Positions 1 through 64,000 of a stretch of DNA of 64,000 nucleotides are shown here, piece after piece; the stretch's first letter is position 1, and every line of letters starts with the position of its first letter. The notes below the pieces were generated by a model. That model made no database searches and was not told the origin of the DNA. It saw nothing but the letters and a program-made list of their open reading frames with translations. The position numbers and the translations under genes were made by a program. This stretch comes from Arenibacter sp. ARW7G5Y1 (lineage in GTDB: Bacteria; Bacteroidota; Bacteroidia; Flavobacteriales; Flavobacteriaceae): contig NZ_QJJZ01000001.1 of assembly GCF_003201775.1 (NCBI RefSeq), positions 195,233-259,232 of the forward strand. Direction: 5' to 3'.

Positions 1-1
1 C

Positions 2-688
2 GAAAGGCTTCAGGACAGACAGGACCCAAGGTTGTTCATTTATTGCGGACAGACCAAAAATGCCAAGGAGGCAGGATTGGCCATTGATGATTTTATGGCC
101 TATGAAGGCGGCGATCCCTTAGCTCCCTATGCAGAAGTAAACGACAAGGCGGCTGCAGGAGACGTCTCCAAGGTAAACTTGAGATACACCACAGACCCCA
201 CCACTGAGCCGCATAACCTTATGGGGTATTGGGAATTGGAATTTATATTGGCAGAAGCATCCGTGCGTGGTTGGATCGCTACCGATGCCAAGGAACATTA
301 TGAAAATGGGGTAAAATCATCTTTCGATTTTTATAATACCTATGCCAAGAATTTTGAAACTTATGTGGAGCCAACGGATGCCGACACCTATCTTATGGGG
401 GCTGAGGTAGCATTTGACAATGGACTTACCACTGACGAAAAGTTGGAACTTATCTTGACCCAGAAGTATTTTACGTCATTTTTGCAAACGGGCTGGAGAG
501 CTTATTTTGATCATTTAAGAACAGGATTCCCTGCCTTTGCACAACTGCCGGGAGCCACGCCTCCAACCCGATGGATCTACCCTAATTCTGAGTACAACAA
601 TAATACGGCAAATGTTGCTGCTGCCATTGAAAGACAGTTTGGGGCTGGGAACGATAAGATTCGTGAAATTACTTGGTGGTTGAAATAA
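2..688 (+). CDS. SusD/RagB-like nutrient-binding lipoprotein, C-terminal part (partial)
   Basis: This is the C-terminal part of a SusD-family outer-membrane surface lipoprotein, which captures ligand and caps a SusC-type TonB-dependent channel. The frame is already open at the window edge and reads through a DPRL motif (typical before the last SusD segment), so the gene starts outside the window and no true start is visible. The end reads EITWWLK, common in the SusD-like_2 group. The Trp/Tyr-rich stretch GWRAYFDHLRTGFPAF fits the helical ligand-binding fold. Its SusC partner should lie just upstream. The neighbours downstream are phosphorus-related hydrolases rather than glycosidases, so the ligand may not be a glycan; this is inference. 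Confidence 0.85.
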   Translation, partial: ERLQDRQDPRLFIYCGQTKNAKEAGLAIDDFMAYEGGDPLAPYAEVNDKAAAGDVSKVNLRYTTDPTTEPHNLMGYWELEFILAEASVRGWIATDAKEHYENGVKSSFDFYNTYAKNFETYVEPTDADTYLMGAEVAFDNGLTTDEKLELILTQKYFTSFLQTGWRAYFDHLRTGFPAFAQLPGATPPTRWIYPNSEYNNNTANVAAAIERQFGAGNDKIREITWWLK

Positions 689-768
689 TTTCAGAAACCA
701 AATGGATTTTATGGCTTTCTGCGGATAATGATCAGCATTACAACAGCTTAGTCCATGTATAACTGGTT

Positions 769-800
769 CAAGGCCATAGCGGATTTTCGCTATGGCCTTG
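769..800 (+). terminator. Strong hairpin after the SusD-like gene
   Basis: A perfect 13-bp stem (769-781 with 788-800) encloses a 6-base loop about 80 bases past the stop codon. Only a short interrupted T stretch follows, so it may be an RNA-stabilising 3' hairpin or a weak terminator. The rest of the 302-base gap to 991 is AT-rich and holds no gene that I can see. Confidence 0.5.
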
Positions 801-990
801 ACTCTTATGTGGACCAGGAACCGGCATTTATGACGAGAAGAAAATGTATTTGGTATGGGATCGAGAATTTTATGTTTTATATAAAAATTGTAGTTATAGT
901 TACAAAAATTTAATATTATTAACTTTTTGACTTAACTTAGTCACATGATATTTACACTTTTTCATTAATCAAAATCTAAAACCAATCAAA

Positions 991-2706
991 ATGAGCGAAG
1001 CCAGTATTGTACTAAAAAGCACCTTGTTTTCGGCTATTTCGGGCAACTTGCATAGCGTTTTTACCAAGGAATTATTGCTTAAAACAATAGTATTTGTGAT
1101 CATATCGGGTTCATTTTGGTCCTGTGCCAAAAAAGACCGTGAAAATTCCCCCTTAGTAAAGCATGTTGTAGTTATTGGTTTTGACGGACTAAGTCCCGAT
1201 GGATTGAATAAAGCAACTACTCCAACCTTTGATGGGATAATAAGTGAAGGGGCATCCAGCATGCACGCCAGGGCGGTGTTGCCAACCAGCTCCAGCACCA
1301 ACTGGGCTTCCATGATTATGGGTGCGGGTCCGGAGCAGCATGGGATTACTTCCAATAGCTGGGAGAAAAACAATTTTATACTGCCGGCAATTACCCAAAG
1401 TGAAGACTTCCTTTTCCCTACTATTTTTCAATTGATCAACGACAATCGGGAAGATGCAGAAATTGGAGCTATTTATCATTGGACCGGATTTGGGCGCTTA
1501 TTTGAAAAAGGGGCTGTGGATTATGACATAAACCCTGAAAATGAAGATAAAACTGCAGCCTTGGCCAGTGCCTATATTAAGGATAAAAAACCAACCTTCA
1601 CATTTATCCACTTTGATCATGTGGATCATGGTGGACACGAATATGGCCATGGAAGTCCTGAATATTACAAATCCGTGGAAAAAGCGGATGAATTGCTTGC
1701 TGAAGTAATGGAAGCTATAAAGGCATCTGGAATGGCAGATGAAACCTTGGTTATCATAAGTGCAGATCACGGAGGATTAGGGAAAGGCCATGGAGGCGAA
1801 TCTTTGGGGGAAATAGAAATCCCTTTTATCCTATGGGGGAAATCGGTCAAGAAGAACCATGTACTTAAATACCCGGTCTACCAATATGACAATGCTGCAA
1901 CGGTCGCATTTGCTTTGGGGATAAAAAGGCCTATGGCCTGGATAGGCAAACCCGTAAAGAATGCTTTTGAGGGATATGATCTTAGAGATGATTATCCAAT
2001 TACGGAAAGGATCATGAAACCAACGATACTACCTCCTGCCGATTTCTATAAACGGGCTGGGGGTTTGTTTGATGATTCTACAAGTATTATTATGAAAAAT
2101 CCAAATACCATAGGAGAAATAAGGTACACTTTAGATGGTTCCATGCCCAACCTTAATTCCGCCTTATATACCGAGCCTGTCAAGACTTCTGAAAATGTGG
2201 TGGTTAAAAGCGCTATTTTTATGAATGGGAAAATTGTCAGTACCGTTTCTGAAGCCTTTTTTAGAATAAAAAATAGGACAAGGGCAGCACCCATTTCCTA
2301 TGAGGTGTTTTATTTGGAAAACTTAACGAGTATCCCCACTTTGGAAAATAAAAAACCGGATGCCAGAGGAAGCTGTTTTGAAATTACCTCGGATGAGGTA
2401 AAGGAGGAAATCCGTGACAACACTGTAGTGAGATTCACTACAAATATTCAAATTGAAAAAGAAGACACTTATGTGTTCTACACCAATTCCGATGATGGTA
2501 GTAAATTATGGGTAAATAATCAATTGATCGTGGACAATGATGGGGATCATGGGGTGATCGAAAAGAATGGCAGTATTTCCTTAAAGCCTGGAAACTACCC
2601 CCTACAAGTGGTATGGTTTAATGGAGGCGGTAGTGGATGGTTGAACGTGGATTATCAAACTAAGACCATTCCTAAACAAGTGCTATCAACATCAATACTA
2701 AAGTAA
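991..2706 (+). CDS. Type I phosphodiesterase/nucleotide pyrophosphatase-like lipoprotein with PA14 domain
   Basis: This is an alkaline-phosphatase-superfamily ectoenzyme, 571 residues. A hydrophobic segment (about 31-44) ends at Cys45, so it is probably a lipoprotein, though the 30 residues before it are unusually long. The metal-site motifs are GFDG (Asp65), DHVDHGGHE (about 208-216) and ADHGG. In nucleotide pyrophosphatases a Thr in a PTKTxxN-type motif is the nucleophile; here the aligned residues read PTSSSTN, so Ser101 would take that place. After the catalytic part comes a chitobiase-C-like beta segment (RYTLDGSMP, about 365-425) and then a PA14-like domain (VFYTNSDDGSKLWV, about 450-565) that may bind carbohydrate. 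It cleaves phosphodiester or phosphonate-type bonds by family; the substrate is unknown. It leads a run of four co-directional genes. Confidence 0.8.
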   Translation: MSEASIVLKSTLFSAISGNLHSVFTKELLLKTIVFVIISGSFWSCAKKDRENSPLVKHVVVIGFDGLSPDGLNKATTPTFDGIISEGASSMHARAVLPTSSSTNWASMIMGAGPEQHGITSNSWEKNNFILPAITQSEDFLFPTIFQLINDNREDAEIGAIYHWTGFGRLFEKGAVDYDINPENEDKTAALASAYIKDKKPTFTFIHFDHVDHGGHEYGHGSPEYYKSVEKADELLAEVMEAIKASGMADETLVIISADHGGLGKGHGGESLGEIEIPFILWGKSVKKNHVLKYPVYQYDNAATVAFALGIKRPMAWIGKPVKNAFEGYDLRDDYPITERIMKPTILPPADFYKRAGGLFDDSTSIIMKNPNTIGEIRYTLDGSMPNLNSALYTEPVKTSENVVVKSAIFMNGKIVSTVSEAFFRIKNRTRAAPISYEVFYLENLTSIPTLENKKPDARGSCFEITSDEVKEEIRDNTVVRFTTNIQIEKEDTYVFYTNSDDGSKLWVNNQLIVDNDGDHGVIEKNGSISLKPGNYPLQVVWFNGGGSGWLNVDYQTKTIPKQVLSTSILK

Positions 2707-2733
2707 TTGGAAATAACGGTAAAAGGTTTATCA

Positions 2734-3990
2734 ATGAAGGTCATATTCCTTCTTTTGCCCATGATACTGGTAACGGCCCAAGACAAAGGAGGGCAATTAC
2801 CCGCGTGGGAAGAGGGGATGATGGATATTCATCATATAAATACAGGTAGGGGGGATGCCGCTTTTTTTGTTTTTCCAGATGCGACCACGCTCTTAGTGGA
2901 TGCAGGCGACATGTCCGAAACCCATGCTAGAACTTTATCTGCCAGAAATGCGGTACAAAAACCCGATAATTCCAAAACTGCACCACAATGGATTGTGGAT
3001 TATATTCATCAGTTTTTTCCAAAAAATAAAACCTTGCAACTGGATTACGGACTAATAACACATTACCATGACGATCATTTCGGGGAGATGGATGTTAAAA
3101 GGAAACGGCACCCGAAAGGAAAGTATGGCTTAACAGGAATGATGGAAGTAGGGAGTTTATTGCCTATTAAAACCCATTTGGACCGCGGAAGTAATTATCC
3201 AATCGATTTAAAGAATACAGCGGTACAAAAGAAAATAAAAGCGAACGATTCTTATAGTATTATAGAAACATTGCAGGAGTATTGGAATTATATGGATTAT
3301 CACATCAAGGAAGATGGGATGATTTACGAAGCCTTAAAGCCTGGGGCTATCAATCAAATCCATCTAAAACAATCCCCCAATAAATATCCCCATTTTGAAA
3401 TTCGTAATATTGCCGTTAATGGCGATATATGGACTGGTGAAAATGAGGATTATTATTCTTTGTTTACCAAAGGGGATTATCCCGGTGAAAATCCTTTAAG
3501 CACATGTCTAAAAATTACCTATGGCCGGTTCAATTATTTTACCGGGGGAGATATTAGCGGTATCGATGCCTTGGGACAAACGGACTTAAATTCCTTGGAA
3601 TCGCACGTGGCACCAGTGATTGGTCCTGTGGATGTTGCTACCTTGAACCATCATGGCAACAGGGATTCCCAAAATGTATTCTTTGTAAGAACACTTAGAC
3701 CAAGGGTATGGATCCAACAAAATTGGTCATCGGACCATCCGGGAGAGGAGGTGCTAAGAAGAATAACTTCCAAGGCCTTATATCCTGGAGAGCGGGATTT
3801 GTTTTCAACGGTTATGTTACAACCTCTTAAAGATGTGATAGGAGATAAGTTGGATCAATATAAAAGTCAGAACGGTCATATTGTGGTCCGGGTGTATAAC
3901 CAAGGAAGACAATATGATATCTATATCCTGAACGACAATACAAAAGAACGAGAAATAATAGCAAAATACGGACCTTATGAAGCAAGATAA
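2734..3990 (+). CDS. Secreted metallo-beta-lactamase-fold hydrolase (ComEC/Rec2-like)
   Basis: This is an exported metal-dependent hydrolase of the MBL fold. I chose the ATG at 2734, which gives a clean signal peptide (MKVIFLLLPMILVTAQ); the frame is open upstream to a TTG abutting the previous stop, but that adds residues before the signal. The motif THYHDDHF is the HxHxDH zinc site. GDAAFFVFPDATTLLVDAGD before it is typical of the ComEC/Rec2-like branch, and NHHGNRDSQ later supplies a further His. The gene follows the phosphodiesterase closely and its end overlaps the next gene by 14 bases, so the genes are probably co-transcribed. The substrate is not deducible; a phosphoester or lactone is possible. 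Confidence 0.75.
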   Translation: MKVIFLLLPMILVTAQDKGGQLPAWEEGMMDIHHINTGRGDAAFFVFPDATTLLVDAGDMSETHARTLSARNAVQKPDNSKTAPQWIVDYIHQFFPKNKTLQLDYGLITHYHDDHFGEMDVKRKRHPKGKYGLTGMMEVGSLLPIKTHLDRGSNYPIDLKNTAVQKKIKANDSYSIIETLQEYWNYMDYHIKEDGMIYEALKPGAINQIHLKQSPNKYPHFEIRNIAVNGDIWTGENEDYYSLFTKGDYPGENPLSTCLKITYGRFNYFTGGDISGIDALGQTDLNSLESHVAPVIGPVDVATLNHHGNRDSQNVFFVRTLRPRVWIQQNWSSDHPGEEVLRRITSKALYPGERDLFSTVMLQPLKDVIGDKLDQYKSQNGHIVVRVYNQGRQYDIYILNDNTKEREIIAKYGPYEAR

Positions 3991-5341
3991 TTCGGGAATG
4001 GTTGCCCAGAACAAAAAAACAGAAGGGGATATCAATTTTACTCCGGCACGTGCCGCCTGGATGGACTCCCAGATAAGTGTGGAGACCAAGGAAATTTTGG
4101 AACGGGATGCCCGATATTTTTTGCACCAATCCATGTCCACTCCATGTTTGGATGTCTTACAAAGTTGTGAGGGGCCCTATATTGAGAATATCTCGGGAAA
4201 AAAATATCTCGATTTTCATGGCAATAATGTGCATCAAGTGGGCTACGCCAATCCACAACTCATTGAAAAAATAGTTGATCAATTAAGGGTTTTGCCTTTT
4301 TCCCCAAGACGTTATACGAATATTCCTGCCATTGATTTTGCCGAGAAATTGGCCTCTCTTATGCCCTCCGATCTTAACAGGGTGCTTCTAACACCTAATG
4401 GAAGTTCCTCTATTGGGATAGCGTTAAAATTGGCGAGGGCCGTCACTGGCAGGTTTAAGGTGGTGTCTTTTTGGGATTCTTTTCATGGGGCTTCCTTAGA
4501 CGCTATCAGCGTTGGAGGGGAAGCGGTCTTCAGGGAATCTATGGGGCCTTTAATGCCAGGAGTGGAACGTATTCCACCACCTGTTACTTACCGTGGAATT
4601 TTTGAGGACAACGAGGATAAATGTTTGGAATATTTGGAATATGTGTTTTCCAAGGAAGGCGATATTGGCGCTTTTATTGCCGAAACTATAAGGAACACGG
4701 ATGTTCAATTGCCATCCAAAGCATTTTGGAAGAAGGCTAGGGAGCTATGCACCAAATATGGGGTATTACTTATTTTGGATGAAATTCCAATAGCACTTGG
4801 CAGAACTGGTAAAATGTTTGTTTTTGAACATTATGAAATTGAACCTGATATATTGTGTATTGGCAAAGGATTGGGAGGAGGTATTTTTCCACAGGCCGCT
4901 ATTATCACTAGGGACGAATACAACAAGTTTGGCGATATATCCCTAGGGCACTATACCCATGAAAAAAGTCCGTTGGGTGCTGTGGCAGCCCTTGGTACCA
5001 TTACCTTTTTGGAAAATGAAAAAATATTGGACAAGGTCAAGGCAGATGAGAACTACCTTAAAACATCCCTAGCAGCATTACAATTAAAATATCCCCTTAT
5101 CGGTGATATCAGAGGTATGGGATTGTTGTGGGGGGTAGAATTGGTGAAGGACAAGAAAACCAAGGAAAAGGCAATAAATGAGGCCGAAGTGGTCATGTAC
5201 GAATGTTTAAAACGAGGTTTAAGCTTTAAGGTTTCTGCCGGCAATGTTTTACAATTGTCACCGGCACTTACCATAAGTAGAAAAGAACTGGATGCTGCTT
5301 TAAATATTCTCGACGAAAGCTTGGCGTTGGTGCATGCGTAA
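3977..5341 (+). CDS. Class III PLP-dependent aminotransferase-family enzyme
   Basis: This 454-residue fold-type I, class III (omega) PLP enzyme is cytoplasmic. Visible landmarks are LDFHGNNVHQVGYANP (N-terminal substrate region), the NGSSSIGIALKLAR helix that holds the phosphate of PLP, LLILDEIPIALGRTGKMF (Asp that pairs with the pyridine nitrogen) and CIGKGLGGG (Schiff-base Lys). The class covers ornithine, GABA and alanine-glyoxylate aminotransferases, but also lyases on phosphoethanolamine and on 1-hydroxy-2-aminoethylphosphonate. It overlaps the upstream hydrolase by 14 bases and is followed by a phosphatase. The context therefore favours an amine-containing phospho- or phosphonate compound; that is inference and the true substrate is open. 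Confidence 0.8.
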   Translation: MKQDNSGMVAQNKKTEGDINFTPARAAWMDSQISVETKEILERDARYFLHQSMSTPCLDVLQSCEGPYIENISGKKYLDFHGNNVHQVGYANPQLIEKIVDQLRVLPFSPRRYTNIPAIDFAEKLASLMPSDLNRVLLTPNGSSSIGIALKLARAVTGRFKVVSFWDSFHGASLDAISVGGEAVFRESMGPLMPGVERIPPPVTYRGIFEDNEDKCLEYLEYVFSKEGDIGAFIAETIRNTDVQLPSKAFWKKARELCTKYGVLLILDEIPIALGRTGKMFVFEHYEIEPDILCIGKGLGGGIFPQAAIITRDEYNKFGDISLGHYTHEKSPLGAVAALGTITFLENEKILDKVKADENYLKTSLAALQLKYPLIGDIRGMGLLWGVELVKDKKTKEKAINEAEVVMYECLKRGLSFKVSAGNVLQLSPALTISRKELDAALNILDESLALVHA

Positions 5342-5415
5342 TAGAAATAACCGCTCTACTACGTCTTTTGAATACGATTGTTTTAGTTATTAACTATTGG
5401 AATATAAATTAACAA

Positions 5416-7011
5416 ATGAACATTAAGAGTACTGCAATACTGTTTTTTGCCATGGCATTTCATTTCTTTGGAGATGCCCAAAATGTAAATGGAGAATTTT
5501 TGGTTCAACCTTACTTGCAGGATGCCGAGCCCAATTCCATTAAAATTATGTGGGAAACTTCCATGGACGAAGAAAGTGTGGTTGAATGGGGTTTAACACC
5601 CAAGCTGGGCAAAAAGACCAAAGGTATAGCCTACGATATCAATTTTAGTGAATCCCGTATTCATGAGGTCAAATTGGAGGGACTGCAACGCTTTACAGAA
5701 TACTACTACCGTGTAAAAACAGCTAAAATGGTTTCGGATATTTTTCAATTTAAAACCCCTCCCTTTGCCAGTGACCATGAATCCTTCAAAATCGTAGCTA
5801 TGAGCGATATGCAAATAGACCATAACAACCCCAATAAATTTTCCGAGGTCGTAAATGATGGCATATTGCAATATTTTCAAAAGGAGTATGGGGGCAAGCT
5901 TCCCAATAATTTGGCCATGGTGATGATACCTGGCGATTTGGTGGAGAATGGCACCAAATATTACCAATGGAAGGAGCATTTTTTTAATCCAGCCGAAAAG
6001 TTGTTTTCAGAAGTTCCAGTGTATCCAGTTTTGGGGAATCATGAAAAAAATTCGGTATTCTATTTTAAATACTTCAGCTTGCCTGAAAACGGTACGCCTG
6101 CCTATGCGGAGCATTGGTGGTTTAAGGACTATGGCAATACCAGGATTATTGGGCTCAATTCCAATGACGGTTACAACAATAGTAGGGATCAGTATGAGTG
6201 GTTGCAGAAGTTGTTGGACGAAACGGCTAAGAACGAAGAGGTGGATTTCGTTTTTGCTCAGTTGCACCATCCCCATAAATCGGAACTGTGGATTCCGGGA
6301 GAAGAAGATTTTACAGGAAAAGTAATTGCACTTTTGGAGGCGTTTACCACCAAGACAGGGAAGCCCAGTATCCACTTTTTTGGGCATACCCACGGTTATT
6401 CAAGAGGACAGTCCAAAGATCATAAACACTTATGGATCAACGTTGCTTCCGCAGGTGGCGCCATTGATAATTGGGGAGAATTTGAAGGAAGGGATTACGA
6501 TGAATTTACAGTAACCCAGGACGAGTATGGTTTTGTGATGGTGGAAGTTGATGCCAGTCAGGAAGACCCTAAGTTTACCATAAAGAGAATTAGCCAGGGG
6601 AATGAAGAGTTGGAGCGTAAAAATGAACTTAGGGATAGCCTAGTCATTTATAAAAAAGAAAGAAAGCCTGGGGCGCCCAGTGTTATCTCGCCCAATAACG
6701 AAACGGTTAATTTTACCGGAACCACCCTGAAAGCCGGAGATTTCACTAGCAGCTTCGGCAATGCATTCCATGCAGCCTCACATTGGCAGGTTGCAGAGAG
6801 CAATGACTTTGAAAAGCCCATTTTTGACAGCTGGAAGCAATTTGAAAATTGGTACTACAAGGAAAATAGGCAAAAGGATGACGACCTTACCGATGAAAAA
6901 ACTAATAGGTTAAAACCGAACACCACCTATTATTGGAGGGTCCGTTACCGGGACCAAAATTTAAATTGGAGCGACTGGTCCCAAACAGCTACTTTTAAGA
7001 CCAATAAATAA
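5416..7011 (+). CDS. Purple-acid-phosphatase-like secreted metallophosphoesterase
   Basis: An exported dinuclear metallophosphoesterase of 531 residues. After a signal peptide (about 1-22, ending DAQ) comes a fibronectin-III-like domain typical of purple acid phosphatases (FLVQPYLQDAEPNSIKIMWET). The catalytic domain shows the calcineurin-type series SDMQID, PGDLVENG, LGNHEKN, LHHPHKSE and GHTHG, which supply all expected metal ligands. The C-terminal 120 residues form another Ig/FnIII-like domain (TTYYWRVRYRDQNLNWSDWS). It probably releases phosphate from organic phosphomonoesters or diesters in the periplasm or outside. It lies 74 bases after the PLP enzyme on the same strand and fits a phosphorus-scavenging cluster. 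Confidence 0.85.
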   Translation: MNIKSTAILFFAMAFHFFGDAQNVNGEFLVQPYLQDAEPNSIKIMWETSMDEESVVEWGLTPKLGKKTKGIAYDINFSESRIHEVKLEGLQRFTEYYYRVKTAKMVSDIFQFKTPPFASDHESFKIVAMSDMQIDHNNPNKFSEVVNDGILQYFQKEYGGKLPNNLAMVMIPGDLVENGTKYYQWKEHFFNPAEKLFSEVPVYPVLGNHEKNSVFYFKYFSLPENGTPAYAEHWWFKDYGNTRIIGLNSNDGYNNSRDQYEWLQKLLDETAKNEEVDFVFAQLHHPHKSELWIPGEEDFTGKVIALLEAFTTKTGKPSIHFFGHTHGYSRGQSKDHKHLWINVASAGGAIDNWGEFEGRDYDEFTVTQDEYGFVMVEVDASQEDPKFTIKRISQGNEELERKNELRDSLVIYKKERKPGAPSVISPNNETVNFTGTTLKAGDFTSSFGNAFHAASHWQVAESNDFEKPIFDSWKQFENWYYKENRQKDDDLTDEKTNRLKPNTTYYWRVRYRDQNLNWSDWSQTATFKTNK

Positions 7012-7136
7012 TTTATCTAGGGTTCATAGACTACAAAGGCACCCTATGAAGTTCAAGTTATAACTAGAACCGATTAGGATTGAAGGAGCTATTTAGGGCG
7101 CCGATTTCATTTTGTCGACAAATAATGCTAGGATTG

Positions 7137-8945
7137 TTACACCTCCGATAAAGAAAGAGCCTCAATCTCCATTTTAAAACCTTCCAGTGTTTTTAATCCC
7201 TGGGCCAATGCCGCTTGAACCCCATCTTTTTCATTTTCAAATGTTCCTTTTAAGCTTTCAAATAGTTCTTGGTAATAGGTGATGCCCTCATATAAATTTT
7301 GGGTAAATGTCAATAGGTATTTCTCTTGTTTCTTATTCATGGATTCTCGGGATTCCTCGATTTTATTTTTAAGATAATCAAGGTAAATCCCCAATTCCTT
7401 AATAAACATATGGGGCCTATCAGTTCTGGAAATAACATTGTCACGGCCGTAAATGTGATCCACCATTTCCTTTAAAGTCATTATTTTGGAATAATAGGCC
7501 ATATTGGGTCCTGGGCAGATAGATACGCCCGGTCCTTCGGTTTTGGTATCCAAACCATAGGCCAAAAGGGCAGAAGTGCCAAGGCCTACACAGGTACATG
7601 ATTTCTCTGTTATTTTATTAAATTTTTCAGTGTATTCCTTTTCGGACAAACCTAGTTCGTCCAGTTCCTTAATTTTGATATGTTGGTACTGTCGTGAGGC
7701 GGTACAGAGACCCTTGTCGGAGTAATCCTTGTTCAAGGCTACAAATTTTTTGGGACAGGAACTTCCTGGTCTATTCTTATCTATGTTTTTAAACTTTTCC
7801 AAATCCTTGGTATTTCCACGTAGGTTGTGGAAGGGTATTCCCAATGGGGAAATATCACTTAAGTACAAATCTTCCTCTTTGGCAACAACCAATTTATCTA
7901 GGGTCACCTTGTCTACTGTTGTGGCCTCCGGAACCAATAAAAAGGGGGTCCCCCAACCTACGGAATCAACCTTGTAATGATCCAGTAGAAATTGGTGTTC
8001 CTCAGCGGTACCTACACCTCCTTGGGCGGTTATTTTTAAGGATAGATTCTGTTTGGGTACTTCACGGCCCTTGCTGCTAAGTGCAGAAATTAAAATGACA
8101 TGTATTTCGTCTATATAAGCCTGTTTGTTATCCCTGAACTGGGCCATAATAGGCCCCATTAGATAACCATCCGTTGCAAAGGCATGTCCACCACAATTTA
8201 AACCGGATTCTATCCTAAACTCCGACACCCAAATTCCTTTTTTGGCCAAGAACTTACCCTGGATCAAGGCAGACCTATAATCGCTTACCTTTAAGACTAT
8301 TTTCTTTTTAATATTACCGTTTTCATCAGGAAAAAAATCATCAAAATTTTCTAAATAACTGTATAATCGAGGGTTCATCCCTGCAGAAAGAATTACGGAC
8401 GAATTTAGTTTGCTGCAGGCATATCCGCGTAACGCTGCATGGGCATCATTATATTCTGTGGACAGTTTGTCATTTTTAATAAAGTTGTCCTTGTCCACCT
8501 TGGTCATAATATTTACATCGACGCTACCCATGGTTAAATTCTCTTTCAACCATTTTTTAATCTCAGCGGCATTGAATTCGTTGGAAGTAAGCTTTTCAAA
8601 CTCTTCCTTTAGTTGGGAAGCATTTGGCAGAAGAGCTACGTATTCTTTTATTTCTTTACCAGTGCTATGGGCCGAATTAATTAGGTCTGCAAATTTTTTA
8701 TGCGCCGCATCATTGATCAAGTTGAGATAACTGGTGATTCTCTTGGCTCTAAAATCTTCCAATTTATCTGAAATTTCCTGATAAGAGAGTTCAAATTTTT
8801 CACAGTACATTTTCCTTAATTTCTCTATCAGGATGTCATCTACCAAAGAAATAACCGAATCTATACCAAGGTGGGAAACTTTTAGAGGTGTGTCTATGGT
8901 AAACCCAATTCCCATAACTGGAATATGAAAGTTATGTTTTATCAT
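7137..8945 (-). CDS. Unrecognised 602-residue cysteine-rich protein, possible FMN/TIM-barrel enzyme
   Basis: I do not recognise the family with certainty. The start MIKHNFHIPVMGIGFTIDTPL and the mid-region ITAQGGVGTAEEH...DSVGWGTPF resemble the phosphate-binding and active-site loops of nitronate-monooxygenase/2-nitropropane-dioxygenase-like TIM barrels that bind FMN. Cysteines are concentrated in the second half: GLNCGG, SSCPKK, GLCTAS, SCTCVG and SICPGP, a pattern that could bind an Fe-S cluster. No signal peptide is seen, so it is cytoplasmic. A palindrome of FNR-site type lies upstream with a possible -7 box (9062-9104), and the 110-base leader looks structured. The gene stands alone, convergent with the phosphatase gene on its left. 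An oxygen-sensitive oxidoreductase is a reasonable guess only. Confidence 0.6.
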   Translation of the reverse strand: MIKHNFHIPVMGIGFTIDTPLKVSHLGIDSVISLVDDILIEKLRKMYCEKFELSYQEISDKLEDFRAKRITSYLNLINDAAHKKFADLINSAHSTGKEIKEYVALLPNASQLKEEFEKLTSNEFNAAEIKKWLKENLTMGSVDVNIMTKVDKDNFIKNDKLSTEYNDAHAALRGYACSKLNSSVILSAGMNPRLYSYLENFDDFFPDENGNIKKKIVLKVSDYRSALIQGKFLAKKGIWVSEFRIESGLNCGGHAFATDGYLMGPIMAQFRDNKQAYIDEIHVILISALSSKGREVPKQNLSLKITAQGGVGTAEEHQFLLDHYKVDSVGWGTPFLLVPEATTVDKVTLDKLVVAKEEDLYLSDISPLGIPFHNLRGNTKDLEKFKNIDKNRPGSSCPKKFVALNKDYSDKGLCTASRQYQHIKIKELDELGLSEKEYTEKFNKITEKSCTCVGLGTSALLAYGLDTKTEGPGVSICPGPNMAYYSKIMTLKEMVDHIYGRDNVISRTDRPHMFIKELGIYLDYLKNKIEESRESMNKKQEKYLLTFTQNLYEGITYYQELFESLKGTFENEKDGVQAALAQGLKTLEGFKMEIEALSLSEV

Positions 8946-9056
8946 ACGTTTAAATGTTTTTTATTTTCTGTTGCACCGTTCCTATGTCAGCAATGATAAC
9001 GCGTCAGAGGTTTTACACATGGGGTGCCTTCCCGTAGCAGTGCAGTCCAAATGTGA
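8946..9056 (-). other. Possible structured 5' leader RNA of the cysteine-rich gene
   Basis: The leader is more GC-rich than its surroundings. On the minus strand CACAT (about 9032-9036) can pair with ATGTG (about 9000-9004) around a segment containing CTACGGGAAGGCACCCC, and TGCAC can pair with GTGCA across most of the region. It does not match a riboswitch I can name. Read on the other strand, the stretch GCCTTCCCGTAGCAG faintly recalls the SRP RNA apical loop, but the long SRP hairpin is missing. Strand and identity are uncertain. Confidence 0.3.
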
Positions 9057-9061
9057 ATCGA

Positions 9062-9104
9062 CAAATTTTATACGAAATAGGTTCTTAGAATATGATAATT
9101 ATCA
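9062..9104 (-). promoter_or_regulatory. FNR-type palindrome with possible -7 box, upstream of the cysteine-rich gene
   Basis: The perfect palindrome TGATAATTATCA (9093-9104) is followed on the minus strand, exactly 23 bases on, by AAAATTTG (9069-9062), one base from the Bacteroidota -7 consensus TAnnTTTG. The same 23-base spacing occurs at the sites in the 43-51 kb region. The other strand has no -7 box at that spacing. Confidence 0.5.
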
Positions 9105-9250
9105 GGAAATGGATAAAATATACAACGGGTACTAAGGGTGTTGGATAATACTCTTATAGTCGGGATGGTGGAGGCTTTTATTTTTAGTAATGTTAGCTTG
9201 AAGTTTAGTTAACTTCTAGATGGGTTTTTAATACGAATTTTGTCTTGAAA

Positions 9251-9279
9251 AGTTTGAGTTAGTATTAGTTTGAGTTAGT
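9251..9279. repeat. Two direct copies of a 13-base repeat
   Basis: AGTTTGAGTTAGT occurs at 9251-9263 and again at 9267-9279, 16 bases apart, directly before the hairpin at 9290. The function is unknown. The rest of the 372-base gap 8946-9317 holds the leader, the operator, and AT-rich sequence without an open frame of interest. Confidence 0.6.
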
Positions 9280-9289
9280 CTAGTTGAGG

Positions 9290-9316
9290 AGCTGGTGCAC
9301 TGCACCAGCTTTTTTC
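9290..9316 (+). terminator. Rho-independent terminator-like hairpin with no obvious upstream gene
   Basis: AGCTGGTGCA (9290-9299) pairs perfectly with TGCACCAGCT (9301-9310) and is followed by a T run on the plus strand. No plus-strand gene ends nearby; the nearest ends at 7011. It could end a small unannotated RNA, or serve as a 3' hairpin for the minus-strand TauE gene that stops at 9318, although the minus strand lacks a T run. Confidence 0.65.
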
Positions 9317-9317
9317 T

Positions 9318-10082
9318 TTACCGGAAGAGAATGAGAAATGCGCCGATTGCGGTAAGGATCAAAATCATCTTGCGATAGAATTGTTCTTTAATAATTTTTA
9401 CCAATCGTACCCCTACTATAATTCCGAGAACAATTCCAGGAACCAATTTAAGATTAATTAATAGGGTCTCAGGGGTAATGGTTTTCCAGATAAAAATATG
9501 AAAGGGCAGTTTAAAAATATTTACTATAAAAAAGAGCCAGGCCGCGGTTCCAATGAATTCGTTCTTTGGTAGCCTCATGGCCAAAAAATAAATGTTGGAA
9601 AAGGCTCCTGCCAAATTGCCTATCATGGTCGTAATGCCCGCCATGGTTCCTATAAATCCTGCAAATGCCCAATGGGTTGGAACGTTTTTGGATTTTTTTC
9701 TATCCCACCAATACATCATTATAACCGTTCCCAATATAATAACGGACATGCTGATCTTAAAGGTGGTTTCCGGCAAATCCTTTCCTACGACCGTGCCAAT
9801 AAGGATGCCCAAAATCATCCAAGGCAAAAAGGCTACAATATACTTCCACTGTGCATGCCTGTTGTAGTACATAACGGCAAAGGCATCTCCCAAAACTAGT
9901 AAAGGCACAATTAATCCAGTAGATTCCTTGGCTCCGAAGGCCAATGCCATTAGAGTAACATTAATGATAGCGATTCCCTTGATACCGGCTTTCGAAATTC
10001 CTATCACAAATGCGGCGGTTAAGGCAAGTACCCATGCTGTTGTGGTTATATCTGATGTTGTTAAGAGAATCATATGTGACAT
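9318..10082 (-). CDS. TauE/SafE-family membrane anion exporter
   Basis: This is a polytopic inner-membrane protein of the TauE/SafE family, whose members move sulfite, sulfoacetate or other organosulfur anions. About eight hydrophobic segments are visible, with the family-typical glycine-rich first helix (WVLALTAAFVIGISKAGIKG) and the mirrored repeat in the second half (WAFAGFIGTMAGITTMIGNLAG). I start at the ATG at 10082 rather than the TTG at 10100; another ATG at 10073 is possible. It is divergent from the sodium symporter gene at 10157, with about 75 bases between them. The substrate cannot be told from the sequence. Confidence 0.8.
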   Translation of the reverse strand: MSHMILLTTSDITTTAWVLALTAAFVIGISKAGIKGIAIINVTLMALAFGAKESTGLIVPLLVLGDAFAVMYYNRHAQWKYIVAFLPWMILGILIGTVVGKDLPETTFKISMSVIILGTVIMMYWWDRKKSKNVPTHWAFAGFIGTMAGITTMIGNLAGAFSNIYFLAMRLPKNEFIGTAAWLFFIVNIFKLPFHIFIWKTITPETLLINLKLVPGIVLGIIVGVRLVKIIKEQFYRKMILILTAIGAFLILFR

Positions 10083-10156
10083 TTGGCGAACAAAGGGCAA
10101 AAGTATCCCAAAAAAATTTATCTTTAGATCTTAATTCTCAAACCTAAGCCAAACCG

Positions 10157-11968
10157 ATGGAATTAAGTACCCTAGATTACACTTTTATTGTTGTTTTTTT
10201 CTCAATTGTTTTATTTATCGGAATCTATGTCTCCAAGAAATCGGGGGCCAGTTCTTCGGAATATTTTCTTTCCGGTAGAACCATGCCTTGGTGGCTGTTG
10301 GGCCTCTCTATGGTGGCCACAACCTTTTCTACGGATACGCCCAACTTGGTGACCGATATTGTTCGTACCAACGGAGTTTCCGGAAACTGGGTTTGGTGGG
10401 CTTTTCTGCTGACCGGCCTACTCACCGTTTTTGTCTACGCCAAACTTTGGAGGAAATCCAATGTAAATACGGATTTGGAATTTTATGAATTGCGTTATGG
10501 TGGTAAACCGGCAAGCTTTTTAAGAAAATTCAGGGCGGTTTATTTAGGAGTTATATTTAATGTGATTACCATGTCTGCCGTTACCTTGGCAGCAATTAAG
10601 ATAGGGGGTATTATGTTGGGCTTGGAGCCTTGGGTAACCGTGGTGAGCGCAGGGTTGATAACCGTGACTTTTAGTGCCTTAGGTGGCTTTAAAGGGGTGG
10701 TGTATACCGATTTTCTATTGTTCTTTGTAGCTATGGGCGGTGCAATTGGAGCAGCCTATTATTTGGTGAACATCCCAGAAGTTGGGGGTATTACAGCATT
10801 AATGGCGAATGAGCATGTAGCAGATAAACTTGCTATAGTACCCGATTTTAGTAATACCAACGCCTTAATTACTTTATTTATAATACCCTTGGCGGTACAA
10901 TGGTGGAGTTCGTGGTATCCTGGTGCGGAACCAGGAGGTGGTGGATACATAGCCCAACGTATGTTGGCGGCCAAAAACGAAAACCATGCCATAGGTGCTA
11001 CTTTCTTCTTCAATATTATGCATTATGCCTTACGTCCATGGCCATGGATTTTGGTAGCTTTGGCATCCTTGGTAGTCTACCCGGACATTGCTAGTATCCA
11101 TGAGGCTTTCCCCAATGTTGCAGTAGATAAATTAGGACATGATTTGGCTTATTCCGCCATGTTGACCAAATTGCCCAGTGGATTATTGGGCTTGGTTTTG
11201 GCCTCTTTGATAGCCGCTTATATGAGTACCATTTCTACCCAATTGAACTGGGGATCGTCCTATATTGTTTATGACTTCTACAAACAGCAGATAAATCCCA
11301 ATGCCTCCGAGAAAAGATTGGTGGCTGTTGGAAGAATATCCACCGTTATATTAATGGTCTTCAGCGCTGCTTTGGCCCTACTCTTACAAAACGCCTTACA
11401 GTTGTTTGAAGTGTTGTTGGTGTTTGGTGCTGGTACCGGACTTATCTTTATTTTAAGATGGTTCTGGTGGAGGATCAACGCTTGGAGTGAGATAACGGCC
11501 ATGTTTGCATCGGGAATCATCTCCATTATATTAAAATTAACGGCTGTTGGACCTTTCTTATTTGCCGCAGAAACAGGTGTTTTCCCAGATTGGGCAGAAT
11601 ATCCTTTTGTGGTTGTTGTTACTACGGTTATTTGGTTGGCAGCAACGTATATGACACAGCCAGAATCCAAACAGGTATTGCAGGATTTTTACAAAAAAAT
11701 TCAGCCAGGAGGGCCGGGTTGGTCCAAAGTGATCAAGGATGCGAAGGACGAAAACGTAGAGATTGTGAACACTAAGGAAAAATGGAGTGTTCCAGCTGGT
11801 ATTACTGCCATGTTGCTAGGTTGTGTATTAATCTACTCCTGCATGTTTGCCACTGGGTATTGGATATATGGAAAAACCACCAGTGCCCTTATTTTGACCG
11901 GTGTGGCCGTGGTGTCCGGATTTTTGCTGGCACGGGCTTGGAACAAAATGAAGGATCATATTCTATAG
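10157..11968 (+). CDS. Sodium:solute symporter (SSS family)
   Basis: A 603-residue inner-membrane transporter of the SSS family, which imports sugars, amino acids or other organic solutes with Na+. The sequence has about 14 hydrophobic segments. The N-terminal signature (YFLSGRTMPWWLLGLSMVATTFSTDTP) and the LGGFKGVVYTDFLLFF segment are typical of the Bacteroidota branch related to sugar symporters. The C-terminal tail carries a soluble loop (about 510-555) and two extra helices. The next gene, a membrane acyltransferase, starts 37 bases later on the same strand, so they probably form an operon. An amino-sugar or oligosaccharide substrate is possible by that association. Confidence 0.88.
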   Translation: MELSTLDYTFIVVFFSIVLFIGIYVSKKSGASSSEYFLSGRTMPWWLLGLSMVATTFSTDTPNLVTDIVRTNGVSGNWVWWAFLLTGLLTVFVYAKLWRKSNVNTDLEFYELRYGGKPASFLRKFRAVYLGVIFNVITMSAVTLAAIKIGGIMLGLEPWVTVVSAGLITVTFSALGGFKGVVYTDFLLFFVAMGGAIGAAYYLVNIPEVGGITALMANEHVADKLAIVPDFSNTNALITLFIIPLAVQWWSSWYPGAEPGGGGYIAQRMLAAKNENHAIGATFFFNIMHYALRPWPWILVALASLVVYPDIASIHEAFPNVAVDKLGHDLAYSAMLTKLPSGLLGLVLASLIAAYMSTISTQLNWGSSYIVYDFYKQQINPNASEKRLVAVGRISTVILMVFSAALALLLQNALQLFEVLLVFGAGTGLIFILRWFWWRINAWSEITAMFASGIISIILKLTAVGPFLFAAETGVFPDWAEYPFVVVVTTVIWLAATYMTQPESKQVLQDFYKKIQPGGPGWSKVIKDAKDENVEIVNTKEKWSVPAGITAMLLGCVLIYSCMFATGYWIYGKTTSALILTGVAVVSGFLLARAWNKMKDHIL

Positions 11969-12005
11969 AATATATAATAAATAACTGGTTTGTTGCCAGG
12001 CAGGA

Positions 12006-13100
12006 ATGAATATACAGAATAGAATAATTTCCGTGGATATCTTTAGGGGACTTACCATTGTCCTTATGATTTTAGTAAATAATCCCGGTACCTGGTCCCA
12101 TGTGTACGCTCCTTTTATGCATGCTCCATGGCACGGATATACTCCTACGGATCTGGTCTTTCCATTCTTTTTGTTTATCGTAGGCTGTTCCATTGTTTTT
12201 GCATATCAACACAAAGCGGTAGATTCCAAGACCTATAAAAAAATTACGATTAGAGCCCTGAAACTAGTTGGATTGGGGTTGTTCTTAGGGGCTTTTACCA
12301 TACACTTTCCTTTCTTTAAGGATTTCGAAAACATTCGATTTCCAGGAGTGTTGCAACGTATTGGTGTTGTGTTCTTCTTTGCCTCGATTTTATTTATCAA
12401 TTTTAGTTGGAAAACACTGGTTGGTATTTGTGCCTTTCTTTTAATTGGGTATTGGTTGTTAATGGGTTTTGTTCCTGTCAATGGAATGGCACCCACCTTT
12501 GAACGTGCCCCGAACAATTTGGCCAATTATTTGGATGTCCTTGTTTTTGGGAGCCACAGCTATAAAGCGGATTACGATCCCGAGGGATTGTTAAGTACTT
12601 TGCCTTCCATAGCTACCGCTATACTGGGGATCTTTACAGGTCTAATGTTGCGCACCAAGTGGGCTAAAAAGGAAATGCTCCTGTTCGGTATTGGATTGGC
12701 AATGTTGTTGGTGGGTTATGTGTGGGATTTGTTTTTCCCCATAAACAAGGCCCTGTGGAGCAGTAGCTTTGTGATGGTAACAGCTGGTTGGGCCAATATA
12801 ATTTTGGCTATAATATATTACTTCTCCGATGTTAAGGGGATTAAGTTTGGCAGTATATTTAAATATGCCGGAGCCAATGCCATTGTTCTGTATTTTCTTT
12901 CCAGTTTCACAAGTAAAATTATGGGTTTGGTAAAAGTGAATGGGGACACTTCCCTAAAAGGCTGGCTTTTTAATACCGTATATGTTCAGGATTTTTGGTC
13001 AATGGAAACTTCTTCATTTCTGTATGGGCTTTCATTGGTCTCTTTGTATGTGTTATTGGGATATATTCTCTACAGAAAAAAAATATTTATAAAAGTCTAA
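12006..13100 (+). CDS. HGSNAT/NagX-like membrane acyltransferase-family protein (DUF5009/DUF1624)
   Basis: This polytopic membrane protein of 364 residues has about ten hydrophobic segments. Its N-terminus (RIISVDIFRGLTIVLMILVNNPG, with PWHGYTPTDLVFPFFLFIVG) is the hallmark of the family that includes lysosomal heparan-alpha-glucosaminide N-acetyltransferase and bacterial NagX. The conserved His in the HAPWHG stretch is the likely acetyl-carrying or catalytic residue by family knowledge. In Bacteroidota such genes accompany amino-sugar transport. Here it directly follows an SSS symporter and is probably co-transcribed. A weak terminator-like hairpin lies downstream. Confidence 0.82.
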   Translation: MNIQNRIISVDIFRGLTIVLMILVNNPGTWSHVYAPFMHAPWHGYTPTDLVFPFFLFIVGCSIVFAYQHKAVDSKTYKKITIRALKLVGLGLFLGAFTIHFPFFKDFENIRFPGVLQRIGVVFFFASILFINFSWKTLVGICAFLLIGYWLLMGFVPVNGMAPTFERAPNNLANYLDVLVFGSHSYKADYDPEGLLSTLPSIATAILGIFTGLMLRTKWAKKEMLLFGIGLAMLLVGYVWDLFFPINKALWSSSFVMVTAGWANIILAIIYYFSDVKGIKFGSIFKYAGANAIVLYFLSSFTSKIMGLVKVNGDTSLKGWLFNTVYVQDFWSMETSSFLYGLSLVSLYVLLGYILYRKKIFIKV

Positions 13101-13169
13101 CTAGATGCAGTAACTTGGGGATGGCCAAGTCTCTGGAATGTTTTTAACAAGATAGGTGTTCCTATTTAT

Positions 13170-13217
13170 CCCACCTTGGGAGAGTCCGTCTCTGGCTGGC
13201 AGGGTGGCTGTTCTTTT
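13170..13217 (+). terminator. Terminator-like hairpin after the acyltransferase gene
   Basis: CCACC (13171-13175) pairs with GGTGG (13203-13207) around an inner GAGA/TCTC pairing, and CTGTTCTTTTT follows. It is imperfect, so strength is uncertain. The remainder of the 323-base gap 13101-13423 shows no gene or clear site. Confidence 0.4.
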
Positions 13218-13423
13218 TAGTTGTCGAACTCCCATAAAGTAGATTTTGGGCGACTTCCATTGCCATAAACACTTCCTTTTAAACTAATTTAATAACGGGT
13301 AAACCGCATAAACAAAACCTCAAATCCTGTACGATTTTCATTCTTTAAAATAATATGGTCTTCAACACACATATTTAGCCACGCCAATAATGATGCAATC
13401 ATCTTGGGTAAAGAAATCCAATC

Positions 13424-14152
13424 TTATTCAATCTGTTCCGGAAATACTTTTTTTAGTTCATTATAAATTTGAGTGCTCGTATTTTCCTTTGCGGAAAAGT
13501 AAATTTTCCCTCCATTTGTTTTTGTAAACAACAGATATGTTTTGCTGTCGGAATTCAATATCAATTTCACTTCCTCTCCAACACCAGTCTTAAAATATCC
13601 TTTCCTGATGCTTCCAAGGGCAAATCCGTTGGTTTTTGAGGTAATTTCAGGTAAATGGTCCACAAGGGTCACGGATGCTATATCCGACACATTTAGAGTT
13701 TCCCCGTAACTGCCCTGAAATTGGATAGCATCCGGTTCAATGATTAGTTTATTTTCCTTAAAACCCATGGCAAGGAGCCCTACTACAAGAATCAGGGTTG
13801 CCGCTAGGACATAAAGGCCAATTTTATTCCATTTGTTGCTGGACCCTTTCCAGTATTTATTGCTTTCCCTCATGAAGTAGAGATAGGCAAGTATGGGATA
13901 AACACCTATAAATATTCCACTGGCACTTTCTCCAATGGCATAGTGCAATATGAGACCGATAATAATAAACGAGGACCCCAACAACAAATGAAACTTTTTA
14001 AAATATGGGATGTACGATTTTATATCCACCTGTGTTCTTTCTTCCTCGCTCATGGTGTTATAGCCAGAGAGGAGATATTTCGAATTGTTTTCCGTAACAA
14101 GAAATGCCATGCCAATAAAAAGAAGGCCAATTCCAATTAGTATATAAAGCAT
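13424..14152 (-). CDS. DUF3784-like membrane protein with C-terminal PH-like domain
   Basis: A 242-residue inner-membrane protein of unknown role. The N-terminal part (MLYILIGIGLLFIGMAFLV, then SKYLLSGYNTMSEEER) matches the DUF3784 pattern in which a SGYN loop separates two helices; further helices lie near residues 55-75, 80-90 and 115-130. The C-terminal 110 residues are soluble and beta-rich (KLIIEPDAIQFQGSYGETLNVSDIASVTLVD), resembling a bacterial PH-like domain. It is a single gene, divergent from none and followed by the acyltransferase gene facing it. I can assign no function. Confidence 0.65.
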   Translation of the reverse strand: MLYILIGIGLLFIGMAFLVTENNSKYLLSGYNTMSEEERTQVDIKSYIPYFKKFHLLLGSSFIIIGLILHYAIGESASGIFIGVYPILAYLYFMRESNKYWKGSSNKWNKIGLYVLAATLILVVGLLAMGFKENKLIIEPDAIQFQGSYGETLNVSDIASVTLVDHLPEITSKTNGFALGSIRKGYFKTGVGEEVKLILNSDSKTYLLFTKTNGGKIYFSAKENTSTQIYNELKKVFPEQIE

Positions 14153-14251
14153 AAGTATTAAACCTTAAGGTGTTGTAGGGGAGTAAATTAGTATAAATTT
14201 TTTTAAAATCAATCTTGTTAAATTGAAAACTTTACTATAATCCTTTGGTTT

Positions 14252-14842
14252 TTATCCTCTGAGTTCCAATAATCTGGATACATATTTTCCTATTACGTCA
14301 AACTCCAGATTGACCCTTGTTCCTATAGTATAACTTCCAAATCGGGTATGCTCATAAGTATAAGGGATTATGGCAACGCTAAAGCTGTTTTTCTGGGATC
14401 CAACTACGGTTAAACTGGTTCCGTCTATGGTTATGGATCCCTTTTCAATGGTGACATTATTCTGTAGGGAATTATAACTGAAGGTGAAAATCCAGCTGCC
14501 ATCCTTTTCTTTAATATCAATACATTCCCCGGTTTGGTCCACATGTCCCTGTACAATATGTCCGTCCAATCTGGCCCCTAGTACCATGGCACGTTCCAGG
14601 TTTACAAGGTCTCCTTCACGAAGATCGTTCAAGTTGGTTTTTTCCAAGGTCTCCTCAATGGCGGTTACGGTATATTGATCAGCTGCAATTTTTACGACGG
14701 TAAGGCATACTCCGTTATGCGCAACACTTTGGTCAATTTTTAGTTCTTGGGTAATCTTAGATCTTAAGGTAATATGAAGATTGCTTCCCTCTTTTTCCAA
14801 TTTTATTACTTCTCCCAAAGTTTCAATAATCCCAGTAAACAT
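14252..14842 (-). CDS. ribE: Riboflavin synthase, alpha subunit
   Basis: Riboflavin synthase converts two molecules of 6,7-dimethyl-8-ribityllumazine into riboflavin and a pyrimidinedione, the last step of riboflavin synthesis. At 196 residues the length is normal. The two lumazine-binding repeats are seen: MFTGIIETLG begins the first and LDGHIVQGHVDQTG begins the second, with the paired SLTV/CLTV motifs (NGVCLTVV and DGTSLTVV). It is cytoplasmic and works as a trimer. It is transcribed divergently from pdxA, with 70 bases between starts. No FMN riboswitch is visible upstream. Confidence 0.93.
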   Translation of the reverse strand: MFTGIIETLGEVIKLEKEGSNLHITLRSKITQELKIDQSVAHNGVCLTVVKIAADQYTVTAIEETLEKTNLNDLREGDLVNLERAMVLGARLDGHIVQGHVDQTGECIDIKEKDGSWIFTFSYNSLQNNVTIEKGSITIDGTSLTVVGSQKNSFSVAIIPYTYEHTRFGSYTIGTRVNLEFDVIGKYVSRLLELRG

Positions 14843-14912
14843 GTGTCGTTTTAATTAAGTAGTTTTGTGTTGTAAATTTAAGGGTTTATTTCATATTAAA
14901 CGAAGAGACGAA

Positions 14913-15965
14913 ATGCAGGAAACTGGAAAAATAAAATTGGGGATATCCATTGGGGATTTAAATGGGATTGGGTGCGAAGTGGTACTTAAGACATTTGAAG
15001 ATTCCCGGATGTTGGACTTCTGCACACCGGTTATTTTTGCATCCAATAAAACCATCTCCCACCAAAAATCGGAGTTGGGACTGGAAATTAATTATAATGG
15101 CATACAGGATGCTTCCAAAGCAATTGATGGAAAGATAAATGTGGTGAACGTATGGAAGGAAACTCCGGTCGTAAGTTTTGGGGTGCCAACCCCTGAAAGT
15201 GGAAAATATGCCATACAGTCTTTAAGGGCGGCAATAGCGGCCCTAAAGAATAACGATATAGATGTTCTGGTTACGGCACCTATTAATAAGAACAATATAC
15301 AGGCCGAGGATTTTAAATTTCCAGGGCATACCGACTATTTGGCCAAGGAATTGGAAGGAGAAAGCTTAATGTTCATGGTAGCCGATGGTTTAAGGGTGGG
15401 CTTGCTTACCGATCATGTTGCCGTAAAGGATGTTGCAGCCAGCATTACACCGCAATTGATACGCTCTAAAATTGCCACCATTTCCAATTCCCTTAAGATG
15501 GATTTTGGAATTAGGAAACCTAAGATCGCATTGTTGGGGATTAATCCCCATAGCGGAGATAACGGTGTAATAGGTAAGGAAGATGATGAGGTTATGAGAC
15601 CGGTCATCAAAGAGATGTCGGAAAAGGGGCATTTGGTCTTTGGGCCTTACTCCGCTGATAGCTTTTTTGGATCTGACAATTATAAAAATTTTGATGCTAT
15701 TCTAGCCGCTTATCACGACCAGGGACTAATACCCTTTAAAACCTTGTCTTTTGGGAAAGGGGTAAACTATACCGCAGGCCTTAATAGAGTGAGAACCTCC
15801 CCAGACCACGGAACAGCCTATGAAATTGCAGGTAAAGGTGTTGCCGACAATAGCTCTTTCAAGGAAGCAGTATTTGCGGCCCTCCATATATTTAAAAATA
15901 GACAGGAATATAAGGAATTAACTGGGAATCCTTTAAAGAAACATAAATTAAAAAGACAGGGATAG
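14913..15965 (+). CDS. pdxA: 4-hydroxythreonine-4-phosphate dehydrogenase
   Basis: PdxA oxidises 4-phospho-hydroxy-L-threonine with NAD(P)+ in DXP-dependent pyridoxal phosphate synthesis. The ATG at 14913 gives the usual start (KIKLGISIGDLNGIGCEV); the frame is open further upstream to a TTG, but that part is not conserved-looking. Landmarks are VTAPINKNNI, FPGHTDYLAKEL (metal-binding His), GINPHSGDNGVIG, AAYHDQGLIPFK (second metal His) and VRTSPDHGTAYEIAGKG (third). About 350 residues is normal. It precedes the DUF177-rpmF cluster, the usual order in flavobacteria. Confidence 0.93.
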   Translation: MQETGKIKLGISIGDLNGIGCEVVLKTFEDSRMLDFCTPVIFASNKTISHQKSELGLEINYNGIQDASKAIDGKINVVNVWKETPVVSFGVPTPESGKYAIQSLRAAIAALKNNDIDVLVTAPINKNNIQAEDFKFPGHTDYLAKELEGESLMFMVADGLRVGLLTDHVAVKDVAASITPQLIRSKIATISNSLKMDFGIRKPKIALLGINPHSGDNGVIGKEDDEVMRPVIKEMSEKGHLVFGPYSADSFFGSDNYKNFDAILAAYHDQGLIPFKTLSFGKGVNYTAGLNRVRTSPDHGTAYEIAGKGVADNSSFKEAVFAALHIFKNRQEYKELTGNPLKKHKLKRQG

Positions 15966-16051
15966 GCTTACCTAAATATGGGGGCGCTACTCGGCGTGAT
16001 ATCATTGAATTATGGAAATTTAATCGGAATATATTTATTTCGGTCTATTTG

Positions 16052-16081
16052 TTGGCTTTTTACAAAATAATAGTATCTTTG
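16052..16081 (+). promoter_or_regulatory. Bacteroidota promoter before DUF177-rpmF
   Basis: TTG (16052-16054), a 19-base spacer and TATCTTTG (16074-16081) match the -33/-7 consensus TTTG-N19-TAnnTTTG of Bacteroidota sigma factors. Transcription would begin close to 16087, just at the hairpin described next. Confidence 0.7.
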
Positions 16082-16083
16082 CA

Positions 16084-16103
16084 CCCGCCTTTATTGCGGC
16101 GGG
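16084..16103 (+). other. GC-rich hairpin in the leader of DUF177-rpmF
   Basis: CCCGCC (16084-16089) pairs with GGCGGG (16098-16103) at or near the predicted transcript start. A 5' terminal stem can stabilise the mRNA or take part in control of ribosomal protein genes; no protein-binding site is recognisable. Confidence 0.45.
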
Positions 16104-16125
16104 TACGTTAAAACCAGTGTGGATC

Positions 16126-16659
16126 ATGATGCAGCATAAGGAGTTTATTATTCCTTTTTCGGGACTGAAACAGGGAAAACACGAGTTTGAGTACACTATA
16201 GAGAATACGTTCTTTGAGTCTTTTGAGTATGATGAATTCAATGCTGCGGATATTAAATTAGACGTTACCTTGAATAAAATGAGTACCATGATGGAGTTGG
16301 AAATGGAGGCACGGGGAACAGTAAATGTTAATTGTGATCTAACTAGCGAACCTTATGATCAAAAAATCAAGGCCGATTTGGAATTGGTTGTTAAGTTTGG
16401 TGATGAGTACAACAATGACAATGATGAAATATTGATTATTCCACATAGTGAATACCAAATCAATATTGCACAATATGTTTATGAAATGTTGGTATTGTCG
16501 GTTCCGCTCAAAAAGGTTCATCCTGGGGTTTTGGACGGCACTTTACAATCAGAAGTGTTGGACAGGCTGGAAGAACTCCAACCAAAAGATACAAAGGAAA
16601 ACAAAGAAGATATCGATCCCCGGTGGGACGCTTTAAAAAAATTATTAACGGATAAATAA
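16126..16659 (+). CDS. DUF177 (YceD-family) 23S rRNA accumulation protein
   Basis: A small acidic cytoplasmic protein of the DUF177/YceD family. Its members sit directly before rpmF in most bacteria and are linked to 23S rRNA accumulation or processing. I start at the ATG at 16126; GTG at 16117 and ATG at 16129 are alternatives. The sequence has the typical FxGLKxGKHEFEY opening and a two-cysteine-poor central beta region. It ends with [14 protein letters not shown], the family's usual tail. rpmF follows after 8 bases, so the two are co-transcribed from the promoter at 16052. Confidence 0.88.
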
Positions 16660-16667
16660 GTTTCATA

Positions 16668-16865
16668 ATGGCACATCCTAAAAGAAAAATTTCCAAAACC
16701 AGAAGAGACAAGAGAAGAACGCACTATAAGGCGGTAGCTCCTACTGTAGCACAAGATCCAACTACTGGAGAAATGCATTTGTTTCACAGAGCTCATTGGC
16801 ATGAAGGTAAATTATACTACCGTGGGGAGGTTTTGATCGACAAAACTGAGGAAGCAGTAGCATAA
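16668..16865 (+). CDS. rpmF: 50S ribosomal protein L32
   Basis: Ribosomal protein L32 of the large subunit, 65 residues. The opening [21 protein letters not shown] is diagnostic. It is a Zn-independent form because the usual four cysteines are absent; in their place the chain reads [18 protein letters not shown], which is the normal flavobacterial variant. It is translationally close to DUF177 (8-base gap) and is followed by a clear terminator, which separates it from fabH. Confidence 0.96.
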
Positions 16866-16890
16866 TTCACCTAGGCACAATATAATTTGG

Positions 16891-16921
16891 ACTCCCACTT
16901 CTTAAGAGTGGGAGTTTTTTT
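16891..16921 (+). terminator. Rho-independent terminator after rpmF
   Basis: ACTCCCACT (16891-16899) pairs with AGTGGGAGT (16907-16915) and a run of seven T follows. It is the best-formed terminator of this cluster. Confidence 0.9.
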
Positions 16922-17039
16922 ATGAGGGTGAGGTAAAATTCAAAAACAAGGTGTTTTTAAACTTAAAGTCACAGAAAATCACTAATTTTCACAAATTTTC
17001 AATTGTTTTTGAAGATTTATTGATAAAAATCAAATTTAG

Positions 17040-18035
17040 ATGAGCAAAATAACAGCTGCTATTACTGCTGTAGGGTCTTATGTGCCAGACTTTGTAATGA
17101 CGAATAAGATTTTGGAAACTTTGGTGGATACCAATGATGAATGGATTACGACAAGAACCGGTATCAAGGAAAGGAGAATCTTAAAGGGGGAGGGGCTAGG
17201 TACATCCTATCTTGCCATAAAAGCGGCGGAGCAACTTCTGGAAAAGCAAAAATTGGATCCCAAGGAGATCGAACTAATTATTGTTGCAACTGCAACTCCA
17301 GATATGATGGTTGCTGCAACTGCTGCCTATGTGGCTTCGGAAATTGGAGCCACTAATGCCTTCGCTTATGATTTGCAAGCTGCTTGTTCCAGCTTTTTAT
17401 ACGGAATGTCCACGGCTGCCAGTTACATAGAATCTGGACGATATAAAAAGGTATTGCTTATTGGTGCGGATAAAATGTCCTCTATTATTGACTATACCGA
17501 TAGAACTACCTGTATAATTTTTGGGGATGGTGCCGGTGCAGCACTTTTTGAACCAAATAACGAAGGTCTAGGTCTTCAGGATGAATATTTAAGGTCGGAT
17601 GGCGTTGGAAGAAATTTTCTTAAAATGGATGCAGGTGGCTCCTTGCTTCCTGCCTCGGAGGAAACCGTTAAAAACCGACAACATTTTATTTACCAAGATG
17701 GGAAGTCGGTCTTTAAATTTGCCGTGACCAATATGGCCGATTCCGCCGCAAAGATTATGGAACGAAATAATTTGTCGCACGAGGATGTTGATTGGTTGGT
17801 GCCCCACCAAGCCAACAAAAGAATTATAGACGCCACTTCCAACAGAATGGGATTGGAAGATTCCAAGGTAATGATGAATATACAGAGGTACGGAAATACC
17901 ACTTCCGCAACCTTGCCACTTTTATTGAGCGATTATGAAAGACAGCTCAAGAAAGGTGATAATTTGGTTTTTGCAGCCTTTGGTGGTGGTTTTACCTGGG
18001 GCTCCATTTATTTAAAATGGGCATACAATTCATAA
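17040..18035 (+). CDS. fabH: 3-oxoacyl-[acyl-carrier-protein] synthase III
   Basis: KAS III starts type II fatty-acid synthesis by condensing acetyl-CoA or a branched acyl-CoA with malonyl-ACP. The catalytic triad is seen as Cys in LQAACSSFLYG, His in VPHQANKRI and Asn in RYGNTTSATLP. The length of 331 residues is standard. In Bacteroidota the enzyme usually prefers branched primers, which give iso-fatty acids; the sequence alone does not settle this. accB starts 33 bases later and accC follows, forming a fatty-acid initiation operon. Confidence 0.96.
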   Translation: MSKITAAITAVGSYVPDFVMTNKILETLVDTNDEWITTRTGIKERRILKGEGLGTSYLAIKAAEQLLEKQKLDPKEIELIIVATATPDMMVAATAAYVASEIGATNAFAYDLQAACSSFLYGMSTAASYIESGRYKKVLLIGADKMSSIIDYTDRTTCIIFGDGAGAALFEPNNEGLGLQDEYLRSDGVGRNFLKMDAGGSLLPASEETVKNRQHFIYQDGKSVFKFAVTNMADSAAKIMERNNLSHEDVDWLVPHQANKRIIDATSNRMGLEDSKVMMNIQRYGNTTSATLPLLLSDYERQLKKGDNLVFAAFGGGFTWGSIYLKWAYNS

Positions 18036-18068
18036 ATCTGTCGCAACCTATAAACTAATACGAACTCT

Positions 18069-18554
18069 ATGGATATTAAAGAAATTCAAAGCTTAATTAA
18101 ATTTGTCGCCAAATCTGGGGCTAGTGAAGTAAAATTGGAGATGGAAGATATAAAGATCACCATCCGAACCGGGGCAGCTGGTCATACCACAGAACCAACT
18201 TATGTACAGCAAATTCCTATGGGGGGCCATATGCCACAGCAAATGGCTGCCGCTCCTGCCGCTTCTCCTTCTGTTGAAGTAGAGGTGAAAAAGGAAGCTG
18301 ATGAAAATTCAAAATATATTACCATAAAATCGCCTATAATCGGTACTTTTTATAGAAAACCTTCACCTGATAAACCTTCTTTTGTTGAGGTAGGCGATAC
18401 CATTGGTAAAGGGGATGTGCTTTGTGTTATAGAAGCCATGAAACTATTCAATGATATTGAATCCGAAGTGTCCGGGACCATTGTGAAAGTTCTTGTAGAT
18501 GATAGTTCACCTGTAGAATTTGATCAGCCTTTATTTTTGGTAGATCCATCATAA
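18069..18554 (+). CDS. accB: Biotin carboxyl carrier protein of acetyl-CoA carboxylase
   Basis: AccB carries the biotin that shuttles CO2 between biotin carboxylase and carboxyltransferase. The N-terminal helix (about 1-30) is followed by a flexible linker rich in Ala, Pro, Met and Gln (about 45-75) and the biotinyl domain, where Lys in EAMKLFNDIE is the biotinylated residue. The length of 161 residues is usual. It lies between fabH and accC on the same strand, so the malonyl-CoA enzymes are made together with KAS III. Confidence 0.95.
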   Translation: MDIKEIQSLIKFVAKSGASEVKLEMEDIKITIRTGAAGHTTEPTYVQQIPMGGHMPQQMAAAPAASPSVEVEVKKEADENSKYITIKSPIIGTFYRKPSPDKPSFVEVGDTIGKGDVLCVIEAMKLFNDIESEVSGTIVKVLVDDSSPVEFDQPLFLVDPS

Positions 18555-18645
18555 GAAGTTTTAAATGTTAAATGTCGGATGACAATTTTCTCTGGTCAGT
18601 CCGAACCATTTAAAATTTAGATTACAAAATTTAAAATTTCAAAAG

Positions 18646-19998
18646 ATGTTTAAAAAAATACTTATTGCAAATAGGGGGGAAATAGCGCTACGGATTATTA
18701 GGACCTGTAAGGAAATGGGTATTAAAACGGTTGCGGTATATTCTAAGGCCGATGAAGAGAGCCTGCATGTTCGTTTTGCGGATGAGGCGGTTTGTATTGG
18801 TCCTGCCCCAAGTAGTGAATCTTATTTGAAGATTCCCAATATTATAGCTGCGGCAGAAATTACCAATGCAGATGCTATTCATCCGGGATATGGTTTTCTT
18901 TCGGAGAACTCCAAATTTTCCAGAATATGTGCTGAGCACGATATCAAATTTATTGGAGCTACAGGTGATCACATAGACAAGATGGGAGATAAGGCCACGG
19001 CAAAGGAAACCATGAAGAAGGCTGGTGTACCTTGTGTACCAGGTTCTGATGGTCTGCTAAAAGATGTAGCCGATGCCAAAAAGGTAGCTAAAAAGATGGG
19101 ATATCCCGTTATGATCAAAGCTACTGCTGGTGGTGGAGGTAAGGGAATGCGTGCCGTAATGTCCGAAGAGAAGATGGAGGATCTTTTTGACAGTGCCGTA
19201 AAGGAAGCTACAGCGGCCTTTGGCAATGGTGGAATGTATATGGAAAAGTTGATCGAGGAACCACGTCATATAGAAATTCAGATTGTAGGGGACCAGTATG
19301 GAAAGGCTTGCCACCTTTCGGAAAGGGACTGTTCCATACAGCGTCGTCATCAAAAATTAACGGAAGAGACTCCTTCCCCCTTTATGACGGATAAGCTGAG
19401 GGACGATATGGGGAAAGCGGCTGTAAAAGCAGCAGAATATATTAAGTACGAAGGAGCTGGCACCATAGAATTCTTAGTGGACAAACACCGGAATTTCTAT
19501 TTTATGGAAATGAATACCAGGATACAGGTAGAACATCCCATAACAGAACAGGTAATAGATTATGACCTTATTAGGGAACAAATTTTGGTGGCAGGTGGAG
19601 TCCCCATCTCAGGGAAAAATTATCTTCCAAAACTTCACTCCATTGAATGTAGAATAAATGCCGAGGATCCGTATAACGGATTTAGACCTTCTCCAGGAAA
19701 GATTACCACCCTGCACACTCCAGGGGGACACGGGATTAGATTGGATACACATGTTTATAGTGGATATACCATACCGCCCAATTATGATTCCATGATTGCA
19801 AAGTTGATTACCACGGCCCAAACCAGGGAGGAGGCCATCAATAAGATGAAGCGTGCGCTGGATGAGTTTGTAATAGAAGGAATTAAGACCACCATTCCAT
19901 TCCATAGACAGCTCATGGATCACCCGGACTACTTGGCCGGGAATTATACCACAAAGTTTATGGAAGACTTTGTAATGGCACCACAACCGGCGGAATAA
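18646..19998 (+). CDS. accC: Biotin carboxylase subunit of acetyl-CoA carboxylase
   Basis: AccC carboxylates biotin on AccB using ATP and bicarbonate. It begins with the N-terminal biotin-carboxylase fold ([21 protein letters not shown]), then the ATP-grasp domain with the glycine loop [12 protein letters not shown], and the metal- and biotin-binding segment [15 protein letters not shown]. The length of 450 residues matches the family. A strong terminator follows. The gap of 91 bases to accB holds no obvious promoter. Confidence 0.96.
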
Positions 19999-20033
19999 TC
20001 AGCTTTTAACAACACAATTATTTCTTGGAAGAG

Positions 20034-20077
20034 GCGGATTAAACTGGGGGGCAACCAACAGTTTAATCCGCTTTTTT
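20034..20077 (+). terminator. Rho-independent terminator after accC
   Basis: A 12-bp perfect stem (20034-20045 with 20060-20071) has a 14-base loop and a run of six T. Confidence 0.9.
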
Positions 20078-20185
20078 AGTTTAAAGGATTATTGAATGGA
20101 CCCTTCACCATTAATTATTCGTATCTAAATTAATAATACCTTTATCGCACTTTTGTTACCTTGATCATAAATGCACCTACCCTAT

Positions 20186-21301
20186 ATGAACCTAAGTTAT
20201 TGGGAATATAAAACTTGGTTGTCCAATATAGACTACACTATTATAGGCAGCGGAATAGTGGGGCTTAATTGTGCTGTGTATTTAAAGGAGCAATTCCCTA
20301 AAGCTAAGATTTTAGTCTTGGAAAGAGGACTGCTGCCACAAGGAGCCAGTACTAAAAATGCTGGATTTGCCTGTTTTGGCAGTATTTCGGAGGTTTTATC
20401 GGATTTAAAAATGCATTCGGAGGAGGAAGTCCGGCAATTGGTGCAAAAGCGCTTGGAGGGGATACAGTTACTTAGGGAGAACCTTGGTGATGAACAAATA
20501 GATTATCAGAACCACGGAGGGCATGAAGTTTATTTCCAGGAACAGGAAGAGCTATTTGAAGATTGCCTGGGCAATTTGGAATGGGTGAATTCCTTATTGA
20601 ATCCGGTATTTAAGACAGACTCTTTTCAAGTACATCCCAATAGTTTTAATTTTGAGGGGATCCAGAAGTATTATATCACAAACCCGTTTGAAGGGCAGAT
20701 CAACACCGGTAAAATGATGAAGGCTTTACTGGATAAAGTGCAGAATTTGGGTGTTACGGTCTTAAATGCCATTGGGGTGGAAGGCTATGTAGAGAATATG
20801 GATCACGTTGCTGTTAAAACCGATCATTTCGAATTTAAGACCCACAAACTATTCATTGCAACCAATGGTTTTGCCTCCCAATTAATTGGGGAAACGGTAC
20901 GCCCGGCCCGAGCTCAGGTACTGATTACCAAACCTATAAACAACCTGAATATTAAAGGAACTTTTCATTTGGAGGAAGGGTATTATTATTTTAGGAATAT
21001 AGACAATCGAATTTTATTGGGAGGGGGGAGAAATCTCGATTTTAAGGGTGAGGAAACTAGCTCCTTTGGCGAGACCGCCCTGATCCAGAATAGGCTGGAG
21101 CATATACTACATAAAGTCATTTTGCCCAATACCTCCTTTGACATAGACCTAAGATGGAGCGGTATTATGGGAATGGGCAAACAAAAGAAGCCTATTGTAA
21201 AGCAATTGGGCAAAAATGTATATTGCGGGGTGCGAATGGGAGGGATGGGAATTGCCATTGGTAGTTTGGTTGGTAAGGAATTGGCTAATTTGATGAAGTA
21301 G
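20186..21301 (+). CDS. FAD-dependent oxidoreductase of the DAO family
   Basis: This is a D-amino-acid-oxidase-fold flavoprotein, about 371 residues. The dinucleotide-binding motif GSGIVGLNCAVYL follows a short N-terminal segment (MNLSYWEYKTW), which supports the ATG at 20186 over the one at 20171. GASTKNAGFACFGS is the conserved second FAD-contact region, and GVRMGGMGIAIGSLVG closes the fold. Substrates in the family are amines, N-methyl amino acids or glycine derivatives; the sequence does not say which. No signal peptide is seen. It begins its own transcription unit after the accC terminator. Confidence 0.82.
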   Translation: MNLSYWEYKTWLSNIDYTIIGSGIVGLNCAVYLKEQFPKAKILVLERGLLPQGASTKNAGFACFGSISEVLSDLKMHSEEEVRQLVQKRLEGIQLLRENLGDEQIDYQNHGGHEVYFQEQEELFEDCLGNLEWVNSLLNPVFKTDSFQVHPNSFNFEGIQKYYITNPFEGQINTGKMMKALLDKVQNLGVTVLNAIGVEGYVENMDHVAVKTDHFEFKTHKLFIATNGFASQLIGETVRPARAQVLITKPINNLNIKGTFHLEEGYYYFRNIDNRILLGGGRNLDFKGEETSSFGETALIQNRLEHILHKVILPNTSFDIDLRWSGIMGMGKQKKPIVKQLGKNVYCGVRMGGMGIAIGSLVGKELANLMK

Positions 21302-21355
21302 TTTTAAAGTTTCAATGGGCTAAAATCCGCCATAATTTAAAAAATTTTATTCTGA

Positions 21356-21811
21356 ATGGATTCTTCGGTAAAACAACAATTATATGCGTTTTGTAAAGTA
21401 TTTATAGGGAAGAGGTTGGAGCGTATCAATAGCAACATCGATTCCCTACAGGAAGCTTTGACCTCCGAGACCAAAAGTAGTGCCGGGGATAAGCATGAAA
21501 CGGGAAGGGCTATGATTCAATTGGAACGCGAAAAGTTGGGCAATCAACTGGCGGAAGCACAATTGTTGCAGGAGTTGTTTAAAAAGATACCGCTACAAGC
21601 GAGTTTGTCAAAAGTGGGATTGGGCAGTGTGGTGTTTACCGATCAACAAAATTATTATATAGGGATAAGTGCGGGGGAGTTGAAGATAAATGGGGTGTCC
21701 TATTTTGCCATTGCACCAAATACCCCCATAGGGAAATTGTTATTGGGGAAAACTGTGGGCGATATGGTTGTTTTTAATACTAGGCAAATGGTAATACAGC
21801 AGCTCGGGTAG
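21356..21811 (+). CDS. GreA/GreB C-terminal-domain-like protein
   Basis: A 151-residue protein with an N-terminal helical, coiled-coil-like half (QQLYAFCKVFIGKRLERINSNID...LEREKLGNQLAEAQ) and a C-terminal part ending NTPIGKLLLGKTVGDMVVF, which matches the FKBP-like domain of GreA/GreB/Rnk elongation-factor relatives. The acidic coiled-coil tip of true Gre factors is not evident, so RNA-polymerase action is uncertain. Similar flavobacterial proteins are often labelled 3-oxoacyl-ACP synthase, which the sequence does not support. It lies 54 bases after the FAD oxidoreductase. Confidence 0.65.
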   Translation: MDSSVKQQLYAFCKVFIGKRLERINSNIDSLQEALTSETKSSAGDKHETGRAMIQLEREKLGNQLAEAQLLQELFKKIPLQASLSKVGLGSVVFTDQQNYYIGISAGELKINGVSYFAIAPNTPIGKLLLGKTVGDMVVFNTRQMVIQQLG

Positions 21812-21864
21812 TTGCTGGAGCTGCAGAGGGAAGTATTTGGTTTTAAAAGTATTATTTTCTCATT

Positions 21865-22563
21865 ATGGTTGAAATTATTGATCTAAGTCAGGAAATATTT
21901 TCTGGAATGGCGGTGTATAAGAGCCTTCCCGAGGTTAAGATGGAGATGTATGCTTCCCATGAACAATGGGACGGGATTACCGATGCCAACACGGTATCCC
22001 CAAGTGTCTACAAGTTGGATATGAGCGAACATACTGGCACCCACGTGGATTCCCTTAGCCATATGGCACGTGAATTTAGGGGGCAGTCCATAGACACCAT
22101 GCCGCTCACTATGTTCTATACGGAGGGAATTTGTTTGGACTTGTCCCACAAGGGCCTAATGCAATTAATAGAACCGGCAGATTTGCTATCGGCTTGTTCC
22201 AAAGGCAACACGGAAATAAAAAAAGGTGATACGGTTTTGATCTATACCGATCATTATAGACGAACTTATGGAAGTGCCAACTGGGGCCGTGGTCCGGGAC
22301 TAAGTGCTTCTGCGGTACGTTGGTTGGGAGAGCATGGCATTTCTGCATTTGGCGTGGAAATGATGTCTCCTGGTATTCCAGGGGTATCCAATAAAGAGGT
22401 ACATCATATTTGCGGACAAATGGGCTTTACGCATTATGAAAATATGATCAATTTGCAGCTCCTGATTGGTCGAGGGCGCTTTAGATTTATAGGTTTGCCT
22501 TTGAAAATCAGGGGCGGTACCGGATCCCCTGTCCGGGCCGTAGCTGTTTTTGGGGAGGGGTAG
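21865..22563 (+). CDS. Cyclase-family metal-dependent hydrolase (kynurenine formamidase-like)
   Basis: A 232-residue metal-dependent hydrolase of the family that contains kynurenine formamidase and polyketide cyclases. The signature HTGTHVDSLSHM supplies the metal ligands (HxGTHxDxxxH). The rest of the core, DTVLIYTDHYRRTYG and GVEMMSPGIPG, is typical. By family it hydrolyses an amide or ester bond or closes a ring. No other tryptophan-degradation genes are near, so kynurenine is only one possible substrate. It lies 53 bases after the Gre-like gene on the same strand. Confidence 0.8.
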   Translation: MVEIIDLSQEIFSGMAVYKSLPEVKMEMYASHEQWDGITDANTVSPSVYKLDMSEHTGTHVDSLSHMAREFRGQSIDTMPLTMFYTEGICLDLSHKGLMQLIEPADLLSACSKGNTEIKKGDTVLIYTDHYRRTYGSANWGRGPGLSASAVRWLGEHGISAFGVEMMSPGIPGVSNKEVHHICGQMGFTHYENMINLQLLIGRGRFRFIGLPLKIRGGTGSPVRAVAVFGEG

Positions 22564-22584
22564 CATTAGGTTGTTACCCGGGGA

Positions 22585-22989
22585 CTAATCCAGCTTGGGT
22601 TTGCTCCTGTTTATTTTTTTTAGGGCCGCTTTTTTTTTGCCTTTTAATCGTTTTTCGATGGCCGATCTGCTGGGTTTGGTCTTTCTTCGTCTTTTTGGAA
22701 CTTCCAGGTTGGTTTCGAGGGTTTCCAGGAATTTTTTGATGACCAGTTCCTTGTTTTTATGCTGACTACGGGTTTCCTCACATTGCATTAAAAGAATGTT
22801 TTCCTTACTCAGTTTGGACGACAGTTTTTTGAGAAGTCTGTTTTTTTCCGTTTCGGTCAGGGAATTGGAATTTTCCAGATCAAAGGTCAGTTCCACTTTG
22901 GAGGAAACCTTGTTTACATGTTGTCCTCCGGCACCACTGCTCCGCACTGCTTTAAATGTTAGTTCCTGTATGATTCCTTCCCTATTCAA
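22585..22989 (-). CDS. arfB: Alternative ribosome-rescue factor ArfB (peptidyl-tRNA hydrolase)
   Basis: ArfB frees ribosomes stalled at the 3' end of non-stop mRNA by hydrolysing peptidyl-tRNA. The GGQ motif is present in SSGAGGQHVNKVSSKVEL, the class I release-factor signature. The tail is a long run of basic residues (RRRKTKPSRSAIEKRLKGKKKAALKKINRSK), which inserts into the empty mRNA entry channel. At 134 residues it is the short, codon-independent form. It is the downstream member of a pair with the ABC ATPase gene (7-base gap). Confidence 0.92.
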   Translation of the reverse strand: MNREGIIQELTFKAVRSSGAGGQHVNKVSSKVELTFDLENSNSLTETEKNRLLKKLSSKLSKENILLMQCEETRSQHKNKELVIKKFLETLETNLEVPKRRRKTKPSRSAIEKRLKGKKKAALKKINRSKPKLD

Positions 22990-22996
22990 TGGTATG

Positions 22997-23971
22997 TTAT
23001 GGTTTTAGACGTTGGCTAATGGTTTCCAAGGCAATATTTAGGAATACCTTTTTACCGATGGTTAGCGCTTCTTCGGAATTGAACCGTATTCTTTGCGCTC
23101 CTGATATGGCTTCAATTAAAAAATGACTGCCCATAAAATAGCATCTTTCAACAATGGTTGGAATTCCAGATTTATTTGAGACCCTAAATTCATGGGCGTA
23201 TACAATGATTTTTCGCTCCAAATCTCCATAAGATTTTATTATATTTATGGGTATTAGGTTGGCTTCCCCGAACAAACTGGCGGTATAAATATTTTTCGGG
23301 TTGTTATACAGATCTCGGGTATTGGCATTCGCCATTATTGTCTGATCCTTGATTACTATGATTCTTTTGGCATAGGGCAAAATGTCTTGGTGGTCATGGG
23401 TAGCGGTGATACAGCTAATCCCCTCTTTATTTAAATATTCAAAGAGATTTCTTCTAAGTTGATTTTTTCTAAAATTGTCAATATGCCCGAAGGGTTCGTC
23501 CAACAAAAGTAATTCAGGTTTTTGCGCCAAAACCCTGGCCAAAGCAACCCTTTGCTGTTGCCCTCCACTCAGGTTTTTTACCTTGACCTTTGCAAAGGGG
23601 ACCATGTCTATCATTTCCAATAATTCAGTGGTTCTTGCCTTTAATTCTTCTGGATAAAAAACAGATAAAAACTGACTTACGTTTTCAGCCACGGTGGTGA
23701 AGGGCATTAAATCAAAATCTTGGGAAAGGTATTTCATGAAGGATTCCCCGGGTACTAAATTAAAATCGGGGCCCATCACCTGCTTTTCTCCCCAGAATAT
23801 GTTGCCTTGCAGGGGCTGCAAAAGACCGTAAATAATTTTGAGCAAGGTGCTTTTACCACAACCGCTTTCACCTACAATGGAAATATGTTCTCCCTTACCT
23901 ACCTTAAAACTGATATTGGTAAGTATCGGTTTTTTATCATAGGCAAACGAAAGGGAATTGACTTGTAACAT
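22997..23971 (-). CDS. ABC transporter ATP-binding protein
   Basis: A 324-residue ATPase of an importer-type ABC transporter. Walker A is GESGCGKST, the signature is LSGGQQQRVALARVLA, and Walker B with the D-loop is LLLLDEPFGHID. The extra 100 residues after the ATPase core (about 225-324) look beta-rich, like the TOBE-type regulatory domains of CUT1 or Fe/polyamine importers. No permease or binding-protein gene is nearby, so the transport partner is encoded elsewhere. It is co-directional with arfB. Confidence 0.88.
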   Translation of the reverse strand: MLQVNSLSFAYDKKPILTNISFKVGKGEHISIVGESGCGKSTLLKIIYGLLQPLQGNIFWGEKQVMGPDFNLVPGESFMKYLSQDFDLMPFTTVAENVSQFLSVFYPEELKARTTELLEMIDMVPFAKVKVKNLSGGQQQRVALARVLAQKPELLLLDEPFGHIDNFRKNQLRRNLFEYLNKEGISCITATHDHQDILPYAKRIIVIKDQTIMANANTRDLYNNPKNIYTASLFGEANLIPINIIKSYGDLERKIIVYAHEFRVSNKSGIPTIVERCYFMGSHFLIEAISGAQRIRFNSEEALTIGKKVFLNIALETISQRLKP

Positions 23972-24003
23972 GGGCTAAAACTATAAATGCACTTAGAGGG
24001 TAT

Positions 24004-24036
24004 AAAAAAAGTCCATTTCTAAAAGAAACGGACTCT
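24004..24036 (-). terminator. Rho-independent terminator of the prolyl oligopeptidase gene
   Basis: On the minus strand AGTCC-G-TTTCT pairs with AGAAA-T-GGACT and is followed by a run of seven T. Confidence 0.85.
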
Positions 24037-24063
24037 AGAACAAAATTATCGATTTTTTTTAAA

Positions 24064-26223
24064 CTAATCCTTAAAATCTTTTAAAACTCCCTTGTTCGGG
24101 AGTTCTCTAAAGCCCATATTGAACAAGGTAAATCCAAAAATATCCACATTTTGCTCAATGGTCTTGCTAATAGGAGTGCCTGCACCATGGCCGGCATTTA
24201 CTTCTATTCGTATTAGGGTAGGGTTGTCCCCTGTCTGCTTATCCTGCAGTTCCGCAGCGAACTTAAAACTATGGGCTGGTACCACCCTGTCATCATGATC
24301 GCCCGTGGTAATCAAGGTAGCCGGATATGCTACCCCTTTCCGAACATTGTGCAGAGGGGAATAGCCTTTCAGATAATTAAACATTTCCAAGTTGTCTTCA
24401 GCTGTCCCATAATCATAAGCCCAGCCGGCACCAGCGGTAAATGTGTGATACCGTAGCATATCCAGAACGCCTACAGCGGGAAGGGCCACCTTCATTAAAT
24501 CCGGTCTTTGGGTCATGGTGGCACCCACTAAGAGCCCACCATTGGAACCTCCCTTAATGGCCAAATAGTCCGATGATGTATATTTTTCGGCTATTAAATA
24601 TTCGGCGGCAGCAATAAAATCGTCAAAGACGTTCTGTTTACGGGTTTTAATACCGGCATCATGCCATTGTTTGCCATATTCACCTCCACCTCTTAGGTTG
24701 GGCACAGCATAGATGCCGCCTTGCTCCATCCACACGGCATTTATAACACTAAAAGTCGGCGTAAGGCTTATGTTAAAGCCCCCGTAACCATATAAAATGG
24801 TAGGATTTTGGCTATTTAACCGCAATCCTTTTTTATGGGTAATCATCATTGGTATCTTAGTTCCGTCCCTGGAAGGGTAAAATACTTGTGTGGATACATA
24901 GTCCTCTGGGTTGAAGTCTATTTCAGGTTTCCAATAAACGGTGTAATTACCGGTTTTTATATCCAATTTATAAATGGTTTCCGGGCTATTGTAATTGGTA
25001 AAGGTGAAATAAAGATCGGTTGCCTTCTTTTTTCCTCCAAAACCACCGGCACTTCCTAGTCCTGGAAGTGCAATTTCGCGTATCATTGTGCCTTGGTCAT
25101 CGTATTGATATACTTTTGAAATGGCATCTACCATGTACTCTGCAAAGAAATAACCTCCACCAGTGCCCACAGAAAGAACATTTTGTGTTTCTGGAATTAG
25201 ATCCTTCCAATTTTCAGGTGTTGGATTATCTGCTTCCACGGTTACTACTTTTTTATTGGGCGCGTTTCTATTGGTCAATATGAATAATTTGGATCCCACA
25301 TTGTCTATGATATGGCTATCACTATCCGTAGAATCCAATATGGTCCTCAGTTGGCTCTCCGGTTGCGTCAAGTCTTTTATGAACAATTTGTTCCCAGAAG
25401 TAGAAACAGCGGCCGAAATTATTAGATACCTATTGTCTTCGGTAACGTAACCTCCAACATATCTATGTTTTTCCGATAAAATACCGCCAAAGACCACCTC
25501 ATCGCTCTTTTGGGGAGTCCCAAGTTTGTGATAGTAAAGTTTATGTTGGTCGGTTTTGGCAGATAGTTCACTTCCTTTGGGTTTGTCATAACTGGAGTAA
25601 AAGAAGCCTTCGTTTCCCTTCCAGGAAACACCACTAAACTTAATGTCAACTAGGGTGTCCTCAACAATGGACTTGTCTTCCGCATTGATGACAATTACTT
25701 TTCGCCAATCACTTCCACCCTCGGATATGGAGTAGGCAGCTATGGAACCATCCTTTGAAAAATTTATACCCGCCAAGGAGGTGGTGGCATCTTCGGAAAA
25801 GGTATTCGGATCCAGAAAAACTTCTACCTGTCCCTCATCTCCTTTTTTACGGTACAATACACTCTGATTTTGTAAACCATCGTTCTTAAAAAAATAGATG
25901 TAATCGCCTTCTTTGAACGGAGATCCCAACTTTTCAAAATTCCATAATTGCTCCAAACGTTTTTTTAGTTCTCTTCTATAGGGAATTTTGTCCAAATAGT
26001 TAAAAGTGGTCTCGTTTTGTAATTGGACCCAATTTTCTGTTTCGGGGCTTCGGTCGTCTTCCAACCAACGGAATGGGTCCGGTACTTTTGTTCCGAAATA
26101 GGTATCTACGGAATCGGTTTTTTTTGTGTTTGGATATTTCAAAATGACAGTATCTTTTTTTTGGGCAGGTTCACAGGCTAGCATCAGTATTCCAGCCAGT
26201 GGGATCAATATGAATGTTTTCAT
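24064..26223 (-). CDS. Prolyl oligopeptidase (S9A) lipoprotein
   Basis: A serine peptidase that cleaves short peptides after proline; the signal peptide with lipobox (ILMLAC) puts it in the envelope as a lipoprotein. At 719 residues it is full length. The N-terminal seven-bladed propeller spans about 75-440. The alpha/beta-hydrolase domain has the nucleophile in [11 protein letters not shown], Asp in [12 protein letters not shown] and His in NAGHGAG. The preceding [10 protein letters not shown] and [13 protein letters not shown] motifs match S9A enzymes. It has its own terminator and is transcribed alone. Confidence 0.93.
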
Positions 26224-26252
26224 TTAAGGCTGTTCAGAAACCAAAAATAGCA

Positions 26253-26288
26253 TAAAAAAACCTTTGCAAATGGTAGTTACAAAGGTTT
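26253..26288 (-). terminator. Rho-independent terminator of asd
   Basis: An 8-bp stem (26259-26266 with 26280-26287) is followed on the minus strand by a run of seven T. Confidence 0.8.
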
Positions 26289-26341
26289 TAACATCTTCAT
26301 TTACCCTTTAGGGATTGAAGGGTTTTGGTATATGGATTCTA

Positions 26342-27331
26342 TTAAACTAGTTGGTTTTGGACCAAATACTCGGCAATTTGTACCGCATTGGTGGCTGCAC
26401 CCTTTCTTAAGTTATCCGCAACGATCCACATGTTCAAGGTATTGGCCTGTGTTTCGTCCCTTCTAATACGGCCTACAAATACATCATCCTTTCCATGTGC
26501 ATATATGGGCATAGGGTAGGTATTGGTATCGGTATTGTCCTGGACAACGATTCCTGGTGTTTCGCTCAACAACCTTCTTACTTCCGAAAGGTCAAAATCG
26601 TTTTCAAATTCAACGTTGACCGACTCTGAATGACCTCCGGCCGTTGGGATACGAACAGCCGTAGCAGTTACGGAAAATGTTCTGTCGTTGAATATTTTTT
26701 GAGGCTCCCTGGCCAATTTCATTTCTTCCTTGGTATATCCATTATCCAGGAATACATCGCAATGGGGCAATGCATTTTTCCCAATGGGATAAGGATACGC
26801 CATTTCCCCTTGTATTCCTGCAATTTCGTTTTCCAATTGCCGTACTGCTTTTACCCCGGTTCCGGAAACCGATTGGTAAGTGGAGACGACCACCCTTTTC
26901 ATCTTGTATTTTTTATGAAGGGGGGAAAGTGCCAATACCATCTGTATTGTGGAACAGTTTGGATTTGCTATAATCTTATCTTCTTTGGTCAATTCGGAGG
27001 CGTTTATTTCCGGAACCACCAGTTTTTTGGTGGGATCCATACGCCAGGCTGAGGAATTGTCTATTACCGTGGTACCTACAGCGGCAAATTTTGGCGCCCA
27101 TTCCAAGGAAGTATCCCCTCCGGCTGAAAAAATGGCAATGTCCGGTTTGGCGGCAACCGCAGTTTCCAGCCCAATTAAGGTATACTCCTTGTCTTGGAAG
27201 CTTAACTTTTTACCTACAGATCTTTCCGAGGCCACTACCAATAATTCCGTTACTGGAAAATTACGTTCTGCCAATACTTTTAGCATTACCTCCCCGACCA
27301 TTCCCGTTGCACCAACTACAGCTACTTTCAT
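26342..27331 (-). CDS. asd: Aspartate-semialdehyde dehydrogenase
   Basis: This enzyme reduces aspartyl phosphate to aspartate semialdehyde with NADPH, feeding lysine, diaminopimelate, methionine and threonine synthesis. I start at the internal ATG at 27331 because it gives the usual MKVAVVGATGMVGEVML; the upstream extension (start 27388) would be an unrelated tail. The catalytic Cys is in IANPNCSTIQMV, and the His in the VRIPTAGGHSESV segment is the acid/base. The length of 330 residues is normal. A terminator lies downstream. Confidence 0.95.
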   Translation of the reverse strand: MKVAVVGATGMVGEVMLKVLAERNFPVTELLVVASERSVGKKLSFQDKEYTLIGLETAVAAKPDIAIFSAGGDTSLEWAPKFAAVGTTVIDNSSAWRMDPTKKLVVPEINASELTKEDKIIANPNCSTIQMVLALSPLHKKYKMKRVVVSTYQSVSGTGVKAVRQLENEIAGIQGEMAYPYPIGKNALPHCDVFLDNGYTKEEMKLAREPQKIFNDRTFSVTATAVRIPTAGGHSESVNVEFENDFDLSEVRRLLSETPGIVVQDNTDTNTYPMPIYAHGKDDVFVGRIRRDETQANTLNMWIVADNLRKGAATNAVQIAEYLVQNQLV

Positions 27332-27447
27332 TACTATTATGATTAAAATTTCAGTGGGCAAATGTACTGAATATAGGCTATTAAACAATACATAAATAGG
27401 AATATATTAAAAATATAACAAATTGTTACAAAAATAACTTTGTAAAA

Positions 27448-27494
27448 TAAAAGAACCGTCAACTTGGATAGCGAATCCTAGCTGACGGTTTTTG
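27448..27494 (-). terminator. Terminator of mscL
   Basis: AACCGTCA (27454-27461) pairs with TGACGGTT (27483-27490), with an inner GGAT/ATCC stem, and both strands carry T-rich tails. It may act in both directions. Confidence 0.75.
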
Positions 27495-27563
27495 TTGGTT
27501 AGTTGGTTGTGTAGCGGTTGTACTTCTATCTCAAGTCCAAGTACACAATGCTTTTATAAAAAA

Positions 27564-27965
27564 TTATTTTTTCAGTAAATCCCTGATCTGTGTTAAAAGT
27601 TCCTCCTGACTTGGACCTTTTGGTGCCGGTGGTGCCGGTGGGGTTTTGGTTTTATTGTAGGCCTTTACGATCAAGAATAAAACAAAACCAACAATAATTA
27701 AATTGATTATAGAATTGATCCAAGCTCCATAACGAATGGCACTTGCTGGTTTTTCAACCGTTCCGTCCGCGGCGACGACAGCTTCGGAAAGAACATATTG
27801 CATGTCGGAGAAATCCACACCTCCCGTAAAAAAGCCTACAATTGGCATCATGATATCGTTGACAAATCCACTGACGACCAAGCCTGCAGCCCCGGCGAGC
27901 AATACAGCAACTGCCAAATCAATGACATTGCCTGTCATAATAAAATCCTTAAATTCTTTTAACAT
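27564..27965 (-). CDS. mscL: Large-conductance mechanosensitive channel
   Basis: MscL opens under membrane tension to release solutes during osmotic down-shock. The 133-residue chain has the family-typical TM1 (GNVIDLAVAVLLAGAAGLVVSGFVNDIMMPIVG) and TM2 (INSIINLIIVGFVLFLIVKAYN). The tail is proline-rich, then a short C-terminal helical bundle (SQEELLTQIRDLLKK) that forms the cytoplasmic cage. The inter-helix periplasmic loop is a little longer than in E. coli. It is a single gene. Confidence 0.95.
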   Translation of the reverse strand: MLKEFKDFIMTGNVIDLAVAVLLAGAAGLVVSGFVNDIMMPIVGFFTGGVDFSDMQYVLSEAVVAADGTVEKPASAIRYGAWINSIINLIIVGFVLFLIVKAYNKTKTPPAPPAPKGPSQEELLTQIRDLLKK

Positions 27966-28110
27966 AATTAGTGTTTTATTTGATTAATACTATCTGCAAT
28001 TTAACCCAAATAGACGTCTTAACAAAATGTTAAATAAAAATGTTGGGTACAGTGAACATATCTTTTTAATTCTAGTTTTAACCTCTGGTATAAACCTGAA
28101 CCCTTAAATT

Positions 28111-29217
28111 CTAATCAATGTAAAGGCGTTTCACTCGCTGCGAAATACCGGTGAGAAGCTCATAGGTGATGGTTTTGGCGGAAGATGCTAGGTTTTCTGC
28201 ACTGTGATCCGGGCCAAAAACAATGACCTCGTCGCCCTCTTTGCAATCAATCCCCGTTATATCTACCATAATCATATCCATACAAACATTGCCAATAATT
28301 GGAGCGGGTTTTCCCTGTATATATACCTTACCTATACGGTTACCATATTGTCTGCCTATTCCGTCCGCATGGCCTAGGGGTAATGTTGCGGTTACCTTGG
28401 AAGTATTGGAAATAAATGCCCTGTTATAGCCAACACTTTCATGGGGTGCAATCGTGTGGATTTGAGATATTATTGTTTTAAGAGTGGCAACAGGAATTAA
28501 CTTTTCATCTTCTGAGGCCTCGTTTCCATACCCATAAAGTCCAATACCGCTTCTTACCATGTCGTACTGTGCTTCAGGGTAATTTATTATTCCAGAGGTA
28601 TTCAACATGTGCCTAGTGGGCCTGTACTTTAATTTAGAAATTATTGCGGAACTTATTTTTTCGAATTGGCTAATCTGGGAGCGTGTAAAATCTTTTTCAT
28701 TGATATCCTCGGAAGCGGCCAAATGTGAAAAAAGGGAGCTGATTTTTACCTGATCTGCTCCTTCCAGCGACCTTATGATAAAATCCATATCCCTCTCCCC
28801 TAGTCCCAATCTGTTAAGACCGGTGTTGAATTTTAAATGTACGGGGTAGTCCCTTTGGCCCAACTCTTTGGCAATTTTTAAAAAGGAGGAGAAAATGGAT
28901 TTTGAATATAGACTGGGCTCCAAACAATTTTCTATCATTTTGGTAAAACTTACCTCTTGCGCGTGAAGTACCAGGATAGGTAATTCAATTCCTGCATTTC
29001 TTAAAGCTATCCCTTCCGAAGTATAGGCTACGGCCAGGTAATCTGCACCAAGGGATTCCAATTTTTTGGCAATGGCAATTGAATCGCTTCCATAGGCAAA
29101 GGCCTTTACCACTCCAAGGAATTTGGTGTCCTGATTTATCTTGGTTCTTAAATAGTGATAATTGTGCTCCAGGGACCTGAGGTCAATTTCCAGAACGGTT
29201 TCTCCGACCTTAGTCAT
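28111..29217 (-). CDS. alr: Alanine racemase
   Basis: The PLP enzyme makes D-alanine for peptidoglycan. The PLP-binding Lys is in [11 protein letters not shown], which is slightly divergent from the usual VVKANAYGHG. The catalytic Tyr segment, the phosphate-binding region and the conserved [10 protein letters not shown] are visible. At 368 residues it is full length. Its start overlaps the tdk stop by 8 bases, so tdk and alr are translated as a coupled pair, although their functions are unrelated. Confidence 0.93.
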
Positions 29218-29854
29218 TCGATGTTTTTTGAGGAGGCACTACTTCCTCCGAAGTAACTTCCAAGGCACTCACTTTTTCTTTTAACATAGCTTTGTAGTAT
29301 GCAGCCCTACTAAGGGGTTCATATTCTTCGGTTTCTCCAAGAAAAACCAATTTGGTGTTATTGGCCTTTCTAAAACTATAATTGGCGAGGTTACCGGTGC
29401 GAGTGCAAATGGCATGAACTTTTGTGACATATTCGGCTGTGGCCATTAAAGCCGGCATAGGCCCAAACGGATTGCCTTTGAAATCCATGTCCAATCCAGC
29501 TACCACTACTCTTATGCCCTTGTTGGCCAGATCATTGCATACGGTAATAATTTCGTCATCGAAGAATTGGGCTTCATCAATCCCTACTACATCACAGTCA
29601 TCCGCCAAAAGTCGAATATTGGCCGCTGCAGGTACAGGGGTAGATCTTATTTCATTGGCATCGTGTGAGACTACCATCTCCTCATGGTATCTTTTGTCCA
29701 CCATGGGCTTGAAAATTTCCACTTTTTGTTTGGCAAATTTGGCCCTTTTCAACCTTCGGATCAGTTCCTCGGTCTTACCAGAGAACATGGAACCGCAGAT
29801 TACTTCGATCCAACCGAATTGTTCTTTAGGGTTAACAGTATTTTCGAGAAACAT
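29210..29854 (-). CDS. tdk: Thymidine kinase (class II)
   Basis: A deoxythymidine salvage kinase of the tetrameric, Zn-containing type. The P-loop is [14 protein letters not shown], the Mg2+/Walker-B Asp lies in [13 protein letters not shown], and the base-binding lasso region is near [18 protein letters not shown]. The four-Cys zinc site is largely absent, since only HAICTRTG supplies one Cys; the zinc site may be degenerate here. The 214-residue length is typical. Upstream a near-consensus -7 box (TACTTTCG) is seen on the minus strand. The gene is coupled to alr. Confidence 0.93.
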
Positions 29855-30057
29855 TTTGTAATTTTAGACGAAAGTAATTTGTTTTCCGTTTTTTATTAGG
29901 AGGCATAAAATTATAAAAAAAATAATCCTTCTGGTATAAATGTTGGTAGAAGTTGGTAATCTTGATTACTCGTTTTTTAACCATCCATTTATTACCTGTA
30001 AGGAATTGCTATATTGTTGTCCCAATCGGGGCCCTACTAATTATAAAATATATTCAG

Positions 30058-30744
30058 ATGAAAAAGAGACTAAAAGAGGAATTGAGAAAATTATCAACTG
30101 AAATAATAACTTCGAGAAACTTAAGCGATTACTCGGCCTTATATGATACGGCCAAGGAATTATATGAAAAGTTGGCAGTCCTTAAATATATTGAGGAACA
30201 ATTGAATGAGGTAGAGATAGATGTCTCCAAGAATGCCATTGCGGCAAAATTTGAAACCATGGCCAACTCCGTGCTGAATGCAAATTCTTCGGTACCGGAA
30301 AGTAACCCGCATAAGGAGGATATAATTATTCCAGGTATAGATACCATAAAGGATATGGTCTCGGAGATGCCCGGAGCCACCACTATCGATGAGGTATTAT
30401 CCCAATTTACCAACAAACCGGATCTTATCAAAAATGATAAGGATCTATTTACGCCCAAGGAGGTGAAAACAGTGAAAGCGGTAGGCACCGCCCAACCTGT
30501 GGAAAATAGTGCTAAAAAGGTATTGAAAGTGGATTTGAACGATCGCTTGGCATTTGTAAAGCATCTCTTCAATAATAATATGGAAGATTACAACAGGGTT
30601 TTGTCCCAGTTGAGCACCATTGACAGTGAAGAGAGATCTATTTCCTTCATTACAAACATGGTAAAGCCGGACTATAATAATTGGGAAGGAAAGGAAGAAT
30701 ATGAACAGCGGTTTATGAACGTAATTGCCCGTAAATTTGCGTAA
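30058..30744 (+). CDS. Conserved flavobacterial protein of unknown function
   Basis: I start at the ATG at 30058 (MKKRLKEELRKLSTEI), which opens a helical region typical of such proteins; the upstream frame to 29953 is hydrophobic and looks non-coding. The 228 residues contain an N-terminal coiled coil (about 5-75), a low-complexity acidic middle with TPKEVKTVKAV, and a conserved C-terminal helical block (DLNDRLAFVKHLFNNNMEDYNRVLSQLST) followed by PDYNNWEGKEEYEQRF. There is no signal peptide or transmembrane segment. It precedes rsmI and may share its transcript. I know no function. Confidence 0.7.
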   Translation: MKKRLKEELRKLSTEIITSRNLSDYSALYDTAKELYEKLAVLKYIEEQLNEVEIDVSKNAIAAKFETMANSVLNANSSVPESNPHKEDIIIPGIDTIKDMVSEMPGATTIDEVLSQFTNKPDLIKNDKDLFTPKEVKTVKAVGTAQPVENSAKKVLKVDLNDRLAFVKHLFNNNMEDYNRVLSQLSTIDSEERSISFITNMVKPDYNNWEGKEEYEQRFMNVIARKFA

Positions 30745-30845
30745 GAATTTTTAGGGACAATAATGGAAATCGTTAATATGGATTTTCAGTACTTTTGTCA
30801 CTTGCCACCAGCCGTTGTTTACAAAGCCGGTGTTTAATAGAATTA

Positions 30846-31517
30846 ATGGGGAAATTATATATTGTACCTACTCCTATAGGTAATTTGGAAGATATTACAT
30901 TGCGCGCTATCAGGGTGCTAAAGGAAGTGGATCTTATTTTGGCCGAGGATACCCGTACCAGTGGAAAATTATTGCACCATTACAACATCGATACCCCTAT
31001 GCAAAGTCACCATATGCACAATGAGCACAAAACGGTGGAAGGTATTGTAAGGCGCTTGCAGTCTGGAGAAAATCTCGCATTGATATCGGATGCGGGCACT
31101 CCTGCCATTTCAGATCCCGGTTTTTTGCTTACCCGTGCCTGTGTGGAAAATAAGATAGAAGTGGACTGCCTGCCCGGTGCTACCGCTTTTGTGCCTGCTC
31201 TGGTAAATAGCGGATTGCCGAACGATAAATTTGTTTTTGAGGGTTTCTTGCCCGTTAAAAAGGGGAGGCAAACCAGATTGACCTTATTGGCCGAAGAGCC
31301 TAGAACAATTATTTTTTACGAATCGCCCCATAAATTGGCAAAGACCTTGTTACACTTTGAAACTTATTTTGGACCGGATAGATTGGTATCCGTTTCGCGG
31401 GAGTTGTCAAAAATGTATGAGGAGACCATAAGGGGTACGGTGAAGGAGGTTTTGCAGCATTATACGGACCATCCACCCAAAGGAGAGATCGTTATTGTGG
31501 TGGCAGGCAAAAAATAA
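30846..31517 (+). CDS. rsmI: 16S rRNA (cytidine1402-2'-O)-methyltransferase
   Basis: RsmI methylates the ribose of C1402 in the decoding centre of 16S rRNA. I choose the ATG at 30846 because the chain then begins MGKLYIVPTPIGNLEDITLRA, the usual family start; the frame runs open 51 bases further up. LAEDTRTSGKLLHHY, LISDAGTPAISDPGFLL and CLPGATAFVPALVNSGLP are the family motifs of this class III methyltransferase. The last base of its stop codon overlaps the start of the next gene. At 223 residues it matches the family. Confidence 0.93.
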   Translation: MGKLYIVPTPIGNLEDITLRAIRVLKEVDLILAEDTRTSGKLLHHYNIDTPMQSHHMHNEHKTVEGIVRRLQSGENLALISDAGTPAISDPGFLLTRACVENKIEVDCLPGATAFVPALVNSGLPNDKFVFEGFLPVKKGRQTRLTLLAEEPRTIIFYESPHKLAKTLLHFETYFGPDRLVSVSRELSKMYEETIRGTVKEVLQHYTDHPPKGEIVIVVAGKK

Positions 31518-32095
31518 TGGAAGAACTATTATCTGAAATAAGAAGTTGCCAGGTATGTAAGTCCCATTTACCGTTGGGACCTAGACCTGTGGTTGCAGCG
31601 CATCCCGATGCCAAGCTTATTATCATTGGCCAAGCACCGGGTATCAAGGTACACCAAACTGGAATACCTTGGGATGACCCTAGCGGTCGGCAGTTGAGGA
31701 AATGGCTCAATATTACGGATACCGTTTTTTATGATGAAAGCAAAATAGCACTGGTACCTATGGGATTTTGCTATCCCGGCAGAGGTAAAGGAGGGGACTT
31801 GCCCCCTAGACCGGAATGTGCCCCATTGTGGCACAGCGCCTTACTGAAAAGTATGCCGAACGTGCAACTTATTATTTTAATTGGGACCTATTCCCAAGGT
31901 TATTATCTTGGGAAGACTGCTAAAGGAACCTTGACAGAAACCGTAAAAGGCTATCGCGAATTTTTACCGAAATACTTTCCCTTGCCACACCCTTCTCCCA
32001 GGAATAGGTTTTGGCAATCAAAAAATCCGTGGTTCGAGCAGGAGGTGATACCCATACTTCGGGAAAGGGTTAAAAGAATCCTTGATCATTACTGA
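31517..32095 (+). CDS. Uracil-DNA-glycosylase-family protein with Fe-S cysteine set
   Basis: The 192-residue protein belongs to the uracil-DNA glycosylase superfamily. The N-terminal IIGQAPGIKVHQTGIPWDDPSG is the water-activating and uracil-binding loop, and LPHPSPRN is the DNA-intercalation motif near the C-terminus. Four cysteines, C11-x2-C14, C85 and C101, are spaced like the [4Fe-4S] ligands of family 4/5 enzymes. By family it removes uracil or deaminated bases from DNA. It is translationally coupled to rsmI (overlap of one base). The substrate range is inference. Confidence 0.8.
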   Translation: MEELLSEIRSCQVCKSHLPLGPRPVVAAHPDAKLIIIGQAPGIKVHQTGIPWDDPSGRQLRKWLNITDTVFYDESKIALVPMGFCYPGRGKGGDLPPRPECAPLWHSALLKSMPNVQLIILIGTYSQGYYLGKTAKGTLTETVKGYREFLPKYFPLPHPSPRNRFWQSKNPWFEQEVIPILRERVKRILDHY

Positions 32096-32216
32096 TTATC
32101 TTCAAGTGTATATTTCATTTGTTCAGAATTTCTTCTCTGGAATACTATCCCAAAAGTATTTTAACCTATAATTGGGGCGTTTATCTAAAACCTTTTTTAC
32201 GCCACTTCATTTGGTT

Positions 32217-32224
32217 TACTTTTG
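32217..32224 (+). promoter_or_regulatory. -7 box of the first small-RNA copy
   Basis: TACTTTTG fits the Bacteroidota -7 consensus TAnnTTTG exactly, five bases before the conserved RNA sequence begins. The -33 region is only a T run (32193-32198). Confidence 0.6.
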
Positions 32225-32229
32225 GAGGA

Positions 32230-32300
32230 CCATAGCATAAGTAGGTTAAGTTCATGGTAAGATTTGGGGAAAAAAGGCGGAGCTTTGCTTCGCCTTTTTT
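32230..32300 (+). ncRNA. Tandem small RNA, copy 1
   Basis: A 40-base block that begins CCATAGCATAAGTAGG matches copy 2 at 38 of 40 positions. It can form a 5' stem (CCAU with AUGG) and ends in a Rho-independent terminator: AGGCGGAGC (32275-32283), TTT loop, GCTTCGCCT (32287-32295), then T run. The unit is about 71 bases, has its own -7 box, and carries no open frame of note. Function and targets are unknown. Confidence 0.65.
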
Positions 32301-32398
32301 ATTGCTGAAAATCAGTATTTTAACTGTTTTTTAGCTCCTTTTAACGATAATTCTTTACCATCATAGAAAAAAATCGTCGATAAAAAGTCATAATTATT

Positions 32399-32429
32399 TT
32401 TGTTATTTCTCACAATACCAGTATTTTAG
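32399..32429 (+). promoter_or_regulatory. Promoter of the second small-RNA copy
   Basis: TTTG (32399-32402), a spacer of 19 bases and TATTTTAG (32422-32429) form a -33/-7 pair that is one base from the -7 consensus. The distance from the -7 box to CCATAG is five bases, the same as in copy 1. Confidence 0.6.
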
Positions 32430-32434
32430 TATCG

Positions 32435-32510
32435 CCATAGCATAAGTAGGTTAAGTTTATGGTAAGATTTGGGACGAAAAGGGTGGAGGCTTCTCCACCC
32501 TTTTCTATTT
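32435..32510 (+). ncRNA. Tandem small RNA, copy 2
   Basis: It repeats the copy 1 block, starting 205 bases later (CCATAGCATAAGTAGG to about 32474), and has a different terminator stem: GGGTGGAG (32481-32488), loop GCTT, CTCCACCC (32493-32500), then a T-rich tail. The stem sequence differs from copy 1 while the fold is kept, so the 5' block is under stronger constraint than the terminator. The rest of the 561-base gap 32096-32656 is AT-rich spacer and the sodB terminator. Confidence 0.65.
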
Positions 32511-32517
32511 TTAGGAT

Positions 32518-32559
32518 ACAAAAAAAGTCCGCTCGTCCAATTTTGGACGAGCGGACTTT
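32518..32559 (-). terminator. Rho-independent terminator of sodB
   Basis: A 17-bp perfect stem (32524-32540 with 32543-32559, two-base loop) is followed on the minus strand by a T run. The plus strand also has a short T stretch, so it may serve the small-RNA side too. Confidence 0.88.
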
Positions 32560-32656
32560 AAATTTATTCCATCGACTGCTTTGAAAAAAGCACCCGAAAA
32601 TAATCACTAAGGCCAAATGTAGCCTTTGCTTATTCCGTAATGGTTATTGGTAACCC

Positions 32657-33265
32657 TTACTTGTTGGCCTTGTAGGCAGCGGCTACTTTATCCCAATTGA
32701 CTACGTTAAAAAAGGCGTTGATGTAGTCTGGCCTTCTATTTTGATAATTGAGGTAATAGGCATGTTCCCATACATCCAAGCCCAAAATTGGAAATCCGTC
32801 ACAACCGGTTCCGGGCATAATTGGATTGTCCTGATTTGGAGTAGAGCATATTTCCAGTTTTCCTCCTTTATGAACACATAACCAAGCCCATCCAGAACCA
32901 AATCTGGTGGCTGCGGCTTTGGAAAAGGCATCCTTAAATGATTCGAAAGAACCAAAAGCCGAGTTTATTGCATCAGCAAGCTCCCCTGAAGGTTGCCCAC
33001 CACCATTTGGAGACATTATTTCCCAAAACAATGAGTGGTTATAGAATCCTCCTCCGTTGTTTCTTACAGCGGCATTGGACATGTCCAAGTTGGACAAAAT
33101 ATCCAAAATGGATTTTTTTGCCAAATCTGTTCCCTCAATAGCATTATTTAAATTGGTAGTATACCCGTTGTGATGCTTGGTATGGTGTATTTCCATGGTT
33201 CTGGCATCAATATGTGGTTCCAAAGCGTCATACGCATAAGGTAATTTAGGTAATTCAAAAGCCAT
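32657..33265 (-). CDS. sodB: Superoxide dismutase (Fe/Mn)
   Basis: The cytoplasmic enzyme disproportionates superoxide using Fe or Mn. Metal ligands appear as His in [11 protein letters not shown], His in NHSLFWEIM and Asp/His in [19 protein letters not shown]. The 202-residue length is normal. GSGWAWL and the [10 protein letters not shown] region are typical of Fe or cambialistic types; metal choice is not certain. A promoter lies about 65 bases upstream and a strong terminator downstream. Confidence 0.95.
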
Positions 33266-33301
33266 AATGTTTTCGTTTTTATGTTAAAAAATGTTGTTTC
33301 C

Positions 33302-33331
33302 CAAAATTACGGTTTTATGACATAAATTCAA
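33302..33331 (-). promoter_or_regulatory. Bacteroidota promoter of sodB
   Basis: On the minus strand TTG (33331-33329), a spacer of 19 bases and TAATTTTG (33309-33302) match the -33/-7 consensus exactly at the -7 box. The start ATG at 33265 would leave a leader of about 30 bases. Confidence 0.75.
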
Positions 33332-33384
33332 CTAATAATTTGTTAAGAACTGTTTAATATTGCTTATTTTGCGACTAAAATACC

Positions 33385-36300
33385 GTGCAGGACGCCCCTT
33401 ACAAAATATATAACGCCTCCGCTGGGTCTGGCAAGACCTATACGCTTGCAAAAGAGTATTTGAAAATCATCCTTTCTTCGGATTTTAATAGAAACTACCG
33501 CAGTATTCTGGCCATTACGTTTACCAACAAGGCGGTAAACGAAATGAAACAGCGAATTTTGGGCAGTCTATTTGCTTTTGGCACAACCTCCGATGAATTT
33601 GAGATTCCTTCCATGCTGGCCGATATCTCCCAAGAATTGGGAATTGATACAAGAACGCTGCGAAATAGGTCCAAAAGAGTTCTGAAGGAAATACTGCATA
33701 ATTATGCCTTTTTTGATGTTTCCACCATTGATAAATTTACCCATAGGCTTATAAGGACTTTTGCGAAAGATTTAAAATTGCCCCAAAACTTTGAGGTGGT
33801 TCTGGACACCAAATTATTACTGGATGAAGCCATTGCCAAACTTATCAATAAGGCGGGTTCCGATACGCAATTGACCAAAGTGTTGATAGATTTTGCCTTG
33901 GAAAAAATTGATGACGATAAAAGCTGGGATATAGCTATCGACCTACAAAAGATAGGGGTTTTATTGTTCAATGAAAATCAGGCTCCCCACCTTAAAAAAC
34001 TTGAAGACAAGGGTATTGATGACTTTTTGGGTTTAAAAAAGGAATTGTTGCTTCAAATACAGTCCCATGAGACAAAAATAGTGGCGTGGGCCACGGAGAC
34101 CCTTGCCATAATAGAGGATAACAATTTGGAATTCAATAATTTTAAATCGGGCTATTTCCCAAAATTTATAGCCAAAATTGCCTCGGGAGATCTAAAAATG
34201 GATTTCAATGCCGGTTGGAAACAAAAATTTGAAACCGATCCCCTTTACGCCAAGACCTGTCCACAAGGCATTAAAGATATTCTGGATAAACTTCACCCAA
34301 GGTTTATTTCGCTGTTCAACGAGATTAAGGATCATTATAATGCCTTGTCCTTGGTTAAGAACGGATATAATAATATAGTGCCCCTTACGGTCCTCAGTGC
34401 CATTCAACATGAAATAAAAACTCTGGAAAGGGAGCGTGACCTATTGCCCATCTCCTCTTTTAATAGTATTATTTCCAAAGAAATAAAAGACCAGCCGGCA
34501 CCTTTTATTTATGAACGTATAGGGGAGAAGTATCGTCATTATTTTGTGGATGAATTTCAGGATACATCCGAAATGCAATGGAACAACCTAATTCCTTTAA
34601 TAGGTAATGCATTGGAGAGTCAGGACGATCAAGGTAAAATAGGTTCCTTGCTTTTGGTAGGCGATGCCAAACAGGCCATATACCGTTGGAGAGGGGGCAA
34701 GGCGGAACAGTTTCTGAACCTGATAAACCTAAAGGAAAATCCGTTTGTATTTCCGCCATCCACGGAAAATCTTCCCGCAAATTACAGGAGTCATGAAGAG
34801 GTAATAAAATTCAACAATGATTTTTTTACGATTACCAGCCCCTTTTTGGAGAATACCGTATATAACAAATTGTTTGTAGAGGGCAATAGGCAAAAGTACA
34901 ATAGCAAAAAAGGAGGTTTGGTACAACTTTCCTTTATTGATACCGAGGAATCCCAAGAGGAAGATGGGGAATACTGTAATTTGGTAATGAAAACCTTGGA
35001 AGAGGTTTTGCAAAAGAACTATTCCCTAAAGGATGTTTGTATCCTTACCCGTAAGAAGAAACATGGAATCTTGTTGGCAGATTTTCTAATGCAGGGCAAT
35101 ATCCCTATCATTTCGTCCGAAACTTTGTTGTTAAATAGCAATCCAAAGGTTAGGTTCCTGATTAATTTATTGCATTTTAGTCTACAGCCAAAGGAGATGG
35201 AAAGGTGTTATGAAATACTGAGCTTTCTTTCTGAAGAGCTTGAAAATAGACATCAATTTATAAACGCCAATATTAATAATGTACCCCAGTTACTCTTGGG
35301 AACTTACGGCTTTAATATAGATATTATAGGTCAATCCTCGGTTTATGATGGCTTGGAATATGCCATTAAAAAGTTTGGATTGGCAAACAGCTCGGACGCC
35401 TATATAACCTACTTTCTGGACGTTGTTTTGGAAGTGGAACAAAAGGAGGGGGCAAATACCCAAGTCTTTTTGGCGTATTGGGAGAAGAAAAAGGACAGTT
35501 TAAGCATCACCGCTCCCGAAAATGTGGATGCCGTTCAAATAATGACCGTTCATAAATCCAAGGGATTGGAGTTTCCTATTGTAATCTTTCCATTTGCCAA
35601 TACCAATATATATGAAGAAAGGGATGCAAAATTATGGCTGCCCGTAAACCCGATCTCGTTTAAAGGTTTTGAGGAAATACTAATCAACAAAAAACAGGAG
35701 GTTATAGGTTATGGTCCTCTTGCGGAAACAATTTATAACGAAGAACAGCATAAATTGGAATTGGACGCCTTTAATCTATTGTATGTAGCACTGACCAGGG
35801 CGGTTAAGGGTCTTTATGTTATTTCCAAGAAAGATCTGACCCAAAAGGGAGAACATAAACCAAATTATTATTCCGGATTGTTTATACATTATTTAAAGGA
35901 GAAGGGGCTTTGGGAAGAGGCCAAGACCTCTTATCGATTCGGAGACCTTGAAATGCAAGACGATTCCTCCGGCCAAGGGGAACATCAGGAAAAGATAATC
36001 CATTTATACACTTATAAGGAGCGACCCGGATTTAGAATTTTGACCAAAGCGGGCGCACTTTGGGATACGGAGCGGGGAACAGCACTTAGCAAGGGAAATT
36101 TGCTCCATCATATAATGGGATTAATTGAGACCAATGAAGATATTGAAGGAGCTGTTGACACGCTAATTAGAAACGGCGATCTTTCCCATGGAGACAGTCT
36201 TGTGATGAAACAAAGGATTAAGTCCATTGTTGACCACCCAAAGTTATGCGGCTATTTTCTTAAGGGAAACCTTATAAAGAATGAACAGGACATCCTAACC

Positions 36301-36504
36301 AAAAATGGAAAGGTACTTCGCCCGGACAGGCTGGTCATTAAGGAAAACAAGGCTACCATTATAGATTATAAGACAGGGAAAAGGAATCCGGCATACCATG
36401 AGCAAATCTATTCCTATGCAGACGCTCTGGAAGCAATGGGATATGAAATTGAAAACAAAATCCTTATCTATATCAATGATGATATTACCCTAGACTTTAT
36501 CTAG
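33385..36504 (+). CDS. addA: UvrD/RecB-like helicase-nuclease, AddA-like
   Basis: A 1039-residue DNA helicase-nuclease for double-strand-break repair. The start is GTG (QDAPYKIYNASAGSGKTYTL), with Walker A in ASAGSGKTYT. Other SF1 motifs are ITFTNKAVNEMK, VDEFQDTSEMQW (Walker B), LLLVGDAKQAIYRWRGG, QIMTVHKSKGLEFP and LYVALTRAVKGLY. The C-terminus carries a RecB/AddA nuclease motif (RPDRLVIKENKATIIDYKTGK). An AddB-like partner is encoded 2 kb on, past ompA. The assignment to AddA over RecB rests on domain layout and is probable. Confidence 0.85.
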   Translation: MQDAPYKIYNASAGSGKTYTLAKEYLKIILSSDFNRNYRSILAITFTNKAVNEMKQRILGSLFAFGTTSDEFEIPSMLADISQELGIDTRTLRNRSKRVLKEILHNYAFFDVSTIDKFTHRLIRTFAKDLKLPQNFEVVLDTKLLLDEAIAKLINKAGSDTQLTKVLIDFALEKIDDDKSWDIAIDLQKIGVLLFNENQAPHLKKLEDKGIDDFLGLKKELLLQIQSHETKIVAWATETLAIIEDNNLEFNNFKSGYFPKFIAKIASGDLKMDFNAGWKQKFETDPLYAKTCPQGIKDILDKLHPRFISLFNEIKDHYNALSLVKNGYNNIVPLTVLSAIQHEIKTLERERDLLPISSFNSIISKEIKDQPAPFIYERIGEKYRHYFVDEFQDTSEMQWNNLIPLIGNALESQDDQGKIGSLLLVGDAKQAIYRWRGGKAEQFLNLINLKENPFVFPPSTENLPANYRSHEEVIKFNNDFFTITSPFLENTVYNKLFVEGNRQKYNSKKGGLVQLSFIDTEESQEEDGEYCNLVMKTLEEVLQKNYSLKDVCILTRKKKHGILLADFLMQGNIPIISSETLLLNSNPKVRFLINLLHFSLQPKEMERCYEILSFLSEELENRHQFINANINNVPQLLLGTYGFNIDIIGQSSVYDGLEYAIKKFGLANSSDAYITYFLDVVLEVEQKEGANTQVFLAYWEKKKDSLSITAPENVDAVQIMTVHKSKGLEFPIVIFPFANTNIYEERDAKLWLPVNPISFKGFEEILINKKQEVIGYGPLAETIYNEEQHKLELDAFNLLYVALTRAVKGLYVISKKDLTQKGEHKPNYYSGLFIHYLKEKGLWEEAKTSYRFGDLEMQDDSSGQGEHQEKIIHLYTYKERPGFRILTKAGALWDTERGTALSKGNLLHHIMGLIETNEDIEGAVDTLIRNGDLSHGDSLVMKQRIKSIVDHPKLCGYFLKGNLIKNEQDILTKNGKVLRPDRLVIKENKATIIDYKTGKRNPAYHEQIYSYADALEAMGYEIENKILIYINDDITLDFI

Positions 36505-36864
36505 TGGGTGCTAAAGGCGTGATTGGAGAAGTTTAAATAGGACGTTTTTGGTCTTTAATGCGCTCACTGCGGTATAATAGATCGGGACTCCTTTTATTTA
36601 TTGGCCCAAAATTATGTTAGATGGTATCCAATTATGGTGGAAATTCATCAATATGATGCCATAATAAATTATTTATCTTATCGGATTATTCTTTCCATGT
36701 TGTTTAAAGATAAAGCAAGAAGTTGCCTACAAGGTCTTATAGCTAATGGTTTTTTGGACTTGGATTGAACAATAACTATTTTTGCCAAGGTGGGGATAGT
36801 ATGAAATATCGATTAAATGCGTCTTTTTTGGTATGAAATACGTTAAAAAAATTAAGAGAATGAT

Positions 36865-36895
36865 TTTGTTAATAATTTTTAACAACTTACATTTG
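36865..36895 (+). promoter_or_regulatory. Consensus promoter of ompA
   Basis: TTTG (36865-36868), 19 bases and TACATTTG (36888-36895) match TTTG-N19-TAnnTTTG at every fixed position. The transcript would start near 36901, giving a leader of about 28 bases. The rest of the gap 36505-36929 (425 bases) is AT-rich with nothing else that I recognise. Confidence 0.85.
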
Positions 36896-36929
36896 CAGCT
36901 AATAAACACTTAAACTTAAAAAATTGAAC

Positions 36930-38270
36930 ATGAAACATCTTAGCAAATTATTGGTTGTTGCCTTACTTTTTGTAGGTTTTAACAACGTACAAGCGCAAGA
37001 CGAGAATAACCCATGGCAAGTAAGTTTCGGAGCTAACGCAATCGACGTTTACCCTACCGAAGATTATAGTAGCTTTGGGAATGAATTCTTTAATGCAACA
37101 GACCACTGGAACATACTTCCATCAATTTCCTATGTTGGAGTTTCCAAGTACGTAGGTAGCGGCTTCTCAATTGGGGCAAGAGGTTCCTTGAACCGAATTG
37201 ACAAATTGGGGGATACAAGCGTTGACGATTTGTCTCACTATGCTGTTGATGGTACAATAAAATATAATTTCTTAAAAAGTACAGTAATCGATCCATTTAT
37301 CGAAATAGGTGGTGGATATACTTGGATAGACGAAGTAGGTGCTGGTACAGTAAATGGTGGTGTTGGACTTAACATCTGGTTTACTGAGAATATAGGTCTT
37401 ACATTACAGTCTAGTTACAAGCATGCTTTCGAAGATTACTTGGCCAAACATTTCCAACATATGGCAGGTATTGCTATCAAATTTGGTGGAACTGATACCG
37501 ATGGTGACGGAATCTACGACAAGGATGATGCTTGTCCAGAAGTTGCTGGTCTTGAAATTTTCAACGGATGTCCAGATGCTGATGGTGATGGCATAGAGGA
37601 TAGCAAAGATGCTTGTCCTAACGAAGCTGGTTCCAAAGAAATGAACGGATGTCCAGATGCTGACGGTGACGGTGTTGCCGATAAGGATGATGCTTGTCCT
37701 AACGAAGCTGGTCTTGCTGCTTTAGCTGGTTGTCCAGATGCTGATGGTGACGGTGTTGCCGATAAGGATGATGCTTGTCCTAACGAAGCTGGTCCTGCTG
37801 CTAACAAAGGATGTCCTTACCAAGATAAAGATGGTGACGGTGTATTGGATAAAGATGACAAATGTCCAGATGTTGCTGGAACTGTAGCTAACCAAGGTTG
37901 TCCTGAAGTTACTGAAGAAGTTCAGAAGCAATTGAACGAATATGCTAGAACAATCTTGTTCGATACTGGTAAATCTTCCATCAAAGCAGAATCTACTTCT
38001 GTAATGGTTGATATTATCACTATCCTTAAAGAGTATCCAACTGCTAAATTTACTGTAGAAGGTCATACTGACAGTGTAGGTAGTGCTTCCTTGAACCAAA
38101 AATTATCTGAGTCAAGAGCACTTTCAGTTAAATCTTTCTTGGTAGAAAAAGGTATTGAAGAGTTTAGATTATCTGCTGTAGGTTACGGTGAGGATAAGCC
38201 AATCGCTACTAACAATACTAAAGCTGGAAGAACACAAAACAGAAGGGTTGAAATCAACTTGGTAAAGTAA
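36930..38270 (+). CDS. ompA: OmpA-family outer-membrane protein with thrombospondin-type-3 repeats
   Basis: A major outer-membrane protein: signal peptide (ends VQAQ), N-terminal beta-barrel (about 25-185), five calcium-binding TSP3 repeats (DxDGDGxxDxxDxCP, about 190-325), and a C-terminal OmpA domain that grips peptidoglycan ([21 protein letters not shown], then NRRVEINLV). The ATG at 36930 is preferred over the TTG at 36924. Codon use is strongly biased to GCT, GGT, GTT and CCA, unlike the neighbours, which indicates very high expression and fits the perfect promoter and terminator. It separates the addA-like and addB-like genes. Confidence 0.93.
37651..37800 (+). repeat. DNA-level tandem repeats within ompA
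   Basis: Two near-identical copies of an approximately 80-base unit coding for [22 protein letters not shown] occur here, inside the TSP3 region. Such repeats allow change in repeat number by recombination or slippage. Confidence 0.6.
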
Positions 38271-38300
38271 TTTCCAAGTAGTTTTAAAACTATAACGAAA

Positions 38301-38328
38301 AGCCCCGCTATTTAGCGGGGCTTTTTTT
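38301..38328 (+). terminator. Rho-independent terminator of ompA
   Basis: AGCCCCGCTA (38301-38310) pairs perfectly with TAGCGGGGCT (38313-38322), followed by a T run. The remaining bases to 38586 (316-base gap from 38271) hold a 40-codon Cys-containing open stretch without start codon, which I do not call a gene. Confidence 0.92.
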
Positions 38329-38586
38329 GTTTTTAAAAGTTCAAGGATAAATGGCTAAAATTATTATCCCAACCTAAAATTATTATATTTTTAATGTTAG
38401 TACGGACTGCATGCCTCGGTTCTATTTTTTATAATTAAATTACCCTGTAATTGCAGACAACTGTATTGCAGCAGGTGCCATAGAAAACGGGAAACCTGTT
38501 GGTAACTGTGGGGATTTTGGCCACGACAATTATAACTGCCTGCCCCTAAAGGGTCTGCCTATTAATTTAAAATAAAATAGAATCAG

Positions 38587-41337
38587 TTGAAAAGCTTTCT
38601 CCAACAGGTAGTTGATGATTTATTACAATCCTATGACTCCTTAGACGACCTGATCTTAATACTTCCCAGTAAAAGGGCAGGAACTATTTTAAGGACAACA
38701 TTGGCCGATACAGCCGATAAAACTATTTTCTCGCCAAAAATATACAGTATTGAAGGCTTTGTGGAACAAATATCCAATCTACAGACGGCTTCCAGTATGG
38801 AGCAACTTTTTACCCTTTATAAGGCTTATTCGTCCATGGAATACGCAGAAAAGGATAACTTTTATACCTTTTCCAAATGGGGACAGACCTTGTTACAGGA
38901 TTTTAATGAAATAGATAGATATTTAGTAGATACCAAGGATATATTTTCTTATTTGGCCAATATCCAAGAAATCAATCATTGGTCATTACAAAAAGAAAAA
39001 TCGGAGATAATAACGAATTACATTGAATTCTGGAATAATCTTGAACCACTTTATAACGCTTTCAACGATTTGCTAAAAGCCCAAAACTTGGGACATCAGG
39101 GTCTAATTTATCGGACGGCCTGTGAACAGCTGAAGGATTATTTAGGCAATAACCAGAACAACACACATATTTTCATTGGTTTTAATGCGTTAAATACCGC
39201 GGAATCGTATATTATTCAGCAAATTCTTGACAAGACCAAAGCGGATATTTATTGGGATGGGGACAGCTATTTTGTGGAGGATCCCATACATGACGCCGGG
39301 TACTTTATTAGGCAACATTTAAATACCTGGCCCTGGCTTAAAGGAAAGACGCTAAAGGGCGTGGAAAGCAATTATTTATCCGAAAAGGATATTAAAATTA
39401 TAGGGGTGCCTAAAAACGTTTCCCAGGCCAAGTACGTAGGTAACCTTTTGTTACAACTTAAGAAACAGGATAACAACCTACTTAAAAACACTGCAATAGT
39501 TTTAGGGGATGAAACTTTGTTGAATCCTGTTTTAAATTCCATCCCCTCGGAATTGGATACGGTAAACATTACCATGGGATATCCCTTGAAGAATACTCCT
39601 TTGGCCAGTTTGTTTTCCCAATACCTTTCCATACATATAAAAAAGGATTCCCAGGGCTGGTATTTTCAGCAGGTGTTGGATTTTTTATCTCATCCTTACA
39701 TCCAGATTTTATGTACTGAAAATCAGCAAAATAAGGCTAACCTGATAAGTGAAGCTATTAGAACAAAGAATTGGGCATTTATAACGACTGATAATTTACG
39801 GTCCTTAGGGGAAGGAAATGAGGATTTGCTAAGTTTACTTTTTTTTCGCGAGGAGGTCCCAGGAACTGTTTTTTTACATAAATGCCATCAAATTATCCAA
39901 ATTCTTAGGGAAAGGTTTACCCAAAGCAAAGACTCCCTCGGATTGGAGTATTTGTATAAATTTTACTCCCTGTTCAACCAGCTTCAGGACATGGTAGAGC
40001 AATATTCATTTGTCAATGACCTAAAATCCTTGGAAAGCCTTTATTTGGAAATTGTAAGGAACGAAACCTTGGACTTTCAAGGAGAGCCCTTGGAAGGCTT
40101 ACAGATAATGGGAATGTTGGAAAGTAGGGTGCTCGATTTTGAAACCGTTATTCTTACTTCTGTCAATGAAGGAATACTTCCTTCCGGTAAGTCCAATAAT
40201 TCCTTTATCCCCTTCGATCTAAAAAAGTATTACAAACTTCCTACCTATAAGGAAAAGGACGCCGTTTACACCTATCACTTTTATCGCTTATTGCAACGGG
40301 CAAAAAACATCTACTTGTTGTACAATACGGAACCAGATGTTTTGGAAGGCGGGGAAAAGAGTAGGTTGTTGACCCAATTGTTAACGGATGAAAATAAATT
40401 GGCGGATATCACCGAGATCATCGCGGCACCTGAAATTGCCCCTTCTCTTAAAGTCTTACAAACTATATCCAAGGATAAAAGCCTTATGGATTTGATCAAG
40501 ACGCACGCTGCAAAAGGATTTTCTCCTACCTCCCTGAGCAACTATATTAGGAATCCAATAGATTTTTATAAGAGGAACCTATTGGGAATAGACGATGTTC
40601 TTGAGGTAGAGGAAACCGTTGCCAACAATACCTTTGGTACAATTGTTCACGATACCTTGGAAGATCTCTATAGGCCCTATATAAATACCTATTTGAAGGA
40701 ATCCATGCTTTTGGAAATGAAAAAGAAGGTAAGGCCTCTAGTGATTGGCCATTTTGCCAAAAGCTTTGCCGATGGCGATATTTCCAGAGGAAAAAATCTA
40801 ATAGCATATAATGTAGTAGTGCGGTATGTGGAAAATTTTCTTAAACTGGAAATGGCAGAAGTGGCGCAACATCAAATTAGGATATTGGGGGTTGAAGAAA
40901 AACTGCGAATGGATATTAATGTTCCAGGCTTGGATTTCCCTGTAGCCCTAAAAGGAAAATTGGATCGGATAGATGAAAAGGATGGGGTCATTAGAATTAT
41001 CGACTATAAAACAGGAACTGTCACCAGTTCCCAAGTTGAAATTGTTGCATGGGAAGACGCTATTGAGGATTACAACTATAGCAAGGCCTTTCAATTGCTG
41101 TGTTATGCTATAATGTACAACAACATGAAGCCTATTGATGCTATTGAGGCAGGGATTATATCTTTTAAAAATTTAAGTTCGGGTCTTCTCAAATTTGCCG
41201 TAAAGGAAAAAAAGGGCAGTAGAAACAAGGATAATTCCATTACCCAAGAAACTATTGCCCATTTTATGGAATCCTTAAAAACTTTAATATTTGAAATTGG
41301 CAATCCTGTTGTGCCGTTTACCGAAAAAGAAGTGTAG
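38587..41337 (+). CDS. addB: PD-(D/E)XK nuclease family protein, AddB-like
   Basis: This 916-residue protein is the probable AddB partner of the AddA-like enzyme. The start is TTG at 38587 (KSFLQQVVDDLLQSYDS), since no ATG fits near the conserved N-terminus LILILPSKRAGTIL. The first two-thirds resemble a degenerate helicase fold. The C-terminus has the nuclease core (LKGKLDRIDEKDGVIRIIDYKTGTV) of the PD-(D/E)XK type. It processes broken DNA ends for recombination. Its stop lies 2 bases from the stop of the facing SDR gene. Whether the Fe-S ligands of Bacillus AddB exist is unclear: the usual Cys set is not obvious. Confidence 0.8.
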   Translation: MKSFLQQVVDDLLQSYDSLDDLILILPSKRAGTILRTTLADTADKTIFSPKIYSIEGFVEQISNLQTASSMEQLFTLYKAYSSMEYAEKDNFYTFSKWGQTLLQDFNEIDRYLVDTKDIFSYLANIQEINHWSLQKEKSEIITNYIEFWNNLEPLYNAFNDLLKAQNLGHQGLIYRTACEQLKDYLGNNQNNTHIFIGFNALNTAESYIIQQILDKTKADIYWDGDSYFVEDPIHDAGYFIRQHLNTWPWLKGKTLKGVESNYLSEKDIKIIGVPKNVSQAKYVGNLLLQLKKQDNNLLKNTAIVLGDETLLNPVLNSIPSELDTVNITMGYPLKNTPLASLFSQYLSIHIKKDSQGWYFQQVLDFLSHPYIQILCTENQQNKANLISEAIRTKNWAFITTDNLRSLGEGNEDLLSLLFFREEVPGTVFLHKCHQIIQILRERFTQSKDSLGLEYLYKFYSLFNQLQDMVEQYSFVNDLKSLESLYLEIVRNETLDFQGEPLEGLQIMGMLESRVLDFETVILTSVNEGILPSGKSNNSFIPFDLKKYYKLPTYKEKDAVYTYHFYRLLQRAKNIYLLYNTEPDVLEGGEKSRLLTQLLTDENKLADITEIIAAPEIAPSLKVLQTISKDKSLMDLIKTHAAKGFSPTSLSNYIRNPIDFYKRNLLGIDDVLEVEETVANNTFGTIVHDTLEDLYRPYINTYLKESMLLEMKKKVRPLVIGHFAKSFADGDISRGKNLIAYNVVVRYVENFLKLEMAEVAQHQIRILGVEEKLRMDINVPGLDFPVALKGKLDRIDEKDGVIRIIDYKTGTVTSSQVEIVAWEDAIEDYNYSKAFQLLCYAIMYNNMKPIDAIEAGIISFKNLSSGLLKFAVKEKKGSRNKDNSITQETIAHFMESLKTLIFEIGNPVVPFTEKEV

Positions 41338-41339
41338 CC

Positions 41340-42053
41340 CTATTTTTTATCTGGTCGTGTAGGTCTAACCTCTATCTTGCTGGGCAAGGTCCTTGGATTC
41401 ATTTGTAAAAGATCCAAAACCAATTCGCCAATATCTTCTGGTTGTATCTTCCATGCATCCTCTTTTGAAGGTTCATGTCCATTAAAATTAGTTGCTACGG
41501 AACCTGGCATTATGGTGGAGACCTTAATGTCATAGGGTCTTAAATCCAACATAGCGGCCTGAGTAAAGCCTACTACCCCAAATTTGGTGGCATTATAACC
41601 AGCGCCATTCGCAAAAAAATTGGTACCGGCCAAACTTGCCACAGTAATATAATACCCTTTGGATTTCTTTAGTGCCTCAACGGAAGCCTTGAGAGAGTGG
41701 TATACGCCGTTTAGGTTGGTGTTTACCATTTCGTGCCATTGAGTGTCGGAAATTTGATCTATGGGAGCAAAATGTCCAACTCCTGCGTTGGCCACCATTA
41801 CATCCAATTTTCCCCACTTATCCAAGATCTTTTTAATCGCTGCCTTTTCATCACCTATATTTGTTACATCCGAGGCTATGGCAAGTACCATGTCTTCAGG
41901 GCCAAGTTCTTTGGCCGCTTTTTCGGCATTTTCCAACTGCCTGCTACTAATGGCCACTTTCATTCCTGCTTTCAATAATTTGGATGCTATTCCAAATCCT
42001 ATTCCTTTGGAGCCCCCTGTAATATAGGCTACTTTATTTTTTAAATCATTCAT
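41340..42053 (-). CDS. Short-chain dehydrogenase/reductase
   Basis: A cytoplasmic NAD(P)-dependent oxidoreductase with the classical SDR fold. The cofactor motif is TGGSKGIGFGIA, NAGVGHF is the structural NNAG motif, and the catalytic residues are Tyr and Lys in YNATKFGV with Ser in VASLAG. IMPGSVATNF is the usual PGxxxT region. At 237 residues it is the short, single-domain type. The substrate is unknown; many SDRs act on 3-oxoacyl or steroid-like alcohols. It is single and convergent with the addB-like gene. Confidence 0.88.
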   Translation of the reverse strand: MNDLKNKVAYITGGSKGIGFGIASKLLKAGMKVAISSRQLENAEKAAKELGPEDMVLAIASDVTNIGDEKAAIKKILDKWGKLDVMVANAGVGHFAPIDQISDTQWHEMVNTNLNGVYHSLKASVEALKKSKGYYITVASLAGTNFFANGAGYNATKFGVVGFTQAAMLDLRPYDIKVSTIMPGSVATNFNGHEPSKEDAWKIQPEDIGELVLDLLQMNPRTLPSKIEVRPTRPDKK

Positions 42054-42269
42054 GCTGTTTAGTTTTAGGTGAAATTAAAATTATAAGGGGAGAAAATAAA
42101 AAAGTAAGCGTTATTGTTTTCTTAAACCGGGTGCTTCATAACAAAACGTCATACTAAATTAATGGATAAGTGGGCTTAGGCAGGTAGTAGCAACCTCTGG
42201 GCCGTGTAATACTGTAGATGTCTCTTTACGGACGTTTTGTATTTAACGAAATCATTTTGGTGGTAACCC

Positions 42270-43112
42270 TTATAAATTGGGCTCGTTAAAACTCAATAAA
42301 GGGATGCCTATATGTTCCTCCATTTTTGCCACTAAGCTAATATGGAATATTTTTTGAAAAAAGCCTTTTTCCTCCCGCTCCAACAGTACTAGTAGGTCGG
42401 CCCCAATAGTCTTGGCATGTACTTTAAGTTTATCCTGTATATTGTCAGAGAAAATCAACTCAAATTCTATGCTGCTATCGTCAACCACTTGTTTTAGCAT
42501 ATCCTTAAACCATTCCATCTGCTCTTTTCCTGCATATTCTTTTTCAGTGGATATATGAACTACATGTATTTTAGCGGCAAGTAATTTTGCCATTGGGACC
42601 AATTTTTTTAGCGCCAAAATATCCGCTTCCTCAAAGTCCGTTGCGTACAAAATAGTCTTTAATGGCTTGTCTGGGGTATCATTGGGGATAATTAGTAGGG
42701 GGCATGGTACTTTTTCCTGAAGTCTCTTTCCAATATTGCCCACAAAAAGACCTCGATCTGTATGTTTGTCCTTTCTGCCTATAATTATCATATCGGTTGC
42801 AACATCCTTGGTTTTTTCCAGAATCCCATTGGTTACCGAATCGTTGTGGATGACTTCCGCTTGTAGATCCTTATTATCCACGGGAACGCCTAAATGCTTG
42901 GAACAATAGGACGATAAAATCTCTGTCTGCTCTTTGATTACGTGGTATTCAATTTGGGCTGCCGGACGTGAAACGGAAACGCGTAAAGGTTCCATTTCGT
43001 GAACATAAAGTACCAATAAGGTGGCATTTAATTTTCGGCTTATCTGGTAGGCGTATTTTAAAGCAGGCACGGCATATTCACTTCGATCAGTAGCATAGAG
43101 TATCGTCTTCAT
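42270..43112 (-). CDS. Tandem-domain universal stress protein
   Basis: A 280-residue cytoplasmic protein of two UspA domains, about 1-140 (MKTILYATDRSEYAVPALKYA, then IIIGRKDKHTDRGLFVGNIGKRL) and about 150-275 (KTILYATDFEEADILALKKL). The first domain has the G-2x-G-9x-G(S/T/N) ATP-binding pattern in part; the second looks degenerate. In many bacteria Usp proteins of this layout are induced by low oxygen. An FNR-like site with a -7 box lies 50 bases upstream (43132-43174), which fits such control. Exact role unknown. Confidence 0.9.
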   Translation of the reverse strand: MKTILYATDRSEYAVPALKYAYQISRKLNATLLVLYVHEMEPLRVSVSRPAAQIEYHVIKEQTEILSSYCSKHLGVPVDNKDLQAEVIHNDSVTNGILEKTKDVATDMIIIGRKDKHTDRGLFVGNIGKRLQEKVPCPLLIIPNDTPDKPLKTILYATDFEEADILALKKLVPMAKLLAAKIHVVHISTEKEYAGKEQMEWFKDMLKQVVDDSSIEFELIFSDNIQDKLKVHAKTIGADLLVLLEREEKGFFQKIFHISLVAKMEEHIGIPLLSFNEPNL

Positions 43113-43131
43113 TGTATCTTTATTTAAAAGC

Positions 43132-43174
43132 TAAATCTAAAGGCTATTGTTGATAATAAATATGATATTGGTCA
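43132..43174 (-). promoter_or_regulatory. FNR-type operator with -7 box, universal stress protein
   Basis: On the minus strand TGACCAATATCA (43174-43163), then exactly 23 bases, then TAGATTTA (43139-43132), one base from TAnnTTTG. The palindrome centre falls near -41.5 relative to the expected start. Confidence 0.7.
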
Positions 43175-43288
43175 TAAGTAATGGAGTGCTTAGCTGTTGT
43201 GCAATTGGTGATTTGATTGTAATGTTGGTGATAAATGGAATTTTTGGTGAAACCCCAAGGCTATATGTAACCAAAAATATAGGTTAAC

Positions 43289-43331
43289 TGATATGTATCA
43301 TTTCGAGGGATAATTTGCAATTGTATATTAG
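43289..43331 (+). promoter_or_regulatory. FNR-type operator with -7 box, small HMA-like gene
   Basis: TGATATGTATCA (43289-43300), then exactly 23 bases, then TATATTAG (43324-43331). The -7 box resembles the TATTTTAG of the small RNAs. The gene start at 43363 leaves a leader of about 26 bases. Confidence 0.7.
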
Positions 43332-43362
43332 TAGTCATTGGGATCTATAAAACCATACCTTC

Positions 43363-43632
43363 ATGAAAGCTATAGCAAAAATTGGCAGCCTAATCACTAA
43401 TAGGGACAAGATGATGATTCTCCGCAACCTTAGCCGAATTATGGATATTAGGGTAATTGACCTTGATATTGACACGGGAAAGCTCATTATTCTTTATTAT
43501 AGTCCTATTGCTTTGGAACAGGTAAAGCAAGAACTTTGGAGGATTGGATATCCAATCGGACAGTTTAAATTTCTATCCAGGTTAAGCCCCAACTTACATA
43601 GTGAGGGTAGTACTGAGACCGCCATTGCCTAA
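43363..43632 (+). CDS. Small HMA-fold-like protein lacking the metal cysteines
   Basis: An 89-residue cytoplasmic protein with a ferredoxin-like beta-alpha-beta-beta-alpha-beta pattern: MDIRVIDLDIDTGKLIILYYSP, then a helix (ALEQVKQELWRIGYPIG). This is the layout of heavy-metal-associated domains, but the CxxC motif is missing, so metal binding by that route is unlikely. It is divergent from the universal stress gene, and each carries its own FNR-like site. It may serve as a partner or regulatory module; function unknown. The neighbouring gap to 43786 has no other signal. Confidence 0.6.
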   Translation: MKAIAKIGSLITNRDKMMILRNLSRIMDIRVIDLDIDTGKLIILYYSPIALEQVKQELWRIGYPIGQFKFLSRLSPNLHSEGSTETAIA

Positions 43633-43785
43633 GCATTCCTTAAAATATAACATGGCTTATGTCTACATAAAATATATAAAAGTTTGAAAATTAGGTATCC
43701 ACCATTTGTTTTGGCCAGACACTTACTTATACCGCATCATTTCAGTAACTTTTTACTTTAAATAAATATTTTAAAATTACTTTGA

Positions 43786-44241
43786 ATGAAATCAAAAACA
43801 CAACTGTTCATTGAATTATGGGAAGAAGCCCGGACCCGGTTTTCCAACCAATTATCAAACCTAACGGAAGATGATCTAAGTAAAAGGTTATTGCCTGCGC
43901 CCAATAGTATTGGTTTTCTTATAAGGCATATTGGGGATGTTGAATTGCTTTTTGCCAAGAACGTATTTGGGGCACAGGAGGTAAAGGTAATTGCAAAAAC
44001 GGTCATTGCCCAAAAGGATACAGGAGAGTGGACCAATAGGACCGAATTATTGGAATATGTGGAATATTCTTATCAAATGCTTAAATCGGTGTTGGAAAAA
44101 CAACAGGAGGAGGATTGGGAGACCACAGTTACCACCAAGGAGTTTGGGACCAAGACAAAGGCGGAGGCTTTTGGGAGGATTGTATCCCACACCATACACC
44201 ATTCCGGTCAAATGGTCCTCCTTAAAAAATATGGATCTTAG
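43786..44241 (+). CDS. DinB-family protein
   Basis: A 151-residue four-helix-bundle protein of the DinB/YfiT superfamily, whose members are often metal-dependent thiol or glutathione transferases. Conserved His residues are in LIRHIGDVELLF and SHTIHHSGQMVLL, which together make the family's three-His metal site. The N-terminal FIELWEEARTRFSNQLSNL is typical. No signal peptide is present. It ends 3 bases before the stop of the facing DUF302 gene. Substrate unknown. Confidence 0.8.
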   Translation: MKSKTQLFIELWEEARTRFSNQLSNLTEDDLSKRLLPAPNSIGFLIRHIGDVELLFAKNVFGAQEVKVIAKTVIAQKDTGEWTNRTELLEYVEYSYQMLKSVLEKQQEEDWETTVTTKEFGTKTKAEAFGRIVSHTIHHSGQMVLLKKYGS

Positions 44242-44244
44242 TAT

Positions 44245-44637
44245 TCAATGGATCTTTTCTACCACCCTTTTTAATTTCTTCCCCACTTCATCCGCAATAT
44301 CCATTAAATCCAGGTTAATTACCGCCTGCATGGACGCCATGGGGTTTACCGCTGCAATTTCAACAAGTCCAGGTTCCTTTTCCATAACAATTACATTACA
44401 GGGCAACATAGTGCCAATTTTATCTTCGGCCTGTAAAGCTTTATGGGCAAATGGGGCGTTACAAGCACCCAGAACGATATAATTATAGAAATCTACGTCC
44501 AATTTTTTCTTTAGGGTAGCTTTCATATCTATTTCCGTCAGTACCCCAAAACCCTCCTCTTGTAGGGCCAATTTGGTTTTTTCGATGGCTTGGGCGAAGG
44601 GTATATTTCCAATTGTTTTATTAAAATAATATTCCAT
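44245..44637 (-). CDS. DUF302-domain protein
   Basis: A 130-residue protein of the DUF302 family, with the hallmark FAQAIEKTKLALQEEGFGVLTEIDM and the block GACNAPFAHKALQAEDKIGTMLPCNVIV. Cysteines are in GACNAP and MLPCNV. DUF302 proteins are found with redox, copper or sulfur genes in other bacteria; the function is unknown. It is convergent with DinB and lies downstream of the minus-strand RNA at 44752-44978, whose terminator sits about 115 bases before its start. It could be on that transcript if the terminator leaks. Confidence 0.85.
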   Translation of the reverse strand: MEYYFNKTIGNIPFAQAIEKTKLALQEEGFGVLTEIDMKATLKKKLDVDFYNYIVLGACNAPFAHKALQAEDKIGTMLPCNVIVMEKEPGLVEIAAVNPMASMQAVINLDLMDIADEVGKKLKRVVEKIH

Positions 44638-44751
44638 AATAAAATTATTAATGTGTTTTTATCTAGTATTTAAGGTAGTGATTTTTAAGCCATTTAAATG
44701 GGTCTATGCCGTAAAAAAGGTATAGTAGGCCCTTTATTACTTGGACTTTAT

Positions 44752-44790
44752 AAAAAAAAGGATTGGCATATCCATATATCCCAATCCTTT
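44752..44790 (-). terminator. Rho-independent terminator of the minus-strand RNA
   Basis: AAAGGATTGG on the minus strand (44790-44781) pairs with CCAATCCTTT (44766-44757), followed by a run of eight T. No protein gene ends immediately upstream; OmpA-like ends at 45103, beyond the promoter at 44984. Confidence 0.85.
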
Positions 44791-44978
44791 ATGTCCGGAC
44801 CTTGGTAGCACTTTTGCACCTACCCAATCCCGATGGGGAAATTTACACTTGTAATATCCTTACAAGGGGATGGGTAATAAGGCTCAAGAAGTTACTTTAG
44901 CTCCGGAGTATGGTCGCTAAGGCATTACTGCTTAGAAACTTTATTTTTATTTCTTTCAATGAACGAATGCTTTTTTAC
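44752..44978 (-). ncRNA. Putative non-coding RNA controlled by an FNR-type promoter
   Basis: The interval runs from the predicted start after the -7 box TATTTTAG (44991-44984) to a clear terminator, about 227 bases. It has several hairpins on the minus strand: CTTGTAA/TTACAAG, CTAAG/CTTAG, and palindromes CTCCGGAG and GTCCGGAC. I find no ATG-started frame; a 20-codon TTG frame is possible. It could instead be the leader of DUF302, with the hairpin as an attenuator. It is not a family I recognise. The rest of the 465-base gap 44638-45102 is AT-rich. Confidence 0.5.
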
Positions 44979-44983
44979 TAGTA

Positions 44984-45026
44984 CTAAAATATCGTTATCG
45001 AATTAAAAAAGAAATGACATAGATCA
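44984..45026 (-). promoter_or_regulatory. FNR-type operator with -7 box, minus-strand RNA
   Basis: On the minus strand TGATCTATGTCA (45026-45015), exactly 23 bases, then TATTTTAG (44991-44984). It has the same geometry as the other sites in this region although no protein gene begins close by. Confidence 0.65.
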
Positions 45027-45102
45027 GTTCGATGCTTTTTTCTTGTTTTTTTGATAAAGGAATCGGGATTACTACTTTTTATTAAGTCTTTTATTCATTT
45101 CC

Positions 45103-45957
45103 CTATCCCTCGATATTTGTGGTTGGGGGTTCCAGCAATTCAAAGAATTGATCTAGTTTGGGTAAAATGATAATTTCTGTCCTGCGGTTGATTGCCCTGC
45201 CTTCTGCCGTTGCATTGGTAGTCTTTGGAACGTATTCAGACCTGCCCCCAGCGGTCATTCTTATAGGTTGTACCGCAAATTTAGTTTGCATTAACCGAAC
45301 AATGGAGGTCGCCCTTTTAACACTTAAATCCCAGTTGTCGGTCATACAGTCTGTGGAAATGGGAACATTATCCGTATGCCCTTCCACTAAAATATCAAGT
45401 TCTTTATGGTCATTGATAATCTTGGCAATTTTGCCTATCACTTCCTCTGCCCTGTTACTTATGTTATAGCTTCCGGAACGGAAAAGCATTTTGTCCGAAA
45501 TTGAGACGTAGACCACTCCTTTTTTTACCTCAATATTAATGTCCTCATCCTCAAAATTGTCCAAGGATCTTTTTAAGTTCATCACCAACACCAAATTAAT
45601 GGAATCTTTTCGCTGCATGCTACTGGTAAGGTTCTTTATGTATTTATTCTGTTCGTTTAGGGCTTCCAAAGATTTTTTAATGCTTTCTGCCCCTGATTTG
45701 CTCACAACGGAAAGATCGGATAGTCGGGCCAATAGATCTGTATTGGTACTTTTGAAGTATTCCATTTGTTGCTCCAAGGATTTGGATTTGTTTTTTTCGT
45801 TGGCCAATCCGGCTTCCAGTAAATTGTTTTGGTTCATACTGGTATTTAATTCATTTTCACAATTTAGTGCCCGGTCTTGCATGGCGGTATATTTTTTTTG
45901 ACTTACACAGGAGGTAAAAAGGGTAAGCGCCAATATATAGAGATGTAGTGTTTTCAT
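45103..45957 (-). CDS. OmpA-family lipoprotein
   Basis: A peptidoglycan-associated envelope lipoprotein. From the ATG at 45957 the signal ends in a lipobox (LTLFTSC). A long helical, coiled-coil region (about 20-130; NELNTSMNQNNLLEAGLANEKNKSKSLEQQ and following) is followed by the C-terminal OmpA domain with VEGHTDNVPISTDCMTDNWDLSVKRA and NRRTEIIILPKL. The chosen start agrees with the operator/-7 pair at 45990-46032, which would put the transcript start near 45984; upstream starts to 46002 would lie before it. It probably links the outer membrane to the wall. Confidence 0.88.
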   Translation of the reverse strand: MKTLHLYILALTLFTSCVSQKKYTAMQDRALNCENELNTSMNQNNLLEAGLANEKNKSKSLEQQMEYFKSTNTDLLARLSDLSVVSKSGAESIKKSLEALNEQNKYIKNLTSSMQRKDSINLVLVMNLKRSLDNFEDEDINIEVKKGVVYVSISDKMLFRSGSYNISNRAEEVIGKIAKIINDHKELDILVEGHTDNVPISTDCMTDNWDLSVKRATSIVRLMQTKFAVQPIRMTAGGRSEYVPKTTNATAEGRAINRRTEIIILPKLDQFFELLEPPTTNIEG

Positions 45958-45989
45958 AGTCATAAGTTTTATGGATAATAGTTGTTCCA

Positions 45990-46032
45990 TAAAGAAAGAC
46001 ACAATTTAAAAGGTGTCCAATGATATATGTCA
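45990..46032 (-). promoter_or_regulatory. FNR-type operator, OmpA lipoprotein
   Basis: On the minus strand TGACATATATCA (46032-46021), 23 bases, then TTTCTTTA (45997-45990). The -7 box is the weakest of the set, with two mismatches to TAnnTTTG, but the TTT is in place. Confidence 0.5.
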
Positions 46033-46154
46033 TGTAGGGCAATGGCCCTTTATTTTTTGGTTACGGTATTCTTTCTTCACAATGCTTCGTCATAGTGGTT
46101 CCTTGAACCGGAACTGCCTCTTACTAAACTTATGGTATGCTTTGCATGCATAAC

Positions 46155-46197
46155 TGACAATGGTCATAGGGTGGTGCAGGCTTAAGGCATAGCTTTA
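46155..46197 (+). promoter_or_regulatory. FNR-type operator with -7 box, flavodoxin-like gene
   Basis: TGACAATGGTCA (46155-46166), whose half-sites TGAC/GTCA are exact inverted repeats, then exactly 23 bases, then TAGCTTTA (46190-46197), one base from consensus. Confidence 0.7.
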
Positions 46198-46212
46198 TGA
46201 TCCTTAGCAGGG

Positions 46213-46234
46213 ATTATAGGCTGCTGCCTATAAT
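46213..46234 (+). other. Leader hairpin before the flavodoxin-like gene
   Basis: ATTATAGGC (46213-46221) pairs perfectly with GCCTATAAT (46226-46234), loop TGCT. It lies in the predicted 105-base leader, with no T run after it, so it may protect the 5' end or bind a factor. The gap 45958-46307 otherwise holds only the two operators. Confidence 0.45.
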
Positions 46235-46307
46235 ACTATTTAGAAGGATTAAGAATCGGCTTTACTTTTTTCTCAATTATGGCCGGGATATTAAAAGAAA
46301 GAATTCT

Positions 46308-46817
46308 ATGAAAAATATTAGAAAAATACTTCTTGTATTATTATCGATTGCTTTGGTCTTTTTGGTGTTTATGTTTTGGTATCAAAATGAATACGCTATG
46401 GATCATGTACAGGAATACGAGGTAAATTCTCCCAGGGAAAATTCCAAATTGCTTTTGGCCACTCAGGGAAGTGAATTTAAAAATGCGATTACTACCTCCA
46501 TTGTGGATTATTATAAAACGAAGTCGGTATATATAAAGGTTATGGATGTCTCCGCATTGGTAGGTGTAAATCCTAGTAACTATGATGCCCTATTATTGAT
46601 CCACAGCTGGGAGAATTGGAAGCCACCCTCAGCGGTTAAATCATTTATGGACAGAACCATGAATTACAGGGATAAGATGGTTGTCCTAACCACCTCGGGC
46701 AAAGGCTCCTACAAAATGGAAGGGGTTGATGCCTTTACGGGAGAATCTATTTTGGATGAAACTCCCATGTACGTGGGTGAAATTATTGAAAAATTAAATC
46801 CGTTATTAAAGTTGTAA
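46308..46817 (+). CDS. Membrane-anchored flavodoxin-like protein
   Basis: I start at the ATG at 46308 (MKNIRKILLVLLSIALVFLVFMFWY), which gives one N-terminal membrane anchor; the upstream open frame to 46197 would place residues ahead of the helix and inside the promoter. The rest (about 40-169) looks like a flavodoxin fold: LLLATQGSEFKNAITTSIVDYY, YDALLLIHSWENWKPPSAVKSFMDR and VVLTTSGKGS. The first-loop TxTGT phosphate-binding motif is altered, so flavin binding is uncertain. The active domain should face outside the cytoplasm. A CDP-alcohol transferase gene follows after 51 bases. Confidence 0.65.
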   Translation: MKNIRKILLVLLSIALVFLVFMFWYQNEYAMDHVQEYEVNSPRENSKLLLATQGSEFKNAITTSIVDYYKTKSVYIKVMDVSALVGVNPSNYDALLLIHSWENWKPPSAVKSFMDRTMNYRDKMVVLTTSGKGSYKMEGVDAFTGESILDETPMYVGEIIEKLNPLLKL

Positions 46818-46868
46818 ATATTGCAATAGGGTTTCTGATTTCTGGATATCAAAAACGCATGAATAATT

Positions 46869-47465
46869 ATGTATAATTTTAAAGACTTCAATATAGCCGA
46901 CTGGTTTTCCTTTTATCGAATTATGGCCGTACCCCTATTACTAGGCCTTATTTTGGTTGGCGAACGTGAATGGTTTAGTTGGATGTTGCTTATAAGTTAC
47001 AGTACGGATGCCATTGATGGCTTTTTGGCCAGGAAGTTGAAAATAACAAGTGCCAGGGGCTCACAACTCGATTCTCTTGGAGATCAAGTGACCCTTATTA
47101 TTGGGTTGGTAGGATTGTACTTTTTTGAAAATACGTTTATCATGGAAAATTATCTACTTATAATTATTGTATTTGTACCATACCTGATTCAGATGGCCAT
47201 TGCCTTTGCGAAATACGGCAAAGCCACCGCCTTTCATACGTATTTGGCCAAGTTATCTGCCATTACCCAAGGGGTATTTATTTTATGGCTGTTGTTCCTT
47301 GGACCCGTATATTGGTTATTTTATACCATGATTGTTGTGGGAGTATTGGAAACTGTTGAGGAAATTACACTTATCTTTATGTATGATAACTGGGTAGAGG
47401 ATGTAAAAGGTTATTTCTGGGCGTTGAAGGATAAAAGACGGCTTGTGAATAACAATAACCAATAG
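46869..47465 (+). CDS. CDP-alcohol phosphatidyltransferase-family protein
   Basis: A membrane enzyme of phospholipid head-group transfer, 198 residues with about five helices. The signature DG-x2-AR-x8-G-x3-D-x3-D is complete in DGFLARKLKITSARGSQLD and the following SLGDQ. It probably joins CDP-diacylglycerol, or CDP-choline/ethanolamine-like donors, with an alcohol; PgsA, PssA and Cls-type relatives share the motif, and the short size resembles PgsA-like enzymes. The metallophosphoesterase gene lies 14 bases downstream, so both could belong to the operon begun at 46308. Confidence 0.85.
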   Translation: MYNFKDFNIADWFSFYRIMAVPLLLGLILVGEREWFSWMLLISYSTDAIDGFLARKLKITSARGSQLDSLGDQVTLIIGLVGLYFFENTFIMENYLLIIIVFVPYLIQMAIAFAKYGKATAFHTYLAKLSAITQGVFILWLLFLGPVYWLFYTMIVVGVLETVEEITLIFMYDNWVEDVKGYFWALKDKRRLVNNNNQ

Positions 47466-47479
47466 TAAAACCCCTATTA

Positions 47480-48700
47480 ATGCGATCCTACACTTTTTTT
47501 GCCATAGTCCTTTTGTGTTTTGCCATTTTATTGATCGATGCCTTGGCTTTCTACTGGCTTAAATCTATCATGGAGCCTATTGAATCTTCTACCATTAAGA
47601 ACACTATTTATATCGCCTTTTGGTTTTTTACCATTGGGCTCATTATTTCTATTTTGGTGTTGAAAATTAGATTGGAAAGTATATCCCCTTATAGAAAACA
47701 ACTGCTTATTTCATCCTTATATGGATTAACGGTTTCGTCCTTTATTCCCAAGTTGATCTTTGTAGTTGTTATTTCCATACTTTATTTCTCAAATTTTTTG
47801 ATCACAGGGGAGAAATCCTTGCTGATCATTCCTTTAGTGGGCGTTTTTTTTGGTTTTTTGCCATTCTTCGTTATTGTATATGCCGTCTTCAGGGCGGTAT
47901 ACAGGTTTAAGGTACACAAGGTGGTTATTAAATCCGATTTGCTTCCTTCAAGCTTTAGTGGATTGCGTATAGTTCAAATATCAGATCTTCACTTGGGCAG
48001 TTTCAATTATCGTTATCATATACTGGACCGCGCCATTACAACCATAAACCAATTAAATCCGGATTTCATTTTTTTTACGGGCGATTTGGTAAACAACTAT
48101 GCCTGGGAATTAAATGGTTGGGAGAAAGTTTTAGGGCAGCTCTCCGCCAAAATGGGTAAATATTCGGTGCTTGGAAATCACGACTATGGGGATTATAGCA
48201 AATGGGAATCTGAGGAAGAGCGGAAAAGCAATTTTGAGGATATCAAAGATTTTCATTCCAAAATTGGTTTTAAACTTTTACTGAATGAAGCCGAATGTAT
48301 TGAAAGTGAGGGGGAGAAAATTGCGATCGTGGGCGTCGAAAATTGGGGGAACCCACCTTTTAAGCAATATGGGGACCTACAAAAGGCCCTTCGGAAAGTG
48401 AATGGTATCGACTATAAGATTTTATTGTCCCATGACCCATCGCATTGGAGAGGGGAAGTGTTGGATAAGACCAATATAGCCCTTACGCTTTCAGGGCATA
48501 CCCATGGAATGCAAGCAGGGATCAATATTAAAAATAGGGAATGGAGTCCTATAAAATACAAATACAAACATTGGGCAGGGCTGTATGACTTGGGCCCTCA
48601 ATTTCTATACGTAAGTCGAGGACTTGGCTGGATGGGTTTTCCAGGCCGATTGGGGATGCGTCCGGAAATTACATTTATAGAGCTTGATAACGAAGGGTGA
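47480..48700 (+). CDS. Membrane-bound metallophosphoesterase (YaeI/LpxH-type)
   Basis: A 406-residue protein: about four N-terminal hydrophobic segments (1-140), then a calcineurin-like phosphoesterase domain (about 155-400). Motifs are VQISDLHLGSF, FFTGDLVNNYAWE, VLGNHDYGDY, LLSHDPSHW and LSGHTHGMQAG, all the metal ligands expected. Similar proteins remove lipid or undecaprenyl-linked phosphates or cleave nucleotide-lipids (YaeI, UDP-diacylglucosamine hydrolase relatives). It follows the CDP-alcohol transferase by 14 bases, which suggests a lipid substrate. The gene is convergent with the MCE gene. Confidence 0.85.
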   Translation: MRSYTFFAIVLLCFAILLIDALAFYWLKSIMEPIESSTIKNTIYIAFWFFTIGLIISILVLKIRLESISPYRKQLLISSLYGLTVSSFIPKLIFVVVISILYFSNFLITGEKSLLIIPLVGVFFGFLPFFVIVYAVFRAVYRFKVHKVVIKSDLLPSSFSGLRIVQISDLHLGSFNYRYHILDRAITTINQLNPDFIFFTGDLVNNYAWELNGWEKVLGQLSAKMGKYSVLGNHDYGDYSKWESEEERKSNFEDIKDFHSKIGFKLLLNEAECIESEGEKIAIVGVENWGNPPFKQYGDLQKALRKVNGIDYKILLSHDPSHWRGEVLDKTNIALTLSGHTHGMQAGINIKNREWSPIKYKYKHWAGLYDLGPQFLYVSRGLGWMGFPGRLGMRPEITFIELDNEG

Positions 48701-48750
48701 AACGGCCTTTTAGCTTTAATTGACCAGGACTATAAGGGTATTTTGGAGAC

Positions 48751-49725
48751 TTATCTGTTATTTTTCTCCTTCTTTTCTTTTTTTTTGAAGTAGCCGCGAG
48801 TGAGAAAATTGTGTTTTAAGGCTTCCGTAACTTCATTGAAGTTTTTCACTCCTTCCGTAACGTTTTCCATACTGGTTTCCAGTTGTCGTACCAATACGGT
48901 GTCTGTGGCCAAATAATTAATGGCCCCTTTTCCAGTCTTAATATCCCCGATGACCGAATTTAAGTTCTTGGACATATTTTCGATCTCTAGGCTGGAATTT
49001 TCCAGATGCGAAATTACATTCCTCATTTTATTGCCGGAAATGGAATCCTTTAGGAGAACCCCTGCAGCGCTATTCTCAAAATCGAGCTGCTTTACCATTT
49101 GGTTCATTTCCCGGATCATTTTGTTGGCTTCATTACTGCTCAGTTTTAAATTGGTTATGGTTTGGTGTAGATCCTTGGCCATTAGGGAATCGTTGAGCAA
49201 CCTAGCAAAGGTGCCTTTGCCTTGCGTTAATGACCTAGTGACCTTTAGGAGATCCTGTGTTAATAAAGCTGCATTTTCATTGGTCTGGTTCAAGGTGTTT
49301 AGCATGTCTTGGGTGGCCACCCTGCTATAGGACTGCAATTCATCCCCCGGGCCAATATGGGTTGTCTTTCCTTCCCCCGGTACAATATTGATGAGCATAC
49401 TACCCACAAGTCCATCGGAACCAATGGTAGCTACGGCATCTTTTTTAATATGATTTTGCATTTTTTCCTCAATGATCATATGCACTCGAATGGTGGTATC
49501 GTTGATCATCTCAATTTTGTTCACCGTACCTACATTTATTCCGGAAAAACGTACATTATTCCCATTTTGAAGTCCGTTGGCATTTTTAAAAATGGCACTT
49601 ACGGGAATGGTCTTTCCAAACATATTCTGTCTGTTCCCAATTAAATAGGCAGCAACGACTAGTAGTGCCGTGCCGAAGACTACAAATACTCCGAGTTTCA
49701 AATTTTCTAATTTAGTCTTTGCCAT
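48751..49725 (-). CDS. mlaD: MlaD-family (MCE-domain) lipid-binding protein
   Basis: A single-pass membrane protein with a periplasmic MCE domain, which forms the lipid-conducting ring of an Mla-type transporter. The ATG at 49725 gives MAKTKLENLKLGVFVVFGTALLVVAAYLIG as anchor; an in-frame start upstream at 49800 overlaps MlaF. The MCE core is GNNVRFSGINVGTVNKIEM and IGSDGLVGSMLINIVPG. A long helical tail (about 150-320) could make a tunnel or needle to the outer membrane. mlaF and mlaE lie just upstream in the same operon. Confidence 0.88.
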   Translation of the reverse strand: MAKTKLENLKLGVFVVFGTALLVVAAYLIGNRQNMFGKTIPVSAIFKNANGLQNGNNVRFSGINVGTVNKIEMINDTTIRVHMIIEEKMQNHIKKDAVATIGSDGLVGSMLINIVPGEGKTTHIGPGDELQSYSRVATQDMLNTLNQTNENAALLTQDLLKVTRSLTQGKGTFARLLNDSLMAKDLHQTITNLKLSSNEANKMIREMNQMVKQLDFENSAAGVLLKDSISGNKMRNVISHLENSSLEIENMSKNLNSVIGDIKTGKGAINYLATDTVLVRQLETSMENVTEGVKNFNEVTEALKHNFLTRGYFKKKEKKEKNNR

Positions 49726-49729
49726 ATGC

Positions 49730-50512
49730 TTATTTTTTAAAAAACGCATCCACTTTTGGATCGGTAGATTGCGATAATTGTGAATAGGTACCTTCCGCAT
49801 AATTTATACCATCTACCAGAAGTATCATCCGCTCAGAAATTACACGGGCACAGTCCACATCATGGGTAATGATCAGGGAAGAAGTACCGTATTTCTTTTG
49901 AATGGAACGCATAAGTTCTATAATCTCCTTGGAGGTAATGGGATCCAAACCACTGGTAGGCTCATCATAGAGGATAACTTTTGGTTTAAGTATCAGGGTA
50001 CGTGCCAGGGCTACCCTTCTTTTCATACCTCCCGATAACTCTACGGGCATTAAATCCATGGTATGAGCCAATCCAACATTTTCCAGGGCTTCCCGCACCA
50101 GGGGTTCGGTATCCGTAACCGCTCCCAATTTTTCTTTGTGCCTACGCATGGGAAATTCCAAATTTTCACGGACCGTCATGGAATCGTAAAGGGCACTCCC
50201 CTGAAAAAGAAATCCGATATCCGAACGCAATTCGTCCAAGGTTTTCTGGTCCAATGCATTTATTTCCTTGCCCAAAACCTTGACCGTTCCTCTATCGGGT
50301 TTTACCAGCCCTACGAGGCATTTGATCATGACCGATTTACCGGAGCCCGATTTACCCATGACCACTAGGTTTTCCCCTTCCATAAGGGTCATGTTAAATC
50401 CGTTCAGGACGTGATTGTTCCCAAAACTCTTATATAGGTCTTTGATCTCAATAACCGCTTTTCCCCGAGGGAGGGTTTCGTTTGAAGTTATTATTTGGTT
50501 TGGGTCTGTCAT
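49730..50512 (-). CDS. mlaF: MlaF-type ABC transporter ATP-binding protein
   Basis: The ATPase that drives lipid movement by the Mla complex. The start at 50512 begins directly after the mlaE stop, with MTDPNQIITSNETLP. Walker A is MGKSGSGKSVMIK, the signature LSGGMKRRVALARTL and Walker B LYDEPTSGLDP. About 260 residues is normal. It lies between the permease gene and mlaD, with a coupling start and end, as in many Gram-negative mla operons. Direction of transport (retrograde, outer to inner membrane) is known for E. coli and inferred here. Confidence 0.92.
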   Translation of the reverse strand: MTDPNQIITSNETLPRGKAVIEIKDLYKSFGNNHVLNGFNMTLMEGENLVVMGKSGSGKSVMIKCLVGLVKPDRGTVKVLGKEINALDQKTLDELRSDIGFLFQGSALYDSMTVRENLEFPMRRHKEKLGAVTDTEPLVREALENVGLAHTMDLMPVELSGGMKRRVALARTLILKPKVILYDEPTSGLDPITSKEIIELMRSIQKKYGTSSLIITHDVDCARVISERMILLVDGINYAEGTYSQLSQSTDPKVDAFFKK

Positions 50513-50513
50513 A

Positions 50514-51296
50514 TTAAAGTTCATAAAAAATATCGGAAATAAATACCGCAATAAAATCGATCACAAACAAAAGTAGGGATGCCATTACTACAGCCGTATT
50601 GGCTGCTACCCCAACGCCTGCCGTTCCCTTCTTGGAATAATAGCCTTTAAAACATCCAACCAATCCTATTGCAAATCCAAAAAAGAACGATTTTATGGTG
50701 GCCGGTACCAGGTCACTAAAGGACAAAGCATCGAAAACCGTATTAAAATAGAGTTGAAAGGAAACATCACCCTTTAAATTCTCTACTAGTGCCGATCCAT
50801 ATAGGGCTACCAAATCCCCGTATATGACTAAAATGGGTATCATTAGAGTTGTGGCCATTATCCGCGTTATTACCAAATATTTAAATGGGTTGGTTCCCGA
50901 TACTTCCATGGCATCAATTTGCTCGGTTACCCGCATAGAACCTAATTCTGCCCCTATCCCTGAGGCTATTCGGCCAGCGCAGATCAGGGCGGTAATAACG
51001 GGCCCTATCTCCCTTACTATGGAGATCCCTACCATGTTGGGCATCCATGAAACGGCTCCGAATTGAATCAAAGTGGGTCTGGATTGTAAGGTAAGTACCA
51101 GACCGATGATAAAGCCTGTAATCGTTACCAGGACCAGGGATCTATTTCCCATTTGATAGCATTGCCGCATTAATTCCTTAAACTCGAAAGGAGGTTTTAG
51201 TACTTCCTTAAAAAACCGGGTGGCAAAATTGGAGAGATCCCCAATCTCTATGAAAAATTCTTTTAGCCCTTTAAATAATGTAGATGTGTTGCCCAT
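50514..51296 (-). CDS. mlaE: MlaE-family ABC transporter permease
   Basis: The inner-membrane permease of the Mla phospholipid transport complex, about 260 residues, five to six helices. Family motifs are GFIIGLVLTLQSRPTLIQFGA, REIGPVITALICAGRIASGIGAELGSMRVTEQIDAMEVSGTNPF and GYYSKKGTAGVGVAANTAVV. The ATG at 51296 replaces the TTG at 51302. It is the first gene of mlaE-mlaF-mlaD and is divergent from the L,D-transpeptidase gene. The FNR-type site between them points toward the transpeptidase, not toward mlaE. Confidence 0.92.
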   Translation of the reverse strand: MGNTSTLFKGLKEFFIEIGDLSNFATRFFKEVLKPPFEFKELMRQCYQMGNRSLVLVTITGFIIGLVLTLQSRPTLIQFGAVSWMPNMVGISIVREIGPVITALICAGRIASGIGAELGSMRVTEQIDAMEVSGTNPFKYLVITRIMATTLMIPILVIYGDLVALYGSALVENLKGDVSFQLYFNTVFDALSFSDLVPATIKSFFFGFAIGLVGCFKGYYSKKGTAGVGVAANTAVVMASLLLFVIDFIAVFISDIFYEL

Positions 51297-51389
51297 ACCC
51301 AAATCCCTTTGTAAGGGTCTATTTCATCAAAGATAGCATGAAAGCCAGGGGCTTAAAATGAGGAATGTCATATACCGGGGGAAAGGGTG

Positions 51390-51432
51390 TGACCATTATC
51401 ATTTTATAATCCCATGAGGCGTATTAGCTTTG
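51390..51432 (+). promoter_or_regulatory. FNR-type operator with perfect -7 box, L,D-transpeptidase
   Basis: TGACCATTATCA (51390-51401), then exactly 23 bases, then TAGCTTTG (51425-51432), a perfect TAnnTTTG. The opposite strand has no -7 box at that spacing. The transcript would start near 51438, 22 bases before the gene. Confidence 0.75.
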
Positions 51433-51459
51433 ATTTAATCCGAATCAAACTTTACCCAT

Positions 51460-52407
51460 ATGATTAAAGCCAATATTATCTTTCTATATGTATTAGCTCT
51501 TTTGATAGTTTCATGTAATGTCAATCGACCTATTTCACCAAAGAATACTTCCATTGAAAAGTCCAACACCCCAGCAAAAAGGGTAGAGGCGCAGAATAAT
51601 ATTCCAGAGAAAGCCAAACCTCTTCTGGCTTATGTTACCAAGGATATTACAGTGGGCCATTATTTTAAGTTTATGGATTCTTTGGCGAATAGGTACGACT
51701 CCTTGGTGCCCTATGCTTTGTCCGAGCATGTCTTGGTACATGCCAATCCGTGGATAATGGATACCTTGGCCAATACGGATTATTACCGGCAGATGGCGTT
51801 GGATTCCTTTGTTTATGATCAAAGTAAAATGATTGTACTCAAGGCTCACGACACCTTGTTGATTCCGAATGATACTGAAGGACAGGGGATTATAAGAGAT
51901 TTGGAACATACTTGGATAGACGTAAACATTCCAGAGTTTAAGCTTCGCATTTATCAAGATTCCCTACTGTTATATATCTTCCCAGTACGGGTAGGACAGC
52001 ACAGAAAAAGATATTTGGCCATGGGAGACCGAATAACCGATTTAAGGACCAAAACCGGAAAAGGAAAAATAGTAAGACTGGAACGAAATCCTCATTTTTA
52101 TAATCCGGTGACCGGCAAGCGATTTTATGTAACTAAAAGAGATGATAAAAAAACTACCATAATGCCTATTATCCCATGGATTGAAACAGAAATAAATGGT
52201 ATTCGCAATGGGCAAATGATACATCCCACCACCAATCCAGAAACCCTGGGAAGGGCATATTCCAACGGTTGTATAGGTGTAGCCGAATCCGATGCATGGA
52301 TTATTTATTACCACGCCCCCTTAAATACCCCGATCCAAATACGATACGATTTAACTATTTTGGATGATAAGGGTGAAAAAAGGGAACTAGAGGATATTTA
52401 TAAGTAG
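51460..52407 (+). CDS. L,D-transpeptidase (YkuD) lipoprotein
   Basis: A 315-residue envelope enzyme that forms 3-3 peptide cross-links or ties lipoproteins to the wall. A lipobox (LLIVSC) ends the signal peptide. The YkuD catalytic region is IHPTTNPETLGRAYSNGCIGV, with His and the SxGC nucleophile in the right order. The region upstream (about 75-150) has no LysM domain but is a beta-rich substrate part. Its promoter has an FNR-like operator, so wall cross-linking may rise under low oxygen or NO. Confidence 0.88.
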   Translation: MIKANIIFLYVLALLIVSCNVNRPISPKNTSIEKSNTPAKRVEAQNNIPEKAKPLLAYVTKDITVGHYFKFMDSLANRYDSLVPYALSEHVLVHANPWIMDTLANTDYYRQMALDSFVYDQSKMIVLKAHDTLLIPNDTEGQGIIRDLEHTWIDVNIPEFKLRIYQDSLLLYIFPVRVGQHRKRYLAMGDRITDLRTKTGKGKIVRLERNPHFYNPVTGKRFYVTKRDDKKTTIMPIIPWIETEINGIRNGQMIHPTTNPETLGRAYSNGCIGVAESDAWIIYYHAPLNTPIQIRYDLTILDDKGEKRELEDIYK

Positions 52408-52490
52408 TCTTCCCAAATTATTGGTAAATTACGATATATAGTTGTAGGCTGATCATACTTTTTATTAGTTTGCACTTCAAACAATATGTT

Positions 52491-53069
52491 ATGGGTGAAT
52501 TACAAGATTTCCAAAAGTTGGTCATTGCCAATGCCGCTGAAGTAAAAGGACTTTCTGTGGGAGATAGGGCGCCCGATTTTAACTTGCCCAATGCTTTTGG
52601 TAAAAAAGTATCACTATATGAAGCGTTAAAATCAGGAATTGTAATTATAAAGTTCTATCGAGGGGAGTGGTGTCCTATTTGCAATCTGGATCTTAGGGAA
52701 ATACAGAATTATTTACCTCGGATTAAGTCGCTTGGGGCCACCTTATTGGCCATTAGTCCCCAAAGGCCAGATGATGCATTGACGGCCATACAAAAAAACG
52801 AACTTGAATTCGAAGTACTTAGTGACGCTGATCAGGATGTGATAAAAGCGTACAACCTTCAGTTTGATCCGGGAGAGGATTACCACCAGCGTCGGGATTT
52901 AACGGTATTGAATGGTGAGGGTTTAAAAACCTTACCGGTTCCGGCTACTTTCATAATCAATACTAACCAAATCATTGAAGCAGCGCATGTTGAGGCAAAT
53001 TATACTCAACGAATGGGGCCCTTGGAAATTATCCATGTACTTGAAAGGATGGTAAAAAGGGAAAAATAG
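52491..53069 (+). CDS. Peroxiredoxin-like protein (AhpC/TSA family)
   Basis: A thioredoxin-fold peroxidase of 192 residues, starting at ATG 52491 (MGELQDFQKLVIANAAEVKGLSVG). The peroxidatic site is FYRGEWCPICNLDLREIQNY, in which CPIC replaces the usual TxxC motif, as in the AhpC/TSA-like proteins of the PRX5/BCP-like group. The second Cys of the pair may resolve the disulfide. The extended C-terminus (VPATFIINTNQIIEAAH) completes the fold. It reduces peroxides; electron donor unknown. It lies 83 bases after the L,D-transpeptidase. Confidence 0.82.
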   Translation: MGELQDFQKLVIANAAEVKGLSVGDRAPDFNLPNAFGKKVSLYEALKSGIVIIKFYRGEWCPICNLDLREIQNYLPRIKSLGATLLAISPQRPDDALTAIQKNELEFEVLSDADQDVIKAYNLQFDPGEDYHQRRDLTVLNGEGLKTLPVPATFIINTNQIIEAAHVEANYTQRMGPLEIIHVLERMVKREK

Positions 53070-53185
53070 TTTGCCAAGGAATCGATGATCCTTTGGGTTA
53101 GAGGGAAGAAGGGACCATTATCTAAAGAATATGAGTTGTAACTTTCACTAAACTTTATGAGCTGGGTATTCTATTTTGGCTTCCT

Positions 53186-55036
53186 TTAATTAAGGACCAA
53201 TTCCCATTTGTTCACCAAGTTCATGGCAGCCCGGTAATTGTATTTGTTACGATCCGCAGTCTTCATTCTCTGTAGTGTTCCCAATACCTCATTCTTTAGC
53301 AATTGGCTGTTGTCATCTATCAAATAAATTGAATTCATCGCTTGGGTTTGGGCAAATTCACGGTCGGTTTTCAAAGCCCTTATAAAAGCCTTGTAAGCTT
53401 CTTGTTTCTCTCCAAGTTTGTACAGCGATTCTGCAGCTACCACTGCTACACTCACCGAAGGGTCATCAACGGCTTTTTTTAAAGCGGTAATTTCAGATTT
53501 TCCTTTTTCCCCAAGGAGGAGCAAACCCGTTGCTCCCCAGTAGCGGATTGCAGATTCTTTGGATTTAAGGAATTCTACCATCTTTTGTTTATTTTCAACC
53601 TTGCCCAAGGAGGCCAGCTCAGCCGCTTCAATAATTTCTTTTATGGGTACCCCACCACTTTGAAAGAAATCGAAAATAGCCTGATCTTTTGCTTCTATGG
53701 TGCGTTCATCCTCGGGCATAAACCCGGTATCTTTAATTTTTATTATCCACTTGCGGTTGGCTGTACGCATTTCCTCTAAAATATCGGCGTATTTTGGGCT
53801 GTTGGCCAGGTTGTTTATTTCCCATGGATCGTTTTCTGTGTCATATAATTCTTCCACTGGCTTCGAATTCCAAAAGGCACTCTGAATTTCGTTGCATTCA
53901 CCATTGTCATAGGCTGTTTGCCATGATTGCAAGGACTTGGCCCTGAACAAATACTCTATTGGCAAAGCATACATTCTGTGTGGCATGTAATTGTGGATGT
54001 AGCGGTATTTTTTACTTCTAACCGCCCTGCTCATATCGTACCACTCGTCCATACGGTCACGGAACATATATGCATATTTTGGATCGGGGCTTATGTTTTC
54101 ACCTAAGAAGGCTTCTCCTTGTAACTGTTCCGGAATTTGCGCTCCCACCAAACTTAGTAAGGTAGGATACAGATCAACAAAGCTGATCAAACGGTCTATT
54201 CTTGAATTAGGCTCCTTGGCAGGCCATAAATTTTTATATTTTTCAGGGATGCGCACAATAAAAGGTACCCTTGTACCAGTCTCGTACACATATCTTTTGC
54301 TTCTTGCCAATACGCCGCCATGGTCACCGTAATAAACAACAATGGTATTATCGGCCATTCCAGAGTCTTCCAATTCTTTTAATCGTTCGCCTACAAAAGC
54401 ATCCATTTGTTGAACACGGTCATAGTATTGTGCCCAGTCGCGTTCCATATCCGGGGTACGCGGATGGTAAGGGGCAATAGGGACTTTTTTGGGGTCATGA
54501 CCCAACTCACTTAGAGGTAACTGCTCGTGAATTTTACTTTCATGGGTAATGGTGGTATTAAATATGGCAAACCAAGGCTTTCCTTCTGGCGCATTCTTAT
54601 AGTGGGCATCCGAACTGCATTCATCCCATACTTCCTTATCAACATTGGTGTTGTAGTCGGTTTTAACCGAATTGGTGCAATAATATCCCAATTCCCGCAT
54701 GGCTTCCACATGGAATTTCACATGCTTACCCCTAGGATAATTACTTCTCATATTGGAGTGCCCGCCAGAATTGGCATAGATGCCCGAAATAATGGTGTTA
54801 CGGGCAGGAGCACAAACCGGAGCATTGGCATAGGCATGTGTGTACAAAAAACCTTCACTTGCCAATTTGTCAAGATTGGGGGTATTGGCAAATTCGTCAC
54901 CATAACAACCCAGAAAAACACTGTTGTCCTCACTGGTAATCCACAGAATATTAGGTCTTTCCTGAGCTTGTACTAGACTTAAACAAGCCAACATTAAAAT
55001 CAATGCCACAATTCTGGGACTAGGATATTTTGTCAT
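53186..55036 (-). CDS. Secreted sulfatase with C-terminal HEAT-like repeats
   Basis: A 616-residue type I sulfatase. The signal peptide is about 1-24 (ends VQAQ). The formylglycine signature CAPARNTIISG is present (C-x-P-x-R), so the Cys should be converted to formylglycine by a maturase. NILWITSEDNSVFLGCYGD holds the calcium Asp pair and VYYGDHGG the second metal site. After about residue 470 the chain continues as alpha-helical HEAT-like repeats. It removes sulfate from sulfated glycans such as algal polysaccharides, by family; no other glycan genes are adjacent, so the substrate is unknown. Confidence 0.88.
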   Translation of the reverse strand: MTKYPSPRIVALILMLACLSLVQAQERPNILWITSEDNSVFLGCYGDEFANTPNLDKLASEGFLYTHAYANAPVCAPARNTIISGIYANSGGHSNMRSNYPRGKHVKFHVEAMRELGYYCTNSVKTDYNTNVDKEVWDECSSDAHYKNAPEGKPWFAIFNTTITHESKIHEQLPLSELGHDPKKVPIAPYHPRTPDMERDWAQYYDRVQQMDAFVGERLKELEDSGMADNTIVVYYGDHGGVLARSKRYVYETGTRVPFIVRIPEKYKNLWPAKEPNSRIDRLISFVDLYPTLLSLVGAQIPEQLQGEAFLGENISPDPKYAYMFRDRMDEWYDMSRAVRSKKYRYIHNYMPHRMYALPIEYLFRAKSLQSWQTAYDNGECNEIQSAFWNSKPVEELYDTENDPWEINNLANSPKYADILEEMRTANRKWIIKIKDTGFMPEDERTIEAKDQAIFDFFQSGGVPIKEIIEAAELASLGKVENKQKMVEFLKSKESAIRYWGATGLLLLGEKGKSEITALKKAVDDPSVSVAVVAAESLYKLGEKQEAYKAFIRALKTDREFAQTQAMNSIYLIDDNSQLLKNEVLGTLQRMKTADRNKYNYRAAMNLVNKWELVLN

Positions 55037-55218
55037 TTTTGGGTCTGGATTAATTGCCTTTGTATCAGGACCTTAAATTAACGAATATTATAGACTTTCC
55101 AGGGCCATCGATAAACATCGTTTATACCTGCCCAGAAAATAATTTTGATCTATAATCGATTTTTCCACAAATTGGTTCTTTTTAGCTGTTGTTTGTAGCG
55201 TCTTAAAACTGGCAGAAA

Positions 55219-56541
55219 CTACTCTTTGCTTAGTTCATATTTCCCACCTCCCTGTTTCAATAACATTTTATGGTCTAATGGACTAAATTCCAATACTAAT
55301 CCGGCCTGCTCAAACTTAAACTTGTCAGTTTCATAGGCTTCTAAGGGAAATGAAGGTTGATTGGTAGCCTGACCTATAAGTATATTATCTTTTTTGGTTA
55401 TGGTTATTTTTAAAGGAAAACCTGGACTCGAATACACACCGAGATATTTATCCAAATCTTCCGACTTTAGGTCCAAGGCCTTTGTTTCCTTAAACTCAGG
55501 CAGACTGTATTCTTTTCCAAAATAGATGCTCAATACCCCGATCATGATATCATTTATGGGCATGGCCAGGCCATTGGCCGTAAATGCCACAGACACGTTT
55601 TCTACTGGAAAATAGTAGGCATTGGCTTGAAAACCGTCTATTGCTCCGTTGTGTCCATAAGCCTTTTTATCATAGAATGGGACTTGAAACATCCCTAGGC
55701 CATAGCCATCTTCGATTTCCATCATTGCTTGCACCGTTTTCTCCGAAACAATTTTATTGTTGAAAAGGCAGTTTAAGAATTTGTTTAGTTCCTGAGGGGT
55801 GGAAACAACGGCACCGGCACCTTGGGGAATGGACATATCGGATTCAGGGGCCAATTGCCATTCGCTGGATTTAATATAGGACTTCGCTTCATTATTTTTT
55901 GTTGAAATTTTAGAGCCATAATAGGTGTTTTCCAAGGCGCAGGGCATACACACCATCTCTTTTATCAGCTGTGCCAAGGCCTTATTTTCTACTTTTTCCG
56001 CAATGAAGGAAAGCAGCACATAATTGGAGTTGGAATATTCAAATTTGGCATTGGGCTCAAATACACTCCCATTTGCTGCTATTTTTTTAACCAAATCTGC
56101 TTTTGATATAGGCTGTTCCATCCAGGATGTAAAATCTTCGGCATTGGTAAAATTGAATATACCGCTCCGATGTTTTAACAATTGTGCTATAGTTATTTCT
56201 TTGGAATTCTCGATTTCCGGATAGTATTCCGAAAGCTTGGTGGTCAAACTTAATTTGCCTTCCTCGATCAATTTCATGATAATGGAGGCGGTAAACGTTT
56301 TGGAAATGGAGCCGATACGGTATTTGGTTTTATCTGTGGCCTTTATATTCCCTTCTTTGCTGGCATAGCCGAACGAATGCTGGTAGGCTTCCCTTCCTTC
56401 TTCAAAAATGGAAATACTCCCCATGCCTTTTTGATTGGATTCGATAAGGGTGAAAAGACTGTCCATTTTTTGCCTTTCGAAATCCTGGGCGGACAAGTTT
56501 GTGCTTAGTACAATGGTGATCAATAGTAGTAAATTTTTCAT
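55219..56541 (-). CDS. Secreted serine hydrolase, class C beta-lactamase family
   Basis: A 440-residue exported enzyme of the beta-lactamase/DD-peptidase/esterase superfamily. After a signal peptide (ends LSAQ) come the SxxK motif (SISKTFTAS), the YxN motif (YSNSNY) and the HxG-type third motif (HNGAIDGFQ), a complete active site. The C-terminal 90 residues are beta-rich and include KLLLKQGGG-like strands. Its role may be as a D-aminopeptidase, esterase or peptidoglycan enzyme; antibiotic resistance is not implied. It lies 20 bases after a membrane protein and the ECF sigma factor, in the same operon. Confidence 0.85.
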   Translation of the reverse strand: MKNLLLLITIVLSTNLSAQDFERQKMDSLFTLIESNQKGMGSISIFEEGREAYQHSFGYASKEGNIKATDKTKYRIGSISKTFTASIIMKLIEEGKLSLTTKLSEYYPEIENSKEITIAQLLKHRSGIFNFTNAEDFTSWMEQPISKADLVKKIAANGSVFEPNAKFEYSNSNYVLLSFIAEKVENKALAQLIKEMVCMPCALENTYYGSKISTKNNEAKSYIKSSEWQLAPESDMSIPQGAGAVVSTPQELNKFLNCLFNNKIVSEKTVQAMMEIEDGYGLGMFQVPFYDKKAYGHNGAIDGFQANAYYFPVENVSVAFTANGLAMPINDIMIGVLSIYFGKEYSLPEFKETKALDLKSEDLDKYLGVYSSPGFPLKITITKKDNILIGQATNQPSFPLEAYETDKFKFEQAGLVLEFSPLDHKMLLKQGGGKYELSKE

Positions 56542-56561
56542 CTTCTTTAATTTAGTAGTCG

Positions 56562-57143
56562 TTACTCTTCCATTACTTGAATAAGTTCGTCAATTTTTTT
56601 CAATCTAGGGGTTATTTGTTTTTTAACCACTCTTTTGTTCAAATAATAAACAATTATCCCTAGCCCGATTAGGAGGGTAAGCTTTAAAAACAACTCTTGC
56701 ATGTCTGTAATTGATCCTACAAAGAATAGTACTACCCCAATTGCAATAGGTGAAAAATACCAGAACAAAACGGTGTCCAATAGCTTTTTTTGTATGTTGA
56801 GATACGCCTTTGTTTTATATAAATAGTCATGGTATGTTTCGGTAAAGGCACTTGGTTTATGTCTTTTTGTAATTTGCAACCTAATAATGATATAAATAAT
56901 GCTAAGTATAATCCAAATTACGCCAATTTTTGAAAGCGTAAAGGGAATAGTGTAAGCAATACGGACCAAGAATGGAATTATAAAAATTGCGGGGATTGTT
57001 TCCATTATATCCCTATATTTTATTGATTTATGAAAGTGGTCTAAGCTCGACTGTACATCCAGCATCAATCTTGATTTCTCAAATTTTATCTTCTCCTGAT
57101 TTGGGGAGGTCTGCCAAATCTTTATCAATTCATCGTCCATCAT
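56562..57143 (-). CDS. Membrane protein adjoining an ECF sigma factor, anti-sigma-like
   Basis: A 193-residue protein with an N-terminal cytoplasmic region (about 1-45; MDDELIKIWQTSPNQEKIKFEKSRL), and about four hydrophobic segments (50-75, 75-90, 125-145, 150-165). It overlaps the sigma-factor stop by 4 bases. This arrangement suggests an anti-sigma role, but there is no FecR-type or zinc-binding anti-sigma domain, so the assignment is tentative. It is followed by the serine-hydrolase gene. Confidence 0.55.
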   Translation of the reverse strand: MMDDELIKIWQTSPNQEKIKFEKSRLMLDVQSSLDHFHKSIKYRDIMETIPAIFIIPFLVRIAYTIPFTLSKIGVIWIILSIIYIIIRLQITKRHKPSAFTETYHDYLYKTKAYLNIQKKLLDTVLFWYFSPIAIGVVLFFVGSITDMQELFLKLTLLIGLGIIVYYLNKRVVKKQITPRLKKIDELIQVMEE

Positions 57144-57646
57144 GACACTTGGTTTATACAGTTCAACAATTTTTTTTTAATTCTTTTTACCTTAACTGCT
57201 ACTGAATTTTCCGTGAGACCAAGTATCCCTGAAATTTCCTTGTAGGGGAGCTCTTCAAGATAGAGTGTAATCACGGCCTTGTCGGCTTCGTTTAGTACTT
57301 TAATACAATTTCTTAGTTGTACCAGTTGCGTTGGCTGTTCATTATATTCCCTCTCGGATGGAAGGTTTGCCATGGCAATGCTATCCATATGAAGGAAACG
57401 TTTTTGTTTCTTGCTTTTCTTGGAACGAAAACGAAGACAAACATTCAAGGTGATGCGAAACATCCAGGTAGATAGTAAGGAGTTGGACTTAAAATTGGGC
57501 ATTGATTGCCAAATATGGATCAGTACCTCTTGAAGAAGGTCTTTGGTATCTTCGGCATCCTTGGCGTAAACGGAACAAATTCTAAGTAACTTTTGTTGAT
57601 TTTGTTCCAATGCCTCCAGAAAAGTGTTTTCAAGTTCTTTGCCCAT
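57140..57646 (-). CDS. ECF-type RNA polymerase sigma factor
   Basis: A 168-residue sigma-70 family factor of the ECF group. Region 2 is at about 25-90 (AKDAEDTKDLLQEVLIHIWQSMPNF and STWMFRITLNVCLRF), and region 4 at about 110-165 (EELPYKEISGILGLTENSVAVKVKRIKKKL, helix-turn-helix). The start is ATG at 57646 (MGKELENTFLEALEQN). It is coupled to a membrane protein and a serine hydrolase; these may be its regulator and target. No TonB receptor or FecR pair is adjacent, so it is not a classical FecI system. The upstream gap of 390 bases to 58036 holds no other gene. Confidence 0.88.
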   Translation of the reverse strand: MGKELENTFLEALEQNQQKLLRICSVYAKDAEDTKDLLQEVLIHIWQSMPNFKSNSLLSTWMFRITLNVCLRFRSKKSKKQKRFLHMDSIAMANLPSEREYNEQPTQLVQLRNCIKVLNEADKAVITLYLEELPYKEISGILGLTENSVAVKVKRIKKKLLNCINQVS

Positions 57647-58036
57647 TCTTATATCTTGTCTCTACTACTTTAGTTACAGGAGTCTTAAAAATATGACAAC
57701 TTATCCATTAAATGTTTCAGACATATTCCAATTTGAAGTCAGATCGTCCATGACAACTATTATTGCCAGCTTGCCCAAACTCCATTTTTTACCGGTGGCA
57801 ATATAAATTGGTTACCTAAGTATATCCTTCATGAATTAAAGGTGTTCGGTATTTGGATAGTAGTGGTCATAAGACCGGTGTAAGAGGTCCATTACTTGTA
57901 AGAATTTATAATTTTTTAAGCGGCTTCAAAGGGGGTTAATGCAGAACTTTGGGTTAGTTGTCTTATAGTTGCTCCTCAATTTTTTTTTAAAATTGCTTAA
58001 CTTGTACTACTTCCCCTAAAGAAATTGAATATATAA

Positions 58037-60061
58037 ATGAGTTCGGACAATAATTTGGACAAAGAATTCCAAGAAAAATCAATGGGAGGTACTTTGGTTG
58101 AGAAACTTACCAAAGAAATTGAGGCGCATTTAAATAACGATCAATTCGGCGTGGATAGTCTTGCCCAAGCGGTGGGAATGAGTCGTTCCAGTCTACATCG
58201 CAAACTGCACAAAATGGTTGGGGTCTCTACAAGCCAGTTCATCAGGGAATACAGATTAAAGAGGGCTTTGGAACTGTTAAGGGAAGGGAATATTACGGCC
58301 TCAGAAGTTGCTTATCGGGTGGGGTTCAGCAGTGCCACCTACTTTAGCACTTCTTTCCATAAGTTTTACGGGTATACCCCGGGGGAGGTTAAATCCAGAG
58401 ATGCCAATGAACTTGTTGAGGGGAGGGAACCATCCATTTTAGAAATAAACCAAGGAATGCCCTCCCACGTTGCCCTATCAAAAAGACAAAAGGGAAACTA
58501 TAATAAATCATTGATCTTGTCTGTTTTGCTAATTGCAGTAGTATCAACGGCCTTTTTTCTTTATAGTACTACTTCAAAGAAAAATGTTGAAACCAAAGGA
58601 ATGGAAAACCTAATTGAGGAAAAATCCATTGCCGTACTGCCCTTTAAAAATTGGACGGGAGATCCAAATCTGGAATATATTAGTGATGGAATGACAGATG
58701 CCGTTATCTCTAGACTCACCAAAATTAATTCCATTGATAAAGTTATTCCCTTTACATCTACTATAAAATACAAGGAAACGAATAGGACTACCCAAGAAAT
58801 TGCGACCGAATTGGGGGTGACCAACCTCTTGCAGGGCAATCTTCAGATTTCAGGAGAACAAATCAAAATAAACCTGCAAATGATAGACAGTAGAACCAAC
58901 GACCACTTATGGTCGGAAGAATACGTAAGGGAATGGAGAAGTGACGAAATTTTTAAAATGCAGACCGAAGTGGTAGAAGGTATTGCCGCCAACATGAATG
59001 CTGTTATTGCCGACAATGAGCTTGATAATATTCAAAAAGTGCCCACAAAAAGTAAACAGGCCTATTCCTATTACCTTCAAGCCGAGTTTCAAAAGAATAA
59101 GGCCAATGAACTATCGTACTCCAATGCTATTGCCTTATATGAAAAGGCTATCGCTATAGACCCGAATTTTATAGATGCCTATAGAGGCCAGGCTACGGTA
59201 TGGAGCTTCGGAGGATTGGTCTGGGGCATATATGATGAACAAGAAGCTTGGAGAAATGCAAAAAAATTACTGGAGAAGGCACTGAAATTAGATCCGACCA
59301 ATAAGGAAGTAGAAGAAGAATTATACAGTGGGTATTTTTTTTACGATTGGCGTTTTGAAGAGGTAGAGAAGTATTATCAAAGAATTTTGAAGGATTCCTT
59401 CATAGACAATACACCCTCTATCAATGCAGATTATGCCATAAAAACAGGAAGGTATCAAAATGCCCTCAATGCAATGAATGAAGTTATTTTGACCGATTCA
59501 TCAAGTGGCTTTCTTTTCTTCTTCAAGGCCGAAGCCTTGTTTTTTCTTGGAAAAACTGAAGAAGCTTTGGAGCTCTTAAACAATACCTATTCTTTGCATA
59601 GTGATAATTGGTTTTACCTAAGGGAGTCCGCTAAACTGAATTACTATCTAAAGGAATATCAAAAATCAAAAAAACAACTTCATAAATTACTGACCCAATT
59701 TCCGGACTATCCACCAATTTTGATGTGGCTTAATGCCGTCTATGCCCAAATGGATGGCGATACTGTAGATGCTTCTAAATATTTGGTGGAGTTGGAAAGC
59801 AAGTATGAAAATCGCTCTTCCGGTAGTCCGGCATGGTTTATAGCACTCTTTTATAGTACTCAAAAAAATTATGAGAAGACCTTTGAATGGCTACAAAGGT
59901 CGTACGAGAGGCATGAGGTTGAAATGACCTGGTTAAGGGAGGAGCCACTTCTTGCCCCGCTTAGAAATGATCCACGATACATAAGTCTTTATGATAAAGT
60001 TGGATTTTCAAGTATAGGGATACCTATAAAAACTTCTTCAGAAATTAATAGCTCCAACTAG
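58037..60061 (+). CDS. AraC-type transcription factor with TolB-like and TPR domains
   Basis: A 674-residue regulator. The N-terminal AraC/XylS helix-turn-helix domain (about 25-115) shows VDSLAQAVGMSRSSLHRKL and EVAYRVGFSSATYFSTSFHKFYG. A transmembrane helix (about 155-176; SLILSVLLIAVVSTAFFLYS) follows, then a TolB/FlgO-like segment (SIAVLPFKNWTGDPNLEYISDGMTDAVI), then a long run of TPR repeats (about 340-630). This arrangement places DNA binding inside and peptide or ligand sensing outside. Targets are unknown; the methyltransferase that follows at 60419 is a candidate. Confidence 0.8.
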   Translation: MSSDNNLDKEFQEKSMGGTLVEKLTKEIEAHLNNDQFGVDSLAQAVGMSRSSLHRKLHKMVGVSTSQFIREYRLKRALELLREGNITASEVAYRVGFSSATYFSTSFHKFYGYTPGEVKSRDANELVEGREPSILEINQGMPSHVALSKRQKGNYNKSLILSVLLIAVVSTAFFLYSTTSKKNVETKGMENLIEEKSIAVLPFKNWTGDPNLEYISDGMTDAVISRLTKINSIDKVIPFTSTIKYKETNRTTQEIATELGVTNLLQGNLQISGEQIKINLQMIDSRTNDHLWSEEYVREWRSDEIFKMQTEVVEGIAANMNAVIADNELDNIQKVPTKSKQAYSYYLQAEFQKNKANELSYSNAIALYEKAIAIDPNFIDAYRGQATVWSFGGLVWGIYDEQEAWRNAKKLLEKALKLDPTNKEVEEELYSGYFFYDWRFEEVEKYYQRILKDSFIDNTPSINADYAIKTGRYQNALNAMNEVILTDSSSGFLFFFKAEALFFLGKTEEALELLNNTYSLHSDNWFYLRESAKLNYYLKEYQKSKKQLHKLLTQFPDYPPILMWLNAVYAQMDGDTVDASKYLVELESKYENRSSGSPAWFIALFYSTQKNYEKTFEWLQRSYERHEVEMTWLREEPLLAPLRNDPRYISLYDKVGFSSIGIPIKTSSEINSSN

Positions 60062-60418
60062 GATTTTCAACATTTTTTAAAGGTTGCGCACCATAAGTTG
60101 AAGGCCTGTACAAAAATTTAACAAGTTTGCAACATAGCTGTTAAGCAGCACTTTACGTTTATATCCATCTTTGACCACATCAATTTTTAAGTAGAGGATT
60201 AATTGTGGGATCAGTGGAAATATTCCTTCTTTTTAGTGTAAAAGCGAAAGTCCGTTCCGCAGAAATTATCCTAATCTTAAGAGTCAATTAATCCAAATAA
60301 AACCCCGTTAGCATCGGGCGAGAATTTGGATAAGAATCCTACTTAAGCGTTGGAGTGTTGGAGTAAAAAATAGTTCCCCTTCATAAATAATAGTAATTGT
60401 TCACTTAAAATTAGAACT

Positions 60419-61474
60419 ATGGAATTAAATGAAGCAAAATTAAACGAGTTACTGGGAAAAGTAGTTACCGAAATGGGAGCTGCTGCCAATGGACCCTTAA
60501 TCTTATTGGGGGATAAATTGGGACTTTTCAAATCTTTGGCGGCATTGGGGCCGATGAATTCGACCGAATTGGCCGATGAAACAAATACGGCGGAAAGATA
60601 TGTCCGCGAATGGCTATCGGCCCAGGCGGCATCGGGGTATGTAAGCTATGATGCCACTACCAATAGTTTTTCAATGACCCCTGAACAGGCCGCTGTTTTT
60701 GGCGATGAAGAAAGTCCTGTTTTCATGACCGGAGCATTTTATGCCATTACATCGGTCTACAACGATACCCCCAAGATGGAAAAAGCGTTTAAATCGGGTG
60801 AAGGCGTTGCTTGGGGAGATCACAGTACCTGTTTGTTCTGCGGTACCGAAAAATTCTTCAGTCCATCCTATGAGAATAATTTGGTGAATCACTGGATTCC
60901 ATCTTTGGACGGTGTTGAGGCCAAATTAAAGAGTGGGGCCAAGGTAGCGGATATTGGCTGTGGCCATGCAGCGTCTACTATTATTATGGCCAAGGCCTAT
61001 CCCAACTCCACTTTTATAGGGTATGACTATCATCCTAAATCTATAGAACATGCTAGGGAAAGTGCCGCCGCCGCTGGTTTGGACAATATTTCTTTTGAAG
61101 TGGCCCTGGCCAAGGATTTTCCTGGAAGCGATTACGACTTTATTGCCTTCTTCGATTGCCTGCATGATATGGGCGACCCCGTTGGCGCCTGTGCCCATGT
61201 AAAAAAAGCCTTAAAACCGGACGGTACCTGTATGATCGTGGAACCTTTTGCAAATGATACTTTGGAGGAAAACCTTAACCCTGTCGGGAGAGCTTTTTAT
61301 GCATTTTCCACTACACTATGTACACCCTGTTCCTTAAACCAGGAGGTAGGTCTTGCCCTAGGTGCCCAGGCAGGGGAAAAACGCTTACGGGAAGTTGCTA
61401 CCGCAGGAGGGTTTACTAGGTTTAAAAGAGCTACGGAAACACCGTTTAATCTGATTTTGGAGGCAAGGGCCTAG
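60419..61474 (+). CDS. Class I SAM-dependent methyltransferase with winged-helix domain
   Basis: A 351-residue cytoplasmic methyltransferase. The N-terminal part (about 1-80) is a winged-helix-like domain (LADETNTAERYVREWLSAQAASGYV) as in O-methyltransferase/Rv2258c types. The Rossmann domain has the SAM motif VADIGCGHAASTIIMA and FIGYDYHPKSIEHA, with the acidic ribose-binding residue after beta-2. Its substrate is unknown. Upstream lies a 357-base gap (60062-60418) without a gene or clear regulatory motif, though it contains AT-rich stretches. Confidence 0.85.
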   Translation: MELNEAKLNELLGKVVTEMGAAANGPLILLGDKLGLFKSLAALGPMNSTELADETNTAERYVREWLSAQAASGYVSYDATTNSFSMTPEQAAVFGDEESPVFMTGAFYAITSVYNDTPKMEKAFKSGEGVAWGDHSTCLFCGTEKFFSPSYENNLVNHWIPSLDGVEAKLKSGAKVADIGCGHAASTIIMAKAYPNSTFIGYDYHPKSIEHARESAAAAGLDNISFEVALAKDFPGSDYDFIAFFDCLHDMGDPVGACAHVKKALKPDGTCMIVEPFANDTLEENLNPVGRAFYAFSTTLCTPCSLNQEVGLALGAQAGEKRLREVATAGGFTRFKRATETPFNLILEARA

Positions 61475-61598
61475 ATCTTTTTATTCTTGCCAGGAGATAC
61501 AACCATTTTGATTTTATGCCAATAAGGATTAAAACAATCCTTACTGGCAAATATCGGACACATAAAAAATAAACTATTAACCATATAAATATAATATT

Positions 61599-62102
61599 AT
61601 GAATACTAAGATGTCACTTGCAATAATTATGATTTTCGGAATTATAATTTCAGGATATGCACAACGAGCAGAAGTAGATAGGATCGATTTGATAAATGAT
61701 GAGTTTCCGGAGGCGAAACAAGAAGTGATGGAGACTTTTGGTGCAATTGCACAAAGTATTAAAGATGGGGATATGGATAAATTAATTTCCTTCCACGCCT
61801 ATAGTCCCAAGTTTACGGAATTCAAAAATGGAGAACCAAGAAATGGGAGTGCTGCCAATGAAGCTCATGAACGAAGTGTTTTTGGTGCTGTTTCCGAGGT
61901 AGTAAAGTTCGATGCCAAGGATTTACAAATTGCCGTTTATGGCGATGTGGCCAATTTAACCTTTCACTCGGATTTTCACTTGAAATTTGGAGAGGAACTA
62001 GTGGTGGTTAATGACCAAATAACATTGTTGTTCGTAAAGACTAACAATGGATGGAAAATGGTTCACGAACATCATTCACCCTTGGCAAAAATAGATAGTT
62101 AA
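61599..62102 (+). CDS. Secreted NTF2-like (SnoaL/DUF4440) protein
   Basis: A 167-residue protein with a signal peptide (about 1-21, ends SGYAQ). The rest forms the NTF2-like fold: a helical part (FPEAKQEVMETFGAIAQSIKDGDMDKLISFHAYSPKFTEFKNGE) and beta strands (DLQIAVYGDVANLTFHSDFHLKFGEEL, then GWKMVHEHHSPL). Family members are enzymes, polyketide cyclases or binding proteins. No catalytic residue set is decisive. It is 124 bases after the methyltransferase on the same strand. Confidence 0.7.
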   Translation: MNTKMSLAIIMIFGIIISGYAQRAEVDRIDLINDEFPEAKQEVMETFGAIAQSIKDGDMDKLISFHAYSPKFTEFKNGEPRNGSAANEAHERSVFGAVSEVVKFDAKDLQIAVYGDVANLTFHSDFHLKFGEELVVVNDQITLLFVKTNNGWKMVHEHHSPLAKIDS

Positions 62103-62342
62103 AAGTGCTCCACAACAATGAATATTGGCAAGAGCTTGCTTGGATTACGGTTTACACCCATTTAATAAACCATCTGTACAAACATTGATTCATAAAGGAG
62201 GGAGTGATATATTTTCATTTCCCCACCTACGATCATAGTGTTTTAGGATCCATAGCACTTCCCCAAAGTCTATACCTAAGGGTAGAGCCATCTGTCGATA
62301 GACAGGCGCCGGAGCATTCAAATTTCACTTAATGGATAAAAA

Positions 62343-64000
62343 ATGAAAATTATACACACAATGCGTCAACTCAACAATTATGGTTTAGTGTTGGTCCTTC
62401 TGCTTATGGGAGCAGGAGAGGTCTTAAATGCACAGAACGCTTCGCTGACAGGCAAAGTTCATGATGAGAATGAGGAAGCTATGCCCTTTGCACATGTACT
62501 TCTTTTGCAAGAACGGGATTCTGTATTGGTGAAGGGGGTTACTACCGATACAGAGGGTCGTTTCGCGGTGGAAGGATTGGCAGTTGGCAATTATTTACTC
62601 AATATTTCCCTCCTGGGATATGATCCTTACTACAGATCTATAGCACTGACCGATTTAAAAGAGCATTCTACGGAAAATATCCAATTATCGCCTATGAGCC
62701 AACAGTTGCAAGGCGTTCAGGTGGTTGGGCGTAAGGCCTTATTCCAACAAATGAGCGATAGGTTGATATTGAATGTTGGGTCCCTGCCTACTTTTAGTGG
62801 TAACAATGCCCTGCAAGTGCTTCAAAAGGCACCTGGGGTAATGGTACAGGAGAATTCGAACAGCATCAGTCTAAACAATAAGGGGGAGGTGCTGATTATG
62901 ATAAACGACAGGGTATCACGCGTACCCAAGAGCAACTTGATACAGCAGTTAAAAGGTATGCGTGCAGAAAGCATTGATCGTATAGAACTTATACATCAGC
63001 CCTCGGCCAAATATGATGCTGATAATGCCGCCGGTATTATCCACATTGTCATGAAGGAAAATAATCTTTATGGTTTTAACGGTAACGCTAGTTTTACCGC
63101 TGGTATTGGACAAAGGGAAAAATTAAACGGAAGTACCGACTTTAATTATCGCAACAACAGTTTGAACATTTATGGCAATGCCACTGGCTTTCATAGCAGA
63201 TCTCCCCAGTTATTGATAAATCATTTTAGGGAATATGATTATGAGGGAGATTACTACTATTACGAGAACAAGTTGAAATTTGAAAATCCTAGCAGTAATT
63301 CATTGGGCTTTACATTGGGGGCCGATTTTGAAATTGATAAAAACAACATTGTAGGGGGGCTTTTTGGGTATTCCAAAAATAATGAACTGGGTCATGATTA
63401 TACTAGTAGGTCAAGTGGTTCAATAAATTCGGTGCCCAATACCGATTCGGAATTCCTCCTTGATGTTGACAATCCTAACAGCAACACCTTTATAAATCTA
63501 AACTATTTTCGAAAAATAGGAGCTAATGCTTCTTTAAATATCGATGTGGATAGGGTGACACTGGATGTGCAAAATTCTTCCGTACTTTCCAATCTTGATT
63601 CTGCGGAAGCTATTGAAAGAACAGAAGTAGGTCGTGAATCACAATTTGAAATCAAAACGGCAAAGGCCGATTTTGAATGGGAGTCCGAAGCGGGCAACAA
63701 ATGGGAAACAGGTCTCAAAGGCACGTTTAATAACTCCAACACCGAATCACAGATCCGGAACAGAACATCGGGTGTTTGGGAAGTGGACGAAGCATTCACA
63801 ATGAACGATGATATTGCGGAAAAGGTTTTGGCTGCCTATGCTTCATTTCATAAACAATGGAACGGGAAATGGGAAAGTAATCTGGGCCTTAGACTGGAGC
63901 ACTATAATTATGAACTTGACGATACCGTTGGAGAAAACGACTTTAGCGTTACTTACAATAATATTTTTCCGGTCGTCAGGACCAGCTATGCTATTGATTC
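62343..64000 (+). CDS. TonB-dependent receptor-like outer-membrane protein (partial, runs off the window)
   Basis: The frame opens at ATG 62343 and is still open at the window edge, so the C-terminus and most of the beta-barrel are missing. The signal peptide ends at VLNAQ. Then come a carboxypeptidase-regulatory-like domain (about 33-115; LTGKVHDENEEAMPFAHVLL and GRFAVEGLAVGNYLLNIS), a plug domain (about 120-230; NALQVLQKAPGVMV and AGIIHIVMKEN), and the start of a barrel. This is the outer-membrane beta-barrel subfamily of flavobacterial TonB receptors. It imports a large ligand by energy from TonB; ligand unknown. The 240-base gap before it shows only a small hairpin (CTGTC-GATA-GACAG). Confidence 0.85.
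   Translation, partial: MKIIHTMRQLNNYGLVLVLLLMGAGEVLNAQNASLTGKVHDENEEAMPFAHVLLLQERDSVLVKGVTTDTEGRFAVEGLAVGNYLLNISLLGYDPYYRSIALTDLKEHSTENIQLSPMSQQLQGVQVVGRKALFQQMSDRLILNVGSLPTFSGNNALQVLQKAPGVMVQENSNSISLNNKGEVLIMINDRVSRVPKSNLIQQLKGMRAESIDRIELIHQPSAKYDADNAAGIIHIVMKENNLYGFNGNASFTAGIGQREKLNGSTDFNYRNNSLNIYGNATGFHSRSPQLLINHFREYDYEGDYYYYENKLKFENPSSNSLGFTLGADFEIDKNNIVGGLFGYSKNNELGHDYTSRSSGSINSVPNTDSEFLLDVDNPNSNTFINLNYFRKIGANASLNIDVDRVTLDVQNSSVLSNLDSAEAIERTEVGRESQFEIKTAKADFEWESEAGNKWETGLKGTFNNSNTESQIRNRTSGVWEVDEAFTMNDDIAEKVLAAYASFHKQWNGKWESNLGLRLEHYNYELDDTVGENDFSVTYNNIFPVVRTSYAID

Follow-up and report, generated by a model that had tools for sequence, protein, structure and literature searches.

Predicted class II-like Crp/Fnr-type promoters with a fixed 23-base gap in Arenibacter, one of them in front of a putative small RNA

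Results

Genes and palindromes of the locus

Genes for a universal stress protein (Usp), a small HMA-like protein, a DUF302 protein, an OmpA-domain lipoprotein, a membrane-anchored protein and an L,D-transpeptidase lie at the locus together with a predicted small RNA (Table 1). The whole stretch of Arenibacter DNA analysed (64 kb; the window) contains 12 exact TGAYNNNNRTCA palindromes, against a mean of 3.38 and a largest count of 8 in 100 shuffles. Six of these are the sites listed in a preliminary description of the locus, and the sequences quoted there 23 bases downstream were all reproduced exactly on the implied strands. A script took as the target of each site the longest ORF lying up to 500 bases downstream of it, an assignment that may be wrong where the ORF is far away.

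Table 1. Predicted promoters, target genes and RNA features in the window.
Feature	Position	Strand	Remarks
602-aa gene	7137..8945	-	behind seventh site; no Pfam family
Seventh site	operator 9093-9104; box AAAATTTG 9062-9069	-	gap 23; box AAAATTTG or AAATTTTG in 14/14 Arenibacter loci examined
Universal stress protein gene, 280 aa	42270..43112	-	promoter 1 target; Pfam Usp 3e-22
Promoter 1	operator 43163-43174; box TAGATTTA 43132-43139; predicted start ~43127	-	kept in 5/5 named Arenibacter
Promoter 2	operator 43289-43300; box TATATTAG 43324-43331; predicted start ~43336	+	kept in 5/5 named Arenibacter
Small HMA-like protein, 89 aa	43363..43632	+	behind promoter 2; weak NCBIfam CsoZ match, 25 bits (cut-off 77)
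DUF302 protein gene	44245..44637	-	downstream of RNA; Pfam DUF302 4e-23
Terminator-like hairpin, then T run	44752..44789	-	alignment columns 198-225 paired
Predicted small RNA, ~228 nt	44752..44979	-	promoter 3; structured, apparently non-coding
Stem-loop CTAAGCAGTAATGCCTTAG	44917..44935	-	invariant part of RNA family
Promoter 3	operator 45015-45026; box TATTTTAG 44984-44991; predicted start ~44979	-	operator and box in 10/10 RNA-holding Arenibacter loci
OmpA-domain lipoprotein	45103..45957	-	promoter 4 target; inner ATG (MKTLHLY...); Pfam OmpA 6e-17
Promoter 4	operator 46021-46032; weak box TTTCTTTA 45990-45997; predicted start ~45985	-	TTTCTTTA or TTACTTTA in 5/5 named Arenibacter
Promoter 5	operator 46155-46166; box TAGCTTTA 46190-46197; predicted start ~46202	+	kept in 5/5 named Arenibacter
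Membrane-anchored protein, 169 aa	46308..46817	+	promoter 5 target; "flavodoxin-like" in the preliminary description
Promoter 6	operator 51390-51401; box TAGCTTTG 51425-51432; predicted start ~51437	+	kept in 5/5 named Arenibacter
L,D-transpeptidase (YkuD) gene	51460..52407	+	promoter 6 target; Pfam YkuD 5e-16

A TAnnTT box at this gap is absent from all six remaining palindromes of the window. One of them, at 9093, has AAAATTTG at gap 23 and constitutes a seventh site that had not been listed; 5 of the 12 palindromes are without a gap-23 box. The box of the 46021 site had been called weaker, and TTTCTTTA is indeed weak, yet the box is retained in the named relatives. For the gene behind it, the ORF list gave a start at 46002; the inner ATG was preferred because of the predicted transcript start. 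The 169-aa protein matched nothing in Pfam or NCBIfam, and relatives of it were found in 15 of 100 genomes.

Occurrence of the 23-base gap in the genome sample

The fixed-gap pattern, for which the preliminary description had proposed a scan, was sought in 859 kb, or 15%, of this genome (contigs C1, C2, C9 and C10) as the palindrome plus a TAnnTTNR box at every gap from 0 to 60. The sample holds 84 palindromes, with 51 expected. The box was found at gap 23 in 35 cases and in at most 3 at any other single gap, the 60 other gaps together giving 38; in 20 dinucleotide shuffles the full pattern occurred 0.4 times on average and twice at most. C9 and C10, which account for 28 of the 35 sites, were chosen for their Crp/Fnr genes, and C1 and C2 (499 kb including the window) have 7 sites at gap 23, of which the window supplies five, and no more than 2 at each other gap. 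As only 2 strict sites of C1 and C2 lie outside the finding, the sample overstates site density.

The regulon had been described as compact. The sites are in fact scattered through the genome, lie densely at C9:56-101 kb and include the seventh window site at 9093, and the scan rules out a compact, local regulon. The six window sites are an outlying cluster of a genome-wide regulon.

Conservation of the sites in Arenibacter and the family

Five named Arenibacter species retain each of the six sites. Across sites and species, identity to the window is 229/240 in the half-sites and complete at box positions 1-2 (60/60) and 5-6 (60/60), compared with 531/690 in the spacers and 206/300 in the sequence just upstream. 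Beyond the genus, 20 stretches taken from 17 genera of the same family contain 98 palindromes with 59 strict gap-23 boxes, and boxes at any other gap number at most 9.

These data bear on whether chance alone, in an AT-rich genome, could have produced the palindrome-box pairs. The window palindromes lacking the box, and the modest size of the surplus of palindromes over expectation in the sample, could be read that way; the peak at gap 23, the shuffles and the conservation of half-sites and box over the spacer argue so strongly against it that chance has practically no probability and was ruled out. The earlier remark that the spacing is hard to attribute to chance is borne out by all three.

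Operator sequence and position

The FNR box is TTGAT-N4-ATCAA. At the 35 gap-23 sites, the base preceding TGA is A in 17, C in 16, G in 2 and T in none, and a T was present in only 3 of the 59 sites of other genera. The operator is thus better written MTGAY-N4-RTCAK. Of the designation "FNR-like", a Crp/Fnr-type operator stands, a twofold-symmetric TGA-N6-TCA whose half-sites are kept in relatives; the strict FNR box was rejected, its outer T being absent from all 35 sites.

At class II FNR- and CRP-dependent promoters of E. coli, the operator is centred at -41.5. PMC9723704 places the promoter box of Flavobacterium psychrophilum at -12 to -5, and with this published flavobacterial position the palindromes are centred at -41.5. 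This agrees with the class II position claimed earlier; the distance between operator and box is fixed in Arenibacter itself, and the absolute position is borrowed from the box of another genus. We infer that the six sites and 9093 are class II-type Crp/Fnr promoters, at which activation is presumed.

Targets and candidate regulators outside the window

Further predicted targets beyond the window include ccoNO, hemN, fnr, Hsp20, thioredoxin and ten more Usp genes. The fused ccoNO and hemN, both behind gap-23 sites, score above the NCBIfam cut-offs. The fnr gene is itself behind such a site, as are 20 of 30 fnr loci. At C9:139433 (~139 kb), a protein resembling by eye the 89-aa HMA-like protein is likewise behind a gap-23 site. 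A low-oxygen reading would lean on the outside targets (ccoNO, hemN and a metal P-type ATPase beside fnr) more than on those of the window.

The likely readers of the operator are encoded outside the window: one Fnr, its gene near a cbb3 oxidase gene (C10, ~100 kb), and two response-regulator-Crp fusions on C9, with a recognition helix similar to that of Fnr. At least two regulator classes with similar recognition helices are candidates. Fnr has the Crp/Fnr domains and aligns with solved FNR chains (E 1e-23), scoring 109 bits against the NCBIfam Fnr model (cut-off 228). E. coli FNR binds its cluster through C20, C23, C29 and C122. Three of the four align with cysteines of the Arenibacter protein (C4, C7 and C106), the remaining position being Asn; its C53, invariant throughout the 20 sequences aligned, lies at another place than the cluster cysteine of FNR.

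It has to be considered whether the fusions are the main readers, responding to a histidine-kinase signal, while Fnr mainly serves its own locus with the cbb3 genes. Both fusion genes lie amid the dense part of the regulon on C9, and a kinase-fusion operon (PAS kinase) is itself behind a gap-23 site (C9:80633). In genomes G040 and G027, the sole Fnr relative at E <= 1e-20 is a fusion, and in the stretches next to it strict gap-23 boxes accompany 2/5 and 4/4 palindromes, respectively. In G008, G006 and G029, on the other hand, the sole relative at this threshold is Fnr, with gap-23 sites kept at its locus, and ccoNO, hemN and fnr as targets fit an Fnr regulon. Predominance of the fusions is considered somewhat unlikely, and Fnr is retained as the best candidate.

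A predicted small RNA behind the 45015 site

Of 18 Arenibacter genomes, 10 have the RNA. Matches were obtained in 11 genomes; one of them, G063, was left out of the RNA model because only 31 bases matched and the RNA there was not alike. RNAs sharing the stem-loop occur at other loci in six genomes behind the same type of promoter; in other genera the model has weak matches only (E 5e-5 to 0.008). A second RNA cluster, seen in relatives beside a phosphoribosyltransferase gene, was not found in this genome. Rfam gave no match at gathering level, two sub-threshold matches to viral families being taken as chance, and a direct-repeat search yielded nothing of use.

The region combines conserved structure, its own promoter, a terminator seen in folds only and no conserved coding frame. 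In the stem-loop shuffle test, 2 of 5 measures were ordinary (56/500 and 206/500 shuffles). A coding reading was rejected, the frame through the stem-loop having no preceding start codon at loci L141, L143 and L144. The RNA region of this genome does contain reading frames, among them one of 20 codons opened by a TTG.

Downstream of the RNA, ~115 bases past the hairpin, 10 of 10 genomes have a DUF302-like gene, which may share promoter 3 through read-through. The transcript could then be a leader of this gene, with the terminator attenuating read-through, and the rule-based scan of 44600-45100 accepted no terminator, the hairpin being visible in folds. Around the stem-loop RNAs of the six genomes at other loci, by contrast, no DUF302-like ORF was seen in the 3.2-kb loci read. 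A leader is judged unlikely; the 45015 site appears to drive a previously undescribed, presumably functional small RNA, probably acting in trans. Literature searches found nothing in print on this regulon or this RNA, and the Hfq and ProQ families have no match in this genome.

Discussion

Of the overall interpretation first given to this locus, the Crp/Fnr operator, the class II-like distance, the Bacteroidota -7 box and the RNA target hold, whereas compactness and the strict FNR box do not. The six sites and 9093 probably serve as class II activator promoters in a single Crp/Fnr-type regulon that extends over the genome and has a low-oxygen or respiratory-stress output. The sequence itself shows operator, spacing, conservation, nearby genes and RNA conservation; binding, activation, an oxygen signal and RNA action are inferred. 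A Crp/Fnr dimer with the recognition helix TE[ST]xIR would bind MTGAY-N4-RTCAK centred at -41.5 and recruit RNA polymerase to the TAnnTTTR-like -7 box. Fnr could do so from a gene under such a promoter, and the two fusions on C9 would probably read the same operator and thereby link these genes to a two-component signal. The predicted output comprises cbb3 oxidase, oxygen-independent haem synthesis, Usp proteins, a chaperone, thioredoxin, envelope proteins and the small RNA.

Class II FNR/CRP promoters of E. coli share with these sites the protein family, the core TGA-N6-TCA and, by calculation, the operator-to-start distance. They differ in that the box here is the Bacteroidota TAnnTTTR and not TATAAT, the outer base is A or C and not T, and class II spacing is nearly exclusive in the Arenibacter sample. 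Low-oxygen regulons of Proteobacteria (FNR, FnrL, FixK, Anr) resemble this one in ccoNO, hemN, Usp and Hsp20-type genes and in a regulator near cbb3 genes; unlike them, the Arenibacter Fnr has N in place of the third N-terminal cluster cysteine and the extra invariant C53, fusions with a similar helix occur, and the half-site is different.

FnrS of enterobacteria and AniS of Neisseria are FNR-activated small RNAs. The Arenibacter RNA likewise has a predicted class II Crp/Fnr promoter in front of it, but it is unrelated in sequence, belongs to a genome without an Hfq match and has arrays and related copies at other loci. Within the same bacterial family, the Rfp small RNAs of F. psychrophilum (PMC9723704) are likewise independent structured RNAs; "Fnr" and "Crp" have 0 occurrences in the main text of that article.

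A more far-reaching proposal is possible, though doubtful: Arenibacter may possess a family of low-oxygen-induced, trans-acting small RNAs, made up of the window's RNA and its relatives elsewhere in these genomes, some in arrays behind a single class II promoter. Their common, invariant stem-loop apex AAGCAGUAAUGCCUU (GUAA loop) and covarying lower stem would dock an RNA-binding protein substituting for Hfq in bacteria without Hfq or ProQ. The family would be run by an Fnr with rearranged cysteines and by two-component Crp fusions, converging on one operator at one fixed distance.

Bacteroidota use a divergent promoter box, and little was found in print on activator action there. Since dozens of promoters throughout a family of marine bacteria carry the same operator at the same distance, the regulon is readable from sequence and class II activation is testable on the Bacteroidota type of promoter. 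An Fnr with three of the four classic cluster cysteines and a different invariant fourth poses a concrete question about oxygen sensing, and with the small RNA, a genome that matches neither Hfq nor ProQ would have a candidate RNA regulator of the low-oxygen type.

Recurrence of the 23-base spacing

The six TGA[TC]-N4-[AG]TCA palindromes at 43163, 43289, 45015, 46021, 46155 and 51390, and the sequences located 23 bases downstream of them, are exactly as reported in the preliminary description. Recurrence of the spacing was analysed in 859 kb of the genome (contigs C1, 1-279 kb including the window; C2, 1-220 kb; C9, 1-220 kb; and C10, 1-140 kb, C9 and C10 being chosen for their Crp/Fnr genes). 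For 84 palindromes, there are 35 cases of a TAnnTTNR box at a gap of 23 bases (strict sites). The 60 other gaps between 0 and 60 gave 38 boxes in total, with no more than three per gap. In dinucleotide shuffles (n=20), with 51 palindromes, the full pattern was seen 0.4 times on average and twice at most. The original observation is correct, and stronger than was claimed. The regulon cannot be called compact as had been proposed: C9 and C10 contribute 28 of the 35 cases, and C1 and C2 only two besides the sites described initially. It is thus spread over the genome, with a dense stretch at C9:56-101 kb, and the sites of the window form an outlying cluster.

Promoter geometry and operator sequence

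In Flavobacterium psychrophilum (PMC9723704), the sigma-A box TAnnTTTG is at -12 to -5. With the box at this position, a 23-base gap places the palindrome at -47 to -36, centred at -41.5, the class II position. The scan required only TGAYN4RTCA, and the flanking bases were therefore unconstrained. At the 35 sites TGA is preceded by A (17), C (16) or G (2) and never by T, and TCA is followed by T (31) or G (4); in other genera the preceding base is A28, C27, T3 and G1. The operator thus differs from the FNR site TTGAT-N4-ATCAA, with which it had been compared. Palindromes at C9:63389, 78924 and 85608 (loci L011, L012) have strict boxes on both sides, so that two divergent class II promoters may share a single operator.

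Conservation of the sites

A search of named genomes yielded five records of Arenibacter (family Flavobacteriaceae), all of which retain the six sites. Bases identical to those of the window number 229/240 in the half-sites, 104/120 in the four central bases of the operator and 531/690 in the spacer; in the box they number 60/60 at positions 1-2, 42/60 at 3-4, 60/60 at 5-6 and 56/60 at 7-8. The ten bases upstream gave 206/300 and the twenty downstream 437/600. The weak box of the 46021 site is retained as TTTCTTTA or TTACTTTA.

The window contains 12 palindromes. None of the six outside the original set has TAnnTT at gap 23 and five have nothing similar; the sixth, at 9093, has AAAATTTG. This site is retained in 14/14 Arenibacter loci (18 genomes searched), where the gap-23 box is AAAATTTG or AAATTTTG; in two of the 14 the operator is altered to TGACAAAAATCA, with box and spacing unchanged. 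At about 41.4 kb (L085-L088) and 43.05 kb (L085-L089) on the window scale, named relatives carry additional conserved palindromes whose gap-23 sequence is TACTTTTG or CATTTTTG; no counterpart is present among the exact palindromes of the window.

Additional features of the window
Feature	Position	Strand	Remarks
Seventh gap-23 site	9062-9104	-	box AAAATTTG; kept in Arenibacter
Gene behind the 9093 site	7137-8945	-	conserved 602-aa protein without Pfam family
Predicted RNA	about 44979 to 44752	-	transcript expected from the 45015 promoter

Twenty 20-kb stretches, selected beside fnr or receiver-Crp fusion genes in 17 further genera of the family, contain 98 palindromes and 59 strict boxes; the 60 remaining gaps gave 63 boxes together, at most nine each. 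The region upstream of fnr was also compared in thirty loci (18 Arenibacter, 12 from other genera). At gap 23, TAnnTT faces fnr in 20 and NAnnTTTG lies on the opposite side in 29 (L090-L119). In the away-facing box the first T is replaced by C, A or G, a -7 box variant that recurs across these loci; in two Arenibacter genomes (L101, L102) the fnr-side box is at gap 22. The gene opposite fnr in the own genome encodes a heavy-metal P-type ATPase, probably CcoI.

Predicted targets

The longest ORF within 500 bases of each strict site in the 859-kb sample was assigned as target by script. Fused ccoNO and hemN, both above NCBIfam cut-offs, are behind strict sites, as are genes for thioredoxin, an M50 protease, Hsp20, a cation ATPase, a PAS kinase upstream of a fusion gene, a pyridoxamine-oxidase-like protein and an ABC1-type kinase. 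Nine Usp genes and one more are behind sites, in addition to that of the window; the boxes of one of these ten (C9:140992) and of a phosphoribosyltransferase gene (C2:92339) are just outside the strict count. Oxygen limitation raises cbb3 oxidase and haem synthesis in F. psychrophilum (PMC9723704), which fits the predicted targets. We infer oxygen to be the signal.

Candidate regulators

HTH_Crp_2 matches seven places in the genome, four above cut-off. Three of the four share a similar recognition helix: Fnr, near the cbb3 oxidase gene on C10 (TESAIR), and two receiver-Crp fusions on C9 (TETAIR, TESLIR); the fourth has a different one, SRVVVSR. The likeliest start of Fnr is M21 in the long frame (MGRCENC), since the alignment with relatives from other genera begins at about this point and stop codons occur just upstream at several loci. 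Its C4, C7, C53 and C106 are invariant in 20 aligned sequences (own: L002, C10 ~100 kb). C4, C7 and C106 align with cysteines of solved FNR chains; in contrast, FNR has cysteine in place of Asn13 and alanine opposite C53. C53 is a candidate for the role of the missing ligand.

Fnr is the sole relative at E <= 1e-20 in three genomes (G008, G006, G029), and a fusion is the sole Fnr relative in two (G040, G027); gap-23 sites are kept in both kinds. By family search, each of these genomes also has a small number of other Crp/Fnr proteins; TESxIR is absent from further proteins with a readable helix (G006, G024, G026, G027; several others unreadable). On the simplest reading of these sequences, both regulator classes would recognise one operator. 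Behind the gap-23 site C9:80633 (L012) a PAS histidine-kinase gene is followed by a receiver-Crp fusion gene; feed-forward or self-control of this second regulator is possible.

Predicted RNA from the 45015 promoter

DNA search for the RNA gave matches in 11/18 Arenibacter genomes including the own; 10 cover the RNA body, and all 10 have operator and box. The RNA folds better than 200/200 shuffles (z -3.95), and its consensus has 57 pairs, 8 changed on both sides. No Rfam family was detected at threshold in the window or in four RNA loci. A DUF302-like gene is 3' of the RNA in 10/10 genomes, which makes a role as leader of this gene a live rival, although one weakened by RNA copies at other loci.

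A second kind of copy was detected by covariance model in G063, G064, G065, G067, G074 and G075. At L130 and L141-L144 the distance from an operator start to the beginning of the stem-loop is 290 or 480-482 bases. At these five loci hairpin-ended segments lie behind one gap-23 promoter, the last carrying the invariant stem-loop; by eye, other hairpins with T runs precede it, so these look like RNA arrays. A phosphoribosyltransferase gene adjoins in 4/5. In G065 (L140) the stem-loop is ~96 bases past the operator, near a usp-like gene. Across 8 distinct rows the apex AAGCAGUAAUGCCUU does not vary, and in three rows the frame through it lacks a start codon. The lower stem covaries (95.5% of cells paired, five with two-sided changes), a result reached by 0/500 shuffles, and its best slid version is only 52.3% paired; two other stem-loop measures are ordinary against shuffles. 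Hfq and ProQ family matches are absent from the own genome (both searches were positive in E. coli). We infer an action for the RNA.

Nothing on the regulon or the RNA was found in the open-licence literature searched. The nearest report (PMC8510549) assigns a Flavobacteriales Crp/Fnr homologue, which need not be the same protein, to carbon sensing. Class II Crp/Fnr control is of an already known kind; apparently new are the regulon in Flavobacteriaceae, the altered operator, the two reader classes and, above all, the RNA family.
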